Part shown: positions 1-60,354 of the stretch, one piece after another
How positions within the stretch are numbered: the first letter of the stretch is position 1
How the letters are laid out: each line of letters opens with the position of its first letter
NCBI GenBank assembly: GCA_900316255.1
Contig: ONCI01000012.1
Span: 1 to 60,354 of the forward strand
Source: an uncultured Eubacteriales bacterium
GTDB lineage: Bacteria > Bacillota > Clostridia > Oscillospirales > Oscillospiraceae
Direction of reading: 5' to 3'
DNA: 60,354 bases
Position numbers and translations under genes: made by a program
Notes under the pieces: generated by a model
What the model was told of the DNA's origin: nothing
Database searches by the model: none
What the model saw: only the letters and a program-made list of their open reading frames with translations

Positions 1-1
1 C

Positions 2-502
2 AGCACCCGCACGAGCCGGGGACTGTACTTCACCAACGGCACGCTCCGGGTGGACGGCAACGTGACGATCCGCAACAGCCACGCAGGCGGCTGGGGCATC
101 TACGGAGGTGTGGACGCTACCGAAATAGCGGCCACCGTGATCGTCGGTCCCGGCGCCTGGGATGTTGAGGCATCTGTGGCGATTCGCGCCAAGACCGCCA
201 TCGTGATCCCCGAGACCCATCGGATCACCACCCCGGCGGGCGGCCTTGTGAAGGAATATGGCGGAATATTCACCATCACCGTGCCCGATGGCTCAAGCAT
301 GGCAAGCCATGTCATCATCGTACCGGCAGGCGATATCAACCGGGACGGCGAAGTGAACGCCCTGGATCTGCTGCTGCTGCGCAAATACCTGGTGGACCTT
401 CCCATTGAAGGCGTCTTTGACGAGGTTGCCGCGGACCTCAACGGCGACGAGACGATCGACATCCTGGATTTGGTCCGCTTCCGCAAGACCTTCGTGACCT
501 GA
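2..502 (+). CDS. Dockerin-containing extracellular protein, C-terminal part (5' cut by window)
   Basis: The reading frame is open from base 2 with no start visible, so only the last 166 residues are present. The final ~57 residues form a type I dockerin: two calcium-binding segments, starting GDINRDGEVNALDLLLLRKYL and ADLNGDETIDILDLVRFRK, each with the alternating D/N pattern of the loop. Dockerins dock secreted proteins onto cohesin scaffolds. The part before it, rich in G, N and V/I, looks like a beta-rich adhesive or repeat domain but I cannot name it. Followed by about 600 bases of repeats. The dockerin call is secure; the function of the missing N-terminal part is unknown. Confidence 0.85.
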   Translation, partial: STRTSRGLYFTNGTLRVDGNVTIRNSHAGGWGIYGGVDATEIAATVIVGPGAWDVEASVAIRAKTAIVIPETHRITTPAGGLVKEYGGIFTITVPDGSSMASHVIIVPAGDINRDGEVNALDLLLLRKYLVDLPIEGVFDEVAADLNGDETIDILDLVRFRKTFVT

Positions 503-606
503 TGTGAGCGCGACGTCCCCCAAAGCCTTCTCCTTGAGGAGAAAAGCATGCTGCCGCTGCCGGTGGCAGAAAAACACGAGGATCAGCGTAAGCCCGAAGT
601 GTTTTT

Positions 607-677
607 CGCCTCCCCGCAAGGCGTAAGTGGCATTCGGCGATCTCCCGCGAGCCGAATGACGGATGAGGTGTCGATCC
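607..677. repeat. Dispersed palindromic intergenic repeat (A-type modules)
   Basis: Two adjacent hairpin modules: CGCC/GGCG-type arms at 607-623, and CATTCGGC (631-638) facing GCCGAATG (651-658), followed by a GGATGAGGTGTC tail. The same layout with variant arms recurs at about 10.42, 16.88, 21.14 and 42.15 kb. Confidence 0.65.
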
Positions 678-717
678 CTGCAGCCTTTTCCGGCTGTGCA
701 GAGATGTCAGAATAAAA

Positions 718-776
718 CAGAAATCTCCGGCGAAATCGGTACGCAAAGTCCGATTTCGCCGGAGATTTCTGCGTTT
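718..776. terminator. Long perfect hairpin, probable terminator
   Basis: A 22-base perfect inverted repeat (718-739 with 750-771) has a 10-base loop and is followed by CGTTTTTCT. It lies 215 bases after the dockerin stop codon, so it may end that transcript, although the distance is unusually long. Confidence 0.6.
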
Positions 777-805
777 TTCTGCGGGGGCAGTGCGTGCCAG
801 CGCGT

Positions 806-930
806 TGTCATCCTGAGGAGGTGCAGCCGACGAAGGATCTCGATGGCGCCGGGCAGGCTGTAACGCAGCACCCGGAAAACCTCCCCTGCGCCGGGGGCGG
901 GATCCTTCGCTGATGCTCAGGATGACACCG
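806..930. repeat. Dispersed palindromic intergenic repeat (C-type module)
   Basis: Nested inverted arms: TCATCCTGAG (808-817) with CTCAGGATGA (916-925), and GAAGGATC (832-839) with GATCCTTC (901-908). A half copy of the right arm appears at 6555-6582. Another small palindrome of the A family (CCTCCCCTT/AAGGGAGG) follows at 977-997. Confidence 0.65.
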
Positions 931-1027
931 CGTCCGCCCCGGAGTGCCGCCGGGCCATGCCCGGCGCTGCGGGGCACCTCCCCTTCCGCAAGGGAGGCGC
1001 TGCTCGTCCGCCCTGGGCAGAAAAACA

Positions 1028-1063
1028 AACAGGACACAAGGAGGAAGATCCTTGTGCCCTGTT
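1028..1063 (-). terminator. Rho-independent terminator of the GH94 gene
   Basis: Arms 1028-1042 and 1049-1063 pair over 15 bases with one mismatch. Read on the minus strand they are followed by a T-rich tract (TGTTTTTCT). The hairpin lies 50 bases after the phosphorylase stop codon. Confidence 0.75.
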
Positions 1064-1112
1064 CGTGAAAAGGAGAAAAAACAAGAAAACGTACAGAAAA
1101 GGGGAGAGGCGC

Positions 1113-3548
1113 TCAGCCCATGACGGCGCGGACGGAGACCAGAGAGCCGGCGGGACGGAGCGGGATCAGGCAGCCGGGCTGCTTTTCCCCATCCACCCAG
1201 AGCTCCCGGATGCCGTGCTGCACACCGTCGGGGTTTTCCACCTGGATCTCATACCTGGCGCCCCGATACAGACGGGAGAGGCTGAAGCCCTGTACGTCCG
1301 CGGGGATGCAGGGGTCGATCTCCAGCCCGTCCAGGCTGGGCTTCACGCCGAGGATGGCCTGGGAAATGCTCAGGAAGGTCCAGGCGGCGGTGCCGGTGAG
1401 CCAGCTGTTTTTGCCCTCGCCGAAGCTGGGAGCGTCCCTGCCGGCGATCATCTGGCTGTAGACATAGGGCTCGGTGCGGTGGATGTCGCTGATGTCCTCG
1501 ATATAGGCGGGGGCGGTGCGGCGGTAGACCTCAAAGGCCCGGTCGCCGTGGCCAAGCTCAGCCTCGGCGCAGACGATCCAGGGGTTGTTGTGGCAGAAGA
1601 TGCCGGCGTTTTCCTTGTAGCCGGGGGGATAGCTGGAGATCTCGCCCAGCTCCAGGTGGTAGCGGGTGTAGGCGGGCTGCAGCAGCACGATGCCATACTT
1701 GGTATCCAGCCGCTCCCGCACGCTCTCCAGCGCCCGGGCGGCTTCTCCGGTCTCCTTGCCCACGCCGGCCATGACGCACATGCCCTGGGGCTCGATGAAG
1801 ATCTGGCCCTCCTCGCAGTCCCTGCCGCCCACGACCTGGCCGAAGGCGTCATAGGCACGGCGGAACCAGGCGCCGTCCCAGCCGGCGGTGAGGAGCGTCT
1901 TTTCCATGGCGGCAACGGCCTGCTCCGCCTCCACGGCTTCGGCTTCCAGCCCCAGGTGGCGGCAGATGGAGACCCAGGCGCGGCCGTATTTCACGAACAT
2001 ACCGCCGATGAAAACGCTTTCCGCCACGGGGCCCTCGCTGGGGCCGGTGGTCTGGAAGCTCTCGCCCGGCTGGGCGGAGAAGCAGTTGAGGTTCAGACAG
2101 TCGTTCCAGTCCGCCCGGCCGATGAGGGGCAGACCGTGGGGACCCAGGTGGGTCAGGGTGTAGCGAAAGCTCCGCCGCAGGTGCTCCAGCAGAGGCTGGG
2201 CCAGGGCGGGGTCGTTGTCAAAGTCCACGCTCTCGTCCAGGATGCTCCAGTCCCCGGTCTCCCGGAGATAGGCGTCGGTCCCGGCGATAAGCCAGAGGGG
2301 ATCGTCGTTGAAGCCACTGCCCACGGCCAGGTTGCCCTTCTTGGTGAGGGGCTGGTACTGGTGATAGGCGCTGCCGTCGGGAAACTGGGTGGCGGCAATG
2401 TCCAGGATCCGCTCCCGGGCACGCTCCGGAATCATGTGCACAAAGCCCAGCAGGTCCTGGCAGGAGTCCCGGAAGCCCATGCCCCGGCCCATGCCGCTCT
2501 CATAATAGCTGGCGGAGCGGCTCATATTGAAGGTCACCATGCACTGGTACTGATTCCAGATGTTCACCATCCGGTCCAGCTTCTCCGACCCGGCGGAGAC
2601 CTGGAAGCGGCCCAGAAGCGCGTCCCAATAGTCCTTAAGGGCCGCAAAGGCGGCGTCAAAGGCGCTGGGATCGGCGTATCGGGCCATCATGGCGTGGGCG
2701 CGGTCCTTGTTGATCACCCCCGGAGTGCTGAACTTCTCCGCCTCCGGGTTTTCCACATAGCCCAGGCCGAAGAGCAGGGTGACAGACTGACCGGGCTGCA
2801 GGCAAAGGTCGAACTGCTGGGAGGCGATGGGCTGCCAGCCGTGGGCAACGCTCCCGGTGCAGCCGCCGCCGAAGACCGCTTCCGGTTTCGCAGGGCTGCC
2901 GTAGACGCCCAGGAAGGCGTCCCGCTGGGTGTCAAAGCCGTCGGGCTCCCGGCTGCTCCAGAAAACGGCGTAATGGTCCCGCCGCTCCCGGTACTCGGTC
3001 TTGTGATAGATGGCCCGGGGCTCCAGCTCCACCTCGCCGGTGGAGTAGTTGCGCTGGAAGTTGGAGCCGTCGTCCATAGCGTCCCAGAGGCAGAACTCCA
3101 CATAGGAGAAGAGGCGGAAGGACTTGACTGCCTCGCTCTCGTTGGAAAGGGAGAGGCGGATCAGCAGGCAGTCGTCCCCCTGGGGAACCAGCAGCTCCTG
3201 CCGGGCGGCAAGGCCGTTCTTTGCGCTCTCCAGGATGGTATAGCCCAGGCCGTGGCGGCAGAGGTAGCGGTCCAGCGGCGTCTGGCAGGGCTGCCAGCCC
3301 GGGTTCCAGACCGCATCGCCATCTTTAATATAGAAGCGGAAGCCTTCGGAATCCAGGGGGGCGTTGTTGTAGCGGTAGCGGGTGAGGCGGCGCAGGCGGG
3401 CGTCCCGGTAAAAGGCGTAGCCGCCGGCGGTGTTGGAGCAGAGGGCGAAGAAGGATTCGTTCCCCAGGTAATTGATCCAGGGCAGGGGCGTCCGGGGCGT
3501 GGTGATCACATACTCCCGGCGGGGGTCGTCAAAGTAGCCGTATTTCAT
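1113..3548 (-). CDS. GH94 cellobiose/cellodextrin phosphorylase
   Basis: 811 residues, the usual size of cellobiose phosphorylases. The start [29 protein letters not shown] and the middle motif DWND (residues 480-483, which carries the family's catalytic acid) identify glycoside hydrolase family 94. These cytoplasmic enzymes use phosphate to split cellobiose or cellodextrins into glucose 1-phosphate and a shorter sugar. No signal peptide. ATG 3548 is chosen because AAGGAG stands just upstream; the frame extends further but adds unrelated sequence. Divergent from a LacI regulator and near a sugar importer and a GH5 enzyme, so cello-oligosaccharide phosphorolysis is likely. Cellobiose versus cellodextrin or other beta-glucosides is not settled. 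Confidence 0.9.
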
Positions 3549-3897
3549 AAGGAAACTCCTTTGGTACCATTGATGAATGAGAAAGAGAGCGGGAAATGGT
3601 ACAAGAATTTTAGACACTATAACGTTTAAGGTACAAGTTCCACTATAGGGTAACGGATTTTGGCGCAAAATGCAAGGCTTTTTTCAAAAAAATCAGGGAC
3701 AATCTGCGGACAATTTGAGAGCGAAGGGAAGGAACGATCACAGAATTGGAAAGAATGCACAAAAAGCAGGCGGCGGAATTGTGCTTTTATACGAAAGTGA
3801 GAAAGCGCCCGTATTTTTTCGAAAAGAACACTTGCACTTTTTCGCGAAATGTTGTATTTTCGAAATGCGAAAACGATTAAGTAAGGAGCTGACCGAA
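3549..3897. promoter_or_regulatory. Divergent regulatory region between GH94 and LacI genes
   Basis: No gene is seen here. A plus-strand promoter for the regulator is visible: TTGCAC (3832-3837), 17-base spacer, TATTTT (3855-3860). The spacer contains the palindrome TTTCGCGAAA (3840-3849), and TTTCGAAA overlaps the -10 (3858-3865); both resemble operators for LacI-family proteins. An AACGTT-centred weak palindrome near 3620 lies on the phosphorylase side. No secure minus-strand promoter was found. Confidence 0.55.
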
Positions 3898-4914
3898 GTG
3901 ACATCCCTGAAGGACATCGCAGCCGCATGCGGGGTTTCTGTCGCCACGGTGAGCAAGGCGCTGAACGGCGCGCCGGATATCGGCGAGGAGACCCGCCGAC
4001 GGATCCGGGAGAAGGCCGAGGAACTGGGCTATATGATCAACGCCTCGGCAAGAGCGCTGAAGACCCGGCGCACCTACAATATCGGAGTGCTGTTTGTGGA
4101 CCCGATGCACGGAGGCCTGGCCCATGAGTTCTTCTCCACGGTGCTGGACGGGATCCGGGCCGAGGCCGAGCGCAGCGGCTACGACATCACCTTTATCAAC
4201 TGCAACATCGGCAGCCAGCCCACCAGCTACCTGCAGCACTGCCTGTACCGGGGCGTGGACGGGGTGGTGATCGCCTCGGCGGACTTCAAGGACCCCATGG
4301 TGCTGGAGCTTGTGAACTCGAGTCTGCCGGTAGTGACCCTGGACCATGTGTTCAACGACCATATTGCCGTGGTGTCAGACAACATCCGGGGTATGGAGGA
4401 GCTGGTGCGCTATGCGGCCGGGAAGGGCCACAGACGGATCGCCATCATCCACGGGGAAAAGACCAGTGTGACGCTGAACCGACTGGCGGGCTTTCACAGG
4501 ACCTGCGAGGAACTGGGGATCCCGGTGCGGGAGGAATGGGTCCGGGAGAGCGCCTATCACGATCCCCGCGGCTGCTACCGGGTCACCAAAGAGATCCTGG
4601 AAGGGAAGGAAAGACCCAGCTGCATCATCTTCCCGGACGACTATTCCTTTGTCGGCGGTTTCAATGCCATCATGGAGGCGGGGCTTCGCGTCCCGGAGGA
4701 CATCTCCGCCATGGGCTATGACGGCATCCCGCTCTCGCGCATCATGCATCCGGTGCTGACCACCTGGCGGCAGGACACCACGGGACTGGGCAGAACGGCG
4801 GCGGAAAAGCTGATCGGCCTGATCGAGCGGCCCAAGACCGCCATCTTCGACCGGATCGTGGTGAAGGGGCAGCTCCAGGAGGGCGGCACCGTAGCCCAAA
4901 TCGAAAACGTGTGA
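3898..4914 (+). CDS. LacI/GalR-family transcriptional regulator
   Basis: 338 residues from a GTG start chosen for AAGGAG at 3883-3888; the in-frame upstream codons carry no family sequence. The N-terminus TSLKDIAAACGVSVATVSKA (about residues 2-21) is the LacI helix-turn-helix, followed by the hinge and a periplasmic-binding-protein-like effector domain (NIGVLFVDPMHGG onward; C-terminal GYDGIPLSRIMHPVLTT). It probably senses an imported sugar and controls the divergent phosphorylase and the downstream importer, 53 bases away on the same strand. The inducer is not evident. Confidence 0.9.
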   Translation: MTSLKDIAAACGVSVATVSKALNGAPDIGEETRRRIREKAEELGYMINASARALKTRRTYNIGVLFVDPMHGGLAHEFFSTVLDGIRAEAERSGYDITFINCNIGSQPTSYLQHCLYRGVDGVVIASADFKDPMVLELVNSSLPVVTLDHVFNDHIAVVSDNIRGMEELVRYAAGKGHRRIAIIHGEKTSVTLNRLAGFHRTCEELGIPVREEWVRESAYHDPRGCYRVTKEILEGKERPSCIIFPDDYSFVGGFNAIMEAGLRVPEDISAMGYDGIPLSRIMHPVLTTWRQDTTGLGRTAAEKLIGLIERPKTAIFDRIVVKGQLQEGGTVAQIENV

Positions 4915-4967
4915 TAAGCGGGGGAACCCGCTATAAAATAGTCACAAAAAATAAGGAGGATCATACA

Positions 4968-6305
4968 ATGAAAAAGATCATCGCACTGCTTCTCGCGCTC
5001 GTGATGGTTCTGGCCCTCTGCGCCTGCGGTGAGACCAAGCCCGCCGAGAGCAAGACCGAGGAACCCGCTGCCGAGGCCCCTGCTGCCGAAGCTGCCGCCG
5101 AAGGCAAGGTCCTGAACATCTACGCCTGGAACGAGGAGTTCAAGGGCTTCTTCGAGAAGTACTACACCGTTCCCGAAGGCGTGACCGTCAACTGGATCAT
5201 CACCCCCAGCGACAACGGCGCCTACCAGCAGAAGCTGGATGAGGCTCTGCTGAACCAGGCCACCGCCGCCGACGACGAGAAGGTCGACATGTTCCTGGCT
5301 GAGGCCGACTACATCCAGAAGTACGTGGACAGCGACTACACCCAGGACATCACCGCCATGGGCGTGACCGACTTCTCCAACACCTACAAGTACACCGTGC
5401 AGGCCGCCTCTGACGCCAGCGGTGTTGTGAAGGGCGTTTCCTTCCAGTGCTGCCCCTCCGCGCTGATCTACCGCCGCTCCATAGCCAAGGACGTGCTGGG
5501 CACCGATGATCCCGCCACCGTTCAGTCCCTGATGGACAGCTGGGATAAGTTCAACGCCGTGGCCGCCGACGCCAAGGCCAAGGGCTACCTGATGACCGGC
5601 TCCTTCGCCGAGACCTACCGCGTGTTCTCCAACAACTGCACCATGCCTTGGGTCGATGCCGACAACAAGCTGCAGTTTGACCCCCAGATCGAGGCCTGGA
5701 TCGACCAGACCGATGAGTTCGTGAAGAACGGCTACACCCTGACCGCCGGCGTGTGGGACCAGGAGAAGAACGACCAGATGTTTGCCGACGGCAAGGTCAT
5801 GTGCTTCTTCGGACCTGCCTGGTACTTCAACTTCTGCATGGGCAACGCCATGGATCCCGATAAGGGCTGCTCTGGCGACTGGGCCATCTGCGAAGGCCCC
5901 GCTGCTCACTTCTGGGGCGGCACCTGGCTGCTGGCTCCTGCCGGCACCGACAACGCCTCTCTCGTTGCGGACATCATGAACACCTTCATCAACAACGAGG
6001 ACGTCTGCTCCAAGCTGGTTTCCGAGGAGGCGCAGTTCAGCAACAACATGAAGGTCAACGCCAAGTTTGCTGAGGATCCCAACTACGGCAGCGAGTTCCT
6101 GGGCGGCCAGAACGACGTTGCGGTCTTCTCCGCCATGACCGACAACATCGTGTGGCAGAACCACACCATCTATGACCAGCTGCTGAACGAGGGTCTGCAG
6201 AACAACCTCCGCGAGTACTTCCAGGGCACCGTTGACAAGGAGACCGCTCTGGCCAACTTCTACAAGTACATCAACGAGACCTATCCCACCATCGTCACTC
6301 CCTGA
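4968..6305 (+). CDS. Sugar ABC transporter substrate-binding lipoprotein (CUT1 type)
   Basis: 445 residues. MKKIIALLLALVMVLALCAC is a lipoprotein signal with lipidated Cys20, followed by a Glu/Ala/Pro-rich linker and an extracellular solute-binding fold of family 1 (LNIYAWNEEFKGFF, FGPAWYFN, GTWLLAPAGTDN). It captures an oligosaccharide outside the membrane for the two permeases downstream. Start: ATG 4968 after AAGGAGG. Codons are strongly biased to C-ending and GCT/GTT forms, which suggests high expression. Neighbours suggest cello-oligosaccharides, but the ligand cannot be read from sequence. Confidence 0.9.
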   Translation: MKKIIALLLALVMVLALCACGETKPAESKTEEPAAEAPAAEAAAEGKVLNIYAWNEEFKGFFEKYYTVPEGVTVNWIITPSDNGAYQQKLDEALLNQATAADDEKVDMFLAEADYIQKYVDSDYTQDITAMGVTDFSNTYKYTVQAASDASGVVKGVSFQCCPSALIYRRSIAKDVLGTDDPATVQSLMDSWDKFNAVAADAKAKGYLMTGSFAETYRVFSNNCTMPWVDADNKLQFDPQIEAWIDQTDEFVKNGYTLTAGVWDQEKNDQMFADGKVMCFFGPAWYFNFCMGNAMDPDKGCSGDWAICEGPAAHFWGGTWLLAPAGTDNASLVADIMNTFINNEDVCSKLVSEEAQFSNNMKVNAKFAEDPNYGSEFLGGQNDVAVFSAMTDNIVWQNHTIYDQLLNEGLQNNLREYFQGTVDKETALANFYKYINETYPTIVTP

Positions 6306-6340
6306 CGCCGGGATATAAGAGAATCGATCTGAACCTTTTG

Positions 6341-6371
6341 ACGGAGGCAAGGCTTTTTGCCTTGCCTCCGT
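6341..6371 (+). terminator. Hairpin after the binding-protein gene
   Basis: A perfect 13-base stem (6341-6353 with 6359-6371) with a TTTTT loop, and no clear T-run after it. It may act as a partial terminator or 3' RNA stabiliser that leaves the binding protein more abundant than the permeases. Confidence 0.55.
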
Positions 6372-6401
6372 TGATCGCATAAAAGCGGAGGAACGACACC
6401 C

Positions 6402-6751
6402 CATCCGTCATCCGGCTCGCGGGAGATCGCCGCATGCCGCCTCCCCCTCGAAGAGGAAGACGATTGGGCGGACGACCAATGGTCGTCCCTACGGGGGACG
6501 GAAGTGAGTGCGAATTGTCCTTGTGCATACGCACACTGCGCTTGCGCCGGGGGCGTGATCCTTTGCTGACGCTCAGGATGACAGAGGCAGGAGATCCGCT
6601 GCGCGGGGACCTCATCCGGCGCTTCGCGCCACCTGTCCGCTTTGCGGTTCCCGAAAAATGCTGCGGGCTTACGCTGATCCTTGCATTTTTCGACCGCTGC
6701 AGAAATTGTGGGTTCCCTTCTTCCGCCACCGGCGGCGGGAACCCGCAATTT
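6402..6751. repeat. Composite palindromic repeat cluster between binding protein and permease genes
   Basis: The 570-base gap within this transport operon holds no gene but several repeat modules. There is a degenerate A-type unit (6402-6462), a B-type palindrome GGACGACC/GGTCGTCC followed by CTACGG (6470-6493), half of a C-type unit (6555-6582), and a 15-base arm pair with one G-T mismatch (6703-6717 with 6737-6751). Confidence 0.6.
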
Positions 6752-6879
6752 CCCCGTGCGCGGGGAAGGCTTTGGACGTGCTGACGCGTAAACGGAGAGA
6801 AAGGCAGATCGGGACGCAGGCGAAGGCCTGCGCCGCGATGCGCCTTTCCGTAAATACAAGATACCCAGGGAGGGAAGCC

Positions 6880-7845
6880 ATGATGGAAAACACAAAAAGA
6901 TCCCGCAAACGCGGCGTGAGCTATGCCAAGTGGGGCTATATCTTTATTCTGCCCTTCTTCGTGACCTACATCATCTTCACGCTGACGCCGCAGATCATGA
7001 CGATCTACAACAGCTTCTTTGAAAACTACCGCAACGGCCTGACTCAGGTGGGCCCCAATTTCGTGGGCTTTCAGAACTATGTGAAGCTCTTTACCCCGGA
7101 CAAAAGCGGAACGGTGGACGTGCTGAAATACTTCGGCAACACCGTCCTGCTCTGGGTCATGGGCGCGGTGCCCCAGATCCTGGTGGCACTGCTTCTGGCG
7201 GTCTTCTTTACCAGCTACCGGCTGAACCTGAAGGGACAGCAGTTTTTCAAGACCGTGATCTACATGCCGAACCTGATCATGGCCTCCGCCTTTTCCATGC
7301 TGTTCTTCACCCTGTTCTCCCCGGTGGGACCGGTGAACCAGGTGATACTGGCCGCCGGCTGGGCCGACAAGGCCATCGACTTTCTGTCCCTGAAGATCCC
7401 GGTGCGGGTGCTCATTTCCCTGATGAACTTCCTGATGTGGTTCGGCAACACCACGATCCTGCTGATGGCGGGCATCCAGGGCATCGACCAGAACATGTTT
7501 GAGGCGGCGGAGATCGACGGGGCCAGTTCCCTGCAGGTCTTTTTCCGGGTGACGCTGCCGCTGCTGGCTCCCATCCTGGTTTACACGGTGATCACGGCCA
7601 TGATCGGCGGCCTGCAGATGTTCGACGTGCCCCAGATCCTGACAAACGGCAAGGGCACCCCGGACCGGGCCAGCATGACCCTGGTGATGTACCTGAACAA
7701 CTACCTGCAGACCAGCAAAAACTACGGCATGGCCGGCGCGGTCAGCGTGGTGCTGTTCCTTGTGTCCTCGGTGCTGAGCCTGTTTGTGTACAACACCCTG
7801 TCCAAGCAGTACAGAGAATCGCCCCGGAAACGGGATCGGATCTGA
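6880..7845 (+). CDS. Sugar ABC transporter permease (MalF/UgpA type)
   Basis: 321 residues with a basic N-terminus (KRSRKRG) and about six membrane helices, starting at KWGYIFILPFFVTYIIFTL. The cytoplasmic coupling loop, near EAAEIDGASSLQVFFRVTLPLLAP, is the EAA motif that contacts the ATPase. ATG 6880 follows GGGAGGG; a second ATG lies directly after it. Forms an inner-membrane pair with the next gene, 12 bases downstream. No ATPase is encoded nearby, as is common for CUT1 systems that share one. Confidence 0.9.
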   Translation: MMENTKRSRKRGVSYAKWGYIFILPFFVTYIIFTLTPQIMTIYNSFFENYRNGLTQVGPNFVGFQNYVKLFTPDKSGTVDVLKYFGNTVLLWVMGAVPQILVALLLAVFFTSYRLNLKGQQFFKTVIYMPNLIMASAFSMLFFTLFSPVGPVNQVILAAGWADKAIDFLSLKIPVRVLISLMNFLMWFGNTTILLMAGIQGIDQNMFEAAEIDGASSLQVFFRVTLPLLAPILVYTVITAMIGGLQMFDVPQILTNGKGTPDRASMTLVMYLNNYLQTSKNYGMAGAVSVVLFLVSSVLSLFVYNTLSKQYRESPRKRDRI

Positions 7846-7857
7846 GGAGGGGAAATC

Positions 7858-8721
7858 ATGGACAACAGAGAAAACAGAAAAGGCCGGATCCAGCTGATCG
7901 TGGCCCGGACGGTGGCCTACATCATCCTGATCTTCCTGGCGGTGATGTGTCTGTTCAGCTTTTACATGCTGATCATCAACGCCACCCGCTCCAACGCCCA
8001 GCTGCAGGCGGGCTTCACCCTGGCGCCCAGGGACAATTTCTTCGTGAACCTGAAAAACGCCTGGAACGACGCTTCCATCGACATTCCCAGAGGCATGCTG
8101 AACAGCTTCCTCATCGCCGCGGGAAGCGCACTGCTGACCACCTACTTCTCCGCGCTGACGGCCTACGGCATCCATGCGTACAACTTCAAGCTGAAAAAGG
8201 CGGCCTTCTACTTCATCATGGCCGTGATGATGATCCCGCCCCAGGTGTCGGCGGTGGGCTTCATCCAGCTGGCGAACAAGTTCCACCTGACCAACAACTA
8301 CATCCCCCTGATCCTGCCCAGTATCGCCGCTCCTGTGGTGTTCTTCTACATGAAGCAGTATCTGGAGAGCGTGCTGCCCATGGAGATGGTGGAGGCGGCC
8401 AGAATGGACGGCTCCGGAGAGTTCCACACCTTCAACCGGATCGTGCTGCCCATCATGAAGCCGGCTCTGGCGGTGCAGATGATCTTCTCCTTCGTGAGCT
8501 CCTGGAACAACTACTTCATTCCGGCCCTGCTGCTGGACCGGAAGGAGCTGAAGACGGTGCCCATCATGATCGCCCAGCTGCGCTCGGCGGACTACTCCAA
8601 GTTTGACATGGGCAAGGTGTACATGTTCATCCTGCTGGCCATCCTGCCGGTGCTGGTGGTGTACATCATCCTGTCCAAGTCCATCATCAGGGGCGTCACC
8701 GCAGGCTCGGTGAAGGGATAA
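7858..8721 (+). CDS. Sugar ABC transporter permease (MalG/UgpE type)
   Basis: 287 residues with about six membrane helices, an N-terminal helix VAYIILIFLAVMCLFSFYML and an EAA loop (EMVEAARMDGSGEFHTFNRI). It is the second half of the CUT1 permease pair. Start ATG 7858 has GAGGAGG directly upstream. A terminator hairpin lies 11 bases after the stop, yet the GH5 gene follows within 100 bases. Confidence 0.9.
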   Translation: MDNRENRKGRIQLIVARTVAYIILIFLAVMCLFSFYMLIINATRSNAQLQAGFTLAPRDNFFVNLKNAWNDASIDIPRGMLNSFLIAAGSALLTTYFSALTAYGIHAYNFKLKKAAFYFIMAVMMIPPQVSAVGFIQLANKFHLTNNYIPLILPSIAAPVVFFYMKQYLESVLPMEMVEAARMDGSGEFHTFNRIVLPIMKPALAVQMIFSFVSSWNNYFIPALLLDRKELKTVPIMIAQLRSADYSKFDMGKVYMFILLAILPVLVVYIILSKSIIRGVTAGSVKG

Positions 8722-8732
8722 GAACAGAAGGG

Positions 8733-8770
8733 AATGGGGATGTGAACAGATCACATCCCCATTGTTTTGA
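8733..8770 (+). terminator. Rho-independent terminator after permease genes
   Basis: A perfect 13-base stem (8733-8745 with 8751-8763), a 5-base loop and the tail GTTTTGATCTTT. It would make expression of the downstream GH5 gene partly separate from the transporter. Confidence 0.7.
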
Positions 8771-8819
8771 TCTTTGCAATTTGAGTTTTGAGGAGAAACG
8801 GGGAAATAGGAGAATGAAT

Positions 8820-9773
8820 ATGCTGAAAGAAATGGGCTTTTATAAGGGCGTGAATCTGGGAGGCTGGTTTTCCCAGTGCGATTACAGCCGGGAGCGTCTG
8901 GACAATTTCATCACGGAAAAGGACTTTGCGCAGATCGCCGCCTGGGGCTTTGATCACGTGCGCATCCCCATCGACTATAACCTGATCCAGAACCGGGACG
9001 GCAGCATGATCGAGGAGGGGCTGGCGCGGATCGACCGGGCTCTGGCCCTCTGCGAGAAGTACGGGCTGCATACCGTGCTGGACCTGCACAAGACCCAGGG
9101 CTTTTCCTTCGACGCGGGTGAGAAGGAGGAGGGCTTCTTCCGGAACGAAGACGATCAGGAAAAGTTTTACGCCATCTGGGACTGCTTTGCCCGCCGCTGG
9201 GGCGACCGGGCGGACCGGGTGATGTTCGAGCTTTTGAACGAGGTTACGGAGAAGGCCTATCTCCCGGACTGGAAGCGGATCAGCCGGGAGTGCGTGCGGC
9301 GCATCCGCCAAAGCGCCCCGGAGGTACTGGTCCTGCTGGGAAGCTACCAGTGGAACAGCGCCAGGACCCTGCCGGAGCTGGAGGCGCCTTACGACAGCCG
9401 GGTGCTCTACAACTTCCACTTCTACGAGCCCCATGACTTCACCCATCAGGGAGCCTACTGGGAGGCGCCCTACCGGGACATCAGCCCCCGCTATACCTAC
9501 GCGGAGAGCGGGGCCGGGGAGGCGTACTTCGAGGACTTCCTGCGTCCGGCTCTGGAAAAGGCGGAGAAGGAGGGCACTGAGCTCTACTGCGGAGAATACG
9601 GCGTCATCGACGTGGTGCCGCCTCAGGAGGCGGTGAAGTGGTTCCGGGACCTGCATAAGGTCTTCCAGCGCCACGGCATCGCCCGGAGCCTCTGGAGCTA
9701 CAAGGAGATGGATTTCGGCCTGCAGGATGCGCGGATGGACGGCGTACGGCAGGAGCTGCTGGAGCTTTTATAA
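8820..9773 (+). CDS. Cytoplasmic GH5 family glycosidase (endo-beta-glucanase-like)
   Basis: 317 residues with the glycoside hydrolase family 5 barrel: VNLGGWF near the start, catalytic acid in FELLNE (Glu141), FHFYEPH, and nucleophile in CGEYG (Glu259). There is no signal peptide, unlike most cellulases, so it likely acts inside the cell on imported oligosaccharides. ATG 8820 is preferred over ATG 8814 because AGGAG at 8808-8812 is 7 bases from the former and only 1 from the latter. The location after the sugar importer supports a role in trimming beta-glucan or mannan oligosaccharides; the exact substrate is uncertain. Confidence 0.85.
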   Translation: MLKEMGFYKGVNLGGWFSQCDYSRERLDNFITEKDFAQIAAWGFDHVRIPIDYNLIQNRDGSMIEEGLARIDRALALCEKYGLHTVLDLHKTQGFSFDAGEKEEGFFRNEDDQEKFYAIWDCFARRWGDRADRVMFELLNEVTEKAYLPDWKRISRECVRRIRQSAPEVLVLLGSYQWNSARTLPELEAPYDSRVLYNFHFYEPHDFTHQGAYWEAPYRDISPRYTYAESGAGEAYFEDFLRPALEKAEKEGTELYCGEYGVIDVVPPQEAVKWFRDLHKVFQRHGIARSLWSYKEMDFGLQDARMDGVRQELLELL

Positions 9774-9843
9774 CAGCAAAAAGCTTGCCTGACAGCGGCT
9801 TCCTGGTTTATACTGGTTTCAAATCCAGAAGGAGGAAAGACGC

Positions 9844-10338
9844 ATGAGAGCAATTTTTGAGCGTGTGAGCATCCGCCGCTATGAAGAGAGACCCGTGGAA
9901 GAAGAGAAGCTGGAAGCGCTGCTGCGCGCTGCCATGGCGGCCCCTTCGGCCGGCAACCAGCAGCCCTGGGAGTTTTATGTGATCCGGGACCGGCAGATGC
10001 TGGAGAAGCTTTCCAAGGTCAGCCCCTATGCCGGCTGCACCGCGAAGGCGCCTGTTGCCATCGTCAGCGCCTACCGGGAAAAGCTCTGGGCGCCGTCCTA
10101 TGCCCAGATCGACATGAGCATTGCCATGGAAAACCTGTGGCTGAGCTGCGGCGAGCAGGGCCTCGGCGGCGTGTGGCTGGGCATCGCCCCGGTGGAGGAG
10201 CGGATGCGGGCCGTGGAGGAGATCGTGGGCATCCCTGAGGGATTGCGGGCCTTTGCCATCTTCCCCCTGGGCTATCCCGCCGAGAGCCGGGCCCAGCAGG
10301 ACAGATGGGATCCGGAGCGGGTGCATCGGATCGGGTGA
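9844..10338 (+). CDS. Nitroreductase-family flavoprotein
   Basis: 164 residues. The N-terminus ERVSIRRYEERPVEEEKLEALLRAAMAAPSAGNQQPW is the nitroreductase FMN-binding signature, and QGLGGVWLGIAP is the second conserved block. Such small FMN oxidoreductases reduce nitro groups, quinones or related acceptors with NAD(P)H; the true substrate is unknown. AAGGAGG precedes ATG 9844. It stands alone, with no operon partner, and ends at a bidirectional terminator. Confidence 0.85.
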   Translation: MRAIFERVSIRRYEERPVEEEKLEALLRAAMAAPSAGNQQPWEFYVIRDRQMLEKLSKVSPYAGCTAKAPVAIVSAYREKLWAPSYAQIDMSIAMENLWLSCGEQGLGGVWLGIAPVEERMRAVEEIVGIPEGLRAFAIFPLGYPAESRAQQDRWDPERVHRIG

Positions 10339-10410
10339 AGGAAATTCGGAGTTCGGAATAGAGGGAAACACGTAGGGAGCGATCTCAATGCTGCTGCGAG
10401 GAGATGTGAG

Positions 10411-10480
10411 GACACCTCATCCGTCATCCGCCTTGCGGGAGACGGCGGATGACACCTTCCCCTCAAGGGGAAGGCTTTGA
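10411..10480. repeat. Dispersed palindromic intergenic repeat (A-type, clear copy)
   Basis: CATCCGCC (10425-10432) faces GGCGGATG (10444-10451), followed by CCTTCCCC (10455-10462) facing GGGGAAGG (10467-10474). It is nearly identical to the copy at 16.88 kb. Confidence 0.75.
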
Positions 10481-10530
10481 GAGCAGCAGATCATCCAACT
10501 CCCCTCAAAACTAGAAACGAAAAACTGCAA

Positions 10531-10577
10531 AAAGCACCGGGCATCGGGAATTTCTTCCCGATGCCCGGTGCTTTTTT
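10531..10577. terminator. Bidirectional terminator between nitroreductase and purine operon
   Basis: A 20-base perfect stem (10531-10550 with 10555-10574) with a TTTC loop, A-rich on the left and T-rich on the right. It can end both the plus-strand nitroreductase transcript and the long minus-strand purine transcript. Confidence 0.85.
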
Positions 10578-10584
10578 GCTTAAC

Positions 10585-11778
10585 TCACTCGGCGGTGTAG
10601 TTGTCGAAATAGCCCTGGATGAAGACGATGGGGGTGCCCTTGTCGCCGGAGCCGGAGGTCAGGTCGCAGAGGGAACCGATCAGGTCCGTCAGGCGGCGGG
10701 GGGTGGTGCCCTCGGAGGCCATCTGACCCACCAGGTCGCCGTCCTTCTTGCGGATCTCCTCCTCGATAGCTTCGCGCAGCGCGTCGCCGGAGAGGGCGGC
10801 AAAGTCGTTATCCGCCAAGTACTTGAGCTTCAGCTCGTTGGGGGTGCCCTCCAGACCCTTGGTGTAGGCTGGGGAGACCACCGGGTCCGCCAGCTCCCAA
10901 ATCTTGCCGATGGGGTCCTTGAAGGCGCCGTCGCCGTAGACCATGACCTCGATGTTCTTGCCGGTCTTTTCCTTCAGTTCCGCCTGGATGGCCTCCACCA
11001 GAGGCTGGCAGTCCCGGGGGAAGAGCTTGACCTTGTCCTCGGTGGCCTTGTTGGAGCCCAGCAGACCGTAGCGCTCGTTGTAGCCGCTGCCGTTGACGGA
11101 GGCGGTCATCAGCTCGTCCAGACCGAAGACCCGCTCGCCGCCGGCGGCCTTCAGGATGCGGGAGGTGCGGGCGCGGGTGTGGATATCGCAGTGGATGACG
11201 TTTTTGGTGTAGTCCAGGATGCGGCGGGCGTCATTGGCAAAGATCACTTCCACCTCGGCACCGGAATCCCGGATCAGCTCAGCATAGTAATCCACGTAGT
11301 CGACGCCGGTGAAGCGGTGGACCCGGTAGCCGAAGAGCTCCCGGTAGCGCTCCAGAGTCAGCAGATCCCGGTAGGGATCCACGCCCTTCTCGTCCAGACT
11401 GTCCCAGTCCACCAGGTGGTTGCCCACCTCGTCGGAGGGATAGGAGAGCATGAGGACCACTTTCTTCGCGCCCTTGGCGATGCCCCGCAGGCAGATGGCA
11501 AAGCGGTTGCGGCTGAGAATGGGGAAGATGACGCCGACGGTCTCGCCGCCCAGCTTTTCCTTCACGTCGGCGGCGATGTCGTCCACCGTGGCGTAGTTGC
11601 CCTGGGCCCGGGCGACGATGGCCTCGGTCATGGCGACGATGTCCCGGTCATGGAAGGCAAAGCCCTCCTGCTCGGCGGCGGCCAGGACGGATGCGGTCAC
11701 GATCTGCTTCAGATCGTCTCCCTCGCGGATGATGGGGGCGCGGACGCCCCGGGAAACAGTTCCTACCATACGACTCAT
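10585..11778 (-). CDS. CofE/FolC2-like (COG1478) gamma-glutamyl ligase family protein
   Basis: 397 residues. The N-terminal part (APIIREGDDLKQIVTASVLA ... DRDIVAMTEAIVARAQG) matches coenzyme F420-0:gamma-glutamyl ligase, but the protein is longer than the roughly 250-residue archaeal CofE. No other F420 gene is visible. COG1478 members have been reported to replace folylpolyglutamate synthase in Chlamydia. Being last in a purine operon with two folate-dependent transformylases makes folate polyglutamylation a plausible inference. Start: ATG 11778 after AAGGCAGG; an upstream in-frame extension reads over purL and is ignored. 70 bases separate it from purL. Confidence 0.75.
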   Translation of the reverse strand: MSRMVGTVSRGVRAPIIREGDDLKQIVTASVLAAAEQEGFAFHDRDIVAMTEAIVARAQGNYATVDDIAADVKEKLGGETVGVIFPILSRNRFAICLRGIAKGAKKVVLMLSYPSDEVGNHLVDWDSLDEKGVDPYRDLLTLERYRELFGYRVHRFTGVDYVDYYAELIRDSGAEVEVIFANDARRILDYTKNVIHCDIHTRARTSRILKAAGGERVFGLDELMTASVNGSGYNERYGLLGSNKATEDKVKLFPRDCQPLVEAIQAELKEKTGKNIEVMVYGDGAFKDPIGKIWELADPVVSPAYTKGLEGTPNELKLKYLADNDFAALSGDALREAIEEEIRKKDGDLVGQMASEGTTPRRLTDLIGSLCDLTSGSGDKGTPIVFIQGYFDNYTAE

Positions 11779-11848
11779 AGATTTTTTACCTGCCTTTCTT
11801 TTGCTGCTTCCGGGATCGGAGCGATCGTTCTCCGGAAGATGGAATCGA

Positions 11849-12388
11849 TCAACGGAAATACCGGACGGCGGCCTCGAACATGCGGAGGTCGTAGTTGCCG
11901 GGGACGTTTTTGTAGAGGTTGGAGCCGATGCGCTCGGCGTGGCCCATCTTGCCGAAGACGCGGCCGTCGGGAGAGGTGATGCCCTCCACGGCGAAGAGGG
12001 AGCCGTTGGGGTTAAAGTGCACATCGGCAGTGGCCCTGCCTTCCAGATCCACATACTGGGTGGCAATCTGCCCATTGGCGGCCAGGGCGCGGATGGTGGC
12101 CTCGTCCGCCAGGAAGCGGCCCTCGCCGTGGGAGATGGGCACGTTGTACACCTCGCCCACCTGGGTCAGCGCCAGCCAGGGGGACTTGTTGGAGGCGATG
12201 CGGGTGCGGACGATGCGGCTCTGGTGCCGGGCGATGGTGTTGAAGGTCAGGGTGGGCGCCTTTTCATCCGGCTCGATGATGCGGCCGTAGGGTACCAGAC
12301 CCAGCTTGATGAGGGCCTGGAAGCCGTTGCAGATGCCGCAGATGAGGCCGTCCCGCTGCTCCAGCAGCTCCATGACCCCTTCCTTCAC
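11849..12388 (-). pseudogene. purL: purL, 3' fragment: glutaminase domain after a frameshift
   Basis: This frame encodes the rest of the FGAM synthase glutaminase domain, including the nucleophile motif GICNGFQALIKLGLVPYG and downstream SHGEGRF (catalytic His/Glu region). Upstream of its first ATG (12388) the same frame still reads family sequence (FSGGDEPDGSGKFITAFFRS) back to about 12470, where it abuts the other frame. It therefore looks like a broken continuation of the upstream purL frame, not an independent PurQ. No ribosome binding site is evident near 12388. Confidence 0.8.
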
Positions 12389-15300
12389 GGGATCGGAGCG
12401 GAAGAAGGCGGTGATGAACTTGCCGGAGCCGTCCGGCTCGTCGCCGCCGGAGAACCCGGAGGCGCCGGGCGAAGTCCTCCACGGAATGGGCGATGGCGTC
12501 GGCGCTCAGGTTGCGGATGACGAAGATCTCCGGCTCGCCGCCGGCATCACGCACAGCGCGGGCGCTGTCGATCTCGCAGTTGGTGCCGGGGAAGGCCGGG
12601 ATCAGCACCCGGGGCTTTGCCACGCGGATGGCCGGAGCCGGACGGCTTTCGGCGGAATAGGAGAAGGTCTCCAGAGGGATCTCGGGCGTGGGGATGTTGC
12701 AGGCGTAAACGCTCTCCAGCTTGCCCTCGTAGAGCTCCAGGAGCTTTGCGCAGTCCAGAGACGCATCACCGCAGGTGAAGCAGCCGTCGTCGGTGAAGAC
12801 GCCCAGGCACTCGCCGGGCACGTCCTCGTCCGCCTCCACCAGGAAGGCACCGTAGTCGTAGCCGAAGAGACGGTCCAGCGGCAGATCTGCCCGGAAGCGG
12901 AAGCCCAGGGCGTTGCCGATGGCCATCTTCCAGATCGCGGCGGCGTCACCCCCCTCGCCGGGAGTGTAGCAGGCGTAGGCCTTGCCGCTGTGCAGAAGAG
13001 CGTTGACGGTATCGAAGAGGGAGAGGAGGGAGGCGGCGGTGGGAAGGCCGCTTTCGTCCTTTTCCGGCGCCAGGCGGATGAGCTTGTGGCCCGCCTGCTT
13101 TGCCTCGGGGGTCACGATATCGCCGGTTTTGGCGGTGGTGACGGCGAAGGAGACCAGGGTGGGGGGCACGTCCAGGTTCTCGAAGCTGCCGCTCATGGAG
13201 TCCTTGCCGCCGATGGCGGCAACGCCCAGGCCCATCTGGGCCTCAAAAGCGCCCAGCAGGGCGGCCAGAGGCTTGCCCCAGCGCTTGGGATCCTTGCCCA
13301 GACGCTCGAAGTACTCCTGGAACGTGAGGTACACGTCCCGGAAAGCGGCGCCGGAGGCAATGAGCTTTGCCACCGATTCCACCACGGCAAGATACGCGCC
13401 GTGATAGGGACTCTGCTCCGAGAGGAAGGGGTTGAAGCCCCAGGACATGAGGGAGCAGTCCTCGGTATGGCCCTGCTCCAGAGAGATCTTCTGCACCATT
13501 GCCTGGACCGGGGTGAGCTGATATTTGCCGCCGAAGGGCATCATCACGCTGCCGGCGCCGATGGTGGAGTCAAAGCGCTCGCTGAGGCCCCGGCGGGAGC
13601 AGCCGTTCAGGTCCGAGACGGCCTTGCCCATGGCCTCGGCAAAGGAGGCGGCGGGCTGAGGCTCCAGAGCCTTGGGGGCGGCGGCATCCACGGTGATGTG
13701 CTTGGCTGCGCCGTTGGTGTCCAGAAAAGCGCGGCTCAGATCCACGATGGTCTTGCCGTTCCAGTGCATCCGGAGGCGAGGCTCCGGCGTGACCACGGCC
13801 ACGGGCACGGCCTGCAGGTTCTCCTGATCCGCCAGGGCCAGGAAGGCGTCCCGGTCCTCGGGGGCGATGACCACGGCCATGCGCTCCTGACTCTCGCTGA
13901 TGGCAAGCTCGGTGCCGTCCAGACCCTCATACTTGCGGGGGACGGCGTTGAGGTCGATGCTGAGACCGTCGGCCAGCTCGCCGATGGCCACGGAGACGCC
14001 GCCTGCGCCGAAATCGTTGCAGCGCTTGATCATACGGGTGGCGGAGGGGTTGCGGAAGAGGCGCTGGAGCTTGCGCTCCTCGGGGGCGTTGCCCTTCTGC
14101 ACTTCGGCGCCGCAGGTCTCCACCGAGTGGGCGTCATGGGCCTTGGAGGAGCCGGTGGCGCCGCCGATGCCGTCCCGTCCGGTGCTGCCGCCCAGGAGGA
14201 TCACCAGATCCCCGGGAGCGGGCCGCTCCCGCCGCACATTGGCGGCCGGGGCCGCGGCGATGACCGCGCCGATCTCCATGCGCTTGGCAGCGTAGCCCGG
14301 GTGATACCACTCGTCCACGATGCCTGTGGCAAGGCCGATCTGGTTGCCGTAGGAGGAATAGCCTGCGGCGGCGGTGGTGACCAGCTTCCGCTGGGGAAGT
14401 TTGCCGGGGATGGTCTCGCTGACGGGCTTCAGGGGGTCCGCCGCGCCGGTGAGGCGCATGGCCCCGTAGACGTAGGCCCGACCGGAGAGAGGGTCCCGGA
14501 TGGCGCCGCCGATGCAGGTGGCCGCGCCGCCGAAGGGCTCGATCTCGGTGGGGTGGTTGTGGGTCTCGTTCTTGAAAAGAAGCAGCCAGGGCTCGGTCAC
14601 GCCGTCCACGGTGACCTCGGTCTTCACGGTGCAGGCGTTGATCTCCTCGCTCTCGTCCAGCTTCGGGAGCTTGCCGGCCTTCTTCAGGGCCTTGGCGGCG
14701 ATGGTGCCCAGGTCCATCAGGCAGATGGGCTTGGTGCGGCCCAGGGCCTCACGGGTGGCCAGATAGTCCTCCCAGGCCTGCTGCAGCAGGGGATCGGAGA
14801 AGCGGGCCTCGTCGATGACAGTGTTGAAGGTGGTGTGACGGCAGTGGTCGGACCAGTAGGTGTCCAGCACCCGGACCTCGGTGATGCTGGGGTCCCGGCC
14901 CTCGGTGCGGAAATAGTCCTGGCAGAAGGCAAAGTCGTCCCCGTCCATGGCAAGACCGAGACGGCGGCCCAACGCTTCCAGCTCCTCCCGGGGCAGCTCC
15001 CGGAAGCCCTCCAGGGTCTCCACGCTCTCGGGGAGCACATACTGCATGGCCAGAGTCTCCGGCCTTCCCAGGGCGGCCTCCCGGGCCTCCACAGGGTTGA
15101 TAACGTATTTCTTGATCTCCTCCAGCTCCTCCGACGTCAGGTCGCCGTAGAGGGCGTAGACCTTGGCGGAGCGGACCAGGGGCCGCTCTCCCCGGGAGAG
15201 GATCTGGATGCATTGTGCGGCAGAGTCCGCCCGCTGGTCAAACTGGCCGGGGAGATACTCCACGGCGAAGACCAGGGCGTCGCCCGGGTCGATGCTCTCG

Positions 15301-15506
15301 GAGGCCAGGTCCAGCTGGGGCTCGGAGAAGACGGTGCGGATGGCGGAATCGAAAAGCTCCCGGCTCAGACCCTCCGCGTCGTAGCGGTTGAAGAGACGGA
15401 CCTTGGTGAGACTCCGGATCCCCAGCAGGCCCCGGGCGTCGTTCAGCAGGGCGCGGGCCTCCTGGTCCAGGCCGGGCTTCTTTTCGACGTAAACTCTATA
15501 AACCAT
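12264..15506 (-). pseudogene. purL: purL, 5' part: phosphoribosylformylglycinamidine synthase, frameshifted near its end
   Basis: Step 4 of purine synthesis: FGAR plus glutamine and ATP to FGAM. The frame runs from MVYRVYVEKKPGLDQEARAL (ATG 15506 after AAGGAAGAGG) through the synthetase domains (LLFKNETHNHPTEIEPFGGA, GGVSVAIGELADGL, GGKDSMSGS). It then enters the glutaminase domain (VLIPAFPGTNCEIDSARA) and leaves frame after SVEDFARR at about 12470, ending in Arg-rich junk. Compared with the family, the stretch between SVEDF and GGFSGGDEP is short by about two dozen bases, not a multiple of three. Total span ~3.66 kb fits the single-chain Gram-positive PurL. Real mutation or assembly error cannot be told apart here. 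Starts 1 base from the purD stop. Confidence 0.85.
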
Positions 15507-15507
15507 G

Positions 15508-16779
15508 TTATACCTCTTCCTTTGCGCGCAGGGCTCGCTGGCCGATGTCCCGGCGGCAGAAGGCATTTTCAAATTTCACTTGATCGGCCAGAGCGTAGGC
15601 CGCTTCGATGGCGCGGGGCAGGCTCTCCGCCACGGCGGTGCAGCCCAGGACCCGGCCGCCGTTGGTGACGAGACGCCCGTCCTTCAGCGCGGCGCCGGCC
15701 ACATAGACCTGATCGCGGATGGCCTCCGGGATCTCCAGAGGGAAGCCCTTTTCGTAGCTGCCGGGGTAGCCTCTGGAGGCCAGGATCACGCAGCAGGCAC
15801 TCTCCGGACGGAACTTGACTTCCACATCGCTGAGGCGCTCCTCGGTGACGGCGCGCATGATGGTGAAAAGGTCGCTCTCCAGCAGGGGCAGCACCACCTG
15901 GGTCTCCGGGTCGCCGAAGCGGCAGTTGTACTCGATGACCTTGGGGCCGTCCTTCGTGATCATCAGGCCGAAGTACAGGCAGCCCTTGAAGGGACGGCCC
16001 TCGGCCTGCATGGCGCGGACGGTGGGCAGGAAGATCTCTTCCATGCAGCGCCGGGCCACGGCCTCGGTATAGTAGGGGTTCGGCGCAACGGTGCCCATGC
16101 CGCCGGTGTTGGGGCCGGTGTCCCCGTCAAAGGCGCACTTGTGGTCCATGGAGGAAACCATGGGGACGATGGTCTTGCCGTCGGTAAAGGAAAGGACGGA
16201 GACCTCGGGACCCTCCAGGAATTCCTCGATGACCAACTTCTCGCCGCTCTTGCCGAACTTGTGGTTCTCCATGCTCTCCCGGACGGCCTGCTCGGCCTCC
16301 TCACGGCTCCGGGCCACCACAACGCCCTTGCCCAGGGCCAGGCCGTCCGCCTTCACCACCACGGGAATGGGGCAGCTGCGGACGTAGTCCAGAGCGGCGT
16401 CCAGTTCGGTGAAGACCTCATAGCGGGCGGTGGGGATGTTGTACTTCTTCATCAGGTCCTTGGCAAAGACCTTGCTGCCTTCGATGATGGCGGCTTCGGC
16501 CCGTGGGCCGAAGCAGGGCACGCCGATCTCCTCCAGGGCGTTGACACAGCCCAGGACCAGGGGATCGTCCGGCGTGACCACCGCGTAGTCGATGGCGTTT
16601 GCCTCGGCAAAGGAGACGATGGAGGGGATGTCCTTGGCGCCGATGGGAACGCAGGCGGCGTCCGCCGCGATGCCGCCGTTGCCGGGGAGGGCGAAGATCT
16701 CGGTGATGGCAGGGTTCTCCTTCAGCTTGCGGATGACGGCGTGCTCCCGGCCGCCGCCGCCGATAACCATTACTTTCAT
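15508..16779 (-). CDS. purD: Phosphoribosylamine-glycine ligase
   Basis: 423 residues, the normal PurD length. It joins phosphoribosylamine and glycine with ATP to form GAR (step 2). The N-terminus MKVMVIGGGGREHAVIRKL, the ATP-grasp core (VVKADGLALGKGVVVA) and TGGMGTVAPNPYYT are diagnostic. ATG 16779 follows GAGGAG; earlier in-frame codons lie in repeat sequence. An A-type repeat and about 167 bases separate it from the AICAR transformylase gene. It ends 1 base before purL begins, suggesting translational coupling. Confidence 0.95.
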   Translation of the reverse strand: MKVMVIGGGGREHAVIRKLKENPAITEIFALPGNGGIAADAACVPIGAKDIPSIVSFAEANAIDYAVVTPDDPLVLGCVNALEEIGVPCFGPRAEAAIIEGSKVFAKDLMKKYNIPTARYEVFTELDAALDYVRSCPIPVVVKADGLALGKGVVVARSREEAEQAVRESMENHKFGKSGEKLVIEEFLEGPEVSVLSFTDGKTIVPMVSSMDHKCAFDGDTGPNTGGMGTVAPNPYYTEAVARRCMEEIFLPTVRAMQAEGRPFKGCLYFGLMITKDGPKVIEYNCRFGDPETQVVLPLLESDLFTIMRAVTEERLSDVEVKFRPESACCVILASRGYPGSYEKGFPLEIPEAIRDQVYVAGAALKDGRLVTNGGRVLGCTAVAESLPRAIEAAYALADQVKFENAFCRRDIGQRALRAKEEV

Positions 16780-16868
16780 GTTGAACTCCTCAAATGTGAT
16801 AGTGCGGATGGGCTTCCACCTCATCCGTCGCCTGCTCCGGAAGGAGAGGCAGTGAGGAAGAAATAAAC

Positions 16869-16935
16869 ACATCATGCGTCATCCGCCTTGCGGGGGACGG
16901 CGGATGCCACCTTCCCCTCAAGGGGAAGGCAAAGA
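16869..16935. repeat. Dispersed palindromic intergenic repeat (A-type, clear copy)
   Basis: CATCCGCC (16880-16887) faces GGCGGATG (16899-16906), then CCTTCCCC (16910-16917) faces GGGGAAGG (16922-16929). It sits inside the purine operon between the AICAR transformylase and purD genes. Confidence 0.75.
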
Positions 16936-16946
16936 GGATGGGATTA

Positions 16947-18125
16947 TTAGTGGTGGAACAGGCGCATGCCCGTGAAGGCCATGACCATGTTGTAGCGGTC
17001 CGCGGTGGCGATGACGTGATCGTCCCGGATGGAGCCGCCGGGCTCGGCAATGTACTGCACGCCGGACTTGCGGGCGCGCTCCACATTGTCCCCGAAGGGG
17101 AAGAAGGCGTCGGAGCCGCAGGTGACGCCGCTCTGGGTGGCGATCCAGGCCTTTTTCTCCTCGGCGGTGAGGACCTCGGGCTTCACCTTGAAGATCCGCT
17201 GCCACTCGCCCTCCCGGAGCACGTCCTCGTACTCATCGGAGGTGTAGATGTCGATGGCGTTGTCCCGGTCGGGGCGGCGGATGCCGTCCACGAACTGCAG
17301 GCCCAGCACCTTGGGATGCTGGCGGAGATACCAGTTGTCCGCCTTCTGGCCGGCGAGACGGGTGCAGTGGATGCGGCTCTGCTGGCCGGCGCCCACGCCG
17401 ATGGCCTGGCCGTCCTTCACGTAGCAGACGGAGTTGGACTGGGTGTATTTGAGGGTGATAAGGGCCACGATCATGTCGATCTTGGCCTGCTCGGGCAGTT
17501 CCTTGTTCGCGGTGACGATGTTCTGCAGCAGCGCCTCGTCGATCTTGAAGTTGTTGTGGCCCTGCTCGAAGGTGATGCCGAACACGTCCTTGTACTCCTG
17601 AAGCGCGGGAACGTAGTCGGGATCGATCTGGACCACGTTGTAGCCGCCCTTCTTCTTGGTCTTCAGGATCTCCAGGGCTTCCTCGGTGTAGCCCGGGGCG
17701 ATGACGCCGTCGGAGACCTCGTCCTTCAGATAGGCGGCGGTGGCGGCGTCGCAGACTTCGCTGAGCGCGGCCCAGTCCCCGTAGGAGCAGAGACGGTCGG
17801 CGCCGCGGGCGCGGATGTAGGCGCAGGCGATGGGGCTGAGCTCGGCCTCGGGGGCGACGAAGTAGATCCTCCGGTCAATCTCGCTGAGGGGCAGGCCCAC
17901 GGCGGCGCCGGCGGGGGAGACGTGCTTGAAGGAGGCGGCGGAGGGAAGACCGGTGGCCTCTTTCAGCTCCTTGACCAGCTGCCAGGAGTTGAGGGCGTCC
18001 AGGAAGTTGATGAAGCCGGGGCGGCCGTTCAGCACGGTGACAGGCAGGTCGGAGCCGTCCTTCATGAAGATGCGGGCGGGCTTCTGGTTGGGGTTGCAGC
18101 CGTATTTGAGTTGCAGTTCGTTCAT
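16947..18125 (-). CDS. AICAR formyltransferase, stand-alone
   Basis: 392 residues carrying only the transformylase half of PurH: LKYGCNPNQKPARIF, SFKHVSPAGAAVG, TQSNSVCYVKDGQAIGVGAG, and SDAFFPFGDN near the end. It transfers a formyl group from 10-formyl-tetrahydrofolate to AICAR (step 9). The IMP cyclohydrolase half is missing and is supplied by the separate gene just upstream. ATG 18125 is preferred over TTG 18134 because GGGAG is about 10 bases from the ATG and almost touches the TTG. Spacing to the upstream gene is 5 bases. Confidence 0.9.
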   Translation of the reverse strand: MNELQLKYGCNPNQKPARIFMKDGSDLPVTVLNGRPGFINFLDALNSWQLVKELKEATGLPSAASFKHVSPAGAAVGLPLSEIDRRIYFVAPEAELSPIACAYIRARGADRLCSYGDWAALSEVCDAATAAYLKDEVSDGVIAPGYTEEALEILKTKKKGGYNVVQIDPDYVPALQEYKDVFGITFEQGHNNFKIDEALLQNIVTANKELPEQAKIDMIVALITLKYTQSNSVCYVKDGQAIGVGAGQQSRIHCTRLAGQKADNWYLRQHPKVLGLQFVDGIRRPDRDNAIDIYTSDEYEDVLREGEWQRIFKVKPEVLTAEEKKAWIATQSGVTCGSDAFFPFGDNVERARKSGVQYIAEPGGSIRDDHVIATADRYNMVMAFTGMRLFHH

Positions 18126-18130
18126 ATCGA

Positions 18131-18763
18131 TCAATCTCCCAAATGTTTATTGAAAAGTTTGACTTCGCCTTTCACGTTGGCGTAAAGGGAAACCTTGTTG
18201 TCCTTGTTGAGGGCCTCCCAGACCTGCTCGGGCTCGGGCATGTCGATGCAGAGCGGCTCGCCGGTGAAGCTGGGCAGGGGGCTGCCGTCTCCCTGGTAGG
18301 TGCTGATGAAATAGCCCTTGCCCTCGTCGCAGCCCTCGTAATCGTAGTAGCAGCGGAGGCAGCGGCCGTCCACGTGCTTCAGGATGGAGAGGGAAAAGCT
18401 GCCGTCCTTGTGGCAGATGGCGGAGATGCGGGGGGTCCAGTTGGGCTCGTCGGGCTCGTATTCCCGGGTGGAGAGAGCGGCGCGGAAGTCGCCCATGTCC
18501 CGGATGGTGTCGGTCTGGTTGCCGTTGGTGACGATGAGATCCTCGCCCATGGAGCGGACGGGGTGGTAGATGATGAGGCTGGGGTCGGACAGCTTGGAGG
18601 CGTCATAGGCCTCGGTGCGGATGCCGTCTTCCGTCAGGGAGAAGATGCGGTTGCGGCTGTTCTCGCTGCGGCCCATGATGAAGTAATAGACCCGGTCCTT
18701 GCCCACGGCGATGCCGCGGCCGGGGTAGCTGGTGTTTCTCAGGAATTCCAGAAAGTCGATCAT
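18131..18763 (-). CDS. purO: IMP cyclohydrolase, archaeal PurO-like
   Basis: 210 residues that resemble the PurO-type IMP cyclohydrolase family (YPGRGIAVGKDRVYYFIMGRSENSRNR; SLIIYHPVRSM; SSYP-like termini), not the bacterial PurH cyclohydrolase domain. It closes FAICAR to IMP (step 10). Placement directly before a transformylase-only PurH gives the operon a complete last two steps. Start ATG 18763 follows AAGGAG and overlaps the purN stop by 4 bases (ATGA). Confidence 0.85.
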   Translation of the reverse strand: MIDFLEFLRNTSYPGRGIAVGKDRVYYFIMGRSENSRNRIFSLTEDGIRTEAYDASKLSDPSLIIYHPVRSMGEDLIVTNGNQTDTIRDMGDFRAALSTREYEPDEPNWTPRISAICHKDGSFSLSILKHVDGRCLRCYYDYEGCDEGKGYFISTYQGDGSPLPSFTGEPLCIDMPEPEQVWEALNKDNKVSLYANVKGEVKLFNKHLGD

Positions 18764-19380
18764 GTTCTCTTCTCCTTATCGTTTTGAAGCTTGGCGGAGA
18801 CCAGCTCCGCCGCCTGGGGCAGGAGGATCCATTCGGCCTGCTCCATGACCCGCCGCTGCAGGATCTCCGGCGTGTCGCCGGGGAGAACGGGGACGGGCTG
18901 CTGCAGGAGGATCTCTCCGCCGTCGGGAATGTGGTTTACATAATGCACGGTGGCGCCGGTGTACTTGACGCCCCGGGCCAGAGCGGCCTCATGGACCTTG
19001 AGCCCATAGAAGCCCTTGCCGCAGAAGGAGGGGATCAGGGAGGGGTGGACGTTGAGGATGCGATTTTCCCAGCGCCGGGTAAAATCTGCGCTGAGGATGC
19101 TGAGGAAGCCGGCCAGGATGATGAGCTCCACGCCCCGCGCATCCAGAGCCTCGTTCAGGGCCGCTTCAAAGCCCTCCTGACCGCCGCAGGCGGAGCGGGT
19201 GAGGGTCATCGCCTCCACCCCGGCGTTTTCCGCGCGGGTGAGGGCATAGGCCCCGGGCTTGTTGGACACTACAAGGACGATCTCGCCGCTGCGGAGGACG
19301 CCGCTTTTTTCCGCGTCCAGCAGGGCCTGGAGATTGGTGCCGCCGCCGGAGACCAGCACGGCGATTTTGGTTTTGCTCAT
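18760..19380 (-). CDS. purN: Phosphoribosylglycinamide formyltransferase (folate-dependent)
   Basis: 206 residues, normal PurN length. It transfers a formyl group from 10-formyl-tetrahydrofolate to GAR (step 3). Hallmarks are VLVSGGGTNLQALLD at the N-terminus, LAGFLSIL, the catalytic region RILNVHPSLIPSFCGKGFYG, and GATVHYV with IPDGGEIL. It overlaps the FNT gene upstream and purO downstream by 4 bases each, so it lies in a coupled operon. Confidence 0.95.
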   Translation of the reverse strand: MSKTKIAVLVSGGGTNLQALLDAEKSGVLRSGEIVLVVSNKPGAYALTRAENAGVEAMTLTRSACGGQEGFEAALNEALDARGVELIILAGFLSILSADFTRRWENRILNVHPSLIPSFCGKGFYGLKVHEAALARGVKYTGATVHYVNHIPDGGEILLQQPVPVLPGDTPEILQRRVMEQAEWILLPQAAELVSAKLQNDKEKRT

Positions 19381-19991
19381 GCCTTGTCGCCCCCTCTCAG
19401 CAGCTGCAGGCAGGGAATGAAGAGACCGCCCAGGCTGTTGCCCAGGACCACCAGCAGCAGGAACAGCAGGCTCCTGCCCTGGAAGACAGTGCCTGCCAGG
19501 GAGAAATAGAACATATCCGCGATGGAGTGCTCAAAGCCGGAGAGGATGAACACCGGGATGCAGAAGAGGATGCCCGCCACGGTTTTCTTTTCCCGGTAGA
19601 CCCAGACGGCCACATACATGAGGACGCCGCAGAAGAAGCCCCGGAACAGGGTCTGCAGGGGCAGCTGGGTCAGGCGCTTTTCGCAGGCGGCGAGCGCCGC
19701 CTCCCGCAGGGCGGGGACGGCCAGAAAGACCAGAAGACCCGCCAGAAGGGTGCCCAGGAAATTGCCCAGCAGGCCCACATAAGCGGTGGAGAGGGCGGCT
19801 TTGCTGTGGTCCTTTGCCAGGAAACCCACCTTGCCGGTATAGAGGTTGAAGCCGAACCAGCAGATGGTGAGCAGGGCGATGCAGAAGAGAAAAGCGCCGG
19901 CAAAGCGGTTGTCGCAGGAGAGGAGAACGGCCCCGCCGATGGAGACCAGAAAACCCGCCAGGACCCCGTCGATCAGATCCCGTCTCAGCAT
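19377..19991 (-). CDS. Formate/nitrite transporter (FNT) family membrane protein
   Basis: 204 residues with about six hydrophobic helices. The segment [16 protein letters not shown] carries the FNT hallmark (GFEHSxAxMF with the pore histidine). It is shorter than the usual 250-280 residues of FocA. FNT proteins are pentameric channels for formate, nitrite or related monovalent acids. Overlaps with purM (7 bases) and purN (4 bases) place it firmly in the purine operon. This suggests formate movement linked to 10-formyl-folate supply; that link and the substrate are inference. Confidence 0.8.
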
Positions 19992-21022
19992 AGGACGATC
20001 TTCTCCTCTCCGGAGACGATCTCTCCGATGACGTAGGCCTCCACACCCTGCTCCTGCAGAGCGGCCAGGGCCTTGTCGGCACTGTCGCGGGAGACGGTGA
20101 GGCTCATGCCCACGCCCATGTTAAAGGTGTTGAACATGTCCCGCTCGGGGATGTTCCCCAGCTTCCGGATCAGGTCGAAAATGGGAAGCACCCGCACGGC
20201 GCTCTTTTCGATCCTGGCGCAGAGCCCCTGGGGGATGGAACGGGGGATGTTTTCATAGAAGCCGCCGCCGGTGATGTGGCTGACGCCGTGGATCTGCGCG
20301 GCCCGGAAGGCGGCCAGAACGGGCTTGACATAGATGCAGGTGGGGGTGAGCAGCACTTCGCCCAGCGTCTTGCCCAGCTCGGGGACGGTTTTGCCCAGAT
20401 CCGCATGCTCCACATCGAAGACCTTGCGGACCAGGGAATAGCCGTTGGAGTGGACGCCGCTGGAGGGAAGGGCCAGGATCACATCCCCGACGGAAACGCT
20501 CCGGGGATCCAGGATCTTGGCCTTATCCACGATGCCCACGGAGAAGCCCGCCAGATCATAGTCCTCGGGGGACATGGTGCCGGGATGCTCGGCCGTCTCG
20601 CCGCCGATGAGGGCGCAGCCGGCACGGACGCAGCCCTCGGCCACGCCGGAGACCAGGCTTGCCACCTTCTCGGGCTCGTTTTTGCCGATGGCGATGTAGT
20701 CCAGGAAAAAGAGGGGCTTGGCGCCGCAGCAGACGATGTCGTTGACGCACATGGCCACGCAGTCGATGCCAACGGTGTCGTGCTTGTCCATGAGCTGGGC
20801 GATGCGCTGCTTGGTGCCCACACCGTCGGTGCCGGAGACCAGTACGGGCTCCTGCATGCCGCTGAGATCCGGGGCGAAGAGACCGCCGAAGCCGCCCAGG
20901 TCCGAGACCACGCCGGGAATGAAGGTGCGCTGCACATGCTTTTTCATGAGGCGCACGCCCTCATAGCCCGCTTCGATATTCACGCCGGCCGCGGCGTAGG
21001 AGGCGGAATGGGAAAGTTCCAT
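19985..21022 (-). CDS. purM: Phosphoribosylformylglycinamidine cyclo-ligase
   Basis: 345 residues, standard PurM (AIR synthetase, step 5). Motifs are [15 protein letters not shown] near the start, [41 protein letters not shown] and [13 protein letters not shown] 21022 starts the family homology; an upstream in-frame stretch of 53 codons lies in repeats. A weak AGAGGA precedes it. A repeat cluster of about 200 bases separates it from purF. Confidence 0.95.
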
Positions 21023-21100
21023 ATCTGTTGTACCGTCCTCTGTGAGATAGAATTCTTTGGAAAAGGGGGATGTGTTGGAGCGGAATGGAAACGGGGAACG

Positions 21101-21236
21101 GCGCGATTCGTAGATCGCCCCTGTGACAGGGAATGACACCTCATCCGCCCCAGTGTGCGCACTGGGGCACCTTCTCCTCAAGGAGAAGGCGATGGGGTGG
21201 GCGATTCGTGAATCGCCCCTACAGGGCAGGCGGGAG
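21101..21236. repeat. Composite palindromic repeat cluster between purF and purM
   Basis: In order: a B-type unit (GCGATTCGTAGATCGCCCCT, 21102-21121), an A-type unit with GCCCCAGTG/CACTGGGGC arms (21147-21155 with 21160-21168), CCTTCTCC/GGAGAAGG, and a second B-type unit with GGGCGATTC/GAATCGCCC arms followed by CCTACAGGG (about 21199-21226). The B-type units flank the A-type unit. Confidence 0.7.
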
Positions 21237-21238
21237 GC

Positions 21239-22663
21239 TTATTCTTTGCCGGTCCAGCAGTAGGTGCAGATCTTGTCCCGGTCGATACCGATGGCCTCCA
21301 GCAGACCGTCCAGGGACTGGTAGCCCAGAGAGTCAAAGCCCAGCTTTTCGCAGATGGCGTGGAGCAGGCACTTGCCCCGCTCGGTCTTGGCGTCGGCATA
21401 GTCCTCCAGGTGCTCCAGCCCCTCCGCGCCCTCCAGCTCGTTCACGATGCGGCGGGCCAGCAGGTCCATGTCGGAGTTGTTGCGGGAGAAATTGAGGTAC
21501 TTGCAGGCGTACATGATGGGCGGGCAGGCCGAGCGCATATGCACCTCGGCGGCGCCGGACTCATAGAGAAAGTCCACGGTGCTCTGCAGCTGGGTGCCGC
21601 GGACGATAGAATCGTCCACAAAGAGGAGCTTCTTGCCCTCAATGAGCTCGGGCACCGGGATTTGCTTCATCTTGGCCACCTGATCCCGCATGGCCTGGTT
21701 GGAGGGCATGAAGGAGCGGGGCCAGGTGGGGGTGTACTTCACGAAGGGGCGGGCAAAGGGCTTGCCGCTGCGGTTGGCGTAGCCGATGGCGTGGGGCACG
21801 CCGGAATCGGGCACGCCGGCAACGTAGTCCACCTTGGGAAGGCTGCCTCTTGCCACCTCGTCCCGGGCCATGATCTCGCCGTTGCGCACGCGCATGACCT
21901 CCACGTTGACCCCCTCGTAGTTGGAGTTGGGGTAGCCGTAGTAGGTCCAGAGGAAGGCGCAGATCTTCATGTCCTTCCCGGCGGGGGAGAGAGTCTCATA
22001 GCCGTCGGCGGTGATGCGCAGGATCTCCGCGGGACCCAGCTCGTACTCGTTCTTGTAGCCCAGCTTCTGATAGGCAAAGGATTCAAAGGCCACACAGTAG
22101 CCGTCCGCATCCTTGCCCACATGGACCGGGAGCCGGCCGAAGCGGTCCCGGGCGGCGATGATGGCCTTGTCCTCGGTCATGAGGAGGATGGTCATGGAGC
22201 CGTCGATGCGCGCCTGGGCATGGCGGATGCCGTCGGCCAGGTCCTTGCCCTGGTTGATGAGGGCGGCTACCAGCTCCGTGCTGTTGACCCGGCCGGAGCC
22301 CATGGCCATGAACTGGTGATCTCCGTTGGAGAAATAGTCCTGCACCAGCTGCTCGGCGTTGTTGATCTGGCCCACGGTGGTGATGGCATAGGTGCCCAGG
22401 TGGGAGCGGATCAGCAGGGGCTGGGGATCGGCGTCGCTGATGCAGCCGATGCCGATGCAGCCTGCAAAGTCCGGCAGGTCCTTTTCAAAGCGGGTGCGGA
22501 AGGGAGTGTTGGCAATGGAGTGGATCTCCCGGGTGCAGCCCTTCTCCGGGCTCCACACCGCCATGCCGGCGCTGCGGGTGCCCAGGTGGCTGTGATAGTC
22601 CGTGCCGAAGAACACGTCCATCACAATGTCGCGGTGGGAGACCGCGCCGAAGAAACCGCCCAT
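21239..22663 (-). CDS. purF: Amidophosphoribosyltransferase lacking the N-terminal catalytic cysteine
   Basis: 474 residues. The first committed purine enzyme normally uses glutamine and PRPP to make phosphoribosylamine. The C-terminal half is intact: PRPP loop LLFVDDSIVRGTQ, CGVPDSGVP-like region, and cysteines likely for an Fe-S cluster (KICAFLWTYYG, SACPPIMYACKY, ICTYC). The glutaminase half begins [12 protein letters not shown] where typical PurF begins with a Cys (CGIFG), and the NG glutamine-binding pair is altered (VGQINNAEQ). The start is fixed by a 1-base overlap with the purC stop (TAATG). Similar MGGFFG forms occur in Bacteroidetes as I recall. Nitrogen donor is uncertain. Confidence 0.88.
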   Translation of the reverse strand: MGGFFGAVSHRDIVMDVFFGTDYHSHLGTRSAGMAVWSPEKGCTREIHSIANTPFRTRFEKDLPDFAGCIGIGCISDADPQPLLIRSHLGTYAITTVGQINNAEQLVQDYFSNGDHQFMAMGSGRVNSTELVAALINQGKDLADGIRHAQARIDGSMTILLMTEDKAIIAARDRFGRLPVHVGKDADGYCVAFESFAYQKLGYKNEYELGPAEILRITADGYETLSPAGKDMKICAFLWTYYGYPNSNYEGVNVEVMRVRNGEIMARDEVARGSLPKVDYVAGVPDSGVPHAIGYANRSGKPFARPFVKYTPTWPRSFMPSNQAMRDQVAKMKQIPVPELIEGKKLLFVDDSIVRGTQLQSTVDFLYESGAAEVHMRSACPPIMYACKYLNFSRNNSDMDLLARRIVNELEGAEGLEHLEDYADAKTERGKCLLHAICEKLGFDSLGYQSLDGLLEAIGIDRDKICTYCWTGKE

Positions 22664-23349
22664 TATGCGAAGAAGAGCTTGGACAGGGTCATCGGATCGA
22701 TGTACCTGCCGTCCTTGTATACGCGCATGTTGCCGGAGGCGATCTCGTCGATGAGCATGACCTTGCCGTCGGCATCGTAGCCGTACTCAAACTTGATGTC
22801 ATAGAGGACCAGACCACGGGCGGCCATCTCGTCGGCCACGATCTGGGTGATCTTCTGGGTCATGTCCTTGATCTCGTCATACTGCTCGCCGGTCATGACG
22901 CCCAGCACGATGAGGCCGTCCTTGGTGACCAGGGGATCGCCCTTGGCGTCGTCCTTGAAGGTCATTTCCACATAGGCGGGGAGATCTGCGCCGTTTTCAA
23001 TGTAATCGCCGTAGCGGCGGATGAAGGAACCGACGGCCTTGTGACGGCAGATGACTTCCAGACCATGACCGAAGACCTTGGCGGGCAGGACTTCCATGGT
23101 GGTGTTCTTGAGATCGGCGGAGACAAAGTGGGTGCGGATACCGGCGGCGTTGATCTTCTCGAAGAAGTAGATGGACATGCGCAGGTTCACATCACCCACG
23201 CCCTCGATGGTGAGGCCGACGCTGTTCTCGCCCGGATCGAAGACGCCGTCCTTGCCGGTGCAGTCGTCCTTGAACTTGAGCAGGTAGTTGCCGTTGGGCA
23301 GAGCGTAAACATTCTTGGTCTTGCCGGTGTAAACGAGTTTGTTTTCCAT
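22663..23349 (-). CDS. purC: Phosphoribosylaminoimidazole-succinocarboxamide synthase
   Basis: 228 residues, normal PurC length. It links CAIR and aspartate with ATP (step 7). Start [33 protein letters not shown], central [16 protein letters not shown] and C-terminal [13 protein letters not shown] identify SAICAR synthetase. AAAGGAG lies before ATG 23349. It shares one base with the purF start codon. Confidence 0.95.
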
Positions 23350-23390
23350 GATACAGGACTCCTTTTAAAATAGAATACAAAGAAAAGAGA

Positions 23391-23507
23391 AAAGAGAAGA
23401 GTGAAATAGTGAATAGTTGAGGTATCCGCTTCGCGGATGATTTCAATTCGTGCCGCCGAGCGGCACACAATACCTCTTCACGATTCACTTTTCGTTTTTC
23501 ACTTGCT
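23391..23507. repeat. Nested palindromic element between purC and purE
   Basis: Two inner hairpins, ATCCGC/GCGGAT and GTGCCGC/GCGGCAC, lie inside outer arms (GTGAAT and TGAGGTA on the left; TACCTC and ATTCAC on the right). The whole could fold into one cruciform or RNA structure. It differs from the A/B/C modules elsewhere and may be a separate MITE-like or REP-like element. Confidence 0.55.
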
Positions 23508-23996
23508 TTACAGCCTTGCCGCGATGCCGGCGTCCTTTTCCAGGACCTTGGCGGTGTCGGCGGCGCGCTTGGCGGAGAGACGGTCAGCCAGGGCCGCGTC
23601 CTCCACGGCCAGGATCTGGGCGGCCAGGAGGGCGGCGTTGGCGCCGTTGTTTACGCCAACGGTGGCCACGGGGATGCCGGAGGGCATCTGGACGGTGCTC
23701 AAAAGCGCGTCCATGCCGTCCAGCGCCGGGCCCTTGCAGGGGATGCCAATGACGGGGAGGGTGGTGTTCGCGGCGATGGCCCCCGCCAGGTGGGCGGCCA
23801 TGCCGGCTGCGGCGATGATCACGCCGAAGCCCTTTTCCCGGGCGGAGAGGGAAAAGACCCGGGCCTCCACGGGGGTGCGGTGGGCGGAATAGACGTGGAC
23901 CTCAAAGGGGATCTCCAGAGCGCGGAGCTGGTCCACCGCCTTCTGGATCACGGGCAGATCGCTGTCACTGCCCATGACGATGCCGACTTTTTTCAT
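23508..23996 (-). CDS. purE: N5-carboxyaminoimidazole ribonucleotide mutase
   Basis: 162 residues, standard PurE (step 6). [19 protein letters not shown] and SAHRTP with [11 protein letters not shown] are the family signatures. Bacterial class I PurE normally pairs with PurK, which is not in this window. ATG 23996 has AAGGAG upstream and lies 13 bases after guaB. Confidence 0.95.
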
Positions 23997-24009
23997 CGAT
24001 CCGTTCTCC

Positions 24010-25518
24010 TTACTTGATGGTGGGGGAGGTGTCCTTCTGCAGCACGTCGTGGGCGCCGCCCTCCACGATGGTGGTGGCGGAGACCAGAGTCAGGACGGCC
24101 TTCTCCTGGAACTCGGGGATGGTGAGGGAGCCGCAGTTGCACATGGCGTGACGGACCTTGGAGAGGGTCATGGCCACATTGTCCTTCAGAGAGCCGGCGT
24201 AGGGCACATAGGAATCCACGCCCTCCTCGAAGCTCAGCTTCTTGTCGCCGCCCATGTCGTAGCGCTGCCAGTTGCGGGCACGGGCAGAGCCCTCGCCCCA
24301 GTACTCCTTGTAATAGGTGCCGCCGATGTTGACCTTGTTGGTGGGGCTCTCGTCGAAGCGGGCGAAGTAGCGGCCCAGCATCACGAAGTCCGCGCCCATG
24401 GCCAGGGCCAGGGTGATGTGATGGTCATAGACGATGCCGCCGTCGGAGCAGACGGGAACGTAGATGCCGGTCTCCTCAAAATAGCGGTCCCGCTCGGCGC
24501 AGACGTCGATAAGGGCGGTGGCCTGACCGCGGCCGATGCCCTTGGTCTCCCGGGTGATGCAGATGGAGCCGCCGCCGATGCCGACCTTCACAAAGTCGGC
24601 GCCGCACTCGGCCAGGAAGCGGAAGCCCGCGGCGTCCACCACGTTGCCCGCGCCTACCTTCACACTGTCGCCGTAGCGCTCCCGGACCCAGGAGAGAACG
24701 AAGCGCTGCCAGTCGGTAAAGCCCTCGGAGGAGTCGATGCACAGCACGTCCGCGCCGGCCTCCAGCAGAGCGGGGATGCGCTTTTCATAGTCCCGGGTGT
24801 TGATGCCGGCGCCCACCACATAGCGCTTGTGGGCGTCCAGCAGCTCGTTGGGGTTCTGCTTGTGGCTCTCATAGTCCTTGCGGAAGACGAAGTAGCAGAG
24901 ACGGCCGCTGTCGTCGATGATGGGCAGGGAATTGAGCTTGTGCTCCCAGATGATGTCGTTGGCTTCCTTGAGGGTGGTGCCCTCCTTGGCCCAGACGAGC
25001 TTTTCAAAGGGGGTCATGAAGCTGGAGACCTTGGTGTCGGGCTCCATGCGGCTCACGCGGTAGTCGCGGCTGGTGACCACGCCCACCAGCTTGCCTTCGG
25101 CGGAGCCGTCCTCGGTGATGGCGATGGTGGCGTGACCGGTCCGCTCCTTCAGCGCAAGCACGTCCCGCAGGGTGGCCTCCGGGCTCAGGTTGGAATCGCT
25201 GCGGACAAAGCCGGCCTTGTAGCTCTTGGCCCGGCGGACCATGGCGGCCTCATCTTCGATGCTCTGGGAGCCGTAGATGAAGCTGACGCCGCCCTCTTTG
25301 GCCAGCGCAACGGCGAGACGGTCCCCGGAGACGGACTGCATGATGGCGGAGACCATGGGGATGTTCATGCGGATGGGGCATTCCTCTTCCCCCCTGCGGA
25401 ACTTCACCAGGGGCGTGGCCAGGTTGACCTTTTCGGAACGGCAGGTGATGGGGGTGTAGCCGGGGATCAGCAGGTATTCGTTAAAAGTATGGGAGGGCTC
25501 GTTGATGATCTTTGCCAT
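24010..25518 (-). CDS. guaB: IMP dehydrogenase
   Basis: 502 residues. It oxidises IMP to XMP with NAD, the first committed step to guanine nucleotides. It has the N-terminal barrel half, two CBS domains in the middle (about residues 100-225; [47 protein letters not shown]), and the active-site loop [18 protein letters not shown] with the catalytic Cys. The loop is a variant of the common GPGSICTTR. AAAGGAG precedes ATG 25518. About 210 bases of structured intergenic DNA lie between it and pyrI. Confidence 0.92.
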
Positions 25519-25728
25519 GTCATTTCTCCTTTATCTTTTCTATTCTTGATTTGTTTTGCCTGGAGGAGAGAGCTGCTGCCAGCAGGGAAATGCAATCGTT
25601 TTTGAGGGGGCTTTGCTTCCTCAAAAACACCCTGAGGCGAGCGGTGCGAGCCCTCGCGCCGACCAAAGCGGGTGAAACCCGCTGCGATGAGCGCGAGTAC
25701 TTCCTTGTGAAACGTGTTTCGCAAGGAT
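25519..25728. other. Structured intergenic region between pyrI and guaB
   Basis: No gene is seen. It contains a 10-base hairpin GTTTTTGAGG/CCTCAAAAAC (25598-25607 with 25619-25628) and small palindromes such as AGCGGGT/ACCCGCT. The first hairpin could partly terminate the pyrimidine transcript before guaB, but it lacks a clean T-run on the minus strand. Confidence 0.4.
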
Positions 25729-26145
25729 TCAGTTCGCCTTGGTTTCGCAGTAGAGGCAGCGGTAGACCTTGTGCTTGCGGTCGGTGAGGACGAAAACGTG
25801 CTTGAGCTCCTGTTCGCAGGAGGTGATGCAGCGGGGGTTCTTGCAGAAGATCACATTGGTAAGGGTCTCGGGCATGTCGATGCGCTTTTTCTCCACGAGC
25901 ACGCCGCCGTGAATGATGTTGACGGTGACGCCCGGGTCCACATAGCCGATCACGTCCAGGTTCACGGGAATGTCGGCGTCGATCTTGATGATGTCCTTCT
26001 TGCCCTGCTTCTGGCTGTGGACGTTCTTGATGATGGCCACGGAGCAGTCCAGCTTCTCCAGGCCCAGCAGGTCGTAGAGCCGCATGCCCAGACCCGCCGT
26101 GATGTGGTCGATGACGATGCCGTTCTGGATGGAGTCAATGTTCAT
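25729..26145 (-). CDS. pyrI: Aspartate carbamoyltransferase regulatory chain
   Basis: 138 residues. This subunit binds nucleotides and holds the catalytic trimers together. [25 protein letters not shown] is the allosteric domain start. The C-terminal zinc site is visible as four cysteines ([15 protein letters not shown] and YRCLYCE); the third Cys in SC is additional. Its ATG overlaps the pyrB stop by 4 bases. Confidence 0.93.
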
Positions 26146-27065
26146 ATGGTTCCGGCCTCCTTCAGAAGCTTCATGATGAGCGCCATGCGCATGTACTTGC
26201 CGTTGAGGACCTGCTTGAAGTAGCAGGCGCGGGGATCGTCGTCAATGGCGACGCTGATCTCGTTGACACGGGGCAGGGGGTGGAGGATGGAGAGGTCGGA
26301 CCTTGCGTTTTTCAGCTTGTCCGGGGTGAGGATGTAGCTGTCCTTCAGACGGAGGTAGTCCTCCTCGTTGAAGAAGCGCTCCCGCTGGACGCGGGTCATA
26401 TACAGGATGTCCAGCTCCGGCATGGCGCCTTCCAGATCGGTGGTCTGGGTGTAGGGGATGCCTTTTTCCTTCAGGGCGTCCTTTTTCACATAGCTGGGCA
26501 GCTTTAGCTCCTCGGGGGAGATGAGCACGAATTCCAGGCCCTCGTAGCGGCTGAGGGCGGAGATCAGGGAGTGCACGGTGCGGCCGAATTTCAGGTCGCC
26601 GCAGAGGCCCACGGTGAGATGGTCGAAGCGGCCCTTTTCCCGGTAGATGGTGAGCAGGTCCGCCAGTGTCTGGGTGGGGTGATTGTGCCCGCCGTCGCCG
26701 GCGTTGATGACGGGGATGCTGGCGGCATTGGCTGCCACCAGGGGAGCGCCCTCCTTGGGATGGCGCATGGCGATGATATCGGCGTAGCAGCTGATGGTCT
26801 TGGCGGTGTCGGCTACGCTCTCGCCCTTGGCGGCAGAGGAGTTCTGGGCCGCGGAAAAGCCGATCACATTACCGCCCAGCTCGTACATGGCGGCCTCAAA
26901 GCTGAGCCTTGTACGGGTGGAGGGCTCGAAGAACAGGGTGGCCAGCTTCTTGCCGTGGCAGACCTCGCTGTACTTTTTGGGGTCGGCGATGATGTCGTTG
27001 GCTACGTCCACCAGCTCCTGCAGCTCTTCGGTGGAGAAATCCAGAATGTTGATGAGGTGTCTCAT
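26142..27065 (-). CDS. pyrB: Aspartate carbamoyltransferase catalytic chain
   Basis: 307 residues, normal length. It condenses carbamoyl phosphate with aspartate. The carbamoyl-phosphate loop is [16 protein letters not shown]; also present are [26 protein letters not shown] and [10 protein letters not shown]. Paired with pyrI downstream (4-base overlap) and preceded by pyrE (4-base overlap), so a regulated ATCase holoenzyme is expected. Confidence 0.95.
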
Positions 27066-27696
27066 GTCATGCTCCTCCAGCTGTCGTCGTTGGGATCATC
27101 GCGAAAGGCCAGCAGGCGCTTCACATCTTCGGGGCGGATATAAGCCTCCTCGGCGGCCACCCGGGCGATGACGTCGAAATTGGTGAGGCTGTGGTTCTCA
27201 ACCCCGGCGGCGGCCAGACGTTCCAGTCCCCGGCGCATACCATAGGTGAAGATGCTGACGATGCCCAGGACCTGGGCGCCGGCTTCCCGGAGAATGTCCA
27301 CCACCTCCAGGACGCTGCCGGCGGTGGAGATGAGATCCTCCACCACAACCACTTTCTGGCCCGGCTCCAGCCGGCCTTCGATCTGATTCTTGCGGCCGTG
27401 GTCCTTGGCGCCGGAGCGGACGTAGCCCATGGGAAGTCCCAGAAGCCAGGCCACAATAGCCGCATGGGCGATGCCCGCGGTGGAAGTGCCCATGAGGATC
27501 TCGACCTCGGGGAAATGCTCCCGCACCAGGTCTGCCAGGCCGTTTTCCACATCCCGGCGCACGGCGCGGTCGCTGAGGGTCAGGCGATTGTCGCAGTAAA
27601 CGGGGCTCTGGATGCCGCTGGCCCAGGTGAAGGGCTCGTCCGGCCGGAAAAACACGGCCTGGATGCGCAGCAGATCCCGCGCGATGACTTCTTCTT

Positions 27697-27700
<4 letters not shown>
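27062..27700 (-). CDS. pyrE: Orotate phosphoribosyltransferase
   Basis: 212 residues. It attaches PRPP-derived ribose phosphate to orotate. The PRPP motif [21 protein letters not shown] and [20 protein letters not shown] are diagnostic. ATG 27700, preceded by AAAGGAG, is preferred to the upstream in-frame codon at 27721. It overlaps pyrF and pyrB by 4 bases each. Confidence 0.95.
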
Positions 27701-30024
<2,324 letters not shown>

Positions 30025-30027
30025 ATA

Positions 30028-33000
30028 TCAGGCGTCGATCGTGGAGACCGTGATGGTGGTCTCCTCCAGAACGTCCAGCAGCACCCGGACCGTGTCCAGA
30101 GAGGTGAAGATGGTGACGTTGTTTTCCGTGGCGCACATGCGGATGGCCACGCCGTCCTCCAGGTGCCTGCCCCGCTGCAGCGCGCGGGTGTTGATGATGT
30201 AGCTCACGTAGCCGGCGCGGATGGAGTCCAGGATCTCCTCGCTGCCCTCGCTGATTTTGCGGCGGATGCGGGTGCGGATGCCGTGCTGCTTGAGGAAGGT
30301 GGCCGTGCCCACGGTGGCCTCGATGTTGAAGCCCATGTCGTAGAAGCGGCGCACCAGGGGGAGAGCCTCCTCCTTGTCCTCGTCGGCCAGGGTGACGAAC
30401 ACGGTGCCGTAGTTCTGCAGCTTCATGCCGGAGGCCTGCAGGGCCTTGTACATGGCGCGGGAGAGCTTGGCGTCGTAGCCGATGGCCTCGCCGGTGGATT
30501 TCATCTCCGGGCTCAGATAGGCGTCCAGACCCTTGATCTTGTTCCAGGAGAAGACAGGGACCTTTACGTAGTGCCGCTTTTTTTCCTCGGGATAGAGATC
30601 GAAGATGCCCTGCTCCTTCAGGCTCTTGCCCATGATGACCTCGGTGGCGATGTCCGCCAGGGAGAAGCCCGTGGCCTTGGAGAGGAAGGGGACCGTGCGG
30701 GAGGAGCGGGGGTTGACCTCGATGATGTAGACGTTTTCTTCCTTATCCACAATGAACTGGATGTTGAACAGGCCGATGATGCCGATGCCCAGACCCAGCT
30801 TTTTGGCGTACTGCAGGATGATGCCCTTGACCTTGTTGGAGATGGAGAAGGAGGGATAGACGCTGATGGAGTCGCCGGAATGGACGCCGGTGCGCTCCAC
30901 CAGCTCCATGATACCGGGGACGAACACGTCCCGCCCGTCGCAGATGGCGTCCACCTCCACCTCACGGCCCAGGATGTACTTGTCCACCAGAACGGGCTTG
31001 TCCGCGTCGATCTCCACGGCGGTCTTCAGATAGTGGCGGAGCATCTCCTCGCTGGCCACGATCTCCATGGCCCGGCCGCCCAGGACGAAGCTGGGGCGGA
31101 CCAGCACCGGGTAGCCGATGCGCTCTGCCGCGGCGATGCCGTCCTCGATGTTGGTCACGGCGGTGCCGGTGGGCTGAGGAATGTCCAGGGCGAGCAGGAT
31201 TTTCTCAAAGCTGTCCCGGTTCTCCGCCCGCTCGATGGCCGCGCAGTCGGTGCCCACGATGCGCACGCCCCGGTCCATGAGGGGCTGGGCTAGGTTGATG
31301 GCCGTCTGCCCGCCCAGGGAGGCGATGACGCCCTCGGGCTGCTCAAAGTCCAGGATCGCCATCACATGCTCCGGCGTCAGGGGCTCGAAGTACAGCTTGT
31401 CGCCGGTGGTGTAGTCGGTGGAGACGGTCTCCGGATTGTTGTTGATGATGATGGCCTCGTAGCCGTTGCGCTTGATGGTCTGCACCGCGTGGACGGTGGA
31501 GTAGTCAAACTCCACGCCCTGGCCGATGCGGATGGGGCCGGCGCCCAGGACCACCAGCTTCTTCTTCCCGGTGAGGCGGGAATCGTTCTCCCCGGAATAG
31601 GAGGAGTAGAGATAGGCGATGTATTTGCCGGTGTGCAGGGTGTCCACCATGCGGAACACCGGCGTGATGCCAAGCTTCCGGCGCCGCTCGTAGATCTCCG
31701 TCTCCGAGAGGTTCCAGAAGCGGGCGATGCAGCTGTCGGAAAAGCCCATTTTCTTGGCTTCGCGGAGCAGGGCGGCGTCGTTGATATGCTCTTTTAGGGC
31801 GCGCTCCATGTCCACGATCTTCCGGAAGGATTCCAGGAAGAGCTCGGTGATCATAGTGACCTCGTGAAGCTTTTCCACGGAGACGCCCCGGCGCAGCAGC
31901 TCGAACACGGCGAAGACGCCGTCGTGACGGAAGTCGGAAAGGTAGGAGAAAAGCGCTTCGTCCGACTGCTCGTCGAATTTTGCCATATGGAAGTGATCCA
32001 CGCCGATCTCCAGGGAGCACACGGACTTGAGCAGGCATTCCTCCAGATTGGAGCCGATGCCCATCACCTCGCCGGTGGCCTTCATCTGGGTGCCCAGGGT
32101 GTTGGGCGCGGAGGTGAACTTGTCGAAGGGGAAGCGGGGAAACTTGGCCACGATATAGTCAAGGCTGGGTTCCATGGCGGCGGTGCCGCCGGCCACGGGA
32201 ATCTCCTCCAGGGCCATGCCCAGGGCGATCTTCGCCGTGACCCGGGCGATGGGGTAGCCGCTGGCCTTGGAGGCCAGGGCGGAGGAGCGGGAGACCCGGG
32301 GGTTCACCTCGATGAGGTAATACTCGCTGCTGGTGGGGTTCAGCGCGAACTGCACGTTGCAGCCGCCCTCGATCTTCAGCTCCCGGATGATCTTGATGGC
32401 GCTGTCGTTGAGCATCTTGAGATCGTGCTCATTCAGGGAGAGGATGGGGGCCACCACAATGGAGTCGCCGGTGTGCACACCCACGGGGTCCACGTTCTCC
32501 ATGCCGCAGATGGTGATGGCGCGGTCGTTGGAGTCCCGCATGACCTCAAACTCGATCTCCTTATAGCCCTTCACGCTCTTTTCGATCAGGACCTGGTGCA
32601 CGGGGGAGAGGCGGAAGGCGTTGACGCCGATCTCCTCCAGCTCCTGGGGGTCGTTGGCGAAGCCGCCGCCGGTGCCGCCCAGGGTGAAGGCGGGGCGCAG
32701 CACCACGGGATAGCCGATGCGTTCAGCCGCGGCCCGGGCCTCCTCCAGATTGTAGGTGATCTCGGAGGGGATCACCGGCTCGCCGATGGCCTGGCACATC
32801 TCCTTGAAAAGCTCCCGGTCCTCGGCCCGCTCGATGCTCTCGCTGCTGGTGCCGAGAAGCTCGACCCCGCACTCGCGGAGGATGCCCTTGCGCTCCAGCT
32901 GCATGGCCAGATTCAGGCCTGTCTGCCCGCCAATGCCGGGGACGATGGCGTCCGGCCGCTCGTAGCGGAGGATCTTGGCCACATAGTCCAGGGTCAGAGG

Positions 33001-33201
33001 CTCCATATAGACCTTGTCGGCAATGGAGGTGTCCGTCATGATGGTGGCGGGGTTGGAGTTCACCAGCACCACCTCGTAGCCCTCTTCCTTGAGGGCCAGA
33101 CAGGCCTGGGTGCCGGCGTAGTCAAACTCCGCCGCCTGACCGATGACGATGGGGCCGGAGCCGATGATCAGGACTTTTTTGATATCCGTTCTTTTTGCCA
33201 T
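30028..33201 (-). CDS. carB: Carbamoyl-phosphate synthase large subunit
   Basis: 1057 residues with the duplicated ATP-grasp architecture: first half KVLIIGSGPIVIGQAAEFDYAG, second half LVVLGAGPIRIGQGVEFDYS, and a C-terminal allosteric domain (VFVTLADEDKEEALPLVRRF). It makes carbamoyl phosphate from bicarbonate, ATP and ammonia channelled from CarA. No carA is present before or after it, which is unusual for a Firmicutes pyr operon, so the glutaminase subunit must be encoded elsewhere. Start ATG 33201, one base after pyrC. Confidence 0.95.
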   Translation of the reverse strand: MAKRTDIKKVLIIGSGPIVIGQAAEFDYAGTQACLALKEEGYEVVLVNSNPATIMTDTSIADKVYMEPLTLDYVAKILRYERPDAIVPGIGGQTGLNLAMQLERKGILRECGVELLGTSSESIERAEDRELFKEMCQAIGEPVIPSEITYNLEEARAAAERIGYPVVLRPAFTLGGTGGGFANDPQELEEIGVNAFRLSPVHQVLIEKSVKGYKEIEFEVMRDSNDRAITICGMENVDPVGVHTGDSIVVAPILSLNEHDLKMLNDSAIKIIRELKIEGGCNVQFALNPTSSEYYLIEVNPRVSRSSALASKASGYPIARVTAKIALGMALEEIPVAGGTAAMEPSLDYIVAKFPRFPFDKFTSAPNTLGTQMKATGEVMGIGSNLEECLLKSVCSLEIGVDHFHMAKFDEQSDEALFSYLSDFRHDGVFAVFELLRRGVSVEKLHEVTMITELFLESFRKIVDMERALKEHINDAALLREAKKMGFSDSCIARFWNLSETEIYERRRKLGITPVFRMVDTLHTGKYIAYLYSSYSGENDSRLTGKKKLVVLGAGPIRIGQGVEFDYSTVHAVQTIKRNGYEAIIINNNPETVSTDYTTGDKLYFEPLTPEHVMAILDFEQPEGVIASLGGQTAINLAQPLMDRGVRIVGTDCAAIERAENRDSFEKILLALDIPQPTGTAVTNIEDGIAAAERIGYPVLVRPSFVLGGRAMEIVASEEMLRHYLKTAVEIDADKPVLVDKYILGREVEVDAICDGRDVFVPGIMELVERTGVHSGDSISVYPSFSISNKVKGIILQYAKKLGLGIGIIGLFNIQFIVDKEENVYIIEVNPRSSRTVPFLSKATGFSLADIATEVIMGKSLKEQGIFDLYPEEKKRHYVKVPVFSWNKIKGLDAYLSPEMKSTGEAIGYDAKLSRAMYKALQASGMKLQNYGTVFVTLADEDKEEALPLVRRFYDMGFNIEATVGTATFLKQHGIRTRIRRKISEGSEEILDSIRAGYVSYIINTRALQRGRHLEDGVAIRMCATENNVTIFTSLDTVRVLLDVLEETTITVSTIDA

Positions 33202-33202
33202 G

Positions 33203-34402
33203 TTATTTCTCCCGGTAAACTATTTGTCCGTTGTATGCCGTTTGCAGGCATCTGCCGAAGACCCTGCGGCCGGTGAAGGGACTTGCTTTTCCCTTGGACA
33301 GAAAGTCCGCGGGATCGATCGTGTATTCCGTTTCCAGATCCCAGAGGGACCAGTCGTCCCCCAGGGGGAGACCGAAGCGCTCACGGGGGCGCTCACACAG
33401 AAGCGCCACCAGAGCCTCCAGCGTGAGGACGCCGGGCTTCACCAGCCCGGTGTAGAGCAGGGGAAAGGCCGTTTCCAGGCCCACGATGCCAAAGGCGCTG
33501 CCCTCCAGGCCCCGGGATTTCTCCTCGGCACTGTGGGGGGCGTGGTCGGTGGCGATGCACAGGATGTCCCCGTCGCAGAGCCCCTCCAGCAGGGCCTCCC
33601 GGTCCTCCCGGGCGCGCAGCGGCGGGTTCATTTTGAAGCGTCCGTCCTCCTGCAGGTCGTTTTCGTCCAGCAGCAGGTAGTGGGGCGCGGTCTCGCAGCT
33701 GACGTCCAGCCCGTCCCGCCGCGCCTCACGGATCAGGCGGAGGGATTCCTTCGTGGAAATGTGGCAGACATGGTAGCCACATCCGGTTTTCGCCACAAGC
33801 TCCAGATCCCGGGCAACCTGGCGCCACTCGCTCTCCGAGCAGATGCCCCGGTGGCCGTGGGCGGCGGCCCAGGCCCCGTCGTGGATGTAGCCGTCCCGGA
33901 GGAGGGTGTTGTCCTCACAGTGGGCCACGATCAGCTTGCCGAGGGCTTTGGCGCGCTCCATGGCCTCCCGCATCATGCCGTCGTCCTGGACGCCGTGGCC
34001 GTCGTCAGAGAAGGCGATCACATAGGGGGCCATGCCCTCCAGGTCCGCAAGCTCCTTCCCGGCCTCGTTCACCGTGATGGCCCCATAGGGGCGCACGTCG
34101 ATGACCGCGTCCCGCCGGATGAGGGAGAGCTCTTCCTCCAGATGCTCCACGCTGTCCGGCACCGGGTTCAGGTTTGGCATGGCGCAGACCGCCGTATAGC
34201 CGCCCCGGGCCGCGGCCAGGGAGCCGCTGCGGATGGTTTCCTTATAAGAAAAGCCCGGTTCGCGCAGGTGCACATGCACATCGCAGAAACCGGGCAGTTT
34301 GACATATCCAGTTTTGTCCTGACGGGGGAAGGCGCTGCAGTCACCGGCGAAGGGCAGAATGCCCGCGCCGTCGATCTGCTTGAGCTTGCGAAGAACAGGC
34401 AT
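33203..34402 (-). CDS. pyrC: Dihydroorotase
   Basis: 399 residues. It cyclises carbamoyl aspartate. The zinc motif DVHVHLREPG, central HCED and CHISTKESL, and the catalytic DHAPHS region are all present. It is the first gene of the minus-strand pyrimidine operon. ATG 34402 has GGAGGG 8 bases upstream; the ribosome binding site lies just beyond the attenuator terminator. Confidence 0.95.
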   Translation of the reverse strand: MPVLRKLKQIDGAGILPFAGDCSAFPRQDKTGYVKLPGFCDVHVHLREPGFSYKETIRSGSLAAARGGYTAVCAMPNLNPVPDSVEHLEEELSLIRRDAVIDVRPYGAITVNEAGKELADLEGMAPYVIAFSDDGHGVQDDGMMREAMERAKALGKLIVAHCEDNTLLRDGYIHDGAWAAAHGHRGICSESEWRQVARDLELVAKTGCGYHVCHISTKESLRLIREARRDGLDVSCETAPHYLLLDENDLQEDGRFKMNPPLRAREDREALLEGLCDGDILCIATDHAPHSAEEKSRGLEGSAFGIVGLETAFPLLYTGLVKPGVLTLEALVALLCERPRERFGLPLGDDWSLWDLETEYTIDPADFLSKGKASPFTGRRVFGRCLQTAYNGQIVYREK

Positions 34403-34416
34403 GGCATGACCCTCCG

Positions 34417-34514
34417 AAAAACAAAATTCCTTCCCGGAAAACCGACAAGGAACAGCGACGGAACGCCCCGAAACGGGACGCTTTTTTCACCCTTGCCGAT
34501 CTCACAGGACCGCC
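34417..34514 (-). promoter_or_regulatory. PyrR-type attenuator in the pyr operon leader
   Basis: Read on the minus strand, the leader contains GGTCCTGTGAGATCGGCAAG (34492-34511), matching the conserved PyrR-binding RNA loop. Downstream is a terminator stem of 11 pairs with one mismatch (arms 34442-34452 and 34427-34437 on the plus strand), a four-base loop and a T-rich tail (34417-34426). In the known mechanism UMP-bound PyrR stabilises the anti-antiterminator so that the terminator forms. The PyrR gene itself is not in the window. Confidence 0.85.
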
Positions 34515-34528
34515 TTAAAGACGCCCAA

Positions 34529-34558
34529 ATTATAACGGTTTGCGCGGTTTCTTGTCAA
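34529..34558 (-). promoter_or_regulatory. Sigma-A promoter of the pyrimidine operon
   Basis: On the minus strand a perfect TTGACA (34558-34553) is separated by 18 bases from a perfect TATAAT (34534-34529). It lies directly ahead of the PyrR leader. Confidence 0.9.
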
Positions 34559-34918
34559 TCGGCAGAATGCACAGAAAAGGAAAGGGGAAAACGCTCATTT
34601 CCGACGCGCTTTCGGAGGGCAAATTCCGACCTTTTTTTTCGGAAAAGGGGAGCTTTTCCACACACTTGAGATGCTGGAGTATTTGCACAAAAGGGAAACT
34701 TTCATTTTGTACAATTTGACAGGAGGCGCAGAGGAAAGCAGAAGAAGGCGCAAAGGACGCTGTGCGGGGACGACTCCCTTCGTCTGCCGGTTCTGCAGGA
34801 CGGGAACGGACGATCCGGGAGAGCATGTATTGGAATAAATATGAAATTCTGCGCTTTTGAACAAAAACGAATTGGCAATTTTGTTCAAAAATACAGCTTG
34901 AAAATGGCAGGACTGCAA
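34559..34918. promoter_or_regulatory. Intergenic region with a 12-base perfect inverted repeat
   Basis: No gene is seen in this AT-richer stretch between divergent promoters. TTTTGAACAAAA (34855-34866) and TTTTGTTCAAAA (34879-34890) are exact inverted copies separated by 12 bases, ending 28 bases before the -35 of the importer promoter. They look like a repressor or activator site. A smaller hairpin GGAAAAG/CTTTTCC lies near 34640. Confidence 0.5.
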
Positions 34919-34947
34919 TGGACAAAGAACCTGACCGGGAGTATAAT
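34919..34947 (+). promoter_or_regulatory. Sigma-A promoter of the second ABC importer
   Basis: TGGACA (34919-34924), 17-base spacer, perfect TATAAT (34942-34947), about 87 bases before the binding-protein ATG. Confidence 0.8.
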
Positions 34948-35033
34948 ACAAAAAGTGGAATGATCCTGTTCGTTCCGCAAAACGGATCGCCTTCCCGCCT
35001 GGCGGCGGGAAAAAGAATTGAAGGAGGAAAAAC

Positions 35034-36155
35034 ATGAAAAAGGTATTTGCACTGCTGCTCGCGCTTGTTATGGTCTTCGCCCTGGCCGCCTGCGGCGAGG
35101 CCAAGACCGAGGCCAAGACCGATGCCGCCGCCGAGGGCGAGTTGGCTGAGCTCATCAAGGCCGCGCAGGCCGAGGGCGAGCTGGTTGTCTACGGCTCCTG
35201 CGAAGAGGAGTACCTGGCTGCCGCCACGGCTCACTTCGAAGAGCTTTACGGCATCAAGACCTCTTATCAGCGTCTGTCCACCGGCGAAGTCCAGGCCAAG
35301 ATCGAGGAAGAGAACGGCAATCCTTCCGCTGACGTCTGGTTCGGCGGCACTACCGACCCCTACAACGTGGTTGCTTCCGAGGGCCTGCTGGAGCCCTATG
35401 CGGCCGTCAATGCCGCGCACCTGACCAGCGACATGTACAAGCACCCCGACAACATGTGGTTCGGCATCTACAAGGGCATCCTGGGCTTCATGGTCAATAC
35501 CAATGAGCTGGAGCGCATGGGCCTGGAGGCTCCCCAGGATTGGCAGGATCTGCTGAAGGAAGAGTACAAGGGCCTGATCTGGCTGTCCAACTACAATACC
35601 GCCGGCACTGCCAAGCTGGTCATCAACACCATGATCCAGAAGTACGGTCACGACGAGGGCATCCAGTACCTGGTAGACCTGGACAAGAACATCGAAGTCT
35701 ACACCAAGTCCGGCTCCGGCCCGTCCAAGAACGTGGGCACCGGCGAGTGCGTCATCGGCATCGGCTTCCTGCATGACGGCATCACCCAGATCCTGGACAA
35801 CGGCTATGACAACATTTCTCTGATCATCCCCTCCACCGGCACCTCCTTTGAGATCGGCGCTACCGCCATCTTCAAGGGCGCCGCGCATCCCAACGCCGCC
35901 AAGCTCTGGATCGAGTACGCACTGAGTCCCGACTGCGTGGAGCTGGGCGCCAAGAACGGCTCCTACCAGTTCCTGGTTATCGACAACGCCCAGCAGCCCG
36001 AGGCTGCCGCCCAGTTCGGCCTGGATCCCGAGAACGTCATGGAGTATGACTTCGAGGACGCCACCAAGAACATCAAGACCTACATCGACGAGGTCATGAA
36101 CGCCATCGCCGCCTCTGGTGCGGACACCGGCGCCGATCGTTTCAAGACCGAGTAA
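35034..36155 (+). CDS. ABC transporter substrate-binding lipoprotein (iron/phosphonate/AfuA-like family)
   Basis: 373 residues. MKKVFALLLALVMVFALAAC is a lipoprotein signal with lipidated Cys20. The mature part (ELVVYGSCEEEYLAAATAHFEELYGIKT, NPSADVWFGGTTDPYN, GKNGSYQF-like end) resembles binding proteins of the ferric iron, 2-aminoethylphosphonate and AfuA group. It works with the fused permease and ATPase downstream. GAAGGAGG precedes ATG 35034. A terminator after it and strong codon bias suggest extra expression of the binding protein. Ligand uncertain: iron, phosphonate and sugar phosphates are all possible. Confidence 0.85.
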   Translation: MKKVFALLLALVMVFALAACGEAKTEAKTDAAAEGELAELIKAAQAEGELVVYGSCEEEYLAAATAHFEELYGIKTSYQRLSTGEVQAKIEEENGNPSADVWFGGTTDPYNVVASEGLLEPYAAVNAAHLTSDMYKHPDNMWFGIYKGILGFMVNTNELERMGLEAPQDWQDLLKEEYKGLIWLSNYNTAGTAKLVINTMIQKYGHDEGIQYLVDLDKNIEVYTKSGSGPSKNVGTGECVIGIGFLHDGITQILDNGYDNISLIIPSTGTSFEIGATAIFKGAAHPNAAKLWIEYALSPDCVELGAKNGSYQFLVIDNAQQPEAAAQFGLDPENVMEYDFEDATKNIKTYIDEVMNAIAASGADTGADRFKTE

Positions 36156-36168
36156 GCACTGCTTCCGC

Positions 36169-36200
36169 AAGGATGGCGGGATCTCCCGCCATCCTTTTTT
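36169..36200 (+). terminator. Hairpin terminator after binding-protein gene
   Basis: A 12-base perfect stem AAGGATGGCGGG/CCCGCCATCCTT (36169-36180 with 36185-36196) followed by TTTT. It probably attenuates transcription into the permease gene. Confidence 0.75.
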
Positions 36201-36240
36201 ATACGAATGTCTGATAAGAAGCTTTCAAAGGATTCCGAGG

Positions 36241-36336
36241 CAGAATTGTGCCAGACGAGGCGCCTTCCGCAGGGCATAATGGAGATATATGGTCAAGGAA
36301 GGCAACGAAGTTTGACACAATTCTGACCGGAAGGCT
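36241..36336 (+). promoter_or_regulatory. Interleaved inverted repeats upstream of permease gene
   Basis: CAGAATTGTG (36241-36250) pairs with CACAATTCTG (36316-36325), while GCCTTCCG (about 36261-36268) pairs with CGGAAGGC (about 36329-36336). The order A-B-A'-B' would give a pseudoknot in RNA. Direct copies of TATCAGAT follow (about 36348 and 36361). Confidence 0.4.
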
Positions 36337-36401
36337 TGAATGATTTCTATCAGATATTCGTATCAGATCCTTTCGGGGAAAAGAAGAAAGGAGAGAATTC
36401 T

Positions 36402-38111
36402 ATGGCAAGAGGCCAGGGCGCGGCGCTGGACCGGAAAAAGCTGATGGCGGATCCCATCATGGTCACCACCATCGTCGTGCTGATCACATTTCTGACACTG
36501 TTTATTCTCTACCCGCTGGCAATTCTGCTGGTGGACAGTTTCGTGGGCGACGGCGGCTTCGGCTTCGGTATTTTCAAGCGGATCTTCGCCATGCCCAACT
36601 TTACCCGCGCCATCGGCAACACCCTGAAGATCGGCTTCGTGGTGGGTATCCTGTCTGCTCTCGTTGGCCTGCTCTTCGCCTATGTGGAGGTCTACGTCCG
36701 CATGAACAGGTTCGTGGGCGGACTGTTCAAGGTGGTGTCCATGCTGCCGGTGGTGTCGCCGCCCTTTGTGCTGAGCCTGTCCATGATCATGCTCTTCGGC
36801 AAGGCGGGCCTGGTCACCCGCTTCCTGTTGGGCATCTACGACAACAGCGTCTACGGCTACTGGGGCATCGTGGTGGTCCAGACCCTCACCTTCTTCCCGG
36901 TGTGCTACATGATGCTCAAGGGCCTGCTGAAGAACATCGACCCCTCCCTGGAGGAGGCGGCACGGGACATGGGGGCCAGCCGCTGGCGGGTCTTCATGGA
37001 CGTGACGCTGCCTCTGCTGCTGCCGGGCATCGGCAACGCCTTCCTCGTGACCTTTATCGAATCCATCGCGGACTTTGCAAACCCCATGATCATCGGCGGC
37101 TCCTACGACACCCTGGCCACCACCATCTACCTGCAGATCACCGGCGCCTATGACAAGGCCGGCGCCGCAGCCATGGCTGTGGTGCTGCTGTGCATCACGC
37201 TGCTGATGTTTGCGGTGCAGAAATACTACCTGGAGGCCAAGACCGCCGCCACCCTGACCGGCAAGGCTTCCCGGGCCAGGATGCTCATCGAGGACAAGAG
37301 CGTGAAGATCCCGCTGACGGTGTTCTGCGCACTGGGCGCGGCTTTCGTGATCCTGATGTACATCTGCGTGCCCATCGGCGCCTGCTTCCCAACCTGGGGC
37401 TACAAATTCTTCCCTCTCACAGGCAAGTGGTTCGGGCTGGTCTTTAGCCGCTACCACGGCTTCAAGGCCTTTAAGGACTCCTTCCTGCTGTCTCTGATCG
37501 CAGCTCCCGTCACGGCGCTGCTGAGCATGATCATCTCCTACCTGGTGGTCAAACGGAAGTTCAAGGCCAAGGGCTTTATCGAGGCGGTCAGCATGCTGGC
37601 CATGGCTGTGCCCGGCACGGTGCTGGGCGTGGGATACATCCGTGGCTTTTCCGGCGGCCTCTTCCACACCGGCTTCCTCCAGGGCCTCTACGGCACCGGC
37701 CTTATCCTGATCATCGTGTTCGTGGTGCGCTCCCTGCCCACCGGCACCCGCAGCGGCATCTCCGCCCTGCGGCAGATCGACAAGTCCATCGAGGAATCGG
37801 CCTACGACATGGGCGCGGACAGCCTGCGGGTGTTTATGACCGTGACGCTGCCCCTGATCAAGGATTCCTTCCTCTCCGGCCTTGTGACCGCCTTCGTGCG
37901 GAGCATCACCGCCATTTCCGCCATTATCCTGCTGGTGACGCCCCAGTTCCTGCTCATCACCGTGCAGATCAACGAGTTCGCGGAGAAGGGCTCCTTCAGT
38001 CTGGCCTGCGCCTTTGCGACCATTCTGATCATCATTACCTACGGCGCTGTGCTGCTGATGAACCTGTTCATGAAGTACTTCGGCACCAGCAGAAAGATCA
38101 AGGAGGACTGA
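36402..38111 (+). CDS. ABC transporter permease, two fused permease domains
   Basis: 569 residues with about twelve membrane helices. Two EAA coupling loops are visible, SLEEAARDMGASRWRVFMDVTLP in the first half and SIEESAYDMGADSLRVFMTVTLP in the second, so both halves of the usual permease dimer are in one chain, as in FbpB-type iron and related importers. Start ATG 36402 after AAAGGAG; earlier in-frame codons overlap structured leader sequence. It ends 3 bases before the ATPase gene. Confidence 0.9.
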   Translation: MARGQGAALDRKKLMADPIMVTTIVVLITFLTLFILYPLAILLVDSFVGDGGFGFGIFKRIFAMPNFTRAIGNTLKIGFVVGILSALVGLLFAYVEVYVRMNRFVGGLFKVVSMLPVVSPPFVLSLSMIMLFGKAGLVTRFLLGIYDNSVYGYWGIVVVQTLTFFPVCYMMLKGLLKNIDPSLEEAARDMGASRWRVFMDVTLPLLLPGIGNAFLVTFIESIADFANPMIIGGSYDTLATTIYLQITGAYDKAGAAAMAVVLLCITLLMFAVQKYYLEAKTAATLTGKASRARMLIEDKSVKIPLTVFCALGAAFVILMYICVPIGACFPTWGYKFFPLTGKWFGLVFSRYHGFKAFKDSFLLSLIAAPVTALLSMIISYLVVKRKFKAKGFIEAVSMLAMAVPGTVLGVGYIRGFSGGLFHTGFLQGLYGTGLILIIVFVVRSLPTGTRSGISALRQIDKSIEESAYDMGADSLRVFMTVTLPLIKDSFLSGLVTAFVRSITAISAIILLVTPQFLLITVQINEFAEKGSFSLACAFATILIIITYGAVLLMNLFMKYFGTSRKIKED

Positions 38112-38114
38112 GCC

Positions 38115-39191
38115 ATGGAAAAAGTGAAAAAAGGTGTTCGCCTGGAGCATATCTCCAAAATCTATCAGGATCCCAAGACGGGGAAGGACTTTTACGCGGT
38201 GAAAGACACCTCCCTGACCATCGAGCCCGGCTCCTTCGTGACCCTGCTGGGCCCCTCCGGCTGCGGCAAGACCACCACGCTGCGCATGATCGCCGGCTTT
38301 GAGAGCCCGGACGAGGGCGAGATCTACCTGGGGGACGAGCCCATCAACGAGCTGACCCCCAACAAACGGGACACGGCCATGGTGTTCCAGAGCTACGCCC
38401 TGCTGCCCCACTACAACGTGTTCGATAACGTGGCCTACGGCCTGAAGCTGCGCAAGGTGCCCAAGGACGAGATCCGGGAGCGGGTCATGAAGATTCTGGA
38501 CCTGGTGGAGCTGAGCGGCATGGAAGGCCGCATGACCAACCAGCTCTCAGGTGGCCAGCAGCAGCGCGTGGCCCTGGCCCGCGCCCTGGTGATCGAGCCC
38601 TCGGTGCTGCTCTTCGATGAGCCGCTGAGCAACCTGGACGCCAAGCTGCGCGTCACCATGCGCACGGAGATCCGCCGTATCCAGCAGGAGGTGGGCATCA
38701 CCGCTGTTTACGTCACCCATGACCAGTCCGAGGCCATGGCTTTGTCCGACAACATCATCATCATGAACAAGGGCGTTGTGGCCCAGATGGGCACGCCCCA
38801 GGAGATCTACTACCATCCGGTGAACGAATTTGTTGCGGACTTTATCGGCGAGGCCAACTTCCTGAGGGGCGAGATGCTGCGCCGGGAGAAGGACATGGCG
38901 GTGCTGAATGTGGAAGGCAGCGAGTTGCAGGTCCCTGCCCGGGACGACATGAAAGCGGGAGAGCAGTACACCCTGGTGCTGCGGCCCGAGGCGGCGCATC
39001 TTGAGGATGCGGGCGGCTTGCCCTGCAAGGTGGTGCTCAGCTGCTTTATGGGCTCCTACCAGAACTACCATGTGATGGTAGGCAACACCCTGGTAAAGCT
39101 GGAGGAGCACAACCCCAAGAACAAGCGCATTTATCAGGTCGGGGAGAGCTGCAGTCTTGTCTTCGAACCGGAATCTGTGCACGTGCTCTGA
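38115..39191 (+). CDS. ABC transporter ATP-binding protein with TOBE domain
   Basis: 358 residues. Walker A LLGPSGCGKTTTLRMIAG, Q-loop VFQSYALLPHYNV, signature LSGGQQQRVALARAL, Walker B LLFDEPLSNLD and switch VYVTHDQSEA are all intact. The last ~100 residues form a TOBE-like regulatory domain (LVLRPEAAHLED). It is a PotA/FbpC-type ATPase that drives the fused permease. Whether it also powers the ATPase-less sugar importer at 4.9-8.7 kb is unknown. Confidence 0.93.
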   Translation: MEKVKKGVRLEHISKIYQDPKTGKDFYAVKDTSLTIEPGSFVTLLGPSGCGKTTTLRMIAGFESPDEGEIYLGDEPINELTPNKRDTAMVFQSYALLPHYNVFDNVAYGLKLRKVPKDEIRERVMKILDLVELSGMEGRMTNQLSGGQQQRVALARALVIEPSVLLFDEPLSNLDAKLRVTMRTEIRRIQQEVGITAVYVTHDQSEAMALSDNIIIMNKGVVAQMGTPQEIYYHPVNEFVADFIGEANFLRGEMLRREKDMAVLNVEGSELQVPARDDMKAGEQYTLVLRPEAAHLEDAGGLPCKVVLSCFMGSYQNYHVMVGNTLVKLEEHNPKNKRIYQVGESCSLVFEPESVHVL

Positions 39192-39219
39192 GAAGCAACG
39201 CAGCGAAAAAGGCGCATAC

Positions 39220-39270
39220 AAGGAGATCCTGCGCGGGAGGGCTTCCGGTCCTCCCGCGCAGGATCTCCTT
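39220..39270 (+). terminator. 21-base perfect hairpin after importer operon
   Basis: Arms 39220-39240 and 39250-39270 pair perfectly with a 9-base loop. No strong T-run follows, but the position 28 bases after the ATPase stop suggests transcript end processing or termination. Confidence 0.65.
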
Positions 39271-39317
39271 TGCGGCATAATCGAAAAAGAATCCGCATAT
39301 TTTTGAGAAGAAAGCCC

Positions 39318-39346
39318 TTGACAAAGGGAGAAAGTGCTGGTATATT
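39318..39346 (+). promoter_or_regulatory. Sigma-A promoter of infC-rpmI-rplT
   Basis: Perfect TTGACA (39318-39323), 17-base spacer, TATATT (39341-39346). A leader of about 150 bases precedes infC. Confidence 0.85.
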
Positions 39347-39352
39347 ATCAAA

Positions 39353-39491
39353 GCTAAAACAAAGCAGGTACGGCATCCCCGGCCTCACCCGGCGGCCTTT
39401 TGAGCCAGCCGCGGTCAATAGAAGCAGCGCCCCCAAGGGGGATTTACGGTGTTTTTATGCGCGGATGCTGTACATCCGCGTTTTTATTTTT
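39353..39491 (+). promoter_or_regulatory. Ribosomal-protein (L20-type) leader with terminator before infC
   Basis: The untranslated leader ends in an intrinsic terminator: CGCGGATG (39460-39467), 5-base loop, CATCCGCG (39473-39480), then TTTTTATTTTT. In Firmicutes an equivalent leader lets excess L20 repress the operon by premature termination. The rest of the leader has several pairing segments (GGCGG, CCCCCAAGGGGG) but I cannot fold it fully by eye. Confidence 0.75.
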
Positions 39492-39505
39492 CGGAGGTGT
39501 TTCCC

Positions 39506-40078
39506 ATCGCAAACGCTGTTCATCAAATCAACGAAGAGATCAATGACAAGGAAGTCCGCCTGATTGGAGATCAGGGCGAGCAGCTGGGCATTATGTCTGC
39601 TGCGGAGGCGCTCAGGATCGCGGAAGAGAAGGAACTGGATCTGGTCAAGATCGCTCCGGGCTCCAATCCTCCCGTCTGCAAGATCATGGACTACGGCAAG
39701 TACCGCTTCGAGCAGACCAAGAAGGAAAAAGAGGCCAAGAAGAATCAGCGCATCGTGGAGGTCAAGGAGATCCGCATGTCCCCGGGCATCGATACCAATG
39801 ACTTCAACACCAAGCTGAAGAACGCCCAGAAGTTCCTGGCGGACGGAGACCGGGTCAAGGTGTCCGTGCGCTTCCGCGGCCGCGAGATGGCACATACCGA
39901 CATCGGCGCGACCCTGCTGAAGGACTTCGCGGCCCAGTGCGCGGAGATCGCCAATATGGACAAAGCCCCCAAGCTGGAGGGCCGGAATATGTCCATGTTC
40001 CTGTCCCCCAAGCCCGTCACCCCGGCAAAGAAGCCGGCCAAACCCAAAGCGCCCAAGACCGAAAGCGTCGAGGGCTAA
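39506..40078 (+). CDS. infC: Translation initiation factor IF-3, initiated at AUC
   Basis: 190 residues. Homology starts at ANAVHQINEEINDKEVRLIGDQGEQLGIMS, with the linker (LDLVKIAPGSNPPVCKIMDYGKYRFE) and the C-terminal 30S-binding domain. No ATG lies near the expected start. GGAGGT (39493-39498) is 7 bases before an in-frame ATC (39506), while the in-frame GTG 39497 overlaps that site. A rare AUU/AUC start is the known self-regulatory device of infC. The C-terminus has a Lys/Pro-rich tail (PVTPAKKPAKPKAPK) beyond the usual end. Confidence 0.88.
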   Translation: MANAVHQINEEINDKEVRLIGDQGEQLGIMSAAEALRIAEEKELDLVKIAPGSNPPVCKIMDYGKYRFEQTKKEKEAKKNQRIVEVKEIRMSPGIDTNDFNTKLKNAQKFLADGDRVKVSVRFRGREMAHTDIGATLLKDFAAQCAEIANMDKAPKLEGRNMSMFLSPKPVTPAKKPAKPKAPKTESVEG

Positions 40079-40099
40079 CACACGGAAGGAGAAATAGTC

Positions 40100-40297
40100 A
40101 TGCCCAAACTGAAGACCCACAGCGGTGCCAAGAAGAGATTCAATCTCACCAAGACCGGCAAGGTAAAGCGCGCCCACGCTTTTAAGAGCCATATCCTCAC
40201 CAAGAAGGACACCAAGCGCTGCCGTCGCCTGCGCAGCGAGACCTACGCCGACGAGACCAACGCTGCTACCATCAAGAAAATGATCCCTTACAAATAA
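40100..40297 (+). CDS. rpmI: 50S ribosomal protein L35
   Basis: 65 residues, basic, standard L35: [20 protein letters not shown] ... [27 protein letters not shown] precedes ATG 40100. Conserved order infC-rpmI-rplT. Confidence 0.97.
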
Positions 40298-40326
40298 GGG
40301 TTGACGCGAAATAGGAGGAAACACAA

Positions 40327-40680
40327 ATGGCTAGAGTTAAAGGCGCAATGATGACCCGCAAGCACAGAAATAAGGTGCTTGGCCTTGCTAAGGGTTACTG
40401 GGGCAACAAGTCCCGTCACTATAAGATGGCTCAGGAGCAGATGATGAAGTCCGGCCGCTATGCTTACGTCGGCCGCAAGCAGAAGAAGAGAGACTTCCGT
40501 CAGCTCTGGATCACCCGTATCAGCGCAGGCTGCAAGATGAACGGCCTGAACTACTCCAAGTTCATGTACGGTCTGAAGAAGGCCGGGATCGAGATGAACC
40601 GCAAGATGCTCTCCGAGACCGCCATCCACGACCCCGCCGCATTCACCGCCCTCTGCGATCTGGCGAAGAACGCCCAGTAA
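40327..40680 (+). CDS. rplT: 50S ribosomal protein L20
   Basis: 117 residues, standard L20: [44 protein letters not shown] and a globular C-terminus. It binds 23S rRNA early in 50S assembly and, in Firmicutes, its own operon leader. AGGAGG precedes ATG 40327. Confidence 0.97.
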
Positions 40681-40686
40681 GTGCAG

Positions 40687-40722
40687 CGAAAAATGCCTCC
40701 CTTTTTGGGGAGGCATTTTTCG
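40687..40722 (+). terminator. Rho-independent terminator of the L20 operon
   Basis: A 15-base perfect stem (40687-40701 with 40708-40722), with the T-run inside the right arm (GCATTTTTCG). Confidence 0.85.
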
Positions 40723-40781
40723 TCGCAAGGGAAAAGGGAAGGGTGAAAAGGGAAGAGAAAAGCGCTTCCAGAGATTCCTTC

Positions 40782-40811
40782 TTGTCAGAAAAAGGACGCA
40801 GGGTGTATAGT
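40782..40811 (+). promoter_or_regulatory. Promoter placing the start site at the DUF3810 ATG
   Basis: TTGTCA (40782-40787), 18-base spacer, TATAGT (40806-40811). The expected transcription start, 6-7 bases on, falls at the ATG 40818, and no ribosome binding site is present. Confidence 0.55.
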
Positions 40812-40817
40812 GGGACC

Positions 40818-42026
40818 ATGGAAAAGACGAGAGAGAAAAAACGCGGCTTTGCCGCCATATGGAAGCTCTGCCCGCTAAGGCATGTGCTGCTCCTGCTGAA
40901 CGCCGTGATCATCGCGGCGCACCTGGCCACCCGGGGGAATTATGCCTGGAACCGGGCGCTTTCCGCTCACTTTGTGCGGCCGGTCCACCGCTTTTTGGCA
41001 AAGGTCACGGATCTGCTGCCCTTTTCCCTGGCCGAGGCGATCTACGCCCTGGCGATCGTCGGCGGGCTGGTTTACATAATCCTGGAGCTGGTGCAGTGCA
41101 TCCGCCGGAAGGAATGGGGCAAACGGCTGTACAAGGTGCTGGTGAGCCTGCTCACCGCGGGCGCGGTGTTTTACGGCGGCTTCTGCCTGCTCTGGGGCGT
41201 ATTTTATTACGGCGACGATTTCATGGCCCAGAGCGGGCTCAAGCGGGAGAAGATCTCCACAGAACAACTGGCGGAAGTCACTGCCTGGTACGCGGCGCTG
41301 GCAAACGAGTACGCGGAGCAGGTGCCCCGGGACGAGCGTGGCGTCTGCGATCTGGACAGGAAAGCGATCCTGGCCCGCTCGCCGGAGGTCTATGTAGGGC
41401 TGGAGCGGCGCTTTGCCTGCCTGGAGGGGCCGGAGGTCCACGCCAAGGGGATGGTCTTTTCCCGGGTGATGAGCCTGATCGATTTTACCGGCTTCTTTTT
41501 CCCCCTTACCGCCGAGGCCAATGTGAACACGGATTTCCCTAGCTCTCTTTTCCCCTCCACGGTGGCTCACGAGCTGGCCCACCAGCGGGGCGTGGCCAAG
41601 GAGCAGGAGGCAAATTTCGTGGCGGTGCTGGCCTGCCTGGACTACGGGGACCCGGAATATGTGTATTCCGCGGCGCTGCTGGCCTACACCCATCTGGGCA
41701 ACGCCCTCTACGGGGCGGACCGGGCGGCCTGGGAGCCGGTCTACGGCAGCCTCTGTGAGGACGTGAAGCGGGATTTCGCCGCGAACCGCCTGTACTGGCA
41801 GCAGTTTGAGACTCCGGTGCAGAAGGCCTCCAACACGGTCTACGAGGGCTTTTTGCAGAGCTATGACCAGGAGATGGGCCTCAAAAGCTACGGCGCCTGT
41901 GTGGACCTGCTGGTGAATTATTATTATGAGCAGGGAAGAGCTGCGCATCCGCCCGATTTCGTGACCCGGGGAATGGATATATGGCCGTATACTGTTCACA
42001 GCTGTGCGGGGACGGGCGCTTCTTGA
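40818..42026 (+). CDS. DUF3810-family membrane protein with HExxH motif
   Basis: 402 residues from ATG 40818. Three N-terminal hydrophobic helices (HVLLLLNAVIIAAHL, LAEAIYALAIVGGLVYIILEL, VLVSLLTAGAVFYGGFCLLWGVF) precede a soluble domain holding VAHELAHQRGVAKEQEAN, an HExxH zinc-peptidase-like motif with a following Glu. The family is uncharacterised; a membrane metallopeptidase role is inferred. The GTG at 40743 would be an alternative start. The last codons and stop lie in a palindromic repeat module, so the natural C-terminus may have been altered. Confidence 0.8.
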   Translation: MEKTREKKRGFAAIWKLCPLRHVLLLLNAVIIAAHLATRGNYAWNRALSAHFVRPVHRFLAKVTDLLPFSLAEAIYALAIVGGLVYIILELVQCIRRKEWGKRLYKVLVSLLTAGAVFYGGFCLLWGVFYYGDDFMAQSGLKREKISTEQLAEVTAWYAALANEYAEQVPRDERGVCDLDRKAILARSPEVYVGLERRFACLEGPEVHAKGMVFSRVMSLIDFTGFFFPLTAEANVNTDFPSSLFPSTVAHELAHQRGVAKEQEANFVAVLACLDYGDPEYVYSAALLAYTHLGNALYGADRAAWEPVYGSLCEDVKRDFAANRLYWQQFETPVQKASNTVYEGFLQSYDQEMGLKSYGACVDLLVNYYYEQGRAAHPPDFVTRGMDIWPYTVHSCAGTGAS

Positions 42027-42205
42027 AGCGACCCTACGGCGGGACGGGGTGGAGTGTTCCTCTCCCAGGGGTGGAGATTGTTGCTTCGCGACAGTTGAGG
42101 GAGAAAAAAACGCGTTTCCCAGCGCCGGAAAGGATCCGGCATTCTCCCTCATCACCCTCCAGTGTGCGCACTGGAGGGAGCTTCCCCCGCTGGGGGAAGC
42201 ACTGC
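42005..42205. repeat. Composite palindromic repeat cluster after DUF3810 gene
   Basis: A B-type unit CGCTTC/GAAGCG followed by CCCTACGG (42017-42038), then an A-type unit with CCCTCCAGTG/CACTGGAGGG arms (42155-42164 with 42169-42178) and GCTTCCCC/GGGGAAGC (42180-42187 with 42193-42200). The B-type palindrome contains the stop codon of the DUF3810 gene. Confidence 0.7.
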
Positions 42206-42286
42206 AGACGGCCAATGGTCCCTGCAGCCGCCGAACGTCCCTGCTTCATGCGTCTTCTCAAAACTGCAAACTCAAAACTGAAAACG

Positions 42287-42318
42287 AAAAGGGATGTGAA
42301 AGCTCACATCCCTTTTTG
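42287..42318. terminator. Bidirectional terminator between DUF3810 and NAGPA genes
   Basis: A 13-base perfect stem AAAAGGGATGTGA/TCACATCCCTTTT (42287-42299 with 42304-42316), A-rich on one side and T-rich on the other, between convergent genes. Confidence 0.8.
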
Positions 42319-42324
42319 TTTTCT

Positions 42325-43758
42325 TCAGTAGGTGGCGATGGCCAGGAAGCCGGCGTAGCTGTCGGGATCTTCCACCACGGTGATGCGAAGCCGGGTGCCG
42401 TTGGCCTCATAGTTCCAGTAGGTGGAGTGTTCGTAAAGGTCCGAGGTGATGAAGATGTCATAGGTCCCGTCGGCGTTTACGTAGGCTCCGTCCAGCACCA
42501 GGTTGTTCACATCGGTGGCCCAGGTGTTGACCCAGGTCCGATCCATGAGGGCGAGGTTGATGCGCTGCCACAGGTCGCTATCCCGGGAAACGTAACGGGA
42601 GAGCTCTCCAAAATAGTAGTCATAGGACTGGCTGCCGAAGAAGCCGTAATAGAAGGGCGCAAACTCCTGGGCGAAGGTGAGGAAGCGCTCCTTCAGCTCC
42701 TCGTCACATTCTTCCGCGTATTCCCGGCGTTCGTCCAGGGCATCTTCGGGCAGGACCACGTAGTCAGGAACGTTTTCGGGCTTCACATAGTCCGCCGGCT
42801 TGGGGGCGACCAGCCAGGCGTTGGGAAGATCCCGGGTGCCGCCCGCCTGGTTGGAGGAGCGGTTCACAGCCTCGCCCATGAGATACATGCAGGTGGAGTT
42901 GCCGCCGTCCATGTTGGAGGCGTTGATGCAGCCGAATTTGTCCGCCATGAGGTCGATGCAGTCGCCGAAGGTCACGCCGATGCTGTAGCCCTGGCGGCCG
43001 TCAATGGCGACCAGGACCATGACGCCGTCCTCCCGCTGGCCCACAAGGGTCCTGGCGCCAATGCCGGATTCCAGCACTTCACGGTCAGCCTTCACACCGT
43101 CCTGGATCAGCGCGGGGCCAAAGCAGACCGCGTCCCGGATGCCGATACCCTCACAGTCCTGATAGGTATAGAAGCCGGACCAGAGGTGATCGTCCTGATC
43201 CAGACCGGCAATGGGGCCGAATTCTTCCTGCTCAAAGTTGATGCCGCGGCTGTAGGTGATGCCCTGGGGGGGCCAGCCCCGACCGCCTCCGTCCTCGTCC
43301 TTGAAGCCGCCGGCGTTGACACCGGCCAGCGCGCCGTACTCCTCGGCCAGCTTGTCCAGAGTCAGGCCCTGGCCGCCCCAGGGATTGGGCTCGGGCAGCG
43401 CGGTGCCCACGAAGACCTGGGCGGGGTCAAGAATGAAGAGCGCATAGACCGTAGCGCCCTTGTAGTTCATCCGATAGGGGATGATGCCGTCGCCGTCCTC
43501 GTCCTCAAGGAGCTCCCCGATGATGGGCTCGGGAGTTGGCTCAGGCGTAGGCTCCGGGGTCGGTTCCGGGGTGGGCTCCGGCGTCGGCTCCGGAGTAGGC
43601 TCCGGCGTGGGCTCCGGGGTGGGCTCCGCGGTAGGCTCCGCCGTGGCAACGGCGGGAGCGGGCGTCTCCGGAGCAGGCATGCTGCAGGCCGCCAGGGCCA
43701 GGATCAGGGCGGCGCAGAGGAATATGGACACAGTGCGGGTCAAAGCTCTCTTTTTCAT
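42325..43758 (-). CDS. NAGPA-type phosphodiester glycosidase domain lipoprotein
   Basis: 477 residues. N-terminal lipoprotein signal (FLCAALILALAAC, lipid Cys about residue 25), then a stalk of eight PTPE units, then a phosphodiester glycosidase (NAGPA) domain: AGVNAGGFKDEDGGGRGWPPQGITY, GARTLVGQREDGVMVLVAIDGRQ and the hallmark NMDGGNSTCMYLMGEAVNR. The C-terminal ~130 residues (from about PDYVVLPEDALDE) are a further alpha/beta segment I do not recognise. It is likely anchored outside the membrane and acts on phosphodiester-linked sugars of cell envelope or exopolysaccharide; the substrate is unknown. Confidence 0.85.
   Translation of the reverse strand: MKKRALTRTVSIFLCAALILALAACSMPAPETPAPAVATAEPTAEPTPEPTPEPTPEPTPEPTPEPTPEPTPEPTPEPIIGELLEDEDGDGIIPYRMNYKGATVYALFILDPAQVFVGTALPEPNPWGGQGLTLDKLAEEYGALAGVNAGGFKDEDGGGRGWPPQGITYSRGINFEQEEFGPIAGLDQDDHLWSGFYTYQDCEGIGIRDAVCFGPALIQDGVKADREVLESGIGARTLVGQREDGVMVLVAIDGRQGYSIGVTFGDCIDLMADKFGCINASNMDGGNSTCMYLMGEAVNRSSNQAGGTRDLPNAWLVAPKPADYVKPENVPDYVVLPEDALDERREYAEECDEELKERFLTFAQEFAPFYYGFFGSQSYDYYFGELSRYVSRDSDLWQRINLALMDRTWVNTWATDVNNLVLDGAYVNADGTYDIFITSDLYEHSTYWNYEANGTRLRITVVEDPDSYAGFLAIATY
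43526..43645. repeat. 12-base tandem repeat encoding the PTPE stalk
   Basis: Ten in-frame 12-base units (consensus GGCTCCGGNGTN on the plus strand) encode eight PTPE and two PTAE-type tetrapeptides. Copy number is likely to vary between strains. Confidence 0.85.
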
Positions 43759-43892
43759 GGAAAAGTCCCTTCTTCAAAGCAAATCAAAGGGATTGTACAA
43801 TAAGAAACCTGACAAGTCAAGGAAAAGAGACGGGACTTTCGAAAAGAGCCGATTGCAGAAAAGCGTTCTTTGTGATAAACTAAACAAATACC

Positions 43893-44384
43893 ATGGATTT
43901 TACGCATTTTAACGAACAGGGCAGGGCAAAAATGGTAAACGTGGGGGAGAAGAGCCCCAGCCTTCGCAGTGCCACGGCGGCGGCCAGGGTCCTGGTGAAC
44001 CGGGATACCTTTGCCCTGATCCGCAGCGGCGGCATGAAAAAGGGAGACGTGCTCACCGTGGCCCAGGTGGCGGGCGTCATGGGCGCCAAGCGTACCCCGG
44101 ACCTGATCCCCATGTGTCACCCGATCCTGATCGACGGGGTGGATCTGCAGCTGAGTCTGGACGAGGAGCGCTGCAGCGTGGAGATCCTGGCTGCCGTCTC
44201 CTGCGACGGGCGCACCGGCGTGGAGATGGAGGCCCTCACCGCGGTGAGCACCGCGGCCCTCACGGTATACGACATGTGCAAGGCCGTGCAGAAGGACATG
44301 GTCATCACGGACATCCGGCTGCTGCGCAAGAGCGGCGGCGTGCACGGGGATTTTGAGAGAAAGGATGAGGCGCAGCATGGATAA
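43893..44384 (+). CDS. moaC: Cyclic pyranopterin monophosphate synthase
   Basis: 163 residues, normal length. With MoaA it turns GTP into cPMP, the first molybdopterin intermediate. NVGEKSPSLRSATA, RTPDLIPMCHPILIDGVDL, GRTGVEMEALTAVSTAALTVYDMCKA and LLRKSGG are family signatures. No other moa gene is in the window. There is no clear ribosome binding site before ATG 43893, suggesting a very short or leaderless mRNA. Its end overlaps larB by 8 bases. Confidence 0.93.
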   Translation: MDFTHFNEQGRAKMVNVGEKSPSLRSATAAARVLVNRDTFALIRSGGMKKGDVLTVAQVAGVMGAKRTPDLIPMCHPILIDGVDLQLSLDEERCSVEILAAVSCDGRTGVEMEALTAVSTAALTVYDMCKAVQKDMVITDIRLLRKSGGVHGDFERKDEAQHG

Positions 44385-45129
44385 ACAGGAGATCACCGCC
44401 CTGCTGGAGCGCGTGGCCGCCGGGACCACCCCGGTGGAGGAGGCGGTGCTGCAGCTGAAGACCGCGCCCATCCGGGAGATCGGCGCCTATGCCAAGGTGG
44501 ACCTGCACCGGGGCCTGCGCCAGGGCGTGCCGGAGGTGATCTACGGCGCGGGGAAAACGCCGGAGCATATCCTGGGCATCGCGAGAGCCATGCGGGAGAG
44601 CGGACAGGAGACCGTGCTGGTGACCCGCATGAGCCCGGAGGCGGCGGCCCTGGTGGAGAAAGAGCTGCCCCTGCGCTACGACCCCCAGTCCAGAACCGGG
44701 GTGATCGGGAAGCTGCCGGAGCCCACGGGCAAGGGTACGGTGGTGGTGGCCACCGGCGGCACCAGCGATATCCCCGTGGCGGAGGAGGCGGCTGTCACCG
44801 CCGAGGCCCTGGGCAACCGGGTGGTGCGGCTCTACGACGTGGGCGTCTCCGGCATCCACAGGCTGCTGAGCCATCTGGAGGAGATCATGAGCGCACGGGT
44901 CATCGTGGCGGTGGCCGGCATGGAGGGGGCCCTCCCCTCGGTGATCGGCGGCCTTGCCGACTGCCCGGTGATTGCGGTGCCCACCAGCGTGGGCTACGGC
45001 GCCTCTCTGGGCGGGATCGCGGCGCTTCTCAGCATGCTCAATTCCTGCGCCAGCGGCGTTTCGGTAGTGAACATCGACAACGGCTTCGGTGCGGGCTATA
45101 TGGCCAGCATGATCAACCATCTGGATTGA
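44377..45129 (+). CDS. larB: Nickel-pincer cofactor biosynthesis protein LarB
   Basis: 250 residues. LarB carboxylates and hydrolyses nicotinic acid adenine dinucleotide to start nickel-pincer nucleotide synthesis; its core is PurE-like. GRLRQGVPEVIYGAGKTPEHI, VVATGGTSDIPVAEEAA, and AGMEGALPSVIGGL with PTSVGYGASLGGIAALLSML support it. ATG 44377 follows AAGGATGAGG and overlaps moaC. Confidence 0.92.
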   Translation: MDKQEITALLERVAAGTTPVEEAVLQLKTAPIREIGAYAKVDLHRGLRQGVPEVIYGAGKTPEHILGIARAMRESGQETVLVTRMSPEAAALVEKELPLRYDPQSRTGVIGKLPEPTGKGTVVVATGGTSDIPVAEEAAVTAEALGNRVVRLYDVGVSGIHRLLSHLEEIMSARVIVAVAGMEGALPSVIGGLADCPVIAVPTSVGYGASLGGIAALLSMLNSCASGVSVVNIDNGFGAGYMASMINHLD

Positions 45130-45171
45130 ACGAGTTTTGCGTTTTGAGAATTGAGATTTAAGCATTGCACT

Positions 45172-45927
45172 ATGACGATTCAAGACTTTTTTTCCGAACA
45201 TCCCAAGGCGGCGCTGGCCTTTTCGGGGGGCGTGGATTCGGCCTATCTGCTGTATGCGGGAATACAGGCCGGGGCCGACATCCGACCCTACTATGTGAAG
45301 AGCCAGTTCCAGCCCCGATTTGAATATGGGGACGCCATGCGCCTCTGCCGGGAGCTGGGGGCGGAGCCCCGGGTGTTACACGTGGACGCCCTGCGTTCCA
45401 AGGACGTGGTACGCAACGGGCCGGACCGCTGCTACCACTGCAAGATCAATATTATGTCAACCATTCTGGCTGCCGCTGCGGCGGACGGCTACCCGATCCT
45501 TCTGGACGGGACCAACGCCTCCGACGACGCGGGGGACCGGCCCGGGATGCGGGCACTGCGGGAGCTGGAGATCCTGTCGCCCCTGCGGCTCTGCGGGCTC
45601 ACCAAGCCCGAGATCCGGCGGCTCAGCCGGGAGGCGGGGCTCTTTACCTGGGACAAGCCCGCCTACGCCTGTCTCGCCACCCGGGTGAAGACCGGAGAGC
45701 CCATAACCAATGAGCGGCTCGCGGCCATCGAGGAGAGCGAGGACTATCTCTTCTCCCGGGGCTACAGGGATTTCCGGGTGCGTACCGCGGGAAAGGCGGC
45801 GCTGCTGCAGTTTCCGGCGGAGCAGCTGGAGCGGGCAAAACAGGAAGAGGCGGAGATCGCCGGAAGGCTGGACGCCTTCTTTGAGACCATTTCCATAGAC
45901 CCGAGAGGGAGAACAAAAGGCTTATGA
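45172..45927 (+). CDS. larE: Sulfur transferase LarE (nickel-pincer cofactor)
   Basis: 251 residues. PP-loop ATPase motif AFSGGVDSAYLL (about residues 16-27) activates the substrate for thiolation. Cysteines at 87, 90 (DRCYHCK) and 167 (ACLATR) match the three-cysteine LarE type, which can carry an iron-sulfur cluster in some species and so avoid sacrificing its own sulfur; that is inference here. The start is uncertain: ATG 45172 begins the homology but lacks a clear ribosome binding site. It overlaps larC by 4 bases. Confidence 0.92.
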   Translation: MTIQDFFSEHPKAALAFSGGVDSAYLLYAGIQAGADIRPYYVKSQFQPRFEYGDAMRLCRELGAEPRVLHVDALRSKDVVRNGPDRCYHCKINIMSTILAAAAADGYPILLDGTNASDDAGDRPGMRALRELEILSPLRLCGLTKPEIRRLSREAGLFTWDKPAYACLATRVKTGEPITNERLAAIEESEDYLFSRGYRDFRVRTAGKAALLQFPAEQLERAKQEEAEIAGRLDAFFETISIDPRGRTKGL

Positions 45928-47102
45928 AAACACTGTATCTGGAATGCAATATGGGCGCGGCGGGGGATATGCTGACGGCTGCCCTGCTGGAGCTGCACCC
46001 GGAGCCCGGGGCCTTTCTGGAAAAGCTGAACGCCGCGCTGCCCGAGGGGGTCGCCGTTTCGGCGGAGAAGGACGAAAAGCGGGGCATTCGCGGCACCCAT
46101 GTCCATGTGAATATCCACGGGGAAGAGGAAGGACAGGTGGACGGACACCGCCATCACCACCCCCATACCTCGGTAAGTGAGATCCTGGAGCGGATCCGGG
46201 GACTGGAGATCCCGGAGCGGGTGCAGGAGGACGCCCTTGCCGTCTATCGCCGGATCGCGGAGGCGGAGAGTGAGGTCCACGGAGAGCCGGTGGAGAACAT
46301 CCACCTGCACGAGGTGGGCTCCCTGGACGCCCTGGCGGATGTGCTGGCGGTATGCTGGCTGCTCTGTGATCTGGCGCCGCAGAAGATCGTCTGCTCCCCC
46401 ATCGCGGTGGGCAGCGGCACCGTGAAATGCGCCCACGGCATCCTGCCGGTGCCGGCGCCCGCCACCGAGCGGCTGCTGCGGGGCCTGCCCGTCTGGGCGG
46501 GAAGCGAAAAGGGAGAACTCTGTACCCCCACGGGAGCAGCGCTGCTGGGCCATTTCGCGCAAACGTTTGGCGCCATGCCTGCTATGGTCCCGGAAAGATG
46601 CGGCGTCGGGACCGGGCATAAGGACTTTGCAACAGCCAATGTGCTGCGGGCCTTCTGGGGCGAGAGCGAAGGGGAGCGGGAAGCCATCCTGGAGCTCAAA
46701 TGCAATCTGGACGACAGCACCGGGGAAGAGCTGGGCTTTGCCATGGAGCAGCTTTTTGAGGCAGGCGCTCTGGACGTTTTTACCACGCCCATCGGCATGA
46801 AGAAGGATCGACCGGCAATTATGTTGACCGTTTTATGTAAACCAGAAAAGCGGGACGAGCTGATCCGCTGCCTGTTCCGCCACACGACGACCCTGGGCGT
46901 GCGGGAGAGCGCCTGCCTGCGCTCTGCTCTGCGGCGGGGCTTTTACACGGTGCAGACCGAGGCGGGACCGGTGCGCTTCAAGACCGCCGAGGGCTTCGGC
47001 GTGAGCCGGGAGAAGGCGGAGTTTGAGGACCTGGCCCGGATCGCCCGGGAGCAGGGCATCAGCCTGCGGGAAGCCGCCGCTTTGGCGGAGCTGGAGCCAT
47101 GA
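45924..47102 (+). CDS. larC: Nickel insertion protein LarC, single uninterrupted frame
   Basis: 392 residues. MKTLYLECNMGAAGDMLTAALLEL is the family start; a His-rich loop (GHRHHHPH) probably handles nickel; NIHLHEVGSLDALADV, LCTPTGAALL and LKCNLDDSTGEELG follow. In Lactobacillus LarC is made by a programmed frameshift between two frames; here it is one continuous frame. It inserts nickel into the pincer nucleotide used by LarA-type racemases and epimerases; no larA is in the window. Confidence 0.93.
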   Translation: MKTLYLECNMGAAGDMLTAALLELHPEPGAFLEKLNAALPEGVAVSAEKDEKRGIRGTHVHVNIHGEEEGQVDGHRHHHPHTSVSEILERIRGLEIPERVQEDALAVYRRIAEAESEVHGEPVENIHLHEVGSLDALADVLAVCWLLCDLAPQKIVCSPIAVGSGTVKCAHGILPVPAPATERLLRGLPVWAGSEKGELCTPTGAALLGHFAQTFGAMPAMVPERCGVGTGHKDFATANVLRAFWGESEGEREAILELKCNLDDSTGEELGFAMEQLFEAGALDVFTTPIGMKKDRPAIMLTVLCKPEKRDELIRCLFRHTTTLGVRESACLRSALRRGFYTVQTEAGPVRFKTAEGFGVSREKAEFEDLARIAREQGISLREAAALAELEP

Positions 47103-47620
47103 AGATCGCGATCCTGGGCTTTTCCGGCTCCGGCAAATCCACCCTGGCCCAGACCCTGGGGGAGATCACCGGGGCGCCGGTGCTGCATCTGGACAGCGTT
47201 CAGTTCCTGCCGAACTGGGAGGTCCGGGACGCGGCGGAAAAGGAGCGCATGGTGGAGGAGTTCCTGGACAGTCACAGCGCGTGGATCATCGACGGCAATT
47301 ACCGGAAGCTCTCCTATGAGCGGCGTCTTTTGGAGGCGGACCAGATCTGGATCCTGCTCTTCGACCGTCTCACCAGACTCTACCGGGTCTGCCGCCGTTA
47401 CCGGCGGTATCGCGGGAAGAACAGACCGGACATGGCCGAGGGCTGCCCGGAAAAGCTGGACGCAGAATTTATCCGCTGGGTGCTGTGGAAGGGATGCACA
47501 CCGGAGATCGACCAAGGGATGCGGGACATCGTGCGGCTGTATCCGGAGAAGAGCCATCTGCTGGAAAAGCAGCACCAGGTGGATACCGCCCTGCGGCTCT
47601 TTCGGGAGGGGAGCCTGTGA
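47099..47620 (+). CDS. P-loop nucleoside-kinase-like protein (FlaR/adenylate-kinase related)
   Basis: 173 residues. Walker A ILGFSGSGKSTLAQTLGE at the N-terminus, LHLDSVQFLPNW, and WIIDGNYRKLSYERRLLEADQIWIL resemble the small FlaR or topology-modulation family of adenylate-kinase-like proteins. The substrate is unknown. Its ATG overlaps larC by 4 bases and its stop overlaps the next gene, so it is co-translated with the lar genes. Confidence 0.8.
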   Translation: MKIAILGFSGSGKSTLAQTLGEITGAPVLHLDSVQFLPNWEVRDAAEKERMVEEFLDSHSAWIIDGNYRKLSYERRLLEADQIWILLFDRLTRLYRVCRRYRRYRGKNRPDMAEGCPEKLDAEFIRWVLWKGCTPEIDQGMRDIVRLYPEKSHLLEKQHQVDTALRLFREGSL

Positions 47621-47940
47621 TCGGGCAAAGCGTCACCGTTATCGTGGACCGGCCTCTGGGGAGCCGTCACCCGTATTATCCGGACCTGGTTTACCCGGTG
47701 AATTACGGCTTTATCCCCGGAATCCTCGCCGGAGACGGGGAGGAGCAGGACGCCTACATCCTGGGGATAGAGGAGCCGGTGGCCCGTTTTACTGGCCGGG
47801 TCATTGCGGTGATCCATCGCCTGGACGATGTGGAAGACAAGTGGGTTCTGGCCCCGGCTGGCAGCGTATACACGGCGGAGCAGATCGCTGCGGCGACTGC
47901 GTTTCAGGAACGATACTTCCGCACATGGATCGAAATATAA
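47617..47940 (+). CDS. Short inorganic-pyrophosphatase-like protein
   Basis: 107 residues from GTG 47617 (GGGAGGGG upstream; overlaps the previous stop). VDRPLGSRHPYYPDLVYPVNYGFIPGILAGDGEEQDAYILG matches the substrate-binding part of family I inorganic pyrophosphatase, but the protein is much shorter than the usual ~170 residues and ends soon after. It may be a specialised short member; activity is unproven. Confidence 0.75.
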   Translation: MIGQSVTVIVDRPLGSRHPYYPDLVYPVNYGFIPGILAGDGEEQDAYILGIEEPVARFTGRVIAVIHRLDDVEDKWVLAPAGSVYTAEQIAAATAFQERYFRTWIEI

Positions 47941-47985
47941 AAAAGGAACTGCTCTGTCCCAGCGCGACAGAGCAGTTCCTTTTTG
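47941..47985. terminator. Bidirectional terminator between lar operon and galT
   Basis: A 17-base perfect stem (47941-47957 with 47967-47983) with A-run before and T-run after, between convergent genes. Confidence 0.85.
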
Positions 47986-48024
47986 CAATTTGATTTACAT
48001 AACATCAAGAATGTTGAATTATTG

Positions 48025-49512
48025 TTAACCTATATGGTTTACATAATCGACAAACCGCAGGAAAGCGGCCTGGCCTGCCGCATCCCGCTTGTAAACGCCG
48101 GCGTCGCAGAGGACCTGGAGGAACACGGCGCCCACCTCCTGACGGAGGATCTCGGCGGTGTTTTCCTCGGTGAAGGAATAGCGGGTCTTCAGCTCCCCGG
48201 CCCAGTCGGCATGGGCGGCGGTGAGAGGATCGGCCTTCAAATCGGCACCGGAGAGGATGGCGCTGCGCAGAGCCTCCAGCTCCGCCTTCAGGCGGCTGGG
48301 GAGAACGGCAAGGCCCATGACCTCGATAAGCCCGATGTTTTCCTTCTTGATGTGGTGCAGGTTCTGGTGGGGATGGTAGAGACCGAGAGGGTACTCCTCG
48401 GTGGTCAGGTTGTTGCGCAGCACCAGGTCGATCTGATAGTCCTCTCCCCGACGGCGGACGATGGGGGTGATGGTGTTGTGGGGGACGCCATCGGTCTCGG
48501 CAAGGATCACGGCGGCCTCGTCGGTGTAGCCCCGCCAGGCCAGCAGGATCCTGTCCGCCAGCTCCGCCAGGCGGAAGCGATCCGGCCCGGTGAGGCGGAT
48601 CACCGACATGGGCCACTTCACGATACCTGCCTGCACGTCGTCAAAGCCGGCAAAGGAGAGCGGCGTTTCCACCGGGGCCTTGGCCATGGCGAACTCATAG
48701 TGGCCGCCCTGGAAGTGATCGTGGCTCAGGATAGAGCCGCCCACGATGGGCAGGTCCGCGTTGGAGCCCACAAAGTAGTGGGGGAACTGACTGACAAAGT
48801 CAAAGAGCTTGAGGAAGGCGGCCTTGTCGATCTTCATGGGGGTGTGCTCGGCGTTGAAGACGATGCAGTGCTCGTTGTAGTACACATAGGGGGAATACTG
48901 GAAGTACCAGGGGGCGTCGTTGATGGTGAGGGGAATGATGCGGTGATTCTGGCGGGCGGGGTGGTTCATGCGCCCGGCGTAGCCCTCGTTCTCGGCGCAG
49001 AGCTGGCACTTGGGATAGCCGGACTGGGGGGCGAGCTTGGCAGCCGCGATGGCCCGGGGATCCTTTTCAGGCTTGGAGAGGTTCACGGTGATGTCCAGAT
49101 CCCCGTACTCACAGGGATAGACCCATTTCAGATCCTTCTGGATCCGATCCCGCCGGATATAGTTGGAGTCGCAGCTGAACTGGTAGTACCAGTCTGTGGC
49201 GGCCTCGGGATAGTCCACCCGCAGGCCCTCGAAGATCGCCCGGACCTCGTGGGGCGGGGGCAGGATGGCGCCCATGAGCTTGGTGTCAAACAGGTCCCGG
49301 GCGGTGATGTTGTCCTCAATGAGGCCGCGGCGCACCGCGTCGTCGGTAAGAGCGGTGAGGATCTCGGGCAGCTCCGCTTCCACCGGGTCTCCCTCGGCCT
49401 CGTCCAGACCCATGACCTCCAGGAGGCGGTTATAGGCCCAGATCTCGTCTCCCTCCTGGATCAGGGCGCGGTCCAGGGCGTAGTTCACCAACGCGTCAAG
49501 ATAGCCTTTCAT
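48025..49512 (-). CDS. galT: Galactose-1-phosphate uridylyltransferase (Firmicutes long form)
   Basis: 495 residues, the size of the Gram-positive GalT class. It exchanges UMP between UDP-glucose and galactose 1-phosphate (Leloir pathway). FDTKLMGAILPPPHEV, CQLCAENEGYAGR, and the active-site block GGSILSHDHFQGGHYEF (HxH-type with the uridylylated His) are visible. The start overlaps the galK stop by 4 bases. galE is not present. Confidence 0.93.
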   Translation of the reverse strand: MKGYLDALVNYALDRALIQEGDEIWAYNRLLEVMGLDEAEGDPVEAELPEILTALTDDAVRRGLIEDNITARDLFDTKLMGAILPPPHEVRAIFEGLRVDYPEAATDWYYQFSCDSNYIRRDRIQKDLKWVYPCEYGDLDITVNLSKPEKDPRAIAAAKLAPQSGYPKCQLCAENEGYAGRMNHPARQNHRIIPLTINDAPWYFQYSPYVYYNEHCIVFNAEHTPMKIDKAAFLKLFDFVSQFPHYFVGSNADLPIVGGSILSHDHFQGGHYEFAMAKAPVETPLSFAGFDDVQAGIVKWPMSVIRLTGPDRFRLAELADRILLAWRGYTDEAAVILAETDGVPHNTITPIVRRRGEDYQIDLVLRNNLTTEEYPLGLYHPHQNLHHIKKENIGLIEVMGLAVLPSRLKAELEALRSAILSGADLKADPLTAAHADWAGELKTRYSFTEENTAEILRQEVGAVFLQVLCDAGVYKRDAAGQAAFLRFVDYVNHIG

Positions 49513-50693
49513 GCTTCGGCCTCCTCCAGCAGAATGCCGCCCTCGGGACGGATGGACAAAACCTGGCAGCTGCCTTCGCCCAGCACGGCCTCCATGCCGC
49601 TGCGGAAGGCGTCCAGCAGATCCAGGGGAACAAAGGCCTGGATGGTGCCGGCAAAGCCGCCGCCGTGGACCCTGCAGGCGCCTCTGCCCTGCAGGAGACG
49701 GGCGGCCAGGGCCAGACTCAGGGCCAGCTCCTGGTGCCGGGTGCTGCCGGTGGGGACCACGTTTTGCAGGTAGAGCCAGGAGGAGCGGCCGGACTCGTTC
49801 ACCAGGTCCAGGAAGCGGGGAAAGTCTTTTGCCTTCAGGGCTTCCACCTGGAGCGCAACCCGGCGGTTGTCCTCAAAAAAGTGCATGGCGCGCAGGGCGG
49901 CCCGATCGCCTGCCGCGGCGCGGACCTCCCGGAGACGGGCGTAGAAGGCGTCCTCGTCCACCTCGCGCAGATGCTCCTTGCCGAAGACGGCGCAGACGGC
50001 CTTCATTTCCCGGGGAATGGCGGCGTACTCATCCGTGAGATCCGCGTGGTCTGCGCCGGAATTGACGATACAGAGGGCGTGGCCGCAGGAAGCAAAGTCA
50101 AAGTCCAGCGGCTCCACCACGGGACGGGAAGCATCCGCAAAGTCGATGGTGACGATGCCGCCCACGGAGGAGGCCATCTGGTCCATCAGGCCGCAGGGCT
50201 TGCCGAAGAAGACGTTTTCGGCATACTGGCCGATCTGGGCGATCTCGATGGCGGAGAGACCGCAAGTGTCCAGGCTGTTGATGATCGTACCCAGCAGGAC
50301 CTCAAAGGCGGCGGAGGAGGAGAGCCCGCTGCCGGGCAGGACCCGGGAAGTCACATAGGCGTCAAAGCCGTGGACCCTATGGCCCAACTGGGTGATCCGG
50401 GCGGCTACGCCGCGAATGAGGCTCAGGGTGCTGCCAAATTCTTGGGGGCGGATCTCCAGCTCGTCCAGAGACACGGTGCAGAGGGGGTAGCCCTCCGACT
50501 GGATGCGGATCAGACGCTCCCCGTTGGGGGCAACGGCAGCCAGGGTGTCCACGCTGACGGCGCCGGCCAGCACCCGACCCAGCTGATGATCCGTGTGGTT
50601 GCCGCCCAGCTCCGTGCGGCCGGGGGCGGAGAAGAGAAAGCGCGCGGGGCGGCCAAAGCAGGCCGCAAAGCTTTGCTTGATCGATTCGTACAT
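49509..50693 (-). CDS. galK: Galactokinase
   Basis: 394 residues, GHMP kinase. SAPGRTELGGNHTDHQLGRVLA is the galactokinase signature, ATP motif LPGSGLSSSAAFEVLLG, and C-terminal GGGFAGTIQAFVP. It phosphorylates galactose at C1 for GalT. CGGAGG lies upstream of ATG 50693. Divergent from the RiPP-like operon. Confidence 0.94.
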   Translation of the reverse strand: MYESIKQSFAACFGRPARFLFSAPGRTELGGNHTDHQLGRVLAGAVSVDTLAAVAPNGERLIRIQSEGYPLCTVSLDELEIRPQEFGSTLSLIRGVAARITQLGHRVHGFDAYVTSRVLPGSGLSSSAAFEVLLGTIINSLDTCGLSAIEIAQIGQYAENVFFGKPCGLMDQMASSVGGIVTIDFADASRPVVEPLDFDFASCGHALCIVNSGADHADLTDEYAAIPREMKAVCAVFGKEHLREVDEDAFYARLREVRAAAGDRAALRAMHFFEDNRRVALQVEALKAKDFPRFLDLVNESGRSSWLYLQNVVPTGSTRHQELALSLALAARLLQGRGACRVHGGGFAGTIQAFVPLDLLDAFRSGMEAVLGEGSCQVLSIRPEGGILLEEAEA

Positions 50694-50804
50694 AATTCAG
50701 TCCTCCGAGACACATAAAAATCCATATTGAAAATAACACAAACTATTCGGACGGTCAACGGGAAAACGAGACTTTGCATCCGGCGCTCCCGGGCAGGGCA
50801 GCGA

Positions 50805-50833
50805 TTGACGAAAGGAAAAACCTTTGCTATAAT
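50805..50833 (+). promoter_or_regulatory. Sigma-A promoter of the RiPP-like operon, with a palindromic spacer
   Basis: TTGACG (50805-50810), 17-base spacer, perfect TATAAT (50828-50833). The spacer contains AAAGG/CCTTT arms (50811-50825), a possible operator. Confidence 0.8.
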
Positions 50834-50917
50834 CTACAGGATATTACGGGGTCTTGCGGGATCACACAGCCGTGGGCTTGCACAACTCGCAGAGAAACAG
50901 AGACCCGGAGGAATGGA

Positions 50918-51670
50918 ATGGCGGAAAACATGACGGAATTCACGGTAAAGCTGGCGGATATCCCGGTGAGGATCCGGTCGATCTGGCCGGAGCTGCGGCA
51001 GTTTCTGGAGGATTACCTGACGGAAGAGGAAGCGGCGTTCACCCTTGAGACCCGGCAGGAGGATATCGAGCAGGAGCGGATCATGAGCGCCAGGACCCGG
51101 GCCGCTGAGGGCCTGCCGGCGCTGCGCAGCAGCGACGCCTACCTGGAGACCCTTGCCATCTACCGCAAGCTGGCCGAGGAACTGGTGGAGCGGGACGTGC
51201 TGCTGTTTCACGGTTCCGTGGTGGCGGTGGACGGCCAGGCCTATCTCTTTGCGGCCCGGAGCGGCACCGGCAAGAGCACCCACACCAGACTCTGGCGGGA
51301 GGTTTTCGGAGAGCGCGCCGTGATGATCAACGACGACAAGCCGCTGCTGCGTGTGAGCGGGGAGGGCGTGCGCGCGTACGGTACCCCCTGGAACGGCAAG
51401 CACCATCTGGGAGGCAACATCTCGGCGCCGCTGAAGGCGCTGTGCATTCTGGAACGGGACAAGGAAAACCATGTGGAGCGCGTGTCTCCCGAGGAAGCCT
51501 TCCCTCGGATGCTGCAGCAGTGCTATCTGTCGGAGGATGGAGAGAAAGCGGCAAAGACCCTGGCGCTGCTGGAACGCATGTGCCAATGTGTAAGGCTTTA
51601 CAGACTGGGCTGCAATATGGAACGGGAAGCGGCGCTGGTCTCATATCAGGGAATGCAGGAGGAAGCATAA
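50918..51670 (+). CDS. HPr-kinase/PEPCK-like P-loop protein of a RiPP-like cassette
   Basis: 250 residues. A helical N-terminal part (about 1-90) is followed by a P-loop domain: LLFHGSVVAVDGQAYLF, Walker A ARSGTGKST (113-121), INDDKPLL with acidic pair Asp139-Asp140, and YGTPWNGKHH. This pattern fits HPr-kinase-like proteins found beside PqqD domains (ScmC; lasso-peptide tailoring kinases). A role in phosphorylating a peptide is inference. ATG 50918 follows GGAGG by 6 bases. It is first in an operon with PqqD, peptidase and exporter genes. Confidence 0.8.
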   Translation: MAENMTEFTVKLADIPVRIRSIWPELRQFLEDYLTEEEAAFTLETRQEDIEQERIMSARTRAAEGLPALRSSDAYLETLAIYRKLAEELVERDVLLFHGSVVAVDGQAYLFAARSGTGKSTHTRLWREVFGERAVMINDDKPLLRVSGEGVRAYGTPWNGKHHLGGNISAPLKALCILERDKENHVERVSPEEAFPRMLQQCYLSEDGEKAAKTLALLERMCQCVRLYRLGCNMEREAALVSYQGMQEEA

Positions 51671-51671
51671 G

Positions 51672-51935
51672 ATGAAACTGAAACAAGGCTTTATCACCCA
51701 CAACGTGGGAAAGACCCAGATGATGGTGGCCACGGGCCCCGCCAGCTCGGTCTTTCGCGGATTGGTCCGCTCCAACGAGACGGCGGCCTTTATTGTTGAC
51801 TGCCTGAAGAAGGAGACCACGGAGCAGGAGATCGTGGAGGCCATGCTGCAGGAATATGACGCCCCGGCGGAGGTGATCGCCCGGGACGTGCACAGTGTGG
51901 TGGAAAAGCTTCAGGAGATCGGAGCTCTGGAATGA
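51672..51935 (+). CDS. PqqD-like protein (RiPP recognition element)
   Basis: 87 residues, the size of stand-alone PqqD proteins. VLKQ-like strand start MKLKQGFITHNVGKTQMMVATG, VRSNETAAFIVDCLKKETTEQEIVEAMLQEY and DVHSVVEKLQEIGAL match the winged-helix PqqD fold that binds leader peptides of ribosomally made, modified peptides. GGAGGAA precedes ATG 51672, 1 base after the kinase gene. Its stop overlaps the next start (ATGA). Confidence 0.88.
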   Translation: MKLKQGFITHNVGKTQMMVATGPASSVFRGLVRSNETAAFIVDCLKKETTEQEIVEAMLQEYDAPAEVIARDVHSVVEKLQEIGALE

Positions 51936-52375
51936 GCTCCTTCGAGGAAGAACTGGAGCAGAACGGAACGCTGGTCTTTCCCAACAAGGGAACCAGCATG
52001 ATGCCCCTGCTGCGGCAGAACCGGGACCTGATGGTGATCGAAAAGCGGGGCCCGGAGCGCCTGCGGAAATACGACGCCGTGCTCTACAAGCGGGGCGAGA
52101 AGTATGTGATGCACCGGATCCTGAAGGTCCGGGATCGGGATTACTGGATCGTGGGCGACCATTGCCGCGTGGGAGAATCCGTGAGAGATGAGCAGATCCT
52201 GGGCGTGCTCAAGCAGGTGGTGCGGGACGGAAGGACCATCCGGACCACGGATCCGGGCTATCGGCTCTATGTGCATCTGTGGTGCGACTTCTTTCCGCTG
52301 CGCTGTGCCCTTCTTTACGGAAAAGAAGCTGCCCGCGCTGTGGGGCGCAGGATCAAGAGGTGCCTGAAACGATGA
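51932..52375 (+). CDS. S24/S26 signal-peptidase-like serine protease
   Basis: 147 residues. NKGTSMMPLLRQNRD holds the predicted nucleophile Ser22; KYVMHRILKV supplies His61, as in the Ser-His type of SipW/Sec11 signal peptidases instead of Ser-Lys LepB. WIVGDHCRVGESV follows. There is no strong N-terminal membrane helix, but a hydrophobic patch lies near the C-terminus (LYVHLWCDFFPLRCALLYG). In this operon it could cut a leader from an exported peptide, since the ABC exporter has no peptidase domain. It overlaps genes on both sides by 4 bases. Confidence 0.85.
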   Translation: MSSFEEELEQNGTLVFPNKGTSMMPLLRQNRDLMVIEKRGPERLRKYDAVLYKRGEKYVMHRILKVRDRDYWIVGDHCRVGESVRDEQILGVLKQVVRDGRTIRTTDPGYRLYVHLWCDFFPLRCALLYGKEAARAVGRRIKRCLKR

Positions 52376-54060
52376 GAGAGCGAAATTCCACTCTGCGCTG
52401 GTTGAGCGCCATCTCAGGACCGGACAGGATCTGGGTGGCGGCGCTGGCTTTGGTGCAGGCCGCTCTTGGCGGCACAAGCGTGCTCTATGCCTTTCTGCTG
52501 CGAAGCCTCATCGACGAGGCGGTGGCCGGGAACCGGGACGGCCTGATCCGCAGCGCGCTGCTGCTGATCGCTTTGATGCTGGGACAGCTGCTGCTGCGGG
52601 CTGCGAATCGCTTCCTGAAGGAATACAGCGCGGCAGATCTGGAAAACCGCCTGAAGGAACGCCTCTTCTCCCAGCTGCTGCGGAAGGATTATGCGGCGGT
52701 CACGGCGCTGCACTCCGGCGAGTGGATGAACCGGCTGACCAATGACACCGCGGTGGTGGCCAAATCCGCCACCGTCATTGTGCCCCATCTGGCCGGCCTG
52801 CTGGTGCGGCTTGTGGGCGCCGTGTGGGCGCTGGTGTATCTGGAGCCCCGCTTTGCGATGGTGCTGATCCCGGGCGGCGTGGTGGTGATGCTGCTGACCT
52901 ACGCCTTCCGGCGGATTCTGAAGGTCTTGCACAAGCGCATCCAGGAGGCGGACGGCCGCCTGCGGACTTTCCTGCAGGAGCGGCTGAGCAGCCAGCTGGT
53001 GCTGCGCAGCTTCGGCGTGGAAAAGCAGAGCGAGAAGCTGGCCCGGGAGCGGATGAAGGAGCATCTGGACGCCAGGCTTCGGCGAAATCACATCTCCAAC
53101 GTCTGCAATCTGGGCTATGGCCTGATGATCCAGGGCGCCACGGTGGGCAGCGCGATCTACTGCGCCGTGCACCTGATGGGCGGGACCCTCAGCTACGGTA
53201 CGCTGATGGCGGTGCTGCAGCTGGTGGGCCAGATCCAGACTCCCTTTACCAACATCTCCGGCATCGTGCCGGAATTCTACGGCATGATGGCCAGTGCCGA
53301 GCGCCTGCGGGAGGCGGAGAGCTTCCCGGAGGACGGGGGAGAGCCCAGAGAAGAGCGGCAGATCCAGCGCTTCTACGAGGAGGAGCTGATCTCCCTCGGC
53401 CTGGAGAATGCCAGCTTTACCTATCAGCCTCCGGTGCGGGAGGCGGAAGAGCAGCCCATGCCCGTGGTGCTGGACGGCCTCTCCCTGCAGATCCGCAAGG
53501 GGGAATTTGCGGCTTTCACCGGCCATTCCGGCAGCGGCAAGAGCACGGTGCTGAAGCTGTTGATGAGCATCTATCCCCTGGACAGCGGGGAACGCTACCT
53601 GGAGACGGCTCAGGGCAGACAGCAGCTGGACGCCGGCTGGCGGGGACTCTTTGCCTATGTGCCCCAGGGAAACGCCCTGATCAGCGGCAGCATCCGGGAG
53701 ATCATCGCCTTCGGGGACCGGGAGAAAATGCGCCGGGAGGATGAACTGTGGACTGCGCTGCGCATCGCCTGCGCGGAGGATTTCGTTGCCTCCCTGGACA
53801 AGGGACTGGACAGCGAGCTGGGCGAGAGCGGTGCGGGCCTTTCCGAAGGGCAGATGCAGCGCATTGCCATTGCCCGGGCGGTGTTTTCAGGCCGACCGAT
53901 TTTGCTTTTGGATGAGGCCACCAGCTCCCTGGATGGGGAGACGGAAAAGCAGGTGCTGGAAAACCTTCGGAGCATGACGGACCGGACCGTGCTGATCGTG
54001 ACCCACAGGCCCGCGGCCCTGGCCATCTGCGACAAGCAGATCCGGCTGGCGGGAGAATAA
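52372..54060 (+). CDS. ABC transporter, fused membrane and ATPase domains (exporter)
   Basis: 562 residues. The first ~310 form an exporter-type six-helix domain (RIWVAALALVQAALGGTSVLYAFLL; PHLAGLLVRLVGAVWALVYL); the rest is an ATPase with Walker A GHSGSGKS (about 384-391), signature LSEGQ (about 490-494, LSGGQ variant) and Walker B LLLDEA (about 511-516). No C39 peptidase domain is present. Probably exports the product of the cassette. ATG overlaps the peptidase stop by 4 bases. Confidence 0.9.
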   Translation: MRERNSTLRWLSAISGPDRIWVAALALVQAALGGTSVLYAFLLRSLIDEAVAGNRDGLIRSALLLIALMLGQLLLRAANRFLKEYSAADLENRLKERLFSQLLRKDYAAVTALHSGEWMNRLTNDTAVVAKSATVIVPHLAGLLVRLVGAVWALVYLEPRFAMVLIPGGVVVMLLTYAFRRILKVLHKRIQEADGRLRTFLQERLSSQLVLRSFGVEKQSEKLARERMKEHLDARLRRNHISNVCNLGYGLMIQGATVGSAIYCAVHLMGGTLSYGTLMAVLQLVGQIQTPFTNISGIVPEFYGMMASAERLREAESFPEDGGEPREERQIQRFYEEELISLGLENASFTYQPPVREAEEQPMPVVLDGLSLQIRKGEFAAFTGHSGSGKSTVLKLLMSIYPLDSGERYLETAQGRQQLDAGWRGLFAYVPQGNALISGSIREIIAFGDREKMRREDELWTALRIACAEDFVASLDKGLDSELGESGAGLSEGQMQRIAIARAVFSGRPILLLDEATSSLDGETEKQVLENLRSMTDRTVLIVTHRPAALAICDKQIRLAGE

Positions 54061-54068
54061 ACGGACAT

Positions 54069-54109
54069 AAAACCGGGTCCCACCGTGAAGTGGTGGGACC
54101 CGGTTTTTG
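54069..54109. terminator. Bidirectional terminator between exporter and glnA genes
   Basis: A 16-base perfect stem (54069-54084 with 54092-54107) with flanking A and T tracts. Confidence 0.85.
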
Positions 54110-54126
54110 CGCGTGGGGATACGTTT

Positions 54127-55551
54127 TCAGAGATTATAGTATTTTTCAAATTCGGCGGGGTGGGGGATCTGGGAGAGCTCCAGGCACTCCTCCCGTTTGC
54201 GCTTGATAAAGCCCTGCAGCAGCTCCTCCGGAAAGACACTGCCTGCGGTGAGATAGTCGTGATCCCGCTCCAGCGCGTCCAGCGCCTGGTCCAGAGAGGT
54301 GGGCAGGTGATGGAGCTTGGCTTTCTCCGCCTCGGAGAGCTGGAAAAGGTTCATGTCATAGGGACCCCAGCCCCGCTCATGGGGATCGATCTGCCTTTGG
54401 ATGCCGTCGAGACCTGCCATGAGGATGGCGGCATAGCAGAGGTAGGGGTTGCAGGTGGCGTCGGGGTTGCGCAGCTCGAAGCGGCGGAGCCTGGGGCTCT
54501 TGGCATAGGCCGGGATGCGGATGACGGCGCTGCGGTTGGAGGTGGCGTAGCCCACGGTGACCGGCGCCTCAAAGCCCGGGACCAGACGCTTGAAGGAGTT
54601 GGTGGAGGGATTGGTGATGGCGCAGAGAGAGGCGATATGCTCCAGCAGGCCGCCCATGAACCAGTGGGCCTCGCGGCTCAGGTGGGAATAGCCGGCGTCG
54701 TCGGAGAAGACGGGCTCCCCGTCCTTCAGCAGCAGCATGTGCACATGCATGCCGCTGCCGGCCTCGCCGTAGACGGGCTTTGGCATCAGGGTGGCGCTGT
54801 AGCCGTATTTGCGGGCCACGTTGTGGATGATGTACTTGACGAACATGGTGCCGTCCGCCATCTTGGACATCTGCATGAGCAGCGGCTCGATCTCAAACTG
54901 ACCCGCGCCGCCCACCTCCGGATGGTGGTACTTCACGGGGATGCCTGCCTTTTCCATCTCCAGGCACATCTCGCTGCGGCACTCGTAGCTCCGGTCAAGG
55001 GGCTTGGCGATGTGGTAGTTCTTCTGGAAGGGGACCACATTGCCGCTGCCCTCCACGTCGCTGTTCCAGTGGGCCTGGGCGGTGTCCAGGTGCATCTCGA
55101 TCCGGTTGGGCGCTACCTTCCAGCCTACCTGATCGAAGAGATAGAATTCAAACTCCGGCAGGATCAGCATGGTATCGGCGATGCCGGTATCCTTCATGTG
55201 CTGCTCGGCGGCGAGAACGATGTTGCGGGGGTACTGCTTCAGCGGGCGGTTTTTGGGATAGTCAATGATCATGGCGTTGCCGATCATGGAGAGGGTCTTC
55301 ACGCCGCAGAAGGGATCGATCTGTGCGCTGTCCGGATCCGGGATGTAGACCATATCGCTCTTCTCCACCACGGCATAGCCGTAGTTGGAGGCGTCGAAGC
55401 CGATGCCGTTTTCCATGGTCTCCTCATTGAAATGGACGGCGGGAATGGTGACGTGGCGGAACTGTCCGTCGATATCCACCACTTTGAAATCCACCATCTG
55501 AATGTCCTGCTCGCGGATCATCTGCATGATGTCATGCGCGGTCTTTGCCAT
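54127..55551 (-). CDS. glnA: Glutamine synthetase, type I
   Basis: 474 residues. It makes glutamine from glutamate, ammonia and ATP. Motifs are VDFKVVDIDGQFRHVT, LPEFEFYLF (metal site), GGAGQFEIEP, GSGMHVHMLL, NPSTNSFKRLVPG and RRFELRNPDATCNPYL. The segment matching the adenylylation loop reads NLFQLSEAEK, with Phe where the modified Tyr would be, so adenylylation is unlikely, as usual for Firmicutes. ATG 55551 begins the homology after a GTGAGG-type site; upstream in-frame codons are rejected as leader sequence. Confidence 0.93.
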   Translation of the reverse strand: MAKTAHDIMQMIREQDIQMVDFKVVDIDGQFRHVTIPAVHFNEETMENGIGFDASNYGYAVVEKSDMVYIPDPDSAQIDPFCGVKTLSMIGNAMIIDYPKNRPLKQYPRNIVLAAEQHMKDTGIADTMLILPEFEFYLFDQVGWKVAPNRIEMHLDTAQAHWNSDVEGSGNVVPFQKNYHIAKPLDRSYECRSEMCLEMEKAGIPVKYHHPEVGGAGQFEIEPLLMQMSKMADGTMFVKYIIHNVARKYGYSATLMPKPVYGEAGSGMHVHMLLLKDGEPVFSDDAGYSHLSREAHWFMGGLLEHIASLCAITNPSTNSFKRLVPGFEAPVTVGYATSNRSAVIRIPAYAKSPRLRRFELRNPDATCNPYLCYAAILMAGLDGIQRQIDPHERGWGPYDMNLFQLSEAEKAKLHHLPTSLDQALDALERDHDYLTAGSVFPEELLQGFIKRKREECLELSQIPHPAEFEKYYNL

Positions 55552-55635
55552 AGCTGCCTCACTTTCCTGCCAATGGCAGGTTCTTACATTCTCCGGCTTT
55601 TGCGCCGGGCGGGGAGGACGCGGCCTCCGAGGCAT

Positions 55636-55664
55636 ACTATAGCAGACTATCGTGATTTTGTACA
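55636..55664 (-). promoter_or_regulatory. Promoter of glnA
   Basis: On the minus strand TGTACA (55664-55659), 17-base spacer, TATAGT (55641-55636). The leader to the ATG contains a short CTGCCA/TGGCAG hairpin near 55570; no known riboswitch was recognised. Confidence 0.65.
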
Positions 55665-55707
55665 TCATGTTTTTTGAAAAGCGGCCATATTTTTGGAAAA
55701 TATACAT

Positions 55708-55744
55708 AAAAACAGCAGAGCGGGCATGCTGCTCGCTCTGCTGT
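55708..55744 (-). terminator. Terminator of the carbohydrate-binding lipoprotein gene
   Basis: Arms ACAGCAGAGCG and CGCTCTGCTGT (55712-55722 with 55734-55744) form an 11-base stem followed on the minus strand by TTTTTAT. Confidence 0.8.
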
Positions 55745-55752
55745 GCGTTTCC

Positions 55753-57306
55753 TTATGGGCGCCTGCCGGGGCCGCCTCCCTGGCCGCCGGGACCACCGCC
55801 GGGGCCGCCGCCGTGACCGCCAGGGAAACCACCCATACCGTGGCCGCCCATGCCCATGCCGCCGCCGTAGATCAGGGCATCCAGCGTAAGGGTCTGGGTG
55901 AAGCTGCCGGCGGTGACGGTATAGCTCTCGCCCGCCTCCAGACCGGGACAGCTGATCACCACGCTCTGGTAGCTTTTCTCCGGACGGAAGCTCGCAAGGA
56001 CCGTTCCTCTTTCGTCCGCGATGCTGACAGCATTACCGGCGGCCTGATTGCCCACCGGGAGCAGGATGCTGCCCTGGGTGGAGGAGGGGCCGAAGTTCTC
56101 CGCCATGTCGGCGGAGCCCACGGCGATGAGGATGCCGCCGGTGATGACGCCCTCGGTTCCGTAGTCCAGGGCGCCGTTGCCGCCCCGGGTGGGACCGCTG
56201 ACATAGATCTCACCCCCGTTGACGGAGAGAAGCCCGTTGCTGTCCAGTCCGTCCCCCTCGGCGTTCACGGTGAGGCTGCCGCCGCTGACGGTCAGGCTGG
56301 CGCTGCTGTCGCCCCGGACGTCGCTGCCGCCGGCGGCGTTGAGCCCGTCGTCAGAGGCGAGGATCGAGAGCGTACCGCCGCGGATCTCAATGACCCGGGC
56401 CTCCAGCCCCTCGTAGCTTTGCGCCACGTTAAGGTTGCCGCCGCTGACGGTCAGGCTTTCATCGGCATGGACGCCGTCGTCTCCGCTGGAGAGGAGGAGC
56501 GTCCCGCCCTCCACCGTGACAGATCCGGAGCAGTGGACGGCGTCATCGCGGGAGTGGACGCTGACGCTGCCGCCGGAGATGAGGATGGACCCCGCCGTAT
56601 CGTCCTTGCCGGAGACCAGACCCTTGGTGCCGGCCTCCACCGAGAGGCTGCCGCCCTCTACGGTCAGGCTGTCCTTGCCCTCCAGGCCCTTTTTGGCGGC
56701 AGCGACGTTCACCGTGCCGTCCTTGAGCTTCAGATCGTCCTTACTGACGATGCCGTGACCCGTCTCACAGGAGAGGCTGAGGATGCCCTCGCCGTTCAGG
56801 GTGAGATCGCAGCAGGCGAAGACGGCGGCGTCCACGTTTTTGTCGTCCACCTGGACGAAGTCTCCCGCGGAAGCAAGCAGGTTCACGCTGCCGGAGACGG
56901 TGGAGAGGATGAGCTTGTCCGCGGAGCGGGCATAGAGCGCGGCATGGCCCTGCCGGGTGACGGAGACGCCGTTGAGCAGGAGCTTCACTTTGGCGTCCTC
57001 CGGGGCGTCAATGAGGATCTGCCCGTCGCTCAGCGTGCCGGAGAGCAGATAGGTCCCGGCTTCGCGGATGGTGACGGAGCCGCTCTTATCGGAGAGCGTG
57101 AGGGGGATGGCGTCCTCCGCTGCACCGCTGCCGCTTTGGACGGCGGCGCTGAGATCCGGGGGCGCCGGGACCGAGGAGGCAGGGAGAGAGACTCCCGCCC
57201 CGGAGGGCGCGGGAGTCTCCGCAGAGGGCTTGCCGCCGCAGGCAGAGAGAAGGCCCGCAAGCAGAGTAACAGACAGGATGACAGCAAGAGCGCGTGTTCT
57301 TTTCAT
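55753..57306 (-). CDS. Cthe_2159-like carbohydrate-binding lipoprotein
   Basis: 517 residues. Lipoprotein signal (ILSVTLLAGLLSAC, lipid Cys about 23), low-complexity Pro/Ser linker, then repeated beta-strand rungs (GGTLLLSSGDDGVHADESLTVSGG and similar) typical of the Cthe_2159/DUF4353 right-handed beta-helix, a family reported to bind cellulose or pectin-like polymers. The C-terminus is a striking Gly/Met/His tail (GGGMGMGGHGMGGFPGGHGG and on). It follows the polyP-polymerase and DUF4956 genes, with which such proteins often cluster along with CotH; no CotH is seen here. Confidence 0.83.
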   Translation of the reverse strand: MKRTRALAVILSVTLLAGLLSACGGKPSAETPAPSGAGVSLPASSVPAPPDLSAAVQSGSGAAEDAIPLTLSDKSGSVTIREAGTYLLSGTLSDGQILIDAPEDAKVKLLLNGVSVTRQGHAALYARSADKLILSTVSGSVNLLASAGDFVQVDDKNVDAAVFACCDLTLNGEGILSLSCETGHGIVSKDDLKLKDGTVNVAAAKKGLEGKDSLTVEGGSLSVEAGTKGLVSGKDDTAGSILISGGSVSVHSRDDAVHCSGSVTVEGGTLLLSSGDDGVHADESLTVSGGNLNVAQSYEGLEARVIEIRGGTLSILASDDGLNAAGGSDVRGDSSASLTVSGGSLTVNAEGDGLDSNGLLSVNGGEIYVSGPTRGGNGALDYGTEGVITGGILIAVGSADMAENFGPSSTQGSILLPVGNQAAGNAVSIADERGTVLASFRPEKSYQSVVISCPGLEAGESYTVTAGSFTQTLTLDALIYGGGMGMGGHGMGGFPGGHGGGPGGGPGGQGGGPGRRP

Positions 57307-57331
57307 AGCTTACCTCGTTGAAAACAGAAAA

Positions 57332-57366
57332 ACGGAGGGAGGGACAGGGAAGCCCGATCCCTCCGT
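57332..57366 (-). terminator. Hairpin terminator between DUF4956 and lipoprotein genes
   Basis: ACGGAGGGA (57332-57340) pairs with TCCCTCCGT (57358-57366); on the minus strand it is followed by TTTTTCTGTTTTC. It may reduce read-through into the lipoprotein gene. Confidence 0.7.
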
Positions 57367-57410
57367 ATGAACACCGGAGGCTTCCCGGGAGAGGAAGCGA
57401 ATATCGCCGC

Positions 57411-58109
57411 TCAGAGCTCCGCCGGGTCCTCGGTCTGCAGGGAGAGGGAGATCTCCAGGTTGCCGTTGCGGCAGCGAAGCTCGTCGATCAGATCCTTTTC
57501 CGTGCCGGGCTCCTTCAGCTCGATCTCGTAGCTCAGGCGGTTCAGACTGCCCAGATTTGCGGTCTTGACCCGCAGGAGCCGGGCGCGGGTGGTATAGCGG
57601 GCGAAGAGATCGTCAAAGATCTCCGCGTATTCCAGGCTCTCCGGCACGGTGATGTGCAGGAGACGGAGCCGCTCGCCGCCCCTGGCGCCGCCGAAGCCGA
57701 TGACGGAATAGAAAGCGTCCGCCGCGCAGAGGATCAGGGTGAAGAGAACGGCCAGCGCGGGGCTTCCCATGCCGCAGGCAAGGCCCGCGGCCATGGAGGT
57801 GAACACCGCCGCGATCTCCTTGCCGCTGCCGGGGGCGGAGCGGAAGCGGACCAGGGAAAAGGCCCCCGCCACGGCGATGCCGGCGCCGATGCTGCCGTTG
57901 ACCATCAGGATCACCACGGCCACCACCGGGGGAAGGGTGGCCAGGGTCACGGCGAAGCTGGAGGTGCAGCGGTTGAAGCGGCGATAGACCAGGGCGTGGA
58001 TGGCGCCAAGGACCAGGGCCACTGCCACAATGAGCAGGAAAGCGGAGACCGTCACGGTCTCACCGCTATTATAAAGGGTGGAAAAAACAGAATCAAGCAC
58101 AGAAAACAC
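57411..58109 (-). CDS. DUF4956 membrane protein
   Basis: 232 residues. Three or four hydrophobic helices in the first ~140 residues (VTVSAFLLIVAVALVLGAIHAL; LPPVVAVVILMVNGSIGAGIAVAGAFSLVRFRSAPGS) and a soluble C-terminal domain. GAFSLVRFRSAPGSGKEIA is the conserved signature of the DUF4956 family, often encoded beside VTC-type polyphosphate polymerases. Function is unknown. GTG 58109 has AAAGGA close upstream and overlaps the previous gene by 17 bases. Confidence 0.88.
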   Translation of the reverse strand: MFSVLDSVFSTLYNSGETVTVSAFLLIVAVALVLGAIHALVYRRFNRCTSSFAVTLATLPPVVAVVILMVNGSIGAGIAVAGAFSLVRFRSAPGSGKEIAAVFTSMAAGLACGMGSPALAVLFTLILCAADAFYSVIGFGGARGGERLRLLHITVPESLEYAEIFDDLFARYTTRARLLRVKTANLGSLNRLSYEIELKEPGTEKDLIDELRCRNGNLEISLSLQTEDPAEL

Positions 58110-58803
58110 CGTTCCTTTCTGATGAAATCGTTTTATAGGCTTCGCCGTATTTGGAGAAGGAGGCCTGCCTTACCTGGGCTTTGTCCAGGGCTTCCACCAG
58201 CCAGAGGGGGATGGCCTGGGCAGTCTTGACCTCGAAGAGCGACTGACCGGGGAGCAGCAGCGTCTGCCCGCCGATGGGTGCGCTGAGACGCAGATCCTCG
58301 CTGCGCCAGCGGATGTTCTTGTCGAAGGTGGCGCGAAAGTCCGGATCGTCGGAGGCATACCAGGGGCTGCGGTCATAGCAGAGGTACACCGCGGGCTGCA
58401 GGTCCCGGTAGAAGACACGGCAGTAGTCCAGCTCCCGGCCGATCTGACTGGGCTGGGGCAGGGGCGCCCTGCCCGCCATGAAGGCGGCGGCGTCCCGCTG
58501 GGGGAGAAGGATGCGGCGCTTGTAGACCACGCCGGCGTATTTCTTCTTCAGCTCCAGGAACACGGGATCCTCCTCCCGGGCCCGGCCGTAGCTGCGCATG
58601 CGCAGCTTTTCTTTATAGACGGGCTTTTCCAGCGAGGCCCGGATCAGCCGGTAATCCGGCGTGTCGTAATAGATGTTGCAGACGGTGCTCTCCCCGTGGG
58701 GGTCCATCACCATGCGGCCCCGGAATGCCTGCTCCAGGAATGCGCGCTGGCGGCTGTCCACCAGGAACTTGATCTCCCGCCGCTGAAAAATATCGTTTGC
58801 CAT
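58093..58803 (-). CDS. VTC-domain polyphosphate polymerase
   Basis: 236 residues, tunnel-fold VTC family. RREIKFLVDSRQRAFLE, NIYYDTPDYRLIRASLEKPVYKEKLRMRSYG, FLELKKKYAGVVYKRRI and a C-terminal LFEVKTAQAIPLWL supply the basic and acidic residues that line the tunnel. Relatives polymerise phosphate from ATP. Start ATG 58803 is supported by AAAGGAGG 7 bases upstream. First gene of a three-gene minus-strand group; whether the product is free polyphosphate or something else is not known. Confidence 0.87.
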   Translation of the reverse strand: MANDIFQRREIKFLVDSRQRAFLEQAFRGRMVMDPHGESTVCNIYYDTPDYRLIRASLEKPVYKEKLRMRSYGRAREEDPVFLELKKKYAGVVYKRRILLPQRDAAAFMAGRAPLPQPSQIGRELDYCRVFYRDLQPAVYLCYDRSPWYASDDPDFRATFDKNIRWRSEDLRLSAPIGGQTLLLPGQSLFEVKTAQAIPLWLVEALDKAQVRQASFSKYGEAYKTISSERNGVFCA

Positions 58804-58912
58804 GAGGGGGCCTCCTTTCTTCGTTGTGGCCTCATCATAGAACACGAAACTTAGAAGAAGCTTAAGGAAAGAAAAATCTTTTTCAACCGTAGACGGAACT
58901 GGAAAGAAACGG

Positions 58913-58918
58913 TATAAT
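58913..58918 (+). promoter_or_regulatory. -10 element of the GH31 gene
   Basis: A perfect TATAAT lies 37 bases before the ATG. Only a weak -35 (TAGACG, about 18 bases upstream) is present, so an activator may be needed. Confidence 0.5.
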
Positions 58919-58955
58919 GCAATAGGAAAGAAAACAAAAAACGGAGGGACACAGT

Positions 58956-60354
58956 ATGCTGCAATCGCAAGTGCGCGCGGGCTCCTGGACCCTGGAGCAG
59001 GACGGGATGGTCCTGGCCTTCCACAGCGTGGAAAAACCCTTTGCCACCGCCGTGAAGCGGGAGAAGACTTACACCGAAAAGCGCGGGACCTACCGGGAAG
59101 AGGTGAAGGAGACCGCCCGGATCCCCCTGAGCAAGGTGAAGCGGGAAGGGGAGCTCATCGTCTTCTCCGCCGAGGGACACCGGCTCTCTCTGCGCACCGA
59201 GGCCAGACCCCGGGGCGTGGAGATCTTTCTGCAGGGGGAAGAGGACTGGGCCTATGAGTTCTCCCTGCCGGCCATGGAGGGCGAGGCCGTCTTCGGCGGC
59301 GGCGAGCAGTACCGCAAGACCGATCTCCGGGGCGAGCGGGTGAAAAACTTTGTCTCCGAGCACATCAAGGCCTCCACCATCCTGGAAAAGGCTCTGGTCC
59401 CCCGGCCCCTGTACCGGGAGAAAAAGCACAGCAGCATCGGCAGCTATGCCCCCATGCCGATTTTCGTAACCGACAAGGGGCGGCTCATCCGCTTTGACAC
59501 CGATTCCGATGGCTGGGCGGACTTCGGCAAAGAGGAGTACCGCTTCCAGTACGACGCCTGCCCCCGTTCCCTGAGCCTGCAGCGGGGCGGCAGCTTCCAG
59601 GAGCTTGCGGCCCTCATTTCCGTCCGGACCCCCAACCGCCAGTACATCCCCGACTGGTGCATGGACGGCATGATCCTGGGCGCCCAGGGCGGCCGGGAGG
59701 AGGTGCTGCAAAAGACCTTCCGCCTGCTGGACGAGGGAGCGGCGATCTGCGGCGTGTGGAGCCAGGACTGGTCCGGCTGCAACAAGACCGTGATGGGCTA
59801 CCAGGTCTGGTGGAACTGGGAGGCGGACGAAAAGCTCTACCCCGATCTGCCGGGCATGATCCGGGAGCTGAACGCCAGAGGCGTGAGGTTCCTGGCCTAT
59901 ATCAATCCCTACCTGGTGAAGGACAGCCGCCTCTATACCCGGTGCAAAGAGAAGGGCTATCTCATCACCCGGCGGGACGGCAGCATCTACCATATCAAAT
60001 CCACCACCTTCGACGCGGGCATGCTGGACCTGACGAATCCCGAGGCGGTGCGCTATATCAAGGACGTGCTGATCAAAAAGAACATGCTGGACCTGGGCGT
60101 CTCCGGCTGGATGGCGGATTTCGGCGAGTATCTGCCCATCGACTGCGTGCTCCACGACGGGGACCCCGCCAAGCTCCACAACCTCTGGCCGGTGCTCTGG
60201 GCCAAAATCAACCGGGAGGCCATCGAGGAGGCAGGGAAAGAGGACGAGGCCTTCTTCTTCACCCGCTCCGGCTACCTGGGGATCCAGCAGTACGCCCCGG
60301 TAATGTGGAACGGCGACCAGCACACCGACACTACGAGAGACTACGGCCTGCCCT
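58956..60354 (+). CDS. GH31 glycosidase related to YihQ, 3' end cut by window
   Basis: 466 residues are visible from ATG 58956 (ACGGAGGG upstream); no stop before the window ends. The catalytic nucleophile block is GWMADFGEYLP and the acid region is WNGDQHTD, as in the GH31 branch with the sulfoquinovosidase YihQ. In YihQ the sulfonate-binding Arg and Trp sit in KRVMWNW; here the matching stretch is YQVWWNW, so the Arg is Gln while the Trp remains. It is therefore more likely an alpha-glucosidase or another alpha-glycosidase. No signal peptide, so probably cytoplasmic. Confidence 0.85.
   Translation, partial: MLQSQVRAGSWTLEQDGMVLAFHSVEKPFATAVKREKTYTEKRGTYREEVKETARIPLSKVKREGELIVFSAEGHRLSLRTEARPRGVEIFLQGEEDWAYEFSLPAMEGEAVFGGGEQYRKTDLRGERVKNFVSEHIKASTILEKALVPRPLYREKKHSSIGSYAPMPIFVTDKGRLIRFDTDSDGWADFGKEEYRFQYDACPRSLSLQRGGSFQELAALISVRTPNRQYIPDWCMDGMILGAQGGREEVLQKTFRLLDEGAAICGVWSQDWSGCNKTVMGYQVWWNWEADEKLYPDLPGMIRELNARGVRFLAYINPYLVKDSRLYTRCKEKGYLITRRDGSIYHIKSTTFDAGMLDLTNPEAVRYIKDVLIKKNMLDLGVSGWMADFGEYLPIDCVLHDGDPAKLHNLWPVLWAKINREAIEEAGKEDEAFFFTRSGYLGIQQYAPVMWNGDQHTDTTRDYGLP

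What the first reader, a model, noticed from the sequence alone, without database searches (positions are those of the whole stretch)
50918..54060. Four-gene kinase / PqqD / S26-type peptidase / ABC exporter cassette: candidate undescribed RiPP system
Four overlapping or adjacent genes combine an HPr-kinase-like P-loop protein, a leader-binding PqqD domain, a Ser-His signal-peptidase-like protease and an exporter with no peptidase domain. That is the logic of a modified-peptide pathway (recognise, modify, cut, export). It lacks the asparagine-synthetase-like cyclase of lasso peptides, any radical SAM enzyme and any LanM. I found no precursor gene inside it or in the ~220 bases before it. The kinase could be the sole tailoring enzyme, making a phosphorylated peptide, or the precursor may lie elsewhere.
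Basis: partly seen in the sequence, partly recalled or inferred. Interest (0 to 1): 0.78.

Follow-up and report, generated by a model that had tools for sequence, protein, structure and literature searches.

The report
Phosphopeptide maturation cassette with remote precursors
Four neighbouring genes look like a gut-bacterial version of a recently described pathway that recognises, phosphorylates, trims and exports short peptides, and here the peptides seem to be encoded elsewhere in the genome, mostly beside large secreted proteins.

Summary
Window 50918-54060 holds four tightly coupled plus-strand genes: an HprK/PEPCK-fold kinase, a PqqD-type leader-binding protein (RRE), a Ser-His signal-peptidase-like protease and an MsbA-like exporter. 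No precursor gene was found beside them.

The system is no longer undescribed. In May 2026 Popov et al. (PMC13381572) reported the same set in Bacilli as "linear polyphosphorylated peptide" (LPP) clusters. The residues that hold the leader (N33, D70) and the protease triad spacing (S29/H68/D93) are matched here. The adjacent NTP transferase and the exact Bacillus leader motif are not, so I call it a divergent LPP-type variant.

What I could add: many related cassettes adjoin a short peptide (Y-x-x-P-x-M-E-V-I-x-F-x-x-E-D-V-I-T-T-S plus a variable tail). Its profile finds three such genes in the window's own genome, and a fourth weak one, all on other contigs. Three directly follow secreted proteins, two of these above 2,000 residues. 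The genome has one such protease. Tails with cysteine mostly go with a radical SAM enzyme. The tail also resembles, locus by locus, the C-terminus of a neighbouring membrane-tethered protein.

Action in trans, phosphorylation and any surface role are inferred.

The parts
50805..50833 (+). promoter-like site TTGACG-17-TATAAT (11 of 12), about 85 nt before the kinase
   Evidence: 2 sites found in 50690-54200, mean 0.7 in shuffles; consensus match only
50918..51670 (+). LppK-like HprK/PEPCK-fold kinase (250 aa): Walker A SGTGKST, NDDKP, His98
   Evidence: AlphaFold model and Foldseek; H98, G116, G118, K119, D140 in 101 of 101 aligned relatives
51672..51935 (+). LppB-like PqqD/RRE leader-binding protein (87 aa); N35 and D72 correspond to LppB N33 and D70
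   Evidence: PF05402 E 1.1e-15; PDB relatives TbiB1, TfuB1, 9x90, 9x8z; N35 in 76 of 76, D72 in 65 of 76 relatives
51932..52375 (+). LppS-like Ser-His(-Asp) signal-peptidase-like leader protease (147 aa): S22, H61, D86
   Evidence: weak, E 6.8e-5; S22 in 67 of 68, H61 in 68 of 68, D86 in 48 of 68 relatives; same spacing as LppS S29/H68/D93; only match of its profile in the genome at E <= 0.01
52372..54060 (+). LppD-like MsbA-type ABC exporter (562 aa), no peptidase domain
   Evidence: ABC_membrane, ABC_tran; MsbA models E 2e-67 to 3e-67, below their cut-offs
54069..54107 (+). strong hairpin whose 3' arm ends in a T run, probable terminator between the cassette and the converging glnA
   Evidence: region 54058-54120 folds at -36.6 kcal/mol, z -5.1; not reported by the simple terminator scan

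Best explanation
The cassette is the maturation and export unit of an LPP-type RiPP pathway. The PqqD protein (RRE) binds the leader Y-x-x-P-x-M of short precursor peptides. The HprK-like kinase phosphorylates the near-invariant Ser that lies 19 residues after that Tyr. The signal-peptidase-like protease removes the leader close to that Ser. The MsbA-like exporter secretes the product. In this genome the precursors are not beside the cassette: three, probably four, lie on other contigs, three of them directly after secreted proteins with a shared C-terminal domain, so the cassette most likely works in trans on them. Shown here: the genes, the leader family, its presence elsewhere in this genome, and the linkage statistics. 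Inferred: trans action, phosphorylation site, cleavage site and export.
For: Gene set as in LPP clusters; leader-binding and catalytic residues conserved; kinase fold. Short peptides with this leader in 32 of 102 related kinase loci by clustering (34 genes), 44 of 102 by profile. The profile finds own-genome peptides at E 1.1e-7, 3.9e-7 and 2.8e-4, and a fourth at a non-significant E 6.5 that carries the motif by eye. In 200 family genomes, 17 of the 21 with a peptide (E <= 1e-3) also have the kinase (27 genomes at E <= 1e-30, Fisher 2e-14; 39 genomes at E <= 1e-5, Fisher 1e-10). A single LppS-like protease in the genome. Tyr-to-Ser distance 19 in 56 of 65 parsed peptides, of 69, against 18 in the published LPP motif.
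Against: The leader differs from the published motif (YxxPxVLxHQxIxFETxxS), so homology to LppA is not shown. No NTP transferase beside the window cassette. Kinase and peptide do not always coincide: 10 of 27 kinase genomes show no peptide and 4 of 21 peptide genomes no such kinase. The genome tests ignore relatedness. LppB itself is a weak profile match (E 0.006), and the Foldseek TM-scores of the kinase are modest. The genome also has a second kinase/PqqD/ABC locus (C79) that could handle some peptides, although the protease profile finds nothing there. No expression or mass data.
Confidence: 0.72

Rival explanations
1. The cassette acts on the giant secreted proteins or their membrane-tethered partners, and the short peptides are accessory.
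For: Peptides lie directly after proteins with a shared C-terminal domain: 20 of 33 peptides in the family genomes, 35 of 69 in the fetched loci, or 21 of 49 outside the loci used to build the domain profile. The tethered partner often ends in a tail like that of the peptide.
Against: By eye the giants have signal-sequence-like N-termini and no Y-x-x-P leader (not tested by profile). Popov et al. show the kinase and protease of the same set acting on a short leader peptide.
Confidence: 0.1
2. A decayed lasso-peptide cluster that lost the cyclase and the B2 protease.
For: RRE, HprK-like kinase, NTP transferase and ABC exporter are all known from lasso clusters (PMC8498205 and PMC7533575, passages only). 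The genome has an Asn_synthase-domain gene on contig C84.
Against: The set recurs in many loci, and in the clustering used no other family lies within 6 kb of the kinase in more than 3 loci apart from the NTP transferase, the peptide and the radical SAM protein. No Transglut_core3 (B2) hit over cut-off in the genome, only a weak one on C79 (E 5e-4). The Asn_synthase hits over cut-off are on C84 and C92, not on the contigs of the cassette or the peptides, and 11 of 14 control genomes also have such hits. The protease is of another kind.
Confidence: 0.06
3. An orphan cassette that serves precursors of a different, undetected kind, while the dispersed peptides are matured by the C79 locus or only by radical SAM enzymes.
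For: The C79 locus has its own kinase-like, PqqD-like, NTP transferase-like and ABC genes. One own peptide (C67) sits beside a radical SAM gene.
Against: The LppS-like protease is found only in the window; in related genomes this peptide family sits directly beside this kind of cassette.
Confidence: 0.12

Closest known systems
Linear polyphosphorylated peptides (LPP), lppAKBSDN of Paenibacillus alginolyticus (Popov et al. 2026, PMC13381572)
   Same: Kinase, discrete RRE, signal-peptidase-like protease and MsbA-like exporter; no cyclase in the cluster; leader with YxxP and a conserved Ser 18-19 residues on; RRE Asn and Asp residues and protease Ser/His/Asp spacing.
   Different: Leader M-E-V-I-x-F-x-x-E-D-V-I-T-T-S rather than V-L-x-H-Q-x-I-x-F-E-T-x-x-S (Pro to Phe 7 rather than 10 residues); precursors on other contigs; next to large secreted proteins and, in many loci, a tethered protein with a similar tail; a radical SAM branch; no NTP transferase beside the window cassette.
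Paeninodin-type phosphorylated lasso peptides and pseudomycoidin (as reviewed in PMC8498205, passages seen)
   Same: HprK-like kinase, nucleotidyltransferase in related loci, discrete RRE, ABC exporter.
   Different: No macrolactam synthetase or B2 Cys protease in the cluster; Ser-His protease instead.
SPASM radical SAM RiPP maturases (NCBIfam TIGR04463, PapB, Clo7bot, CefB models)
   Same: Radical SAM proteins beside Cys-containing relatives of these peptides score to these models.
   Different: The three tested lie below the cut-off of every family listed (best 25 shown per protein); none lies in the cassette.

Membership tests
LPP | HprK-like kinase | tested here: met
   PEPCK/HprK fold by Foldseek; sub-threshold NCBIfam hits
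LPP | discrete RRE with the Asn and Asp that fix Pro and Tyr of YxxP | tested here: met
   N35 and D72 align with LppB N33 and D70
LPP | SipW/archaeal-type signal-peptidase-like protease with Ser, His, Asp | tested here: met
   S22/H61/D86, spacings 39 and 25 as in S29/H68/D93; D86 kept in 48 of 68 relatives only
LPP | MsbA-like exporter | tested here: met
LPP | NTP transferase in the cluster | tested here: not met
   absent beside the window cassette; two members of the same protein cluster on contig C79 (L034) and members in 45 of 102 loci (one, from L038, is PF14907). Popov et al. saw no effect of its deletion in B. subtilis
LPP | precursor with YxxPxVLxHQxIxFETxxS leader | tested here: not met
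   the leader found is YxxPxMEVIxFxxEDVITTS; YxxP (in most) and the Ser are shared
LPP | polyphosphorylated linear product | not testable with these tools
   needs expression and mass spectrometry
Lasso peptide | B2 transglutaminase-like leader protease | tested here: not met
   PF13471: no hit over cut-off in the genome, one weak hit on C79 (E 5e-4)
Lasso peptide | asparagine-synthetase-like macrolactam cyclase in the cluster | tested here: not met
   PF00733 hits over cut-off only on contigs C84 and C92, none on the window's contig C37 or the peptide contigs C96, C52, C67, C45; their role was not examined

The most novel reading that the evidence does not exclude
The cassette makes the soluble part of a cell-surface assembly system. 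The exported phosphopeptide carries a tail (E-L-P-F-V-P type) like that of a membrane-tethered protein encoded next to it. Both tails dock into the C-terminal domain of the giant secreted protein encoded just upstream, a domain for which Foldseek finds no significant match among solved structures, so that the tether anchors the giant and the peptide caps or releases it. One central cassette would thereby control several giants scattered over the genome.
Probability: 0.2. Interest if true: 0.85.

Novelty: new variant of a known kind. Interest (0 to 1): 0.62.

Why it matters
LPPs were described months ago in Bacilli and their role is unknown. If this reading is right, the pathway also runs in gut and rumen Clostridia with a leader that the published motif scan (Px9Fx[T/A], within 5 kb of the cluster) would miss, and with one maturation cassette serving dispersed precursors. 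Their frequent position beside large secreted proteins gives a concrete handle on function, at the cell surface. The leader is also shared by a Cys-rich, radical-SAM branch, so one recognition and cutting module may feed two chemistries.

Tried and rejected
Pattern searches of the own genome for the peptide gave nothing usable. ([IV] codons ending in G left out by mistake) had no match. (Y-x-x-P-x-x-E type) had 17 matches; one search read only the 12 on the plus strand of their loci, none a peptide of this kind, and the other 5 were not read. The profile found the peptides. An upstream ORF (50727-50933, TTG start) was rejected as a precursor: no family hit and not picked by codon usage. NCBIfam gave no hit for the three short peptides tried. 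The phylum-wide search found the leader at E <= 1e-4 in 3 of 398 genomes, own genome included, so at that stringency it is not widespread outside the family. Foldseek of the giant C-terminal domain gave no match at E <= 0.001 (best 0.18); weak small-heat-shock-protein hits in that list were not used.

Limits of counts. The C-terminal motif pattern was chosen after seeing the sequences, so its enrichment (13 of 20 partners, 6 of 1334 other proteins; 2 of those 6 are tethered proteins directly before a kinase) is descriptive. One search also parsed some tails wrongly; one search corrects this and is the one to use. The dropped domain rows are on contigs without a typed peptide or are further domains far from it. 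In one search three tails were not parsed; on reading, all 18 peptides near a radical SAM gene have Cys after the leader, and 5 rather than 4 of the other 51 do. A further peptide (L189), missed by the ORF caller and so not counted, has Cys without a radical SAM gene in its locus. The 35 of 42 domain proteins followed by a peptide is biased, since loci were picked around kinases and peptides and the profile A6 was built from such proteins.

Literature: absence from print of this leader, the trans arrangement and the tail likeness rests (open-access PMC only, for four motif strings, found 0 papers; one search was swamped by an unrelated term). Supplements of PMC13381572 could not be read, so Clostridial members may be listed there; its main text has no occurrence of Clostridia, Ruminococc, Lachnospir or radical SAM.
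Full report
Observation. galK/galT lie before them on the other strand and a glutamine synthetase gene converges from behind (Pfam for galK and glnA; galT is a recalled reading of the ORF). A near-consensus promoter-like site lies about 85 nt before the kinase and a strong hairpin lies after the exporter, so the cassette looks like its own operon.

Parts. The PqqD protein matches PF05402 (E 1.1e-15). As a family profile it finds lasso RREs TbiB1 (E 5e-6) and TfuB1 (E 7e-5), and more weakly the RREs of the paeninodin-like (9x90, E 7e-4) and LPP (9x8z, E 0.006) systems (a designed repeat protein also scores 0.002). The kinase has no Pfam hit, and its family profile finds no related PDB sequence, but its model (pLDDT 95.3, pTM 0.90) matches PEPCK and HprK/P structures (E 1e-6 to 1e-4, TM on the query about 0.3-0.5). 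The protease has Ser and His at 22 and 61 and an Asp at 86; S and H are kept in 67 and 68 of 68 relatives, D86 in 48. The exporter has no peptidase domain.

Relatives. The kinase is found at E <= 1e-5 in 39 of 200 genomes of the family, own genome included. In these 80 plus 22 further loci, 102 in all (two of the 22 are the own-genome C53 and C79 loci), the number of loci that hold each protein cluster is: kinase 102, PqqD 76, protease 70, exporter 52, nucleotidyltransferase-like 45, short peptide 32, radical SAM 13. One nucleotidyltransferase was tested and is PF14907 (E 5.6e-39), one radical SAM protein was tested in Pfam and matches Radical_SAM. With a profile instead of clustering the peptide is in 44 of 102 loci. 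In that clustering no other family lies within 6 kb of the kinase in more than 3 loci; the giants and tethered proteins described below are too diverse to cluster. L035 and L079 appear to be the same contig, so the loci are not all independent.

The peptide. The 34 clustered peptides (median 36 aa) share a leader, consensus MKExYxxPEMEVIEFExEDVITTS, and a variable tail. A profile of 31 of them was run on the window's own genome: three hits, on contigs C96 (E 1.1e-7), C52 (3.9e-7) and C67 (2.8e-4), and a fourth on C45 at a non-significant E 6.5 that carries the motif by eye. None is on the window's contig C37. The C96 and C52 peptides follow secreted-looking proteins of 2747 and 2243 aa; the C67 peptide follows one of 475 aa and is followed by a radical SAM gene; the C45 peptide has no such neighbour. 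A same-genus genome (G174) has four peptides on four contigs and its strong kinase hit on a fifth; three of the four adjoin giants of 1608-1901 aa and the fourth lies in a peptide-radical SAM-PqqD-protease cluster.

Co-occurrence. In the 200 family genomes, 21 have a peptide at E <= 1e-3 and 27 a kinase at E <= 1e-30; 17 have both (Fisher 2e-14; with the 39 kinase genomes at E <= 1e-5, 17 of 21 again, Fisher 1e-10). Ten kinase genomes have no peptide and four peptide genomes no such kinase. Relatedness of the genomes is not corrected for. The own genome has one LppS-like protease and two PF05402 hits, on C37 and C79.

Comparison with the literature, done after the above was in hand. Popov et al., Nat Commun 2026 (PMC13381572; abstract and sections 6, 7, 8, 11, 12 and 16 read, plus passages), define LPP clusters by a signal-peptidase-like protease, discrete RRE, HprK-like kinase, NTP transferase and MsbA-like exporter. 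They show kinase-dependent phosphorylation of core Ser3, leader cleavage by LppS with LppB, and the structure of LppB with its leader. LppB N33 and D70 correspond to N35 and D72 here (numbering from the alignment, an offset of 18 in chain 9x8z that I inferred from the residues named in the paper), kept in 76 and 65 of 76 relatives. The conserved Ser lies 18 residues after the Tyr in their motif and 19 in 56 of 65 parsed peptides here. I therefore predict that this Ser is the phosphorylation site. The exact cut is less clear: theirs lies three residues before the Ser, and the residues there differ here. HprK-like kinases and nucleotidyltransferases as tailoring enzymes of lasso peptides are seen in passages of PMC8498205 and PMC7533575. 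The single-protease, co-occurrence, residue, upstream-domain and tail analyses were run after this paper was found.

What seems new. (a) The leader class, and precursors far from the cassette. Popov et al. scanned for Px9Fx[T/A] within 5 kb of clusters; here Pro and Phe are 7 apart. (b) The neighbourhood. A C-terminal domain (about 125 aa) of the protein just upstream is shared: 20 of 33 family-genome peptides have it within 300 nt upstream, 13 do not; 3 of 4 such proteins in the own genome are followed by a peptide. The reverse is weak elsewhere: some genomes have 14-20 matches to this domain and one peptide or none at E <= 1e-3. Its model (pLDDT 87) has no match in the PDB library at E <= 0.001. 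(c) Two classes. Of 69 distinct peptides, those near a radical SAM gene have Cys in the tail in 16 of 18 as parsed, others in 4 of 51 (Fisher 3e-10; 18 of 18 and 5 of 51 on reading, and one uncounted Cys peptide, L189, also lacks a radical SAM gene). The three radical SAM proteins tested match SPASM peptide-maturase models far below cut-off. (d) Tail sharing. In 20 loci the peptide is followed by a small protein of 122-294 aa with a hydrophobic N-terminus; its last 15 residues resemble the peptide's tail more within a locus than between loci (permutation p 5.6e-4 for 20 pairs, 3.6e-4 for the 18 without Cys, 1.4e-4 for 15 after thinning relatives). The idea came from the same data. Examples: GELPFVPAE with IELPFVPAF; PPEGKQVDPFAG with SPEGELLDPFE; EENMTDKG with DNMTEKG. 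Several pairs show no likeness (for example L076, L190, L191, L195). In the own genome, C52 has GELPVDPDGG beside EDELPIVTP.

Judgement. The cassette works like an LPP maturation unit, with good confidence. Strict membership is not claimed, because the adjacent NTP transferase and the published leader motif were tested and not met. That it acts in trans on the dispersed peptides is the most economical reading but is inferred. The surface-assembly reading is a hypothesis that rests on gene position and tail likeness only.

Noticed in passing
L034 (own genome contig C79:106000-125000), 3212-14768: A second, different kinase-like / PqqD-like / nucleotidyltransferase-like / ABC locus (one PF05402 hit plus a second PqqD-like ORF by eye, two nucleotidyltransferase-like genes) next to a 1491-aa secreted repeat protein and, downstream, genes that look like polysaccharide chain-length and phosphatase genes (recalled names).
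   Followed up: partly
L033 (own genome contig C53:1-18000), 2353-8736: A giant secreted protein akin by eye to that of C79, followed by an acidic 89-aa ORF and two kinase-like genes in a row; for the first kinase the similarity starts well before the ORF that was called.
   Followed up: partly
L186 9781-16512 (minus strand), own contig C52: The N-terminal region of the 2243-aa giant contains GVELPFEKV, like the tails of some peptides (NELPFEKV in L076); the only match among 313 proteins above 450 aa with the pattern used.
   Followed up: partly
L187 10222-11553, own contig C67: Radical SAM/SPASM-like gene after a Cys-containing peptide of the same leader family; best models TIGR04463 and CefB, far below cut-off.
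   Followed up: partly
window 55753-58845: A secreted-looking protein gene, a small membrane protein gene and a gene that looks like a VTC-type polyphosphate polymerase domain lie together on the minus strand (names recalled, not tested).
   Followed up: no
L105 (Faecalibacterium prausnitzii contig), 9962-12807: Kinase, radical SAM gene and two Cys-containing peptides of the same leader family in a named gut species.
   Followed up: no
own genome contig C84:27895-28736 (L216-L218): Asn_synthase (PF00733) matches in adjacent pieces that change frame; may be an ordinary asparagine synthetase gene with a frame change.
   Followed up: no
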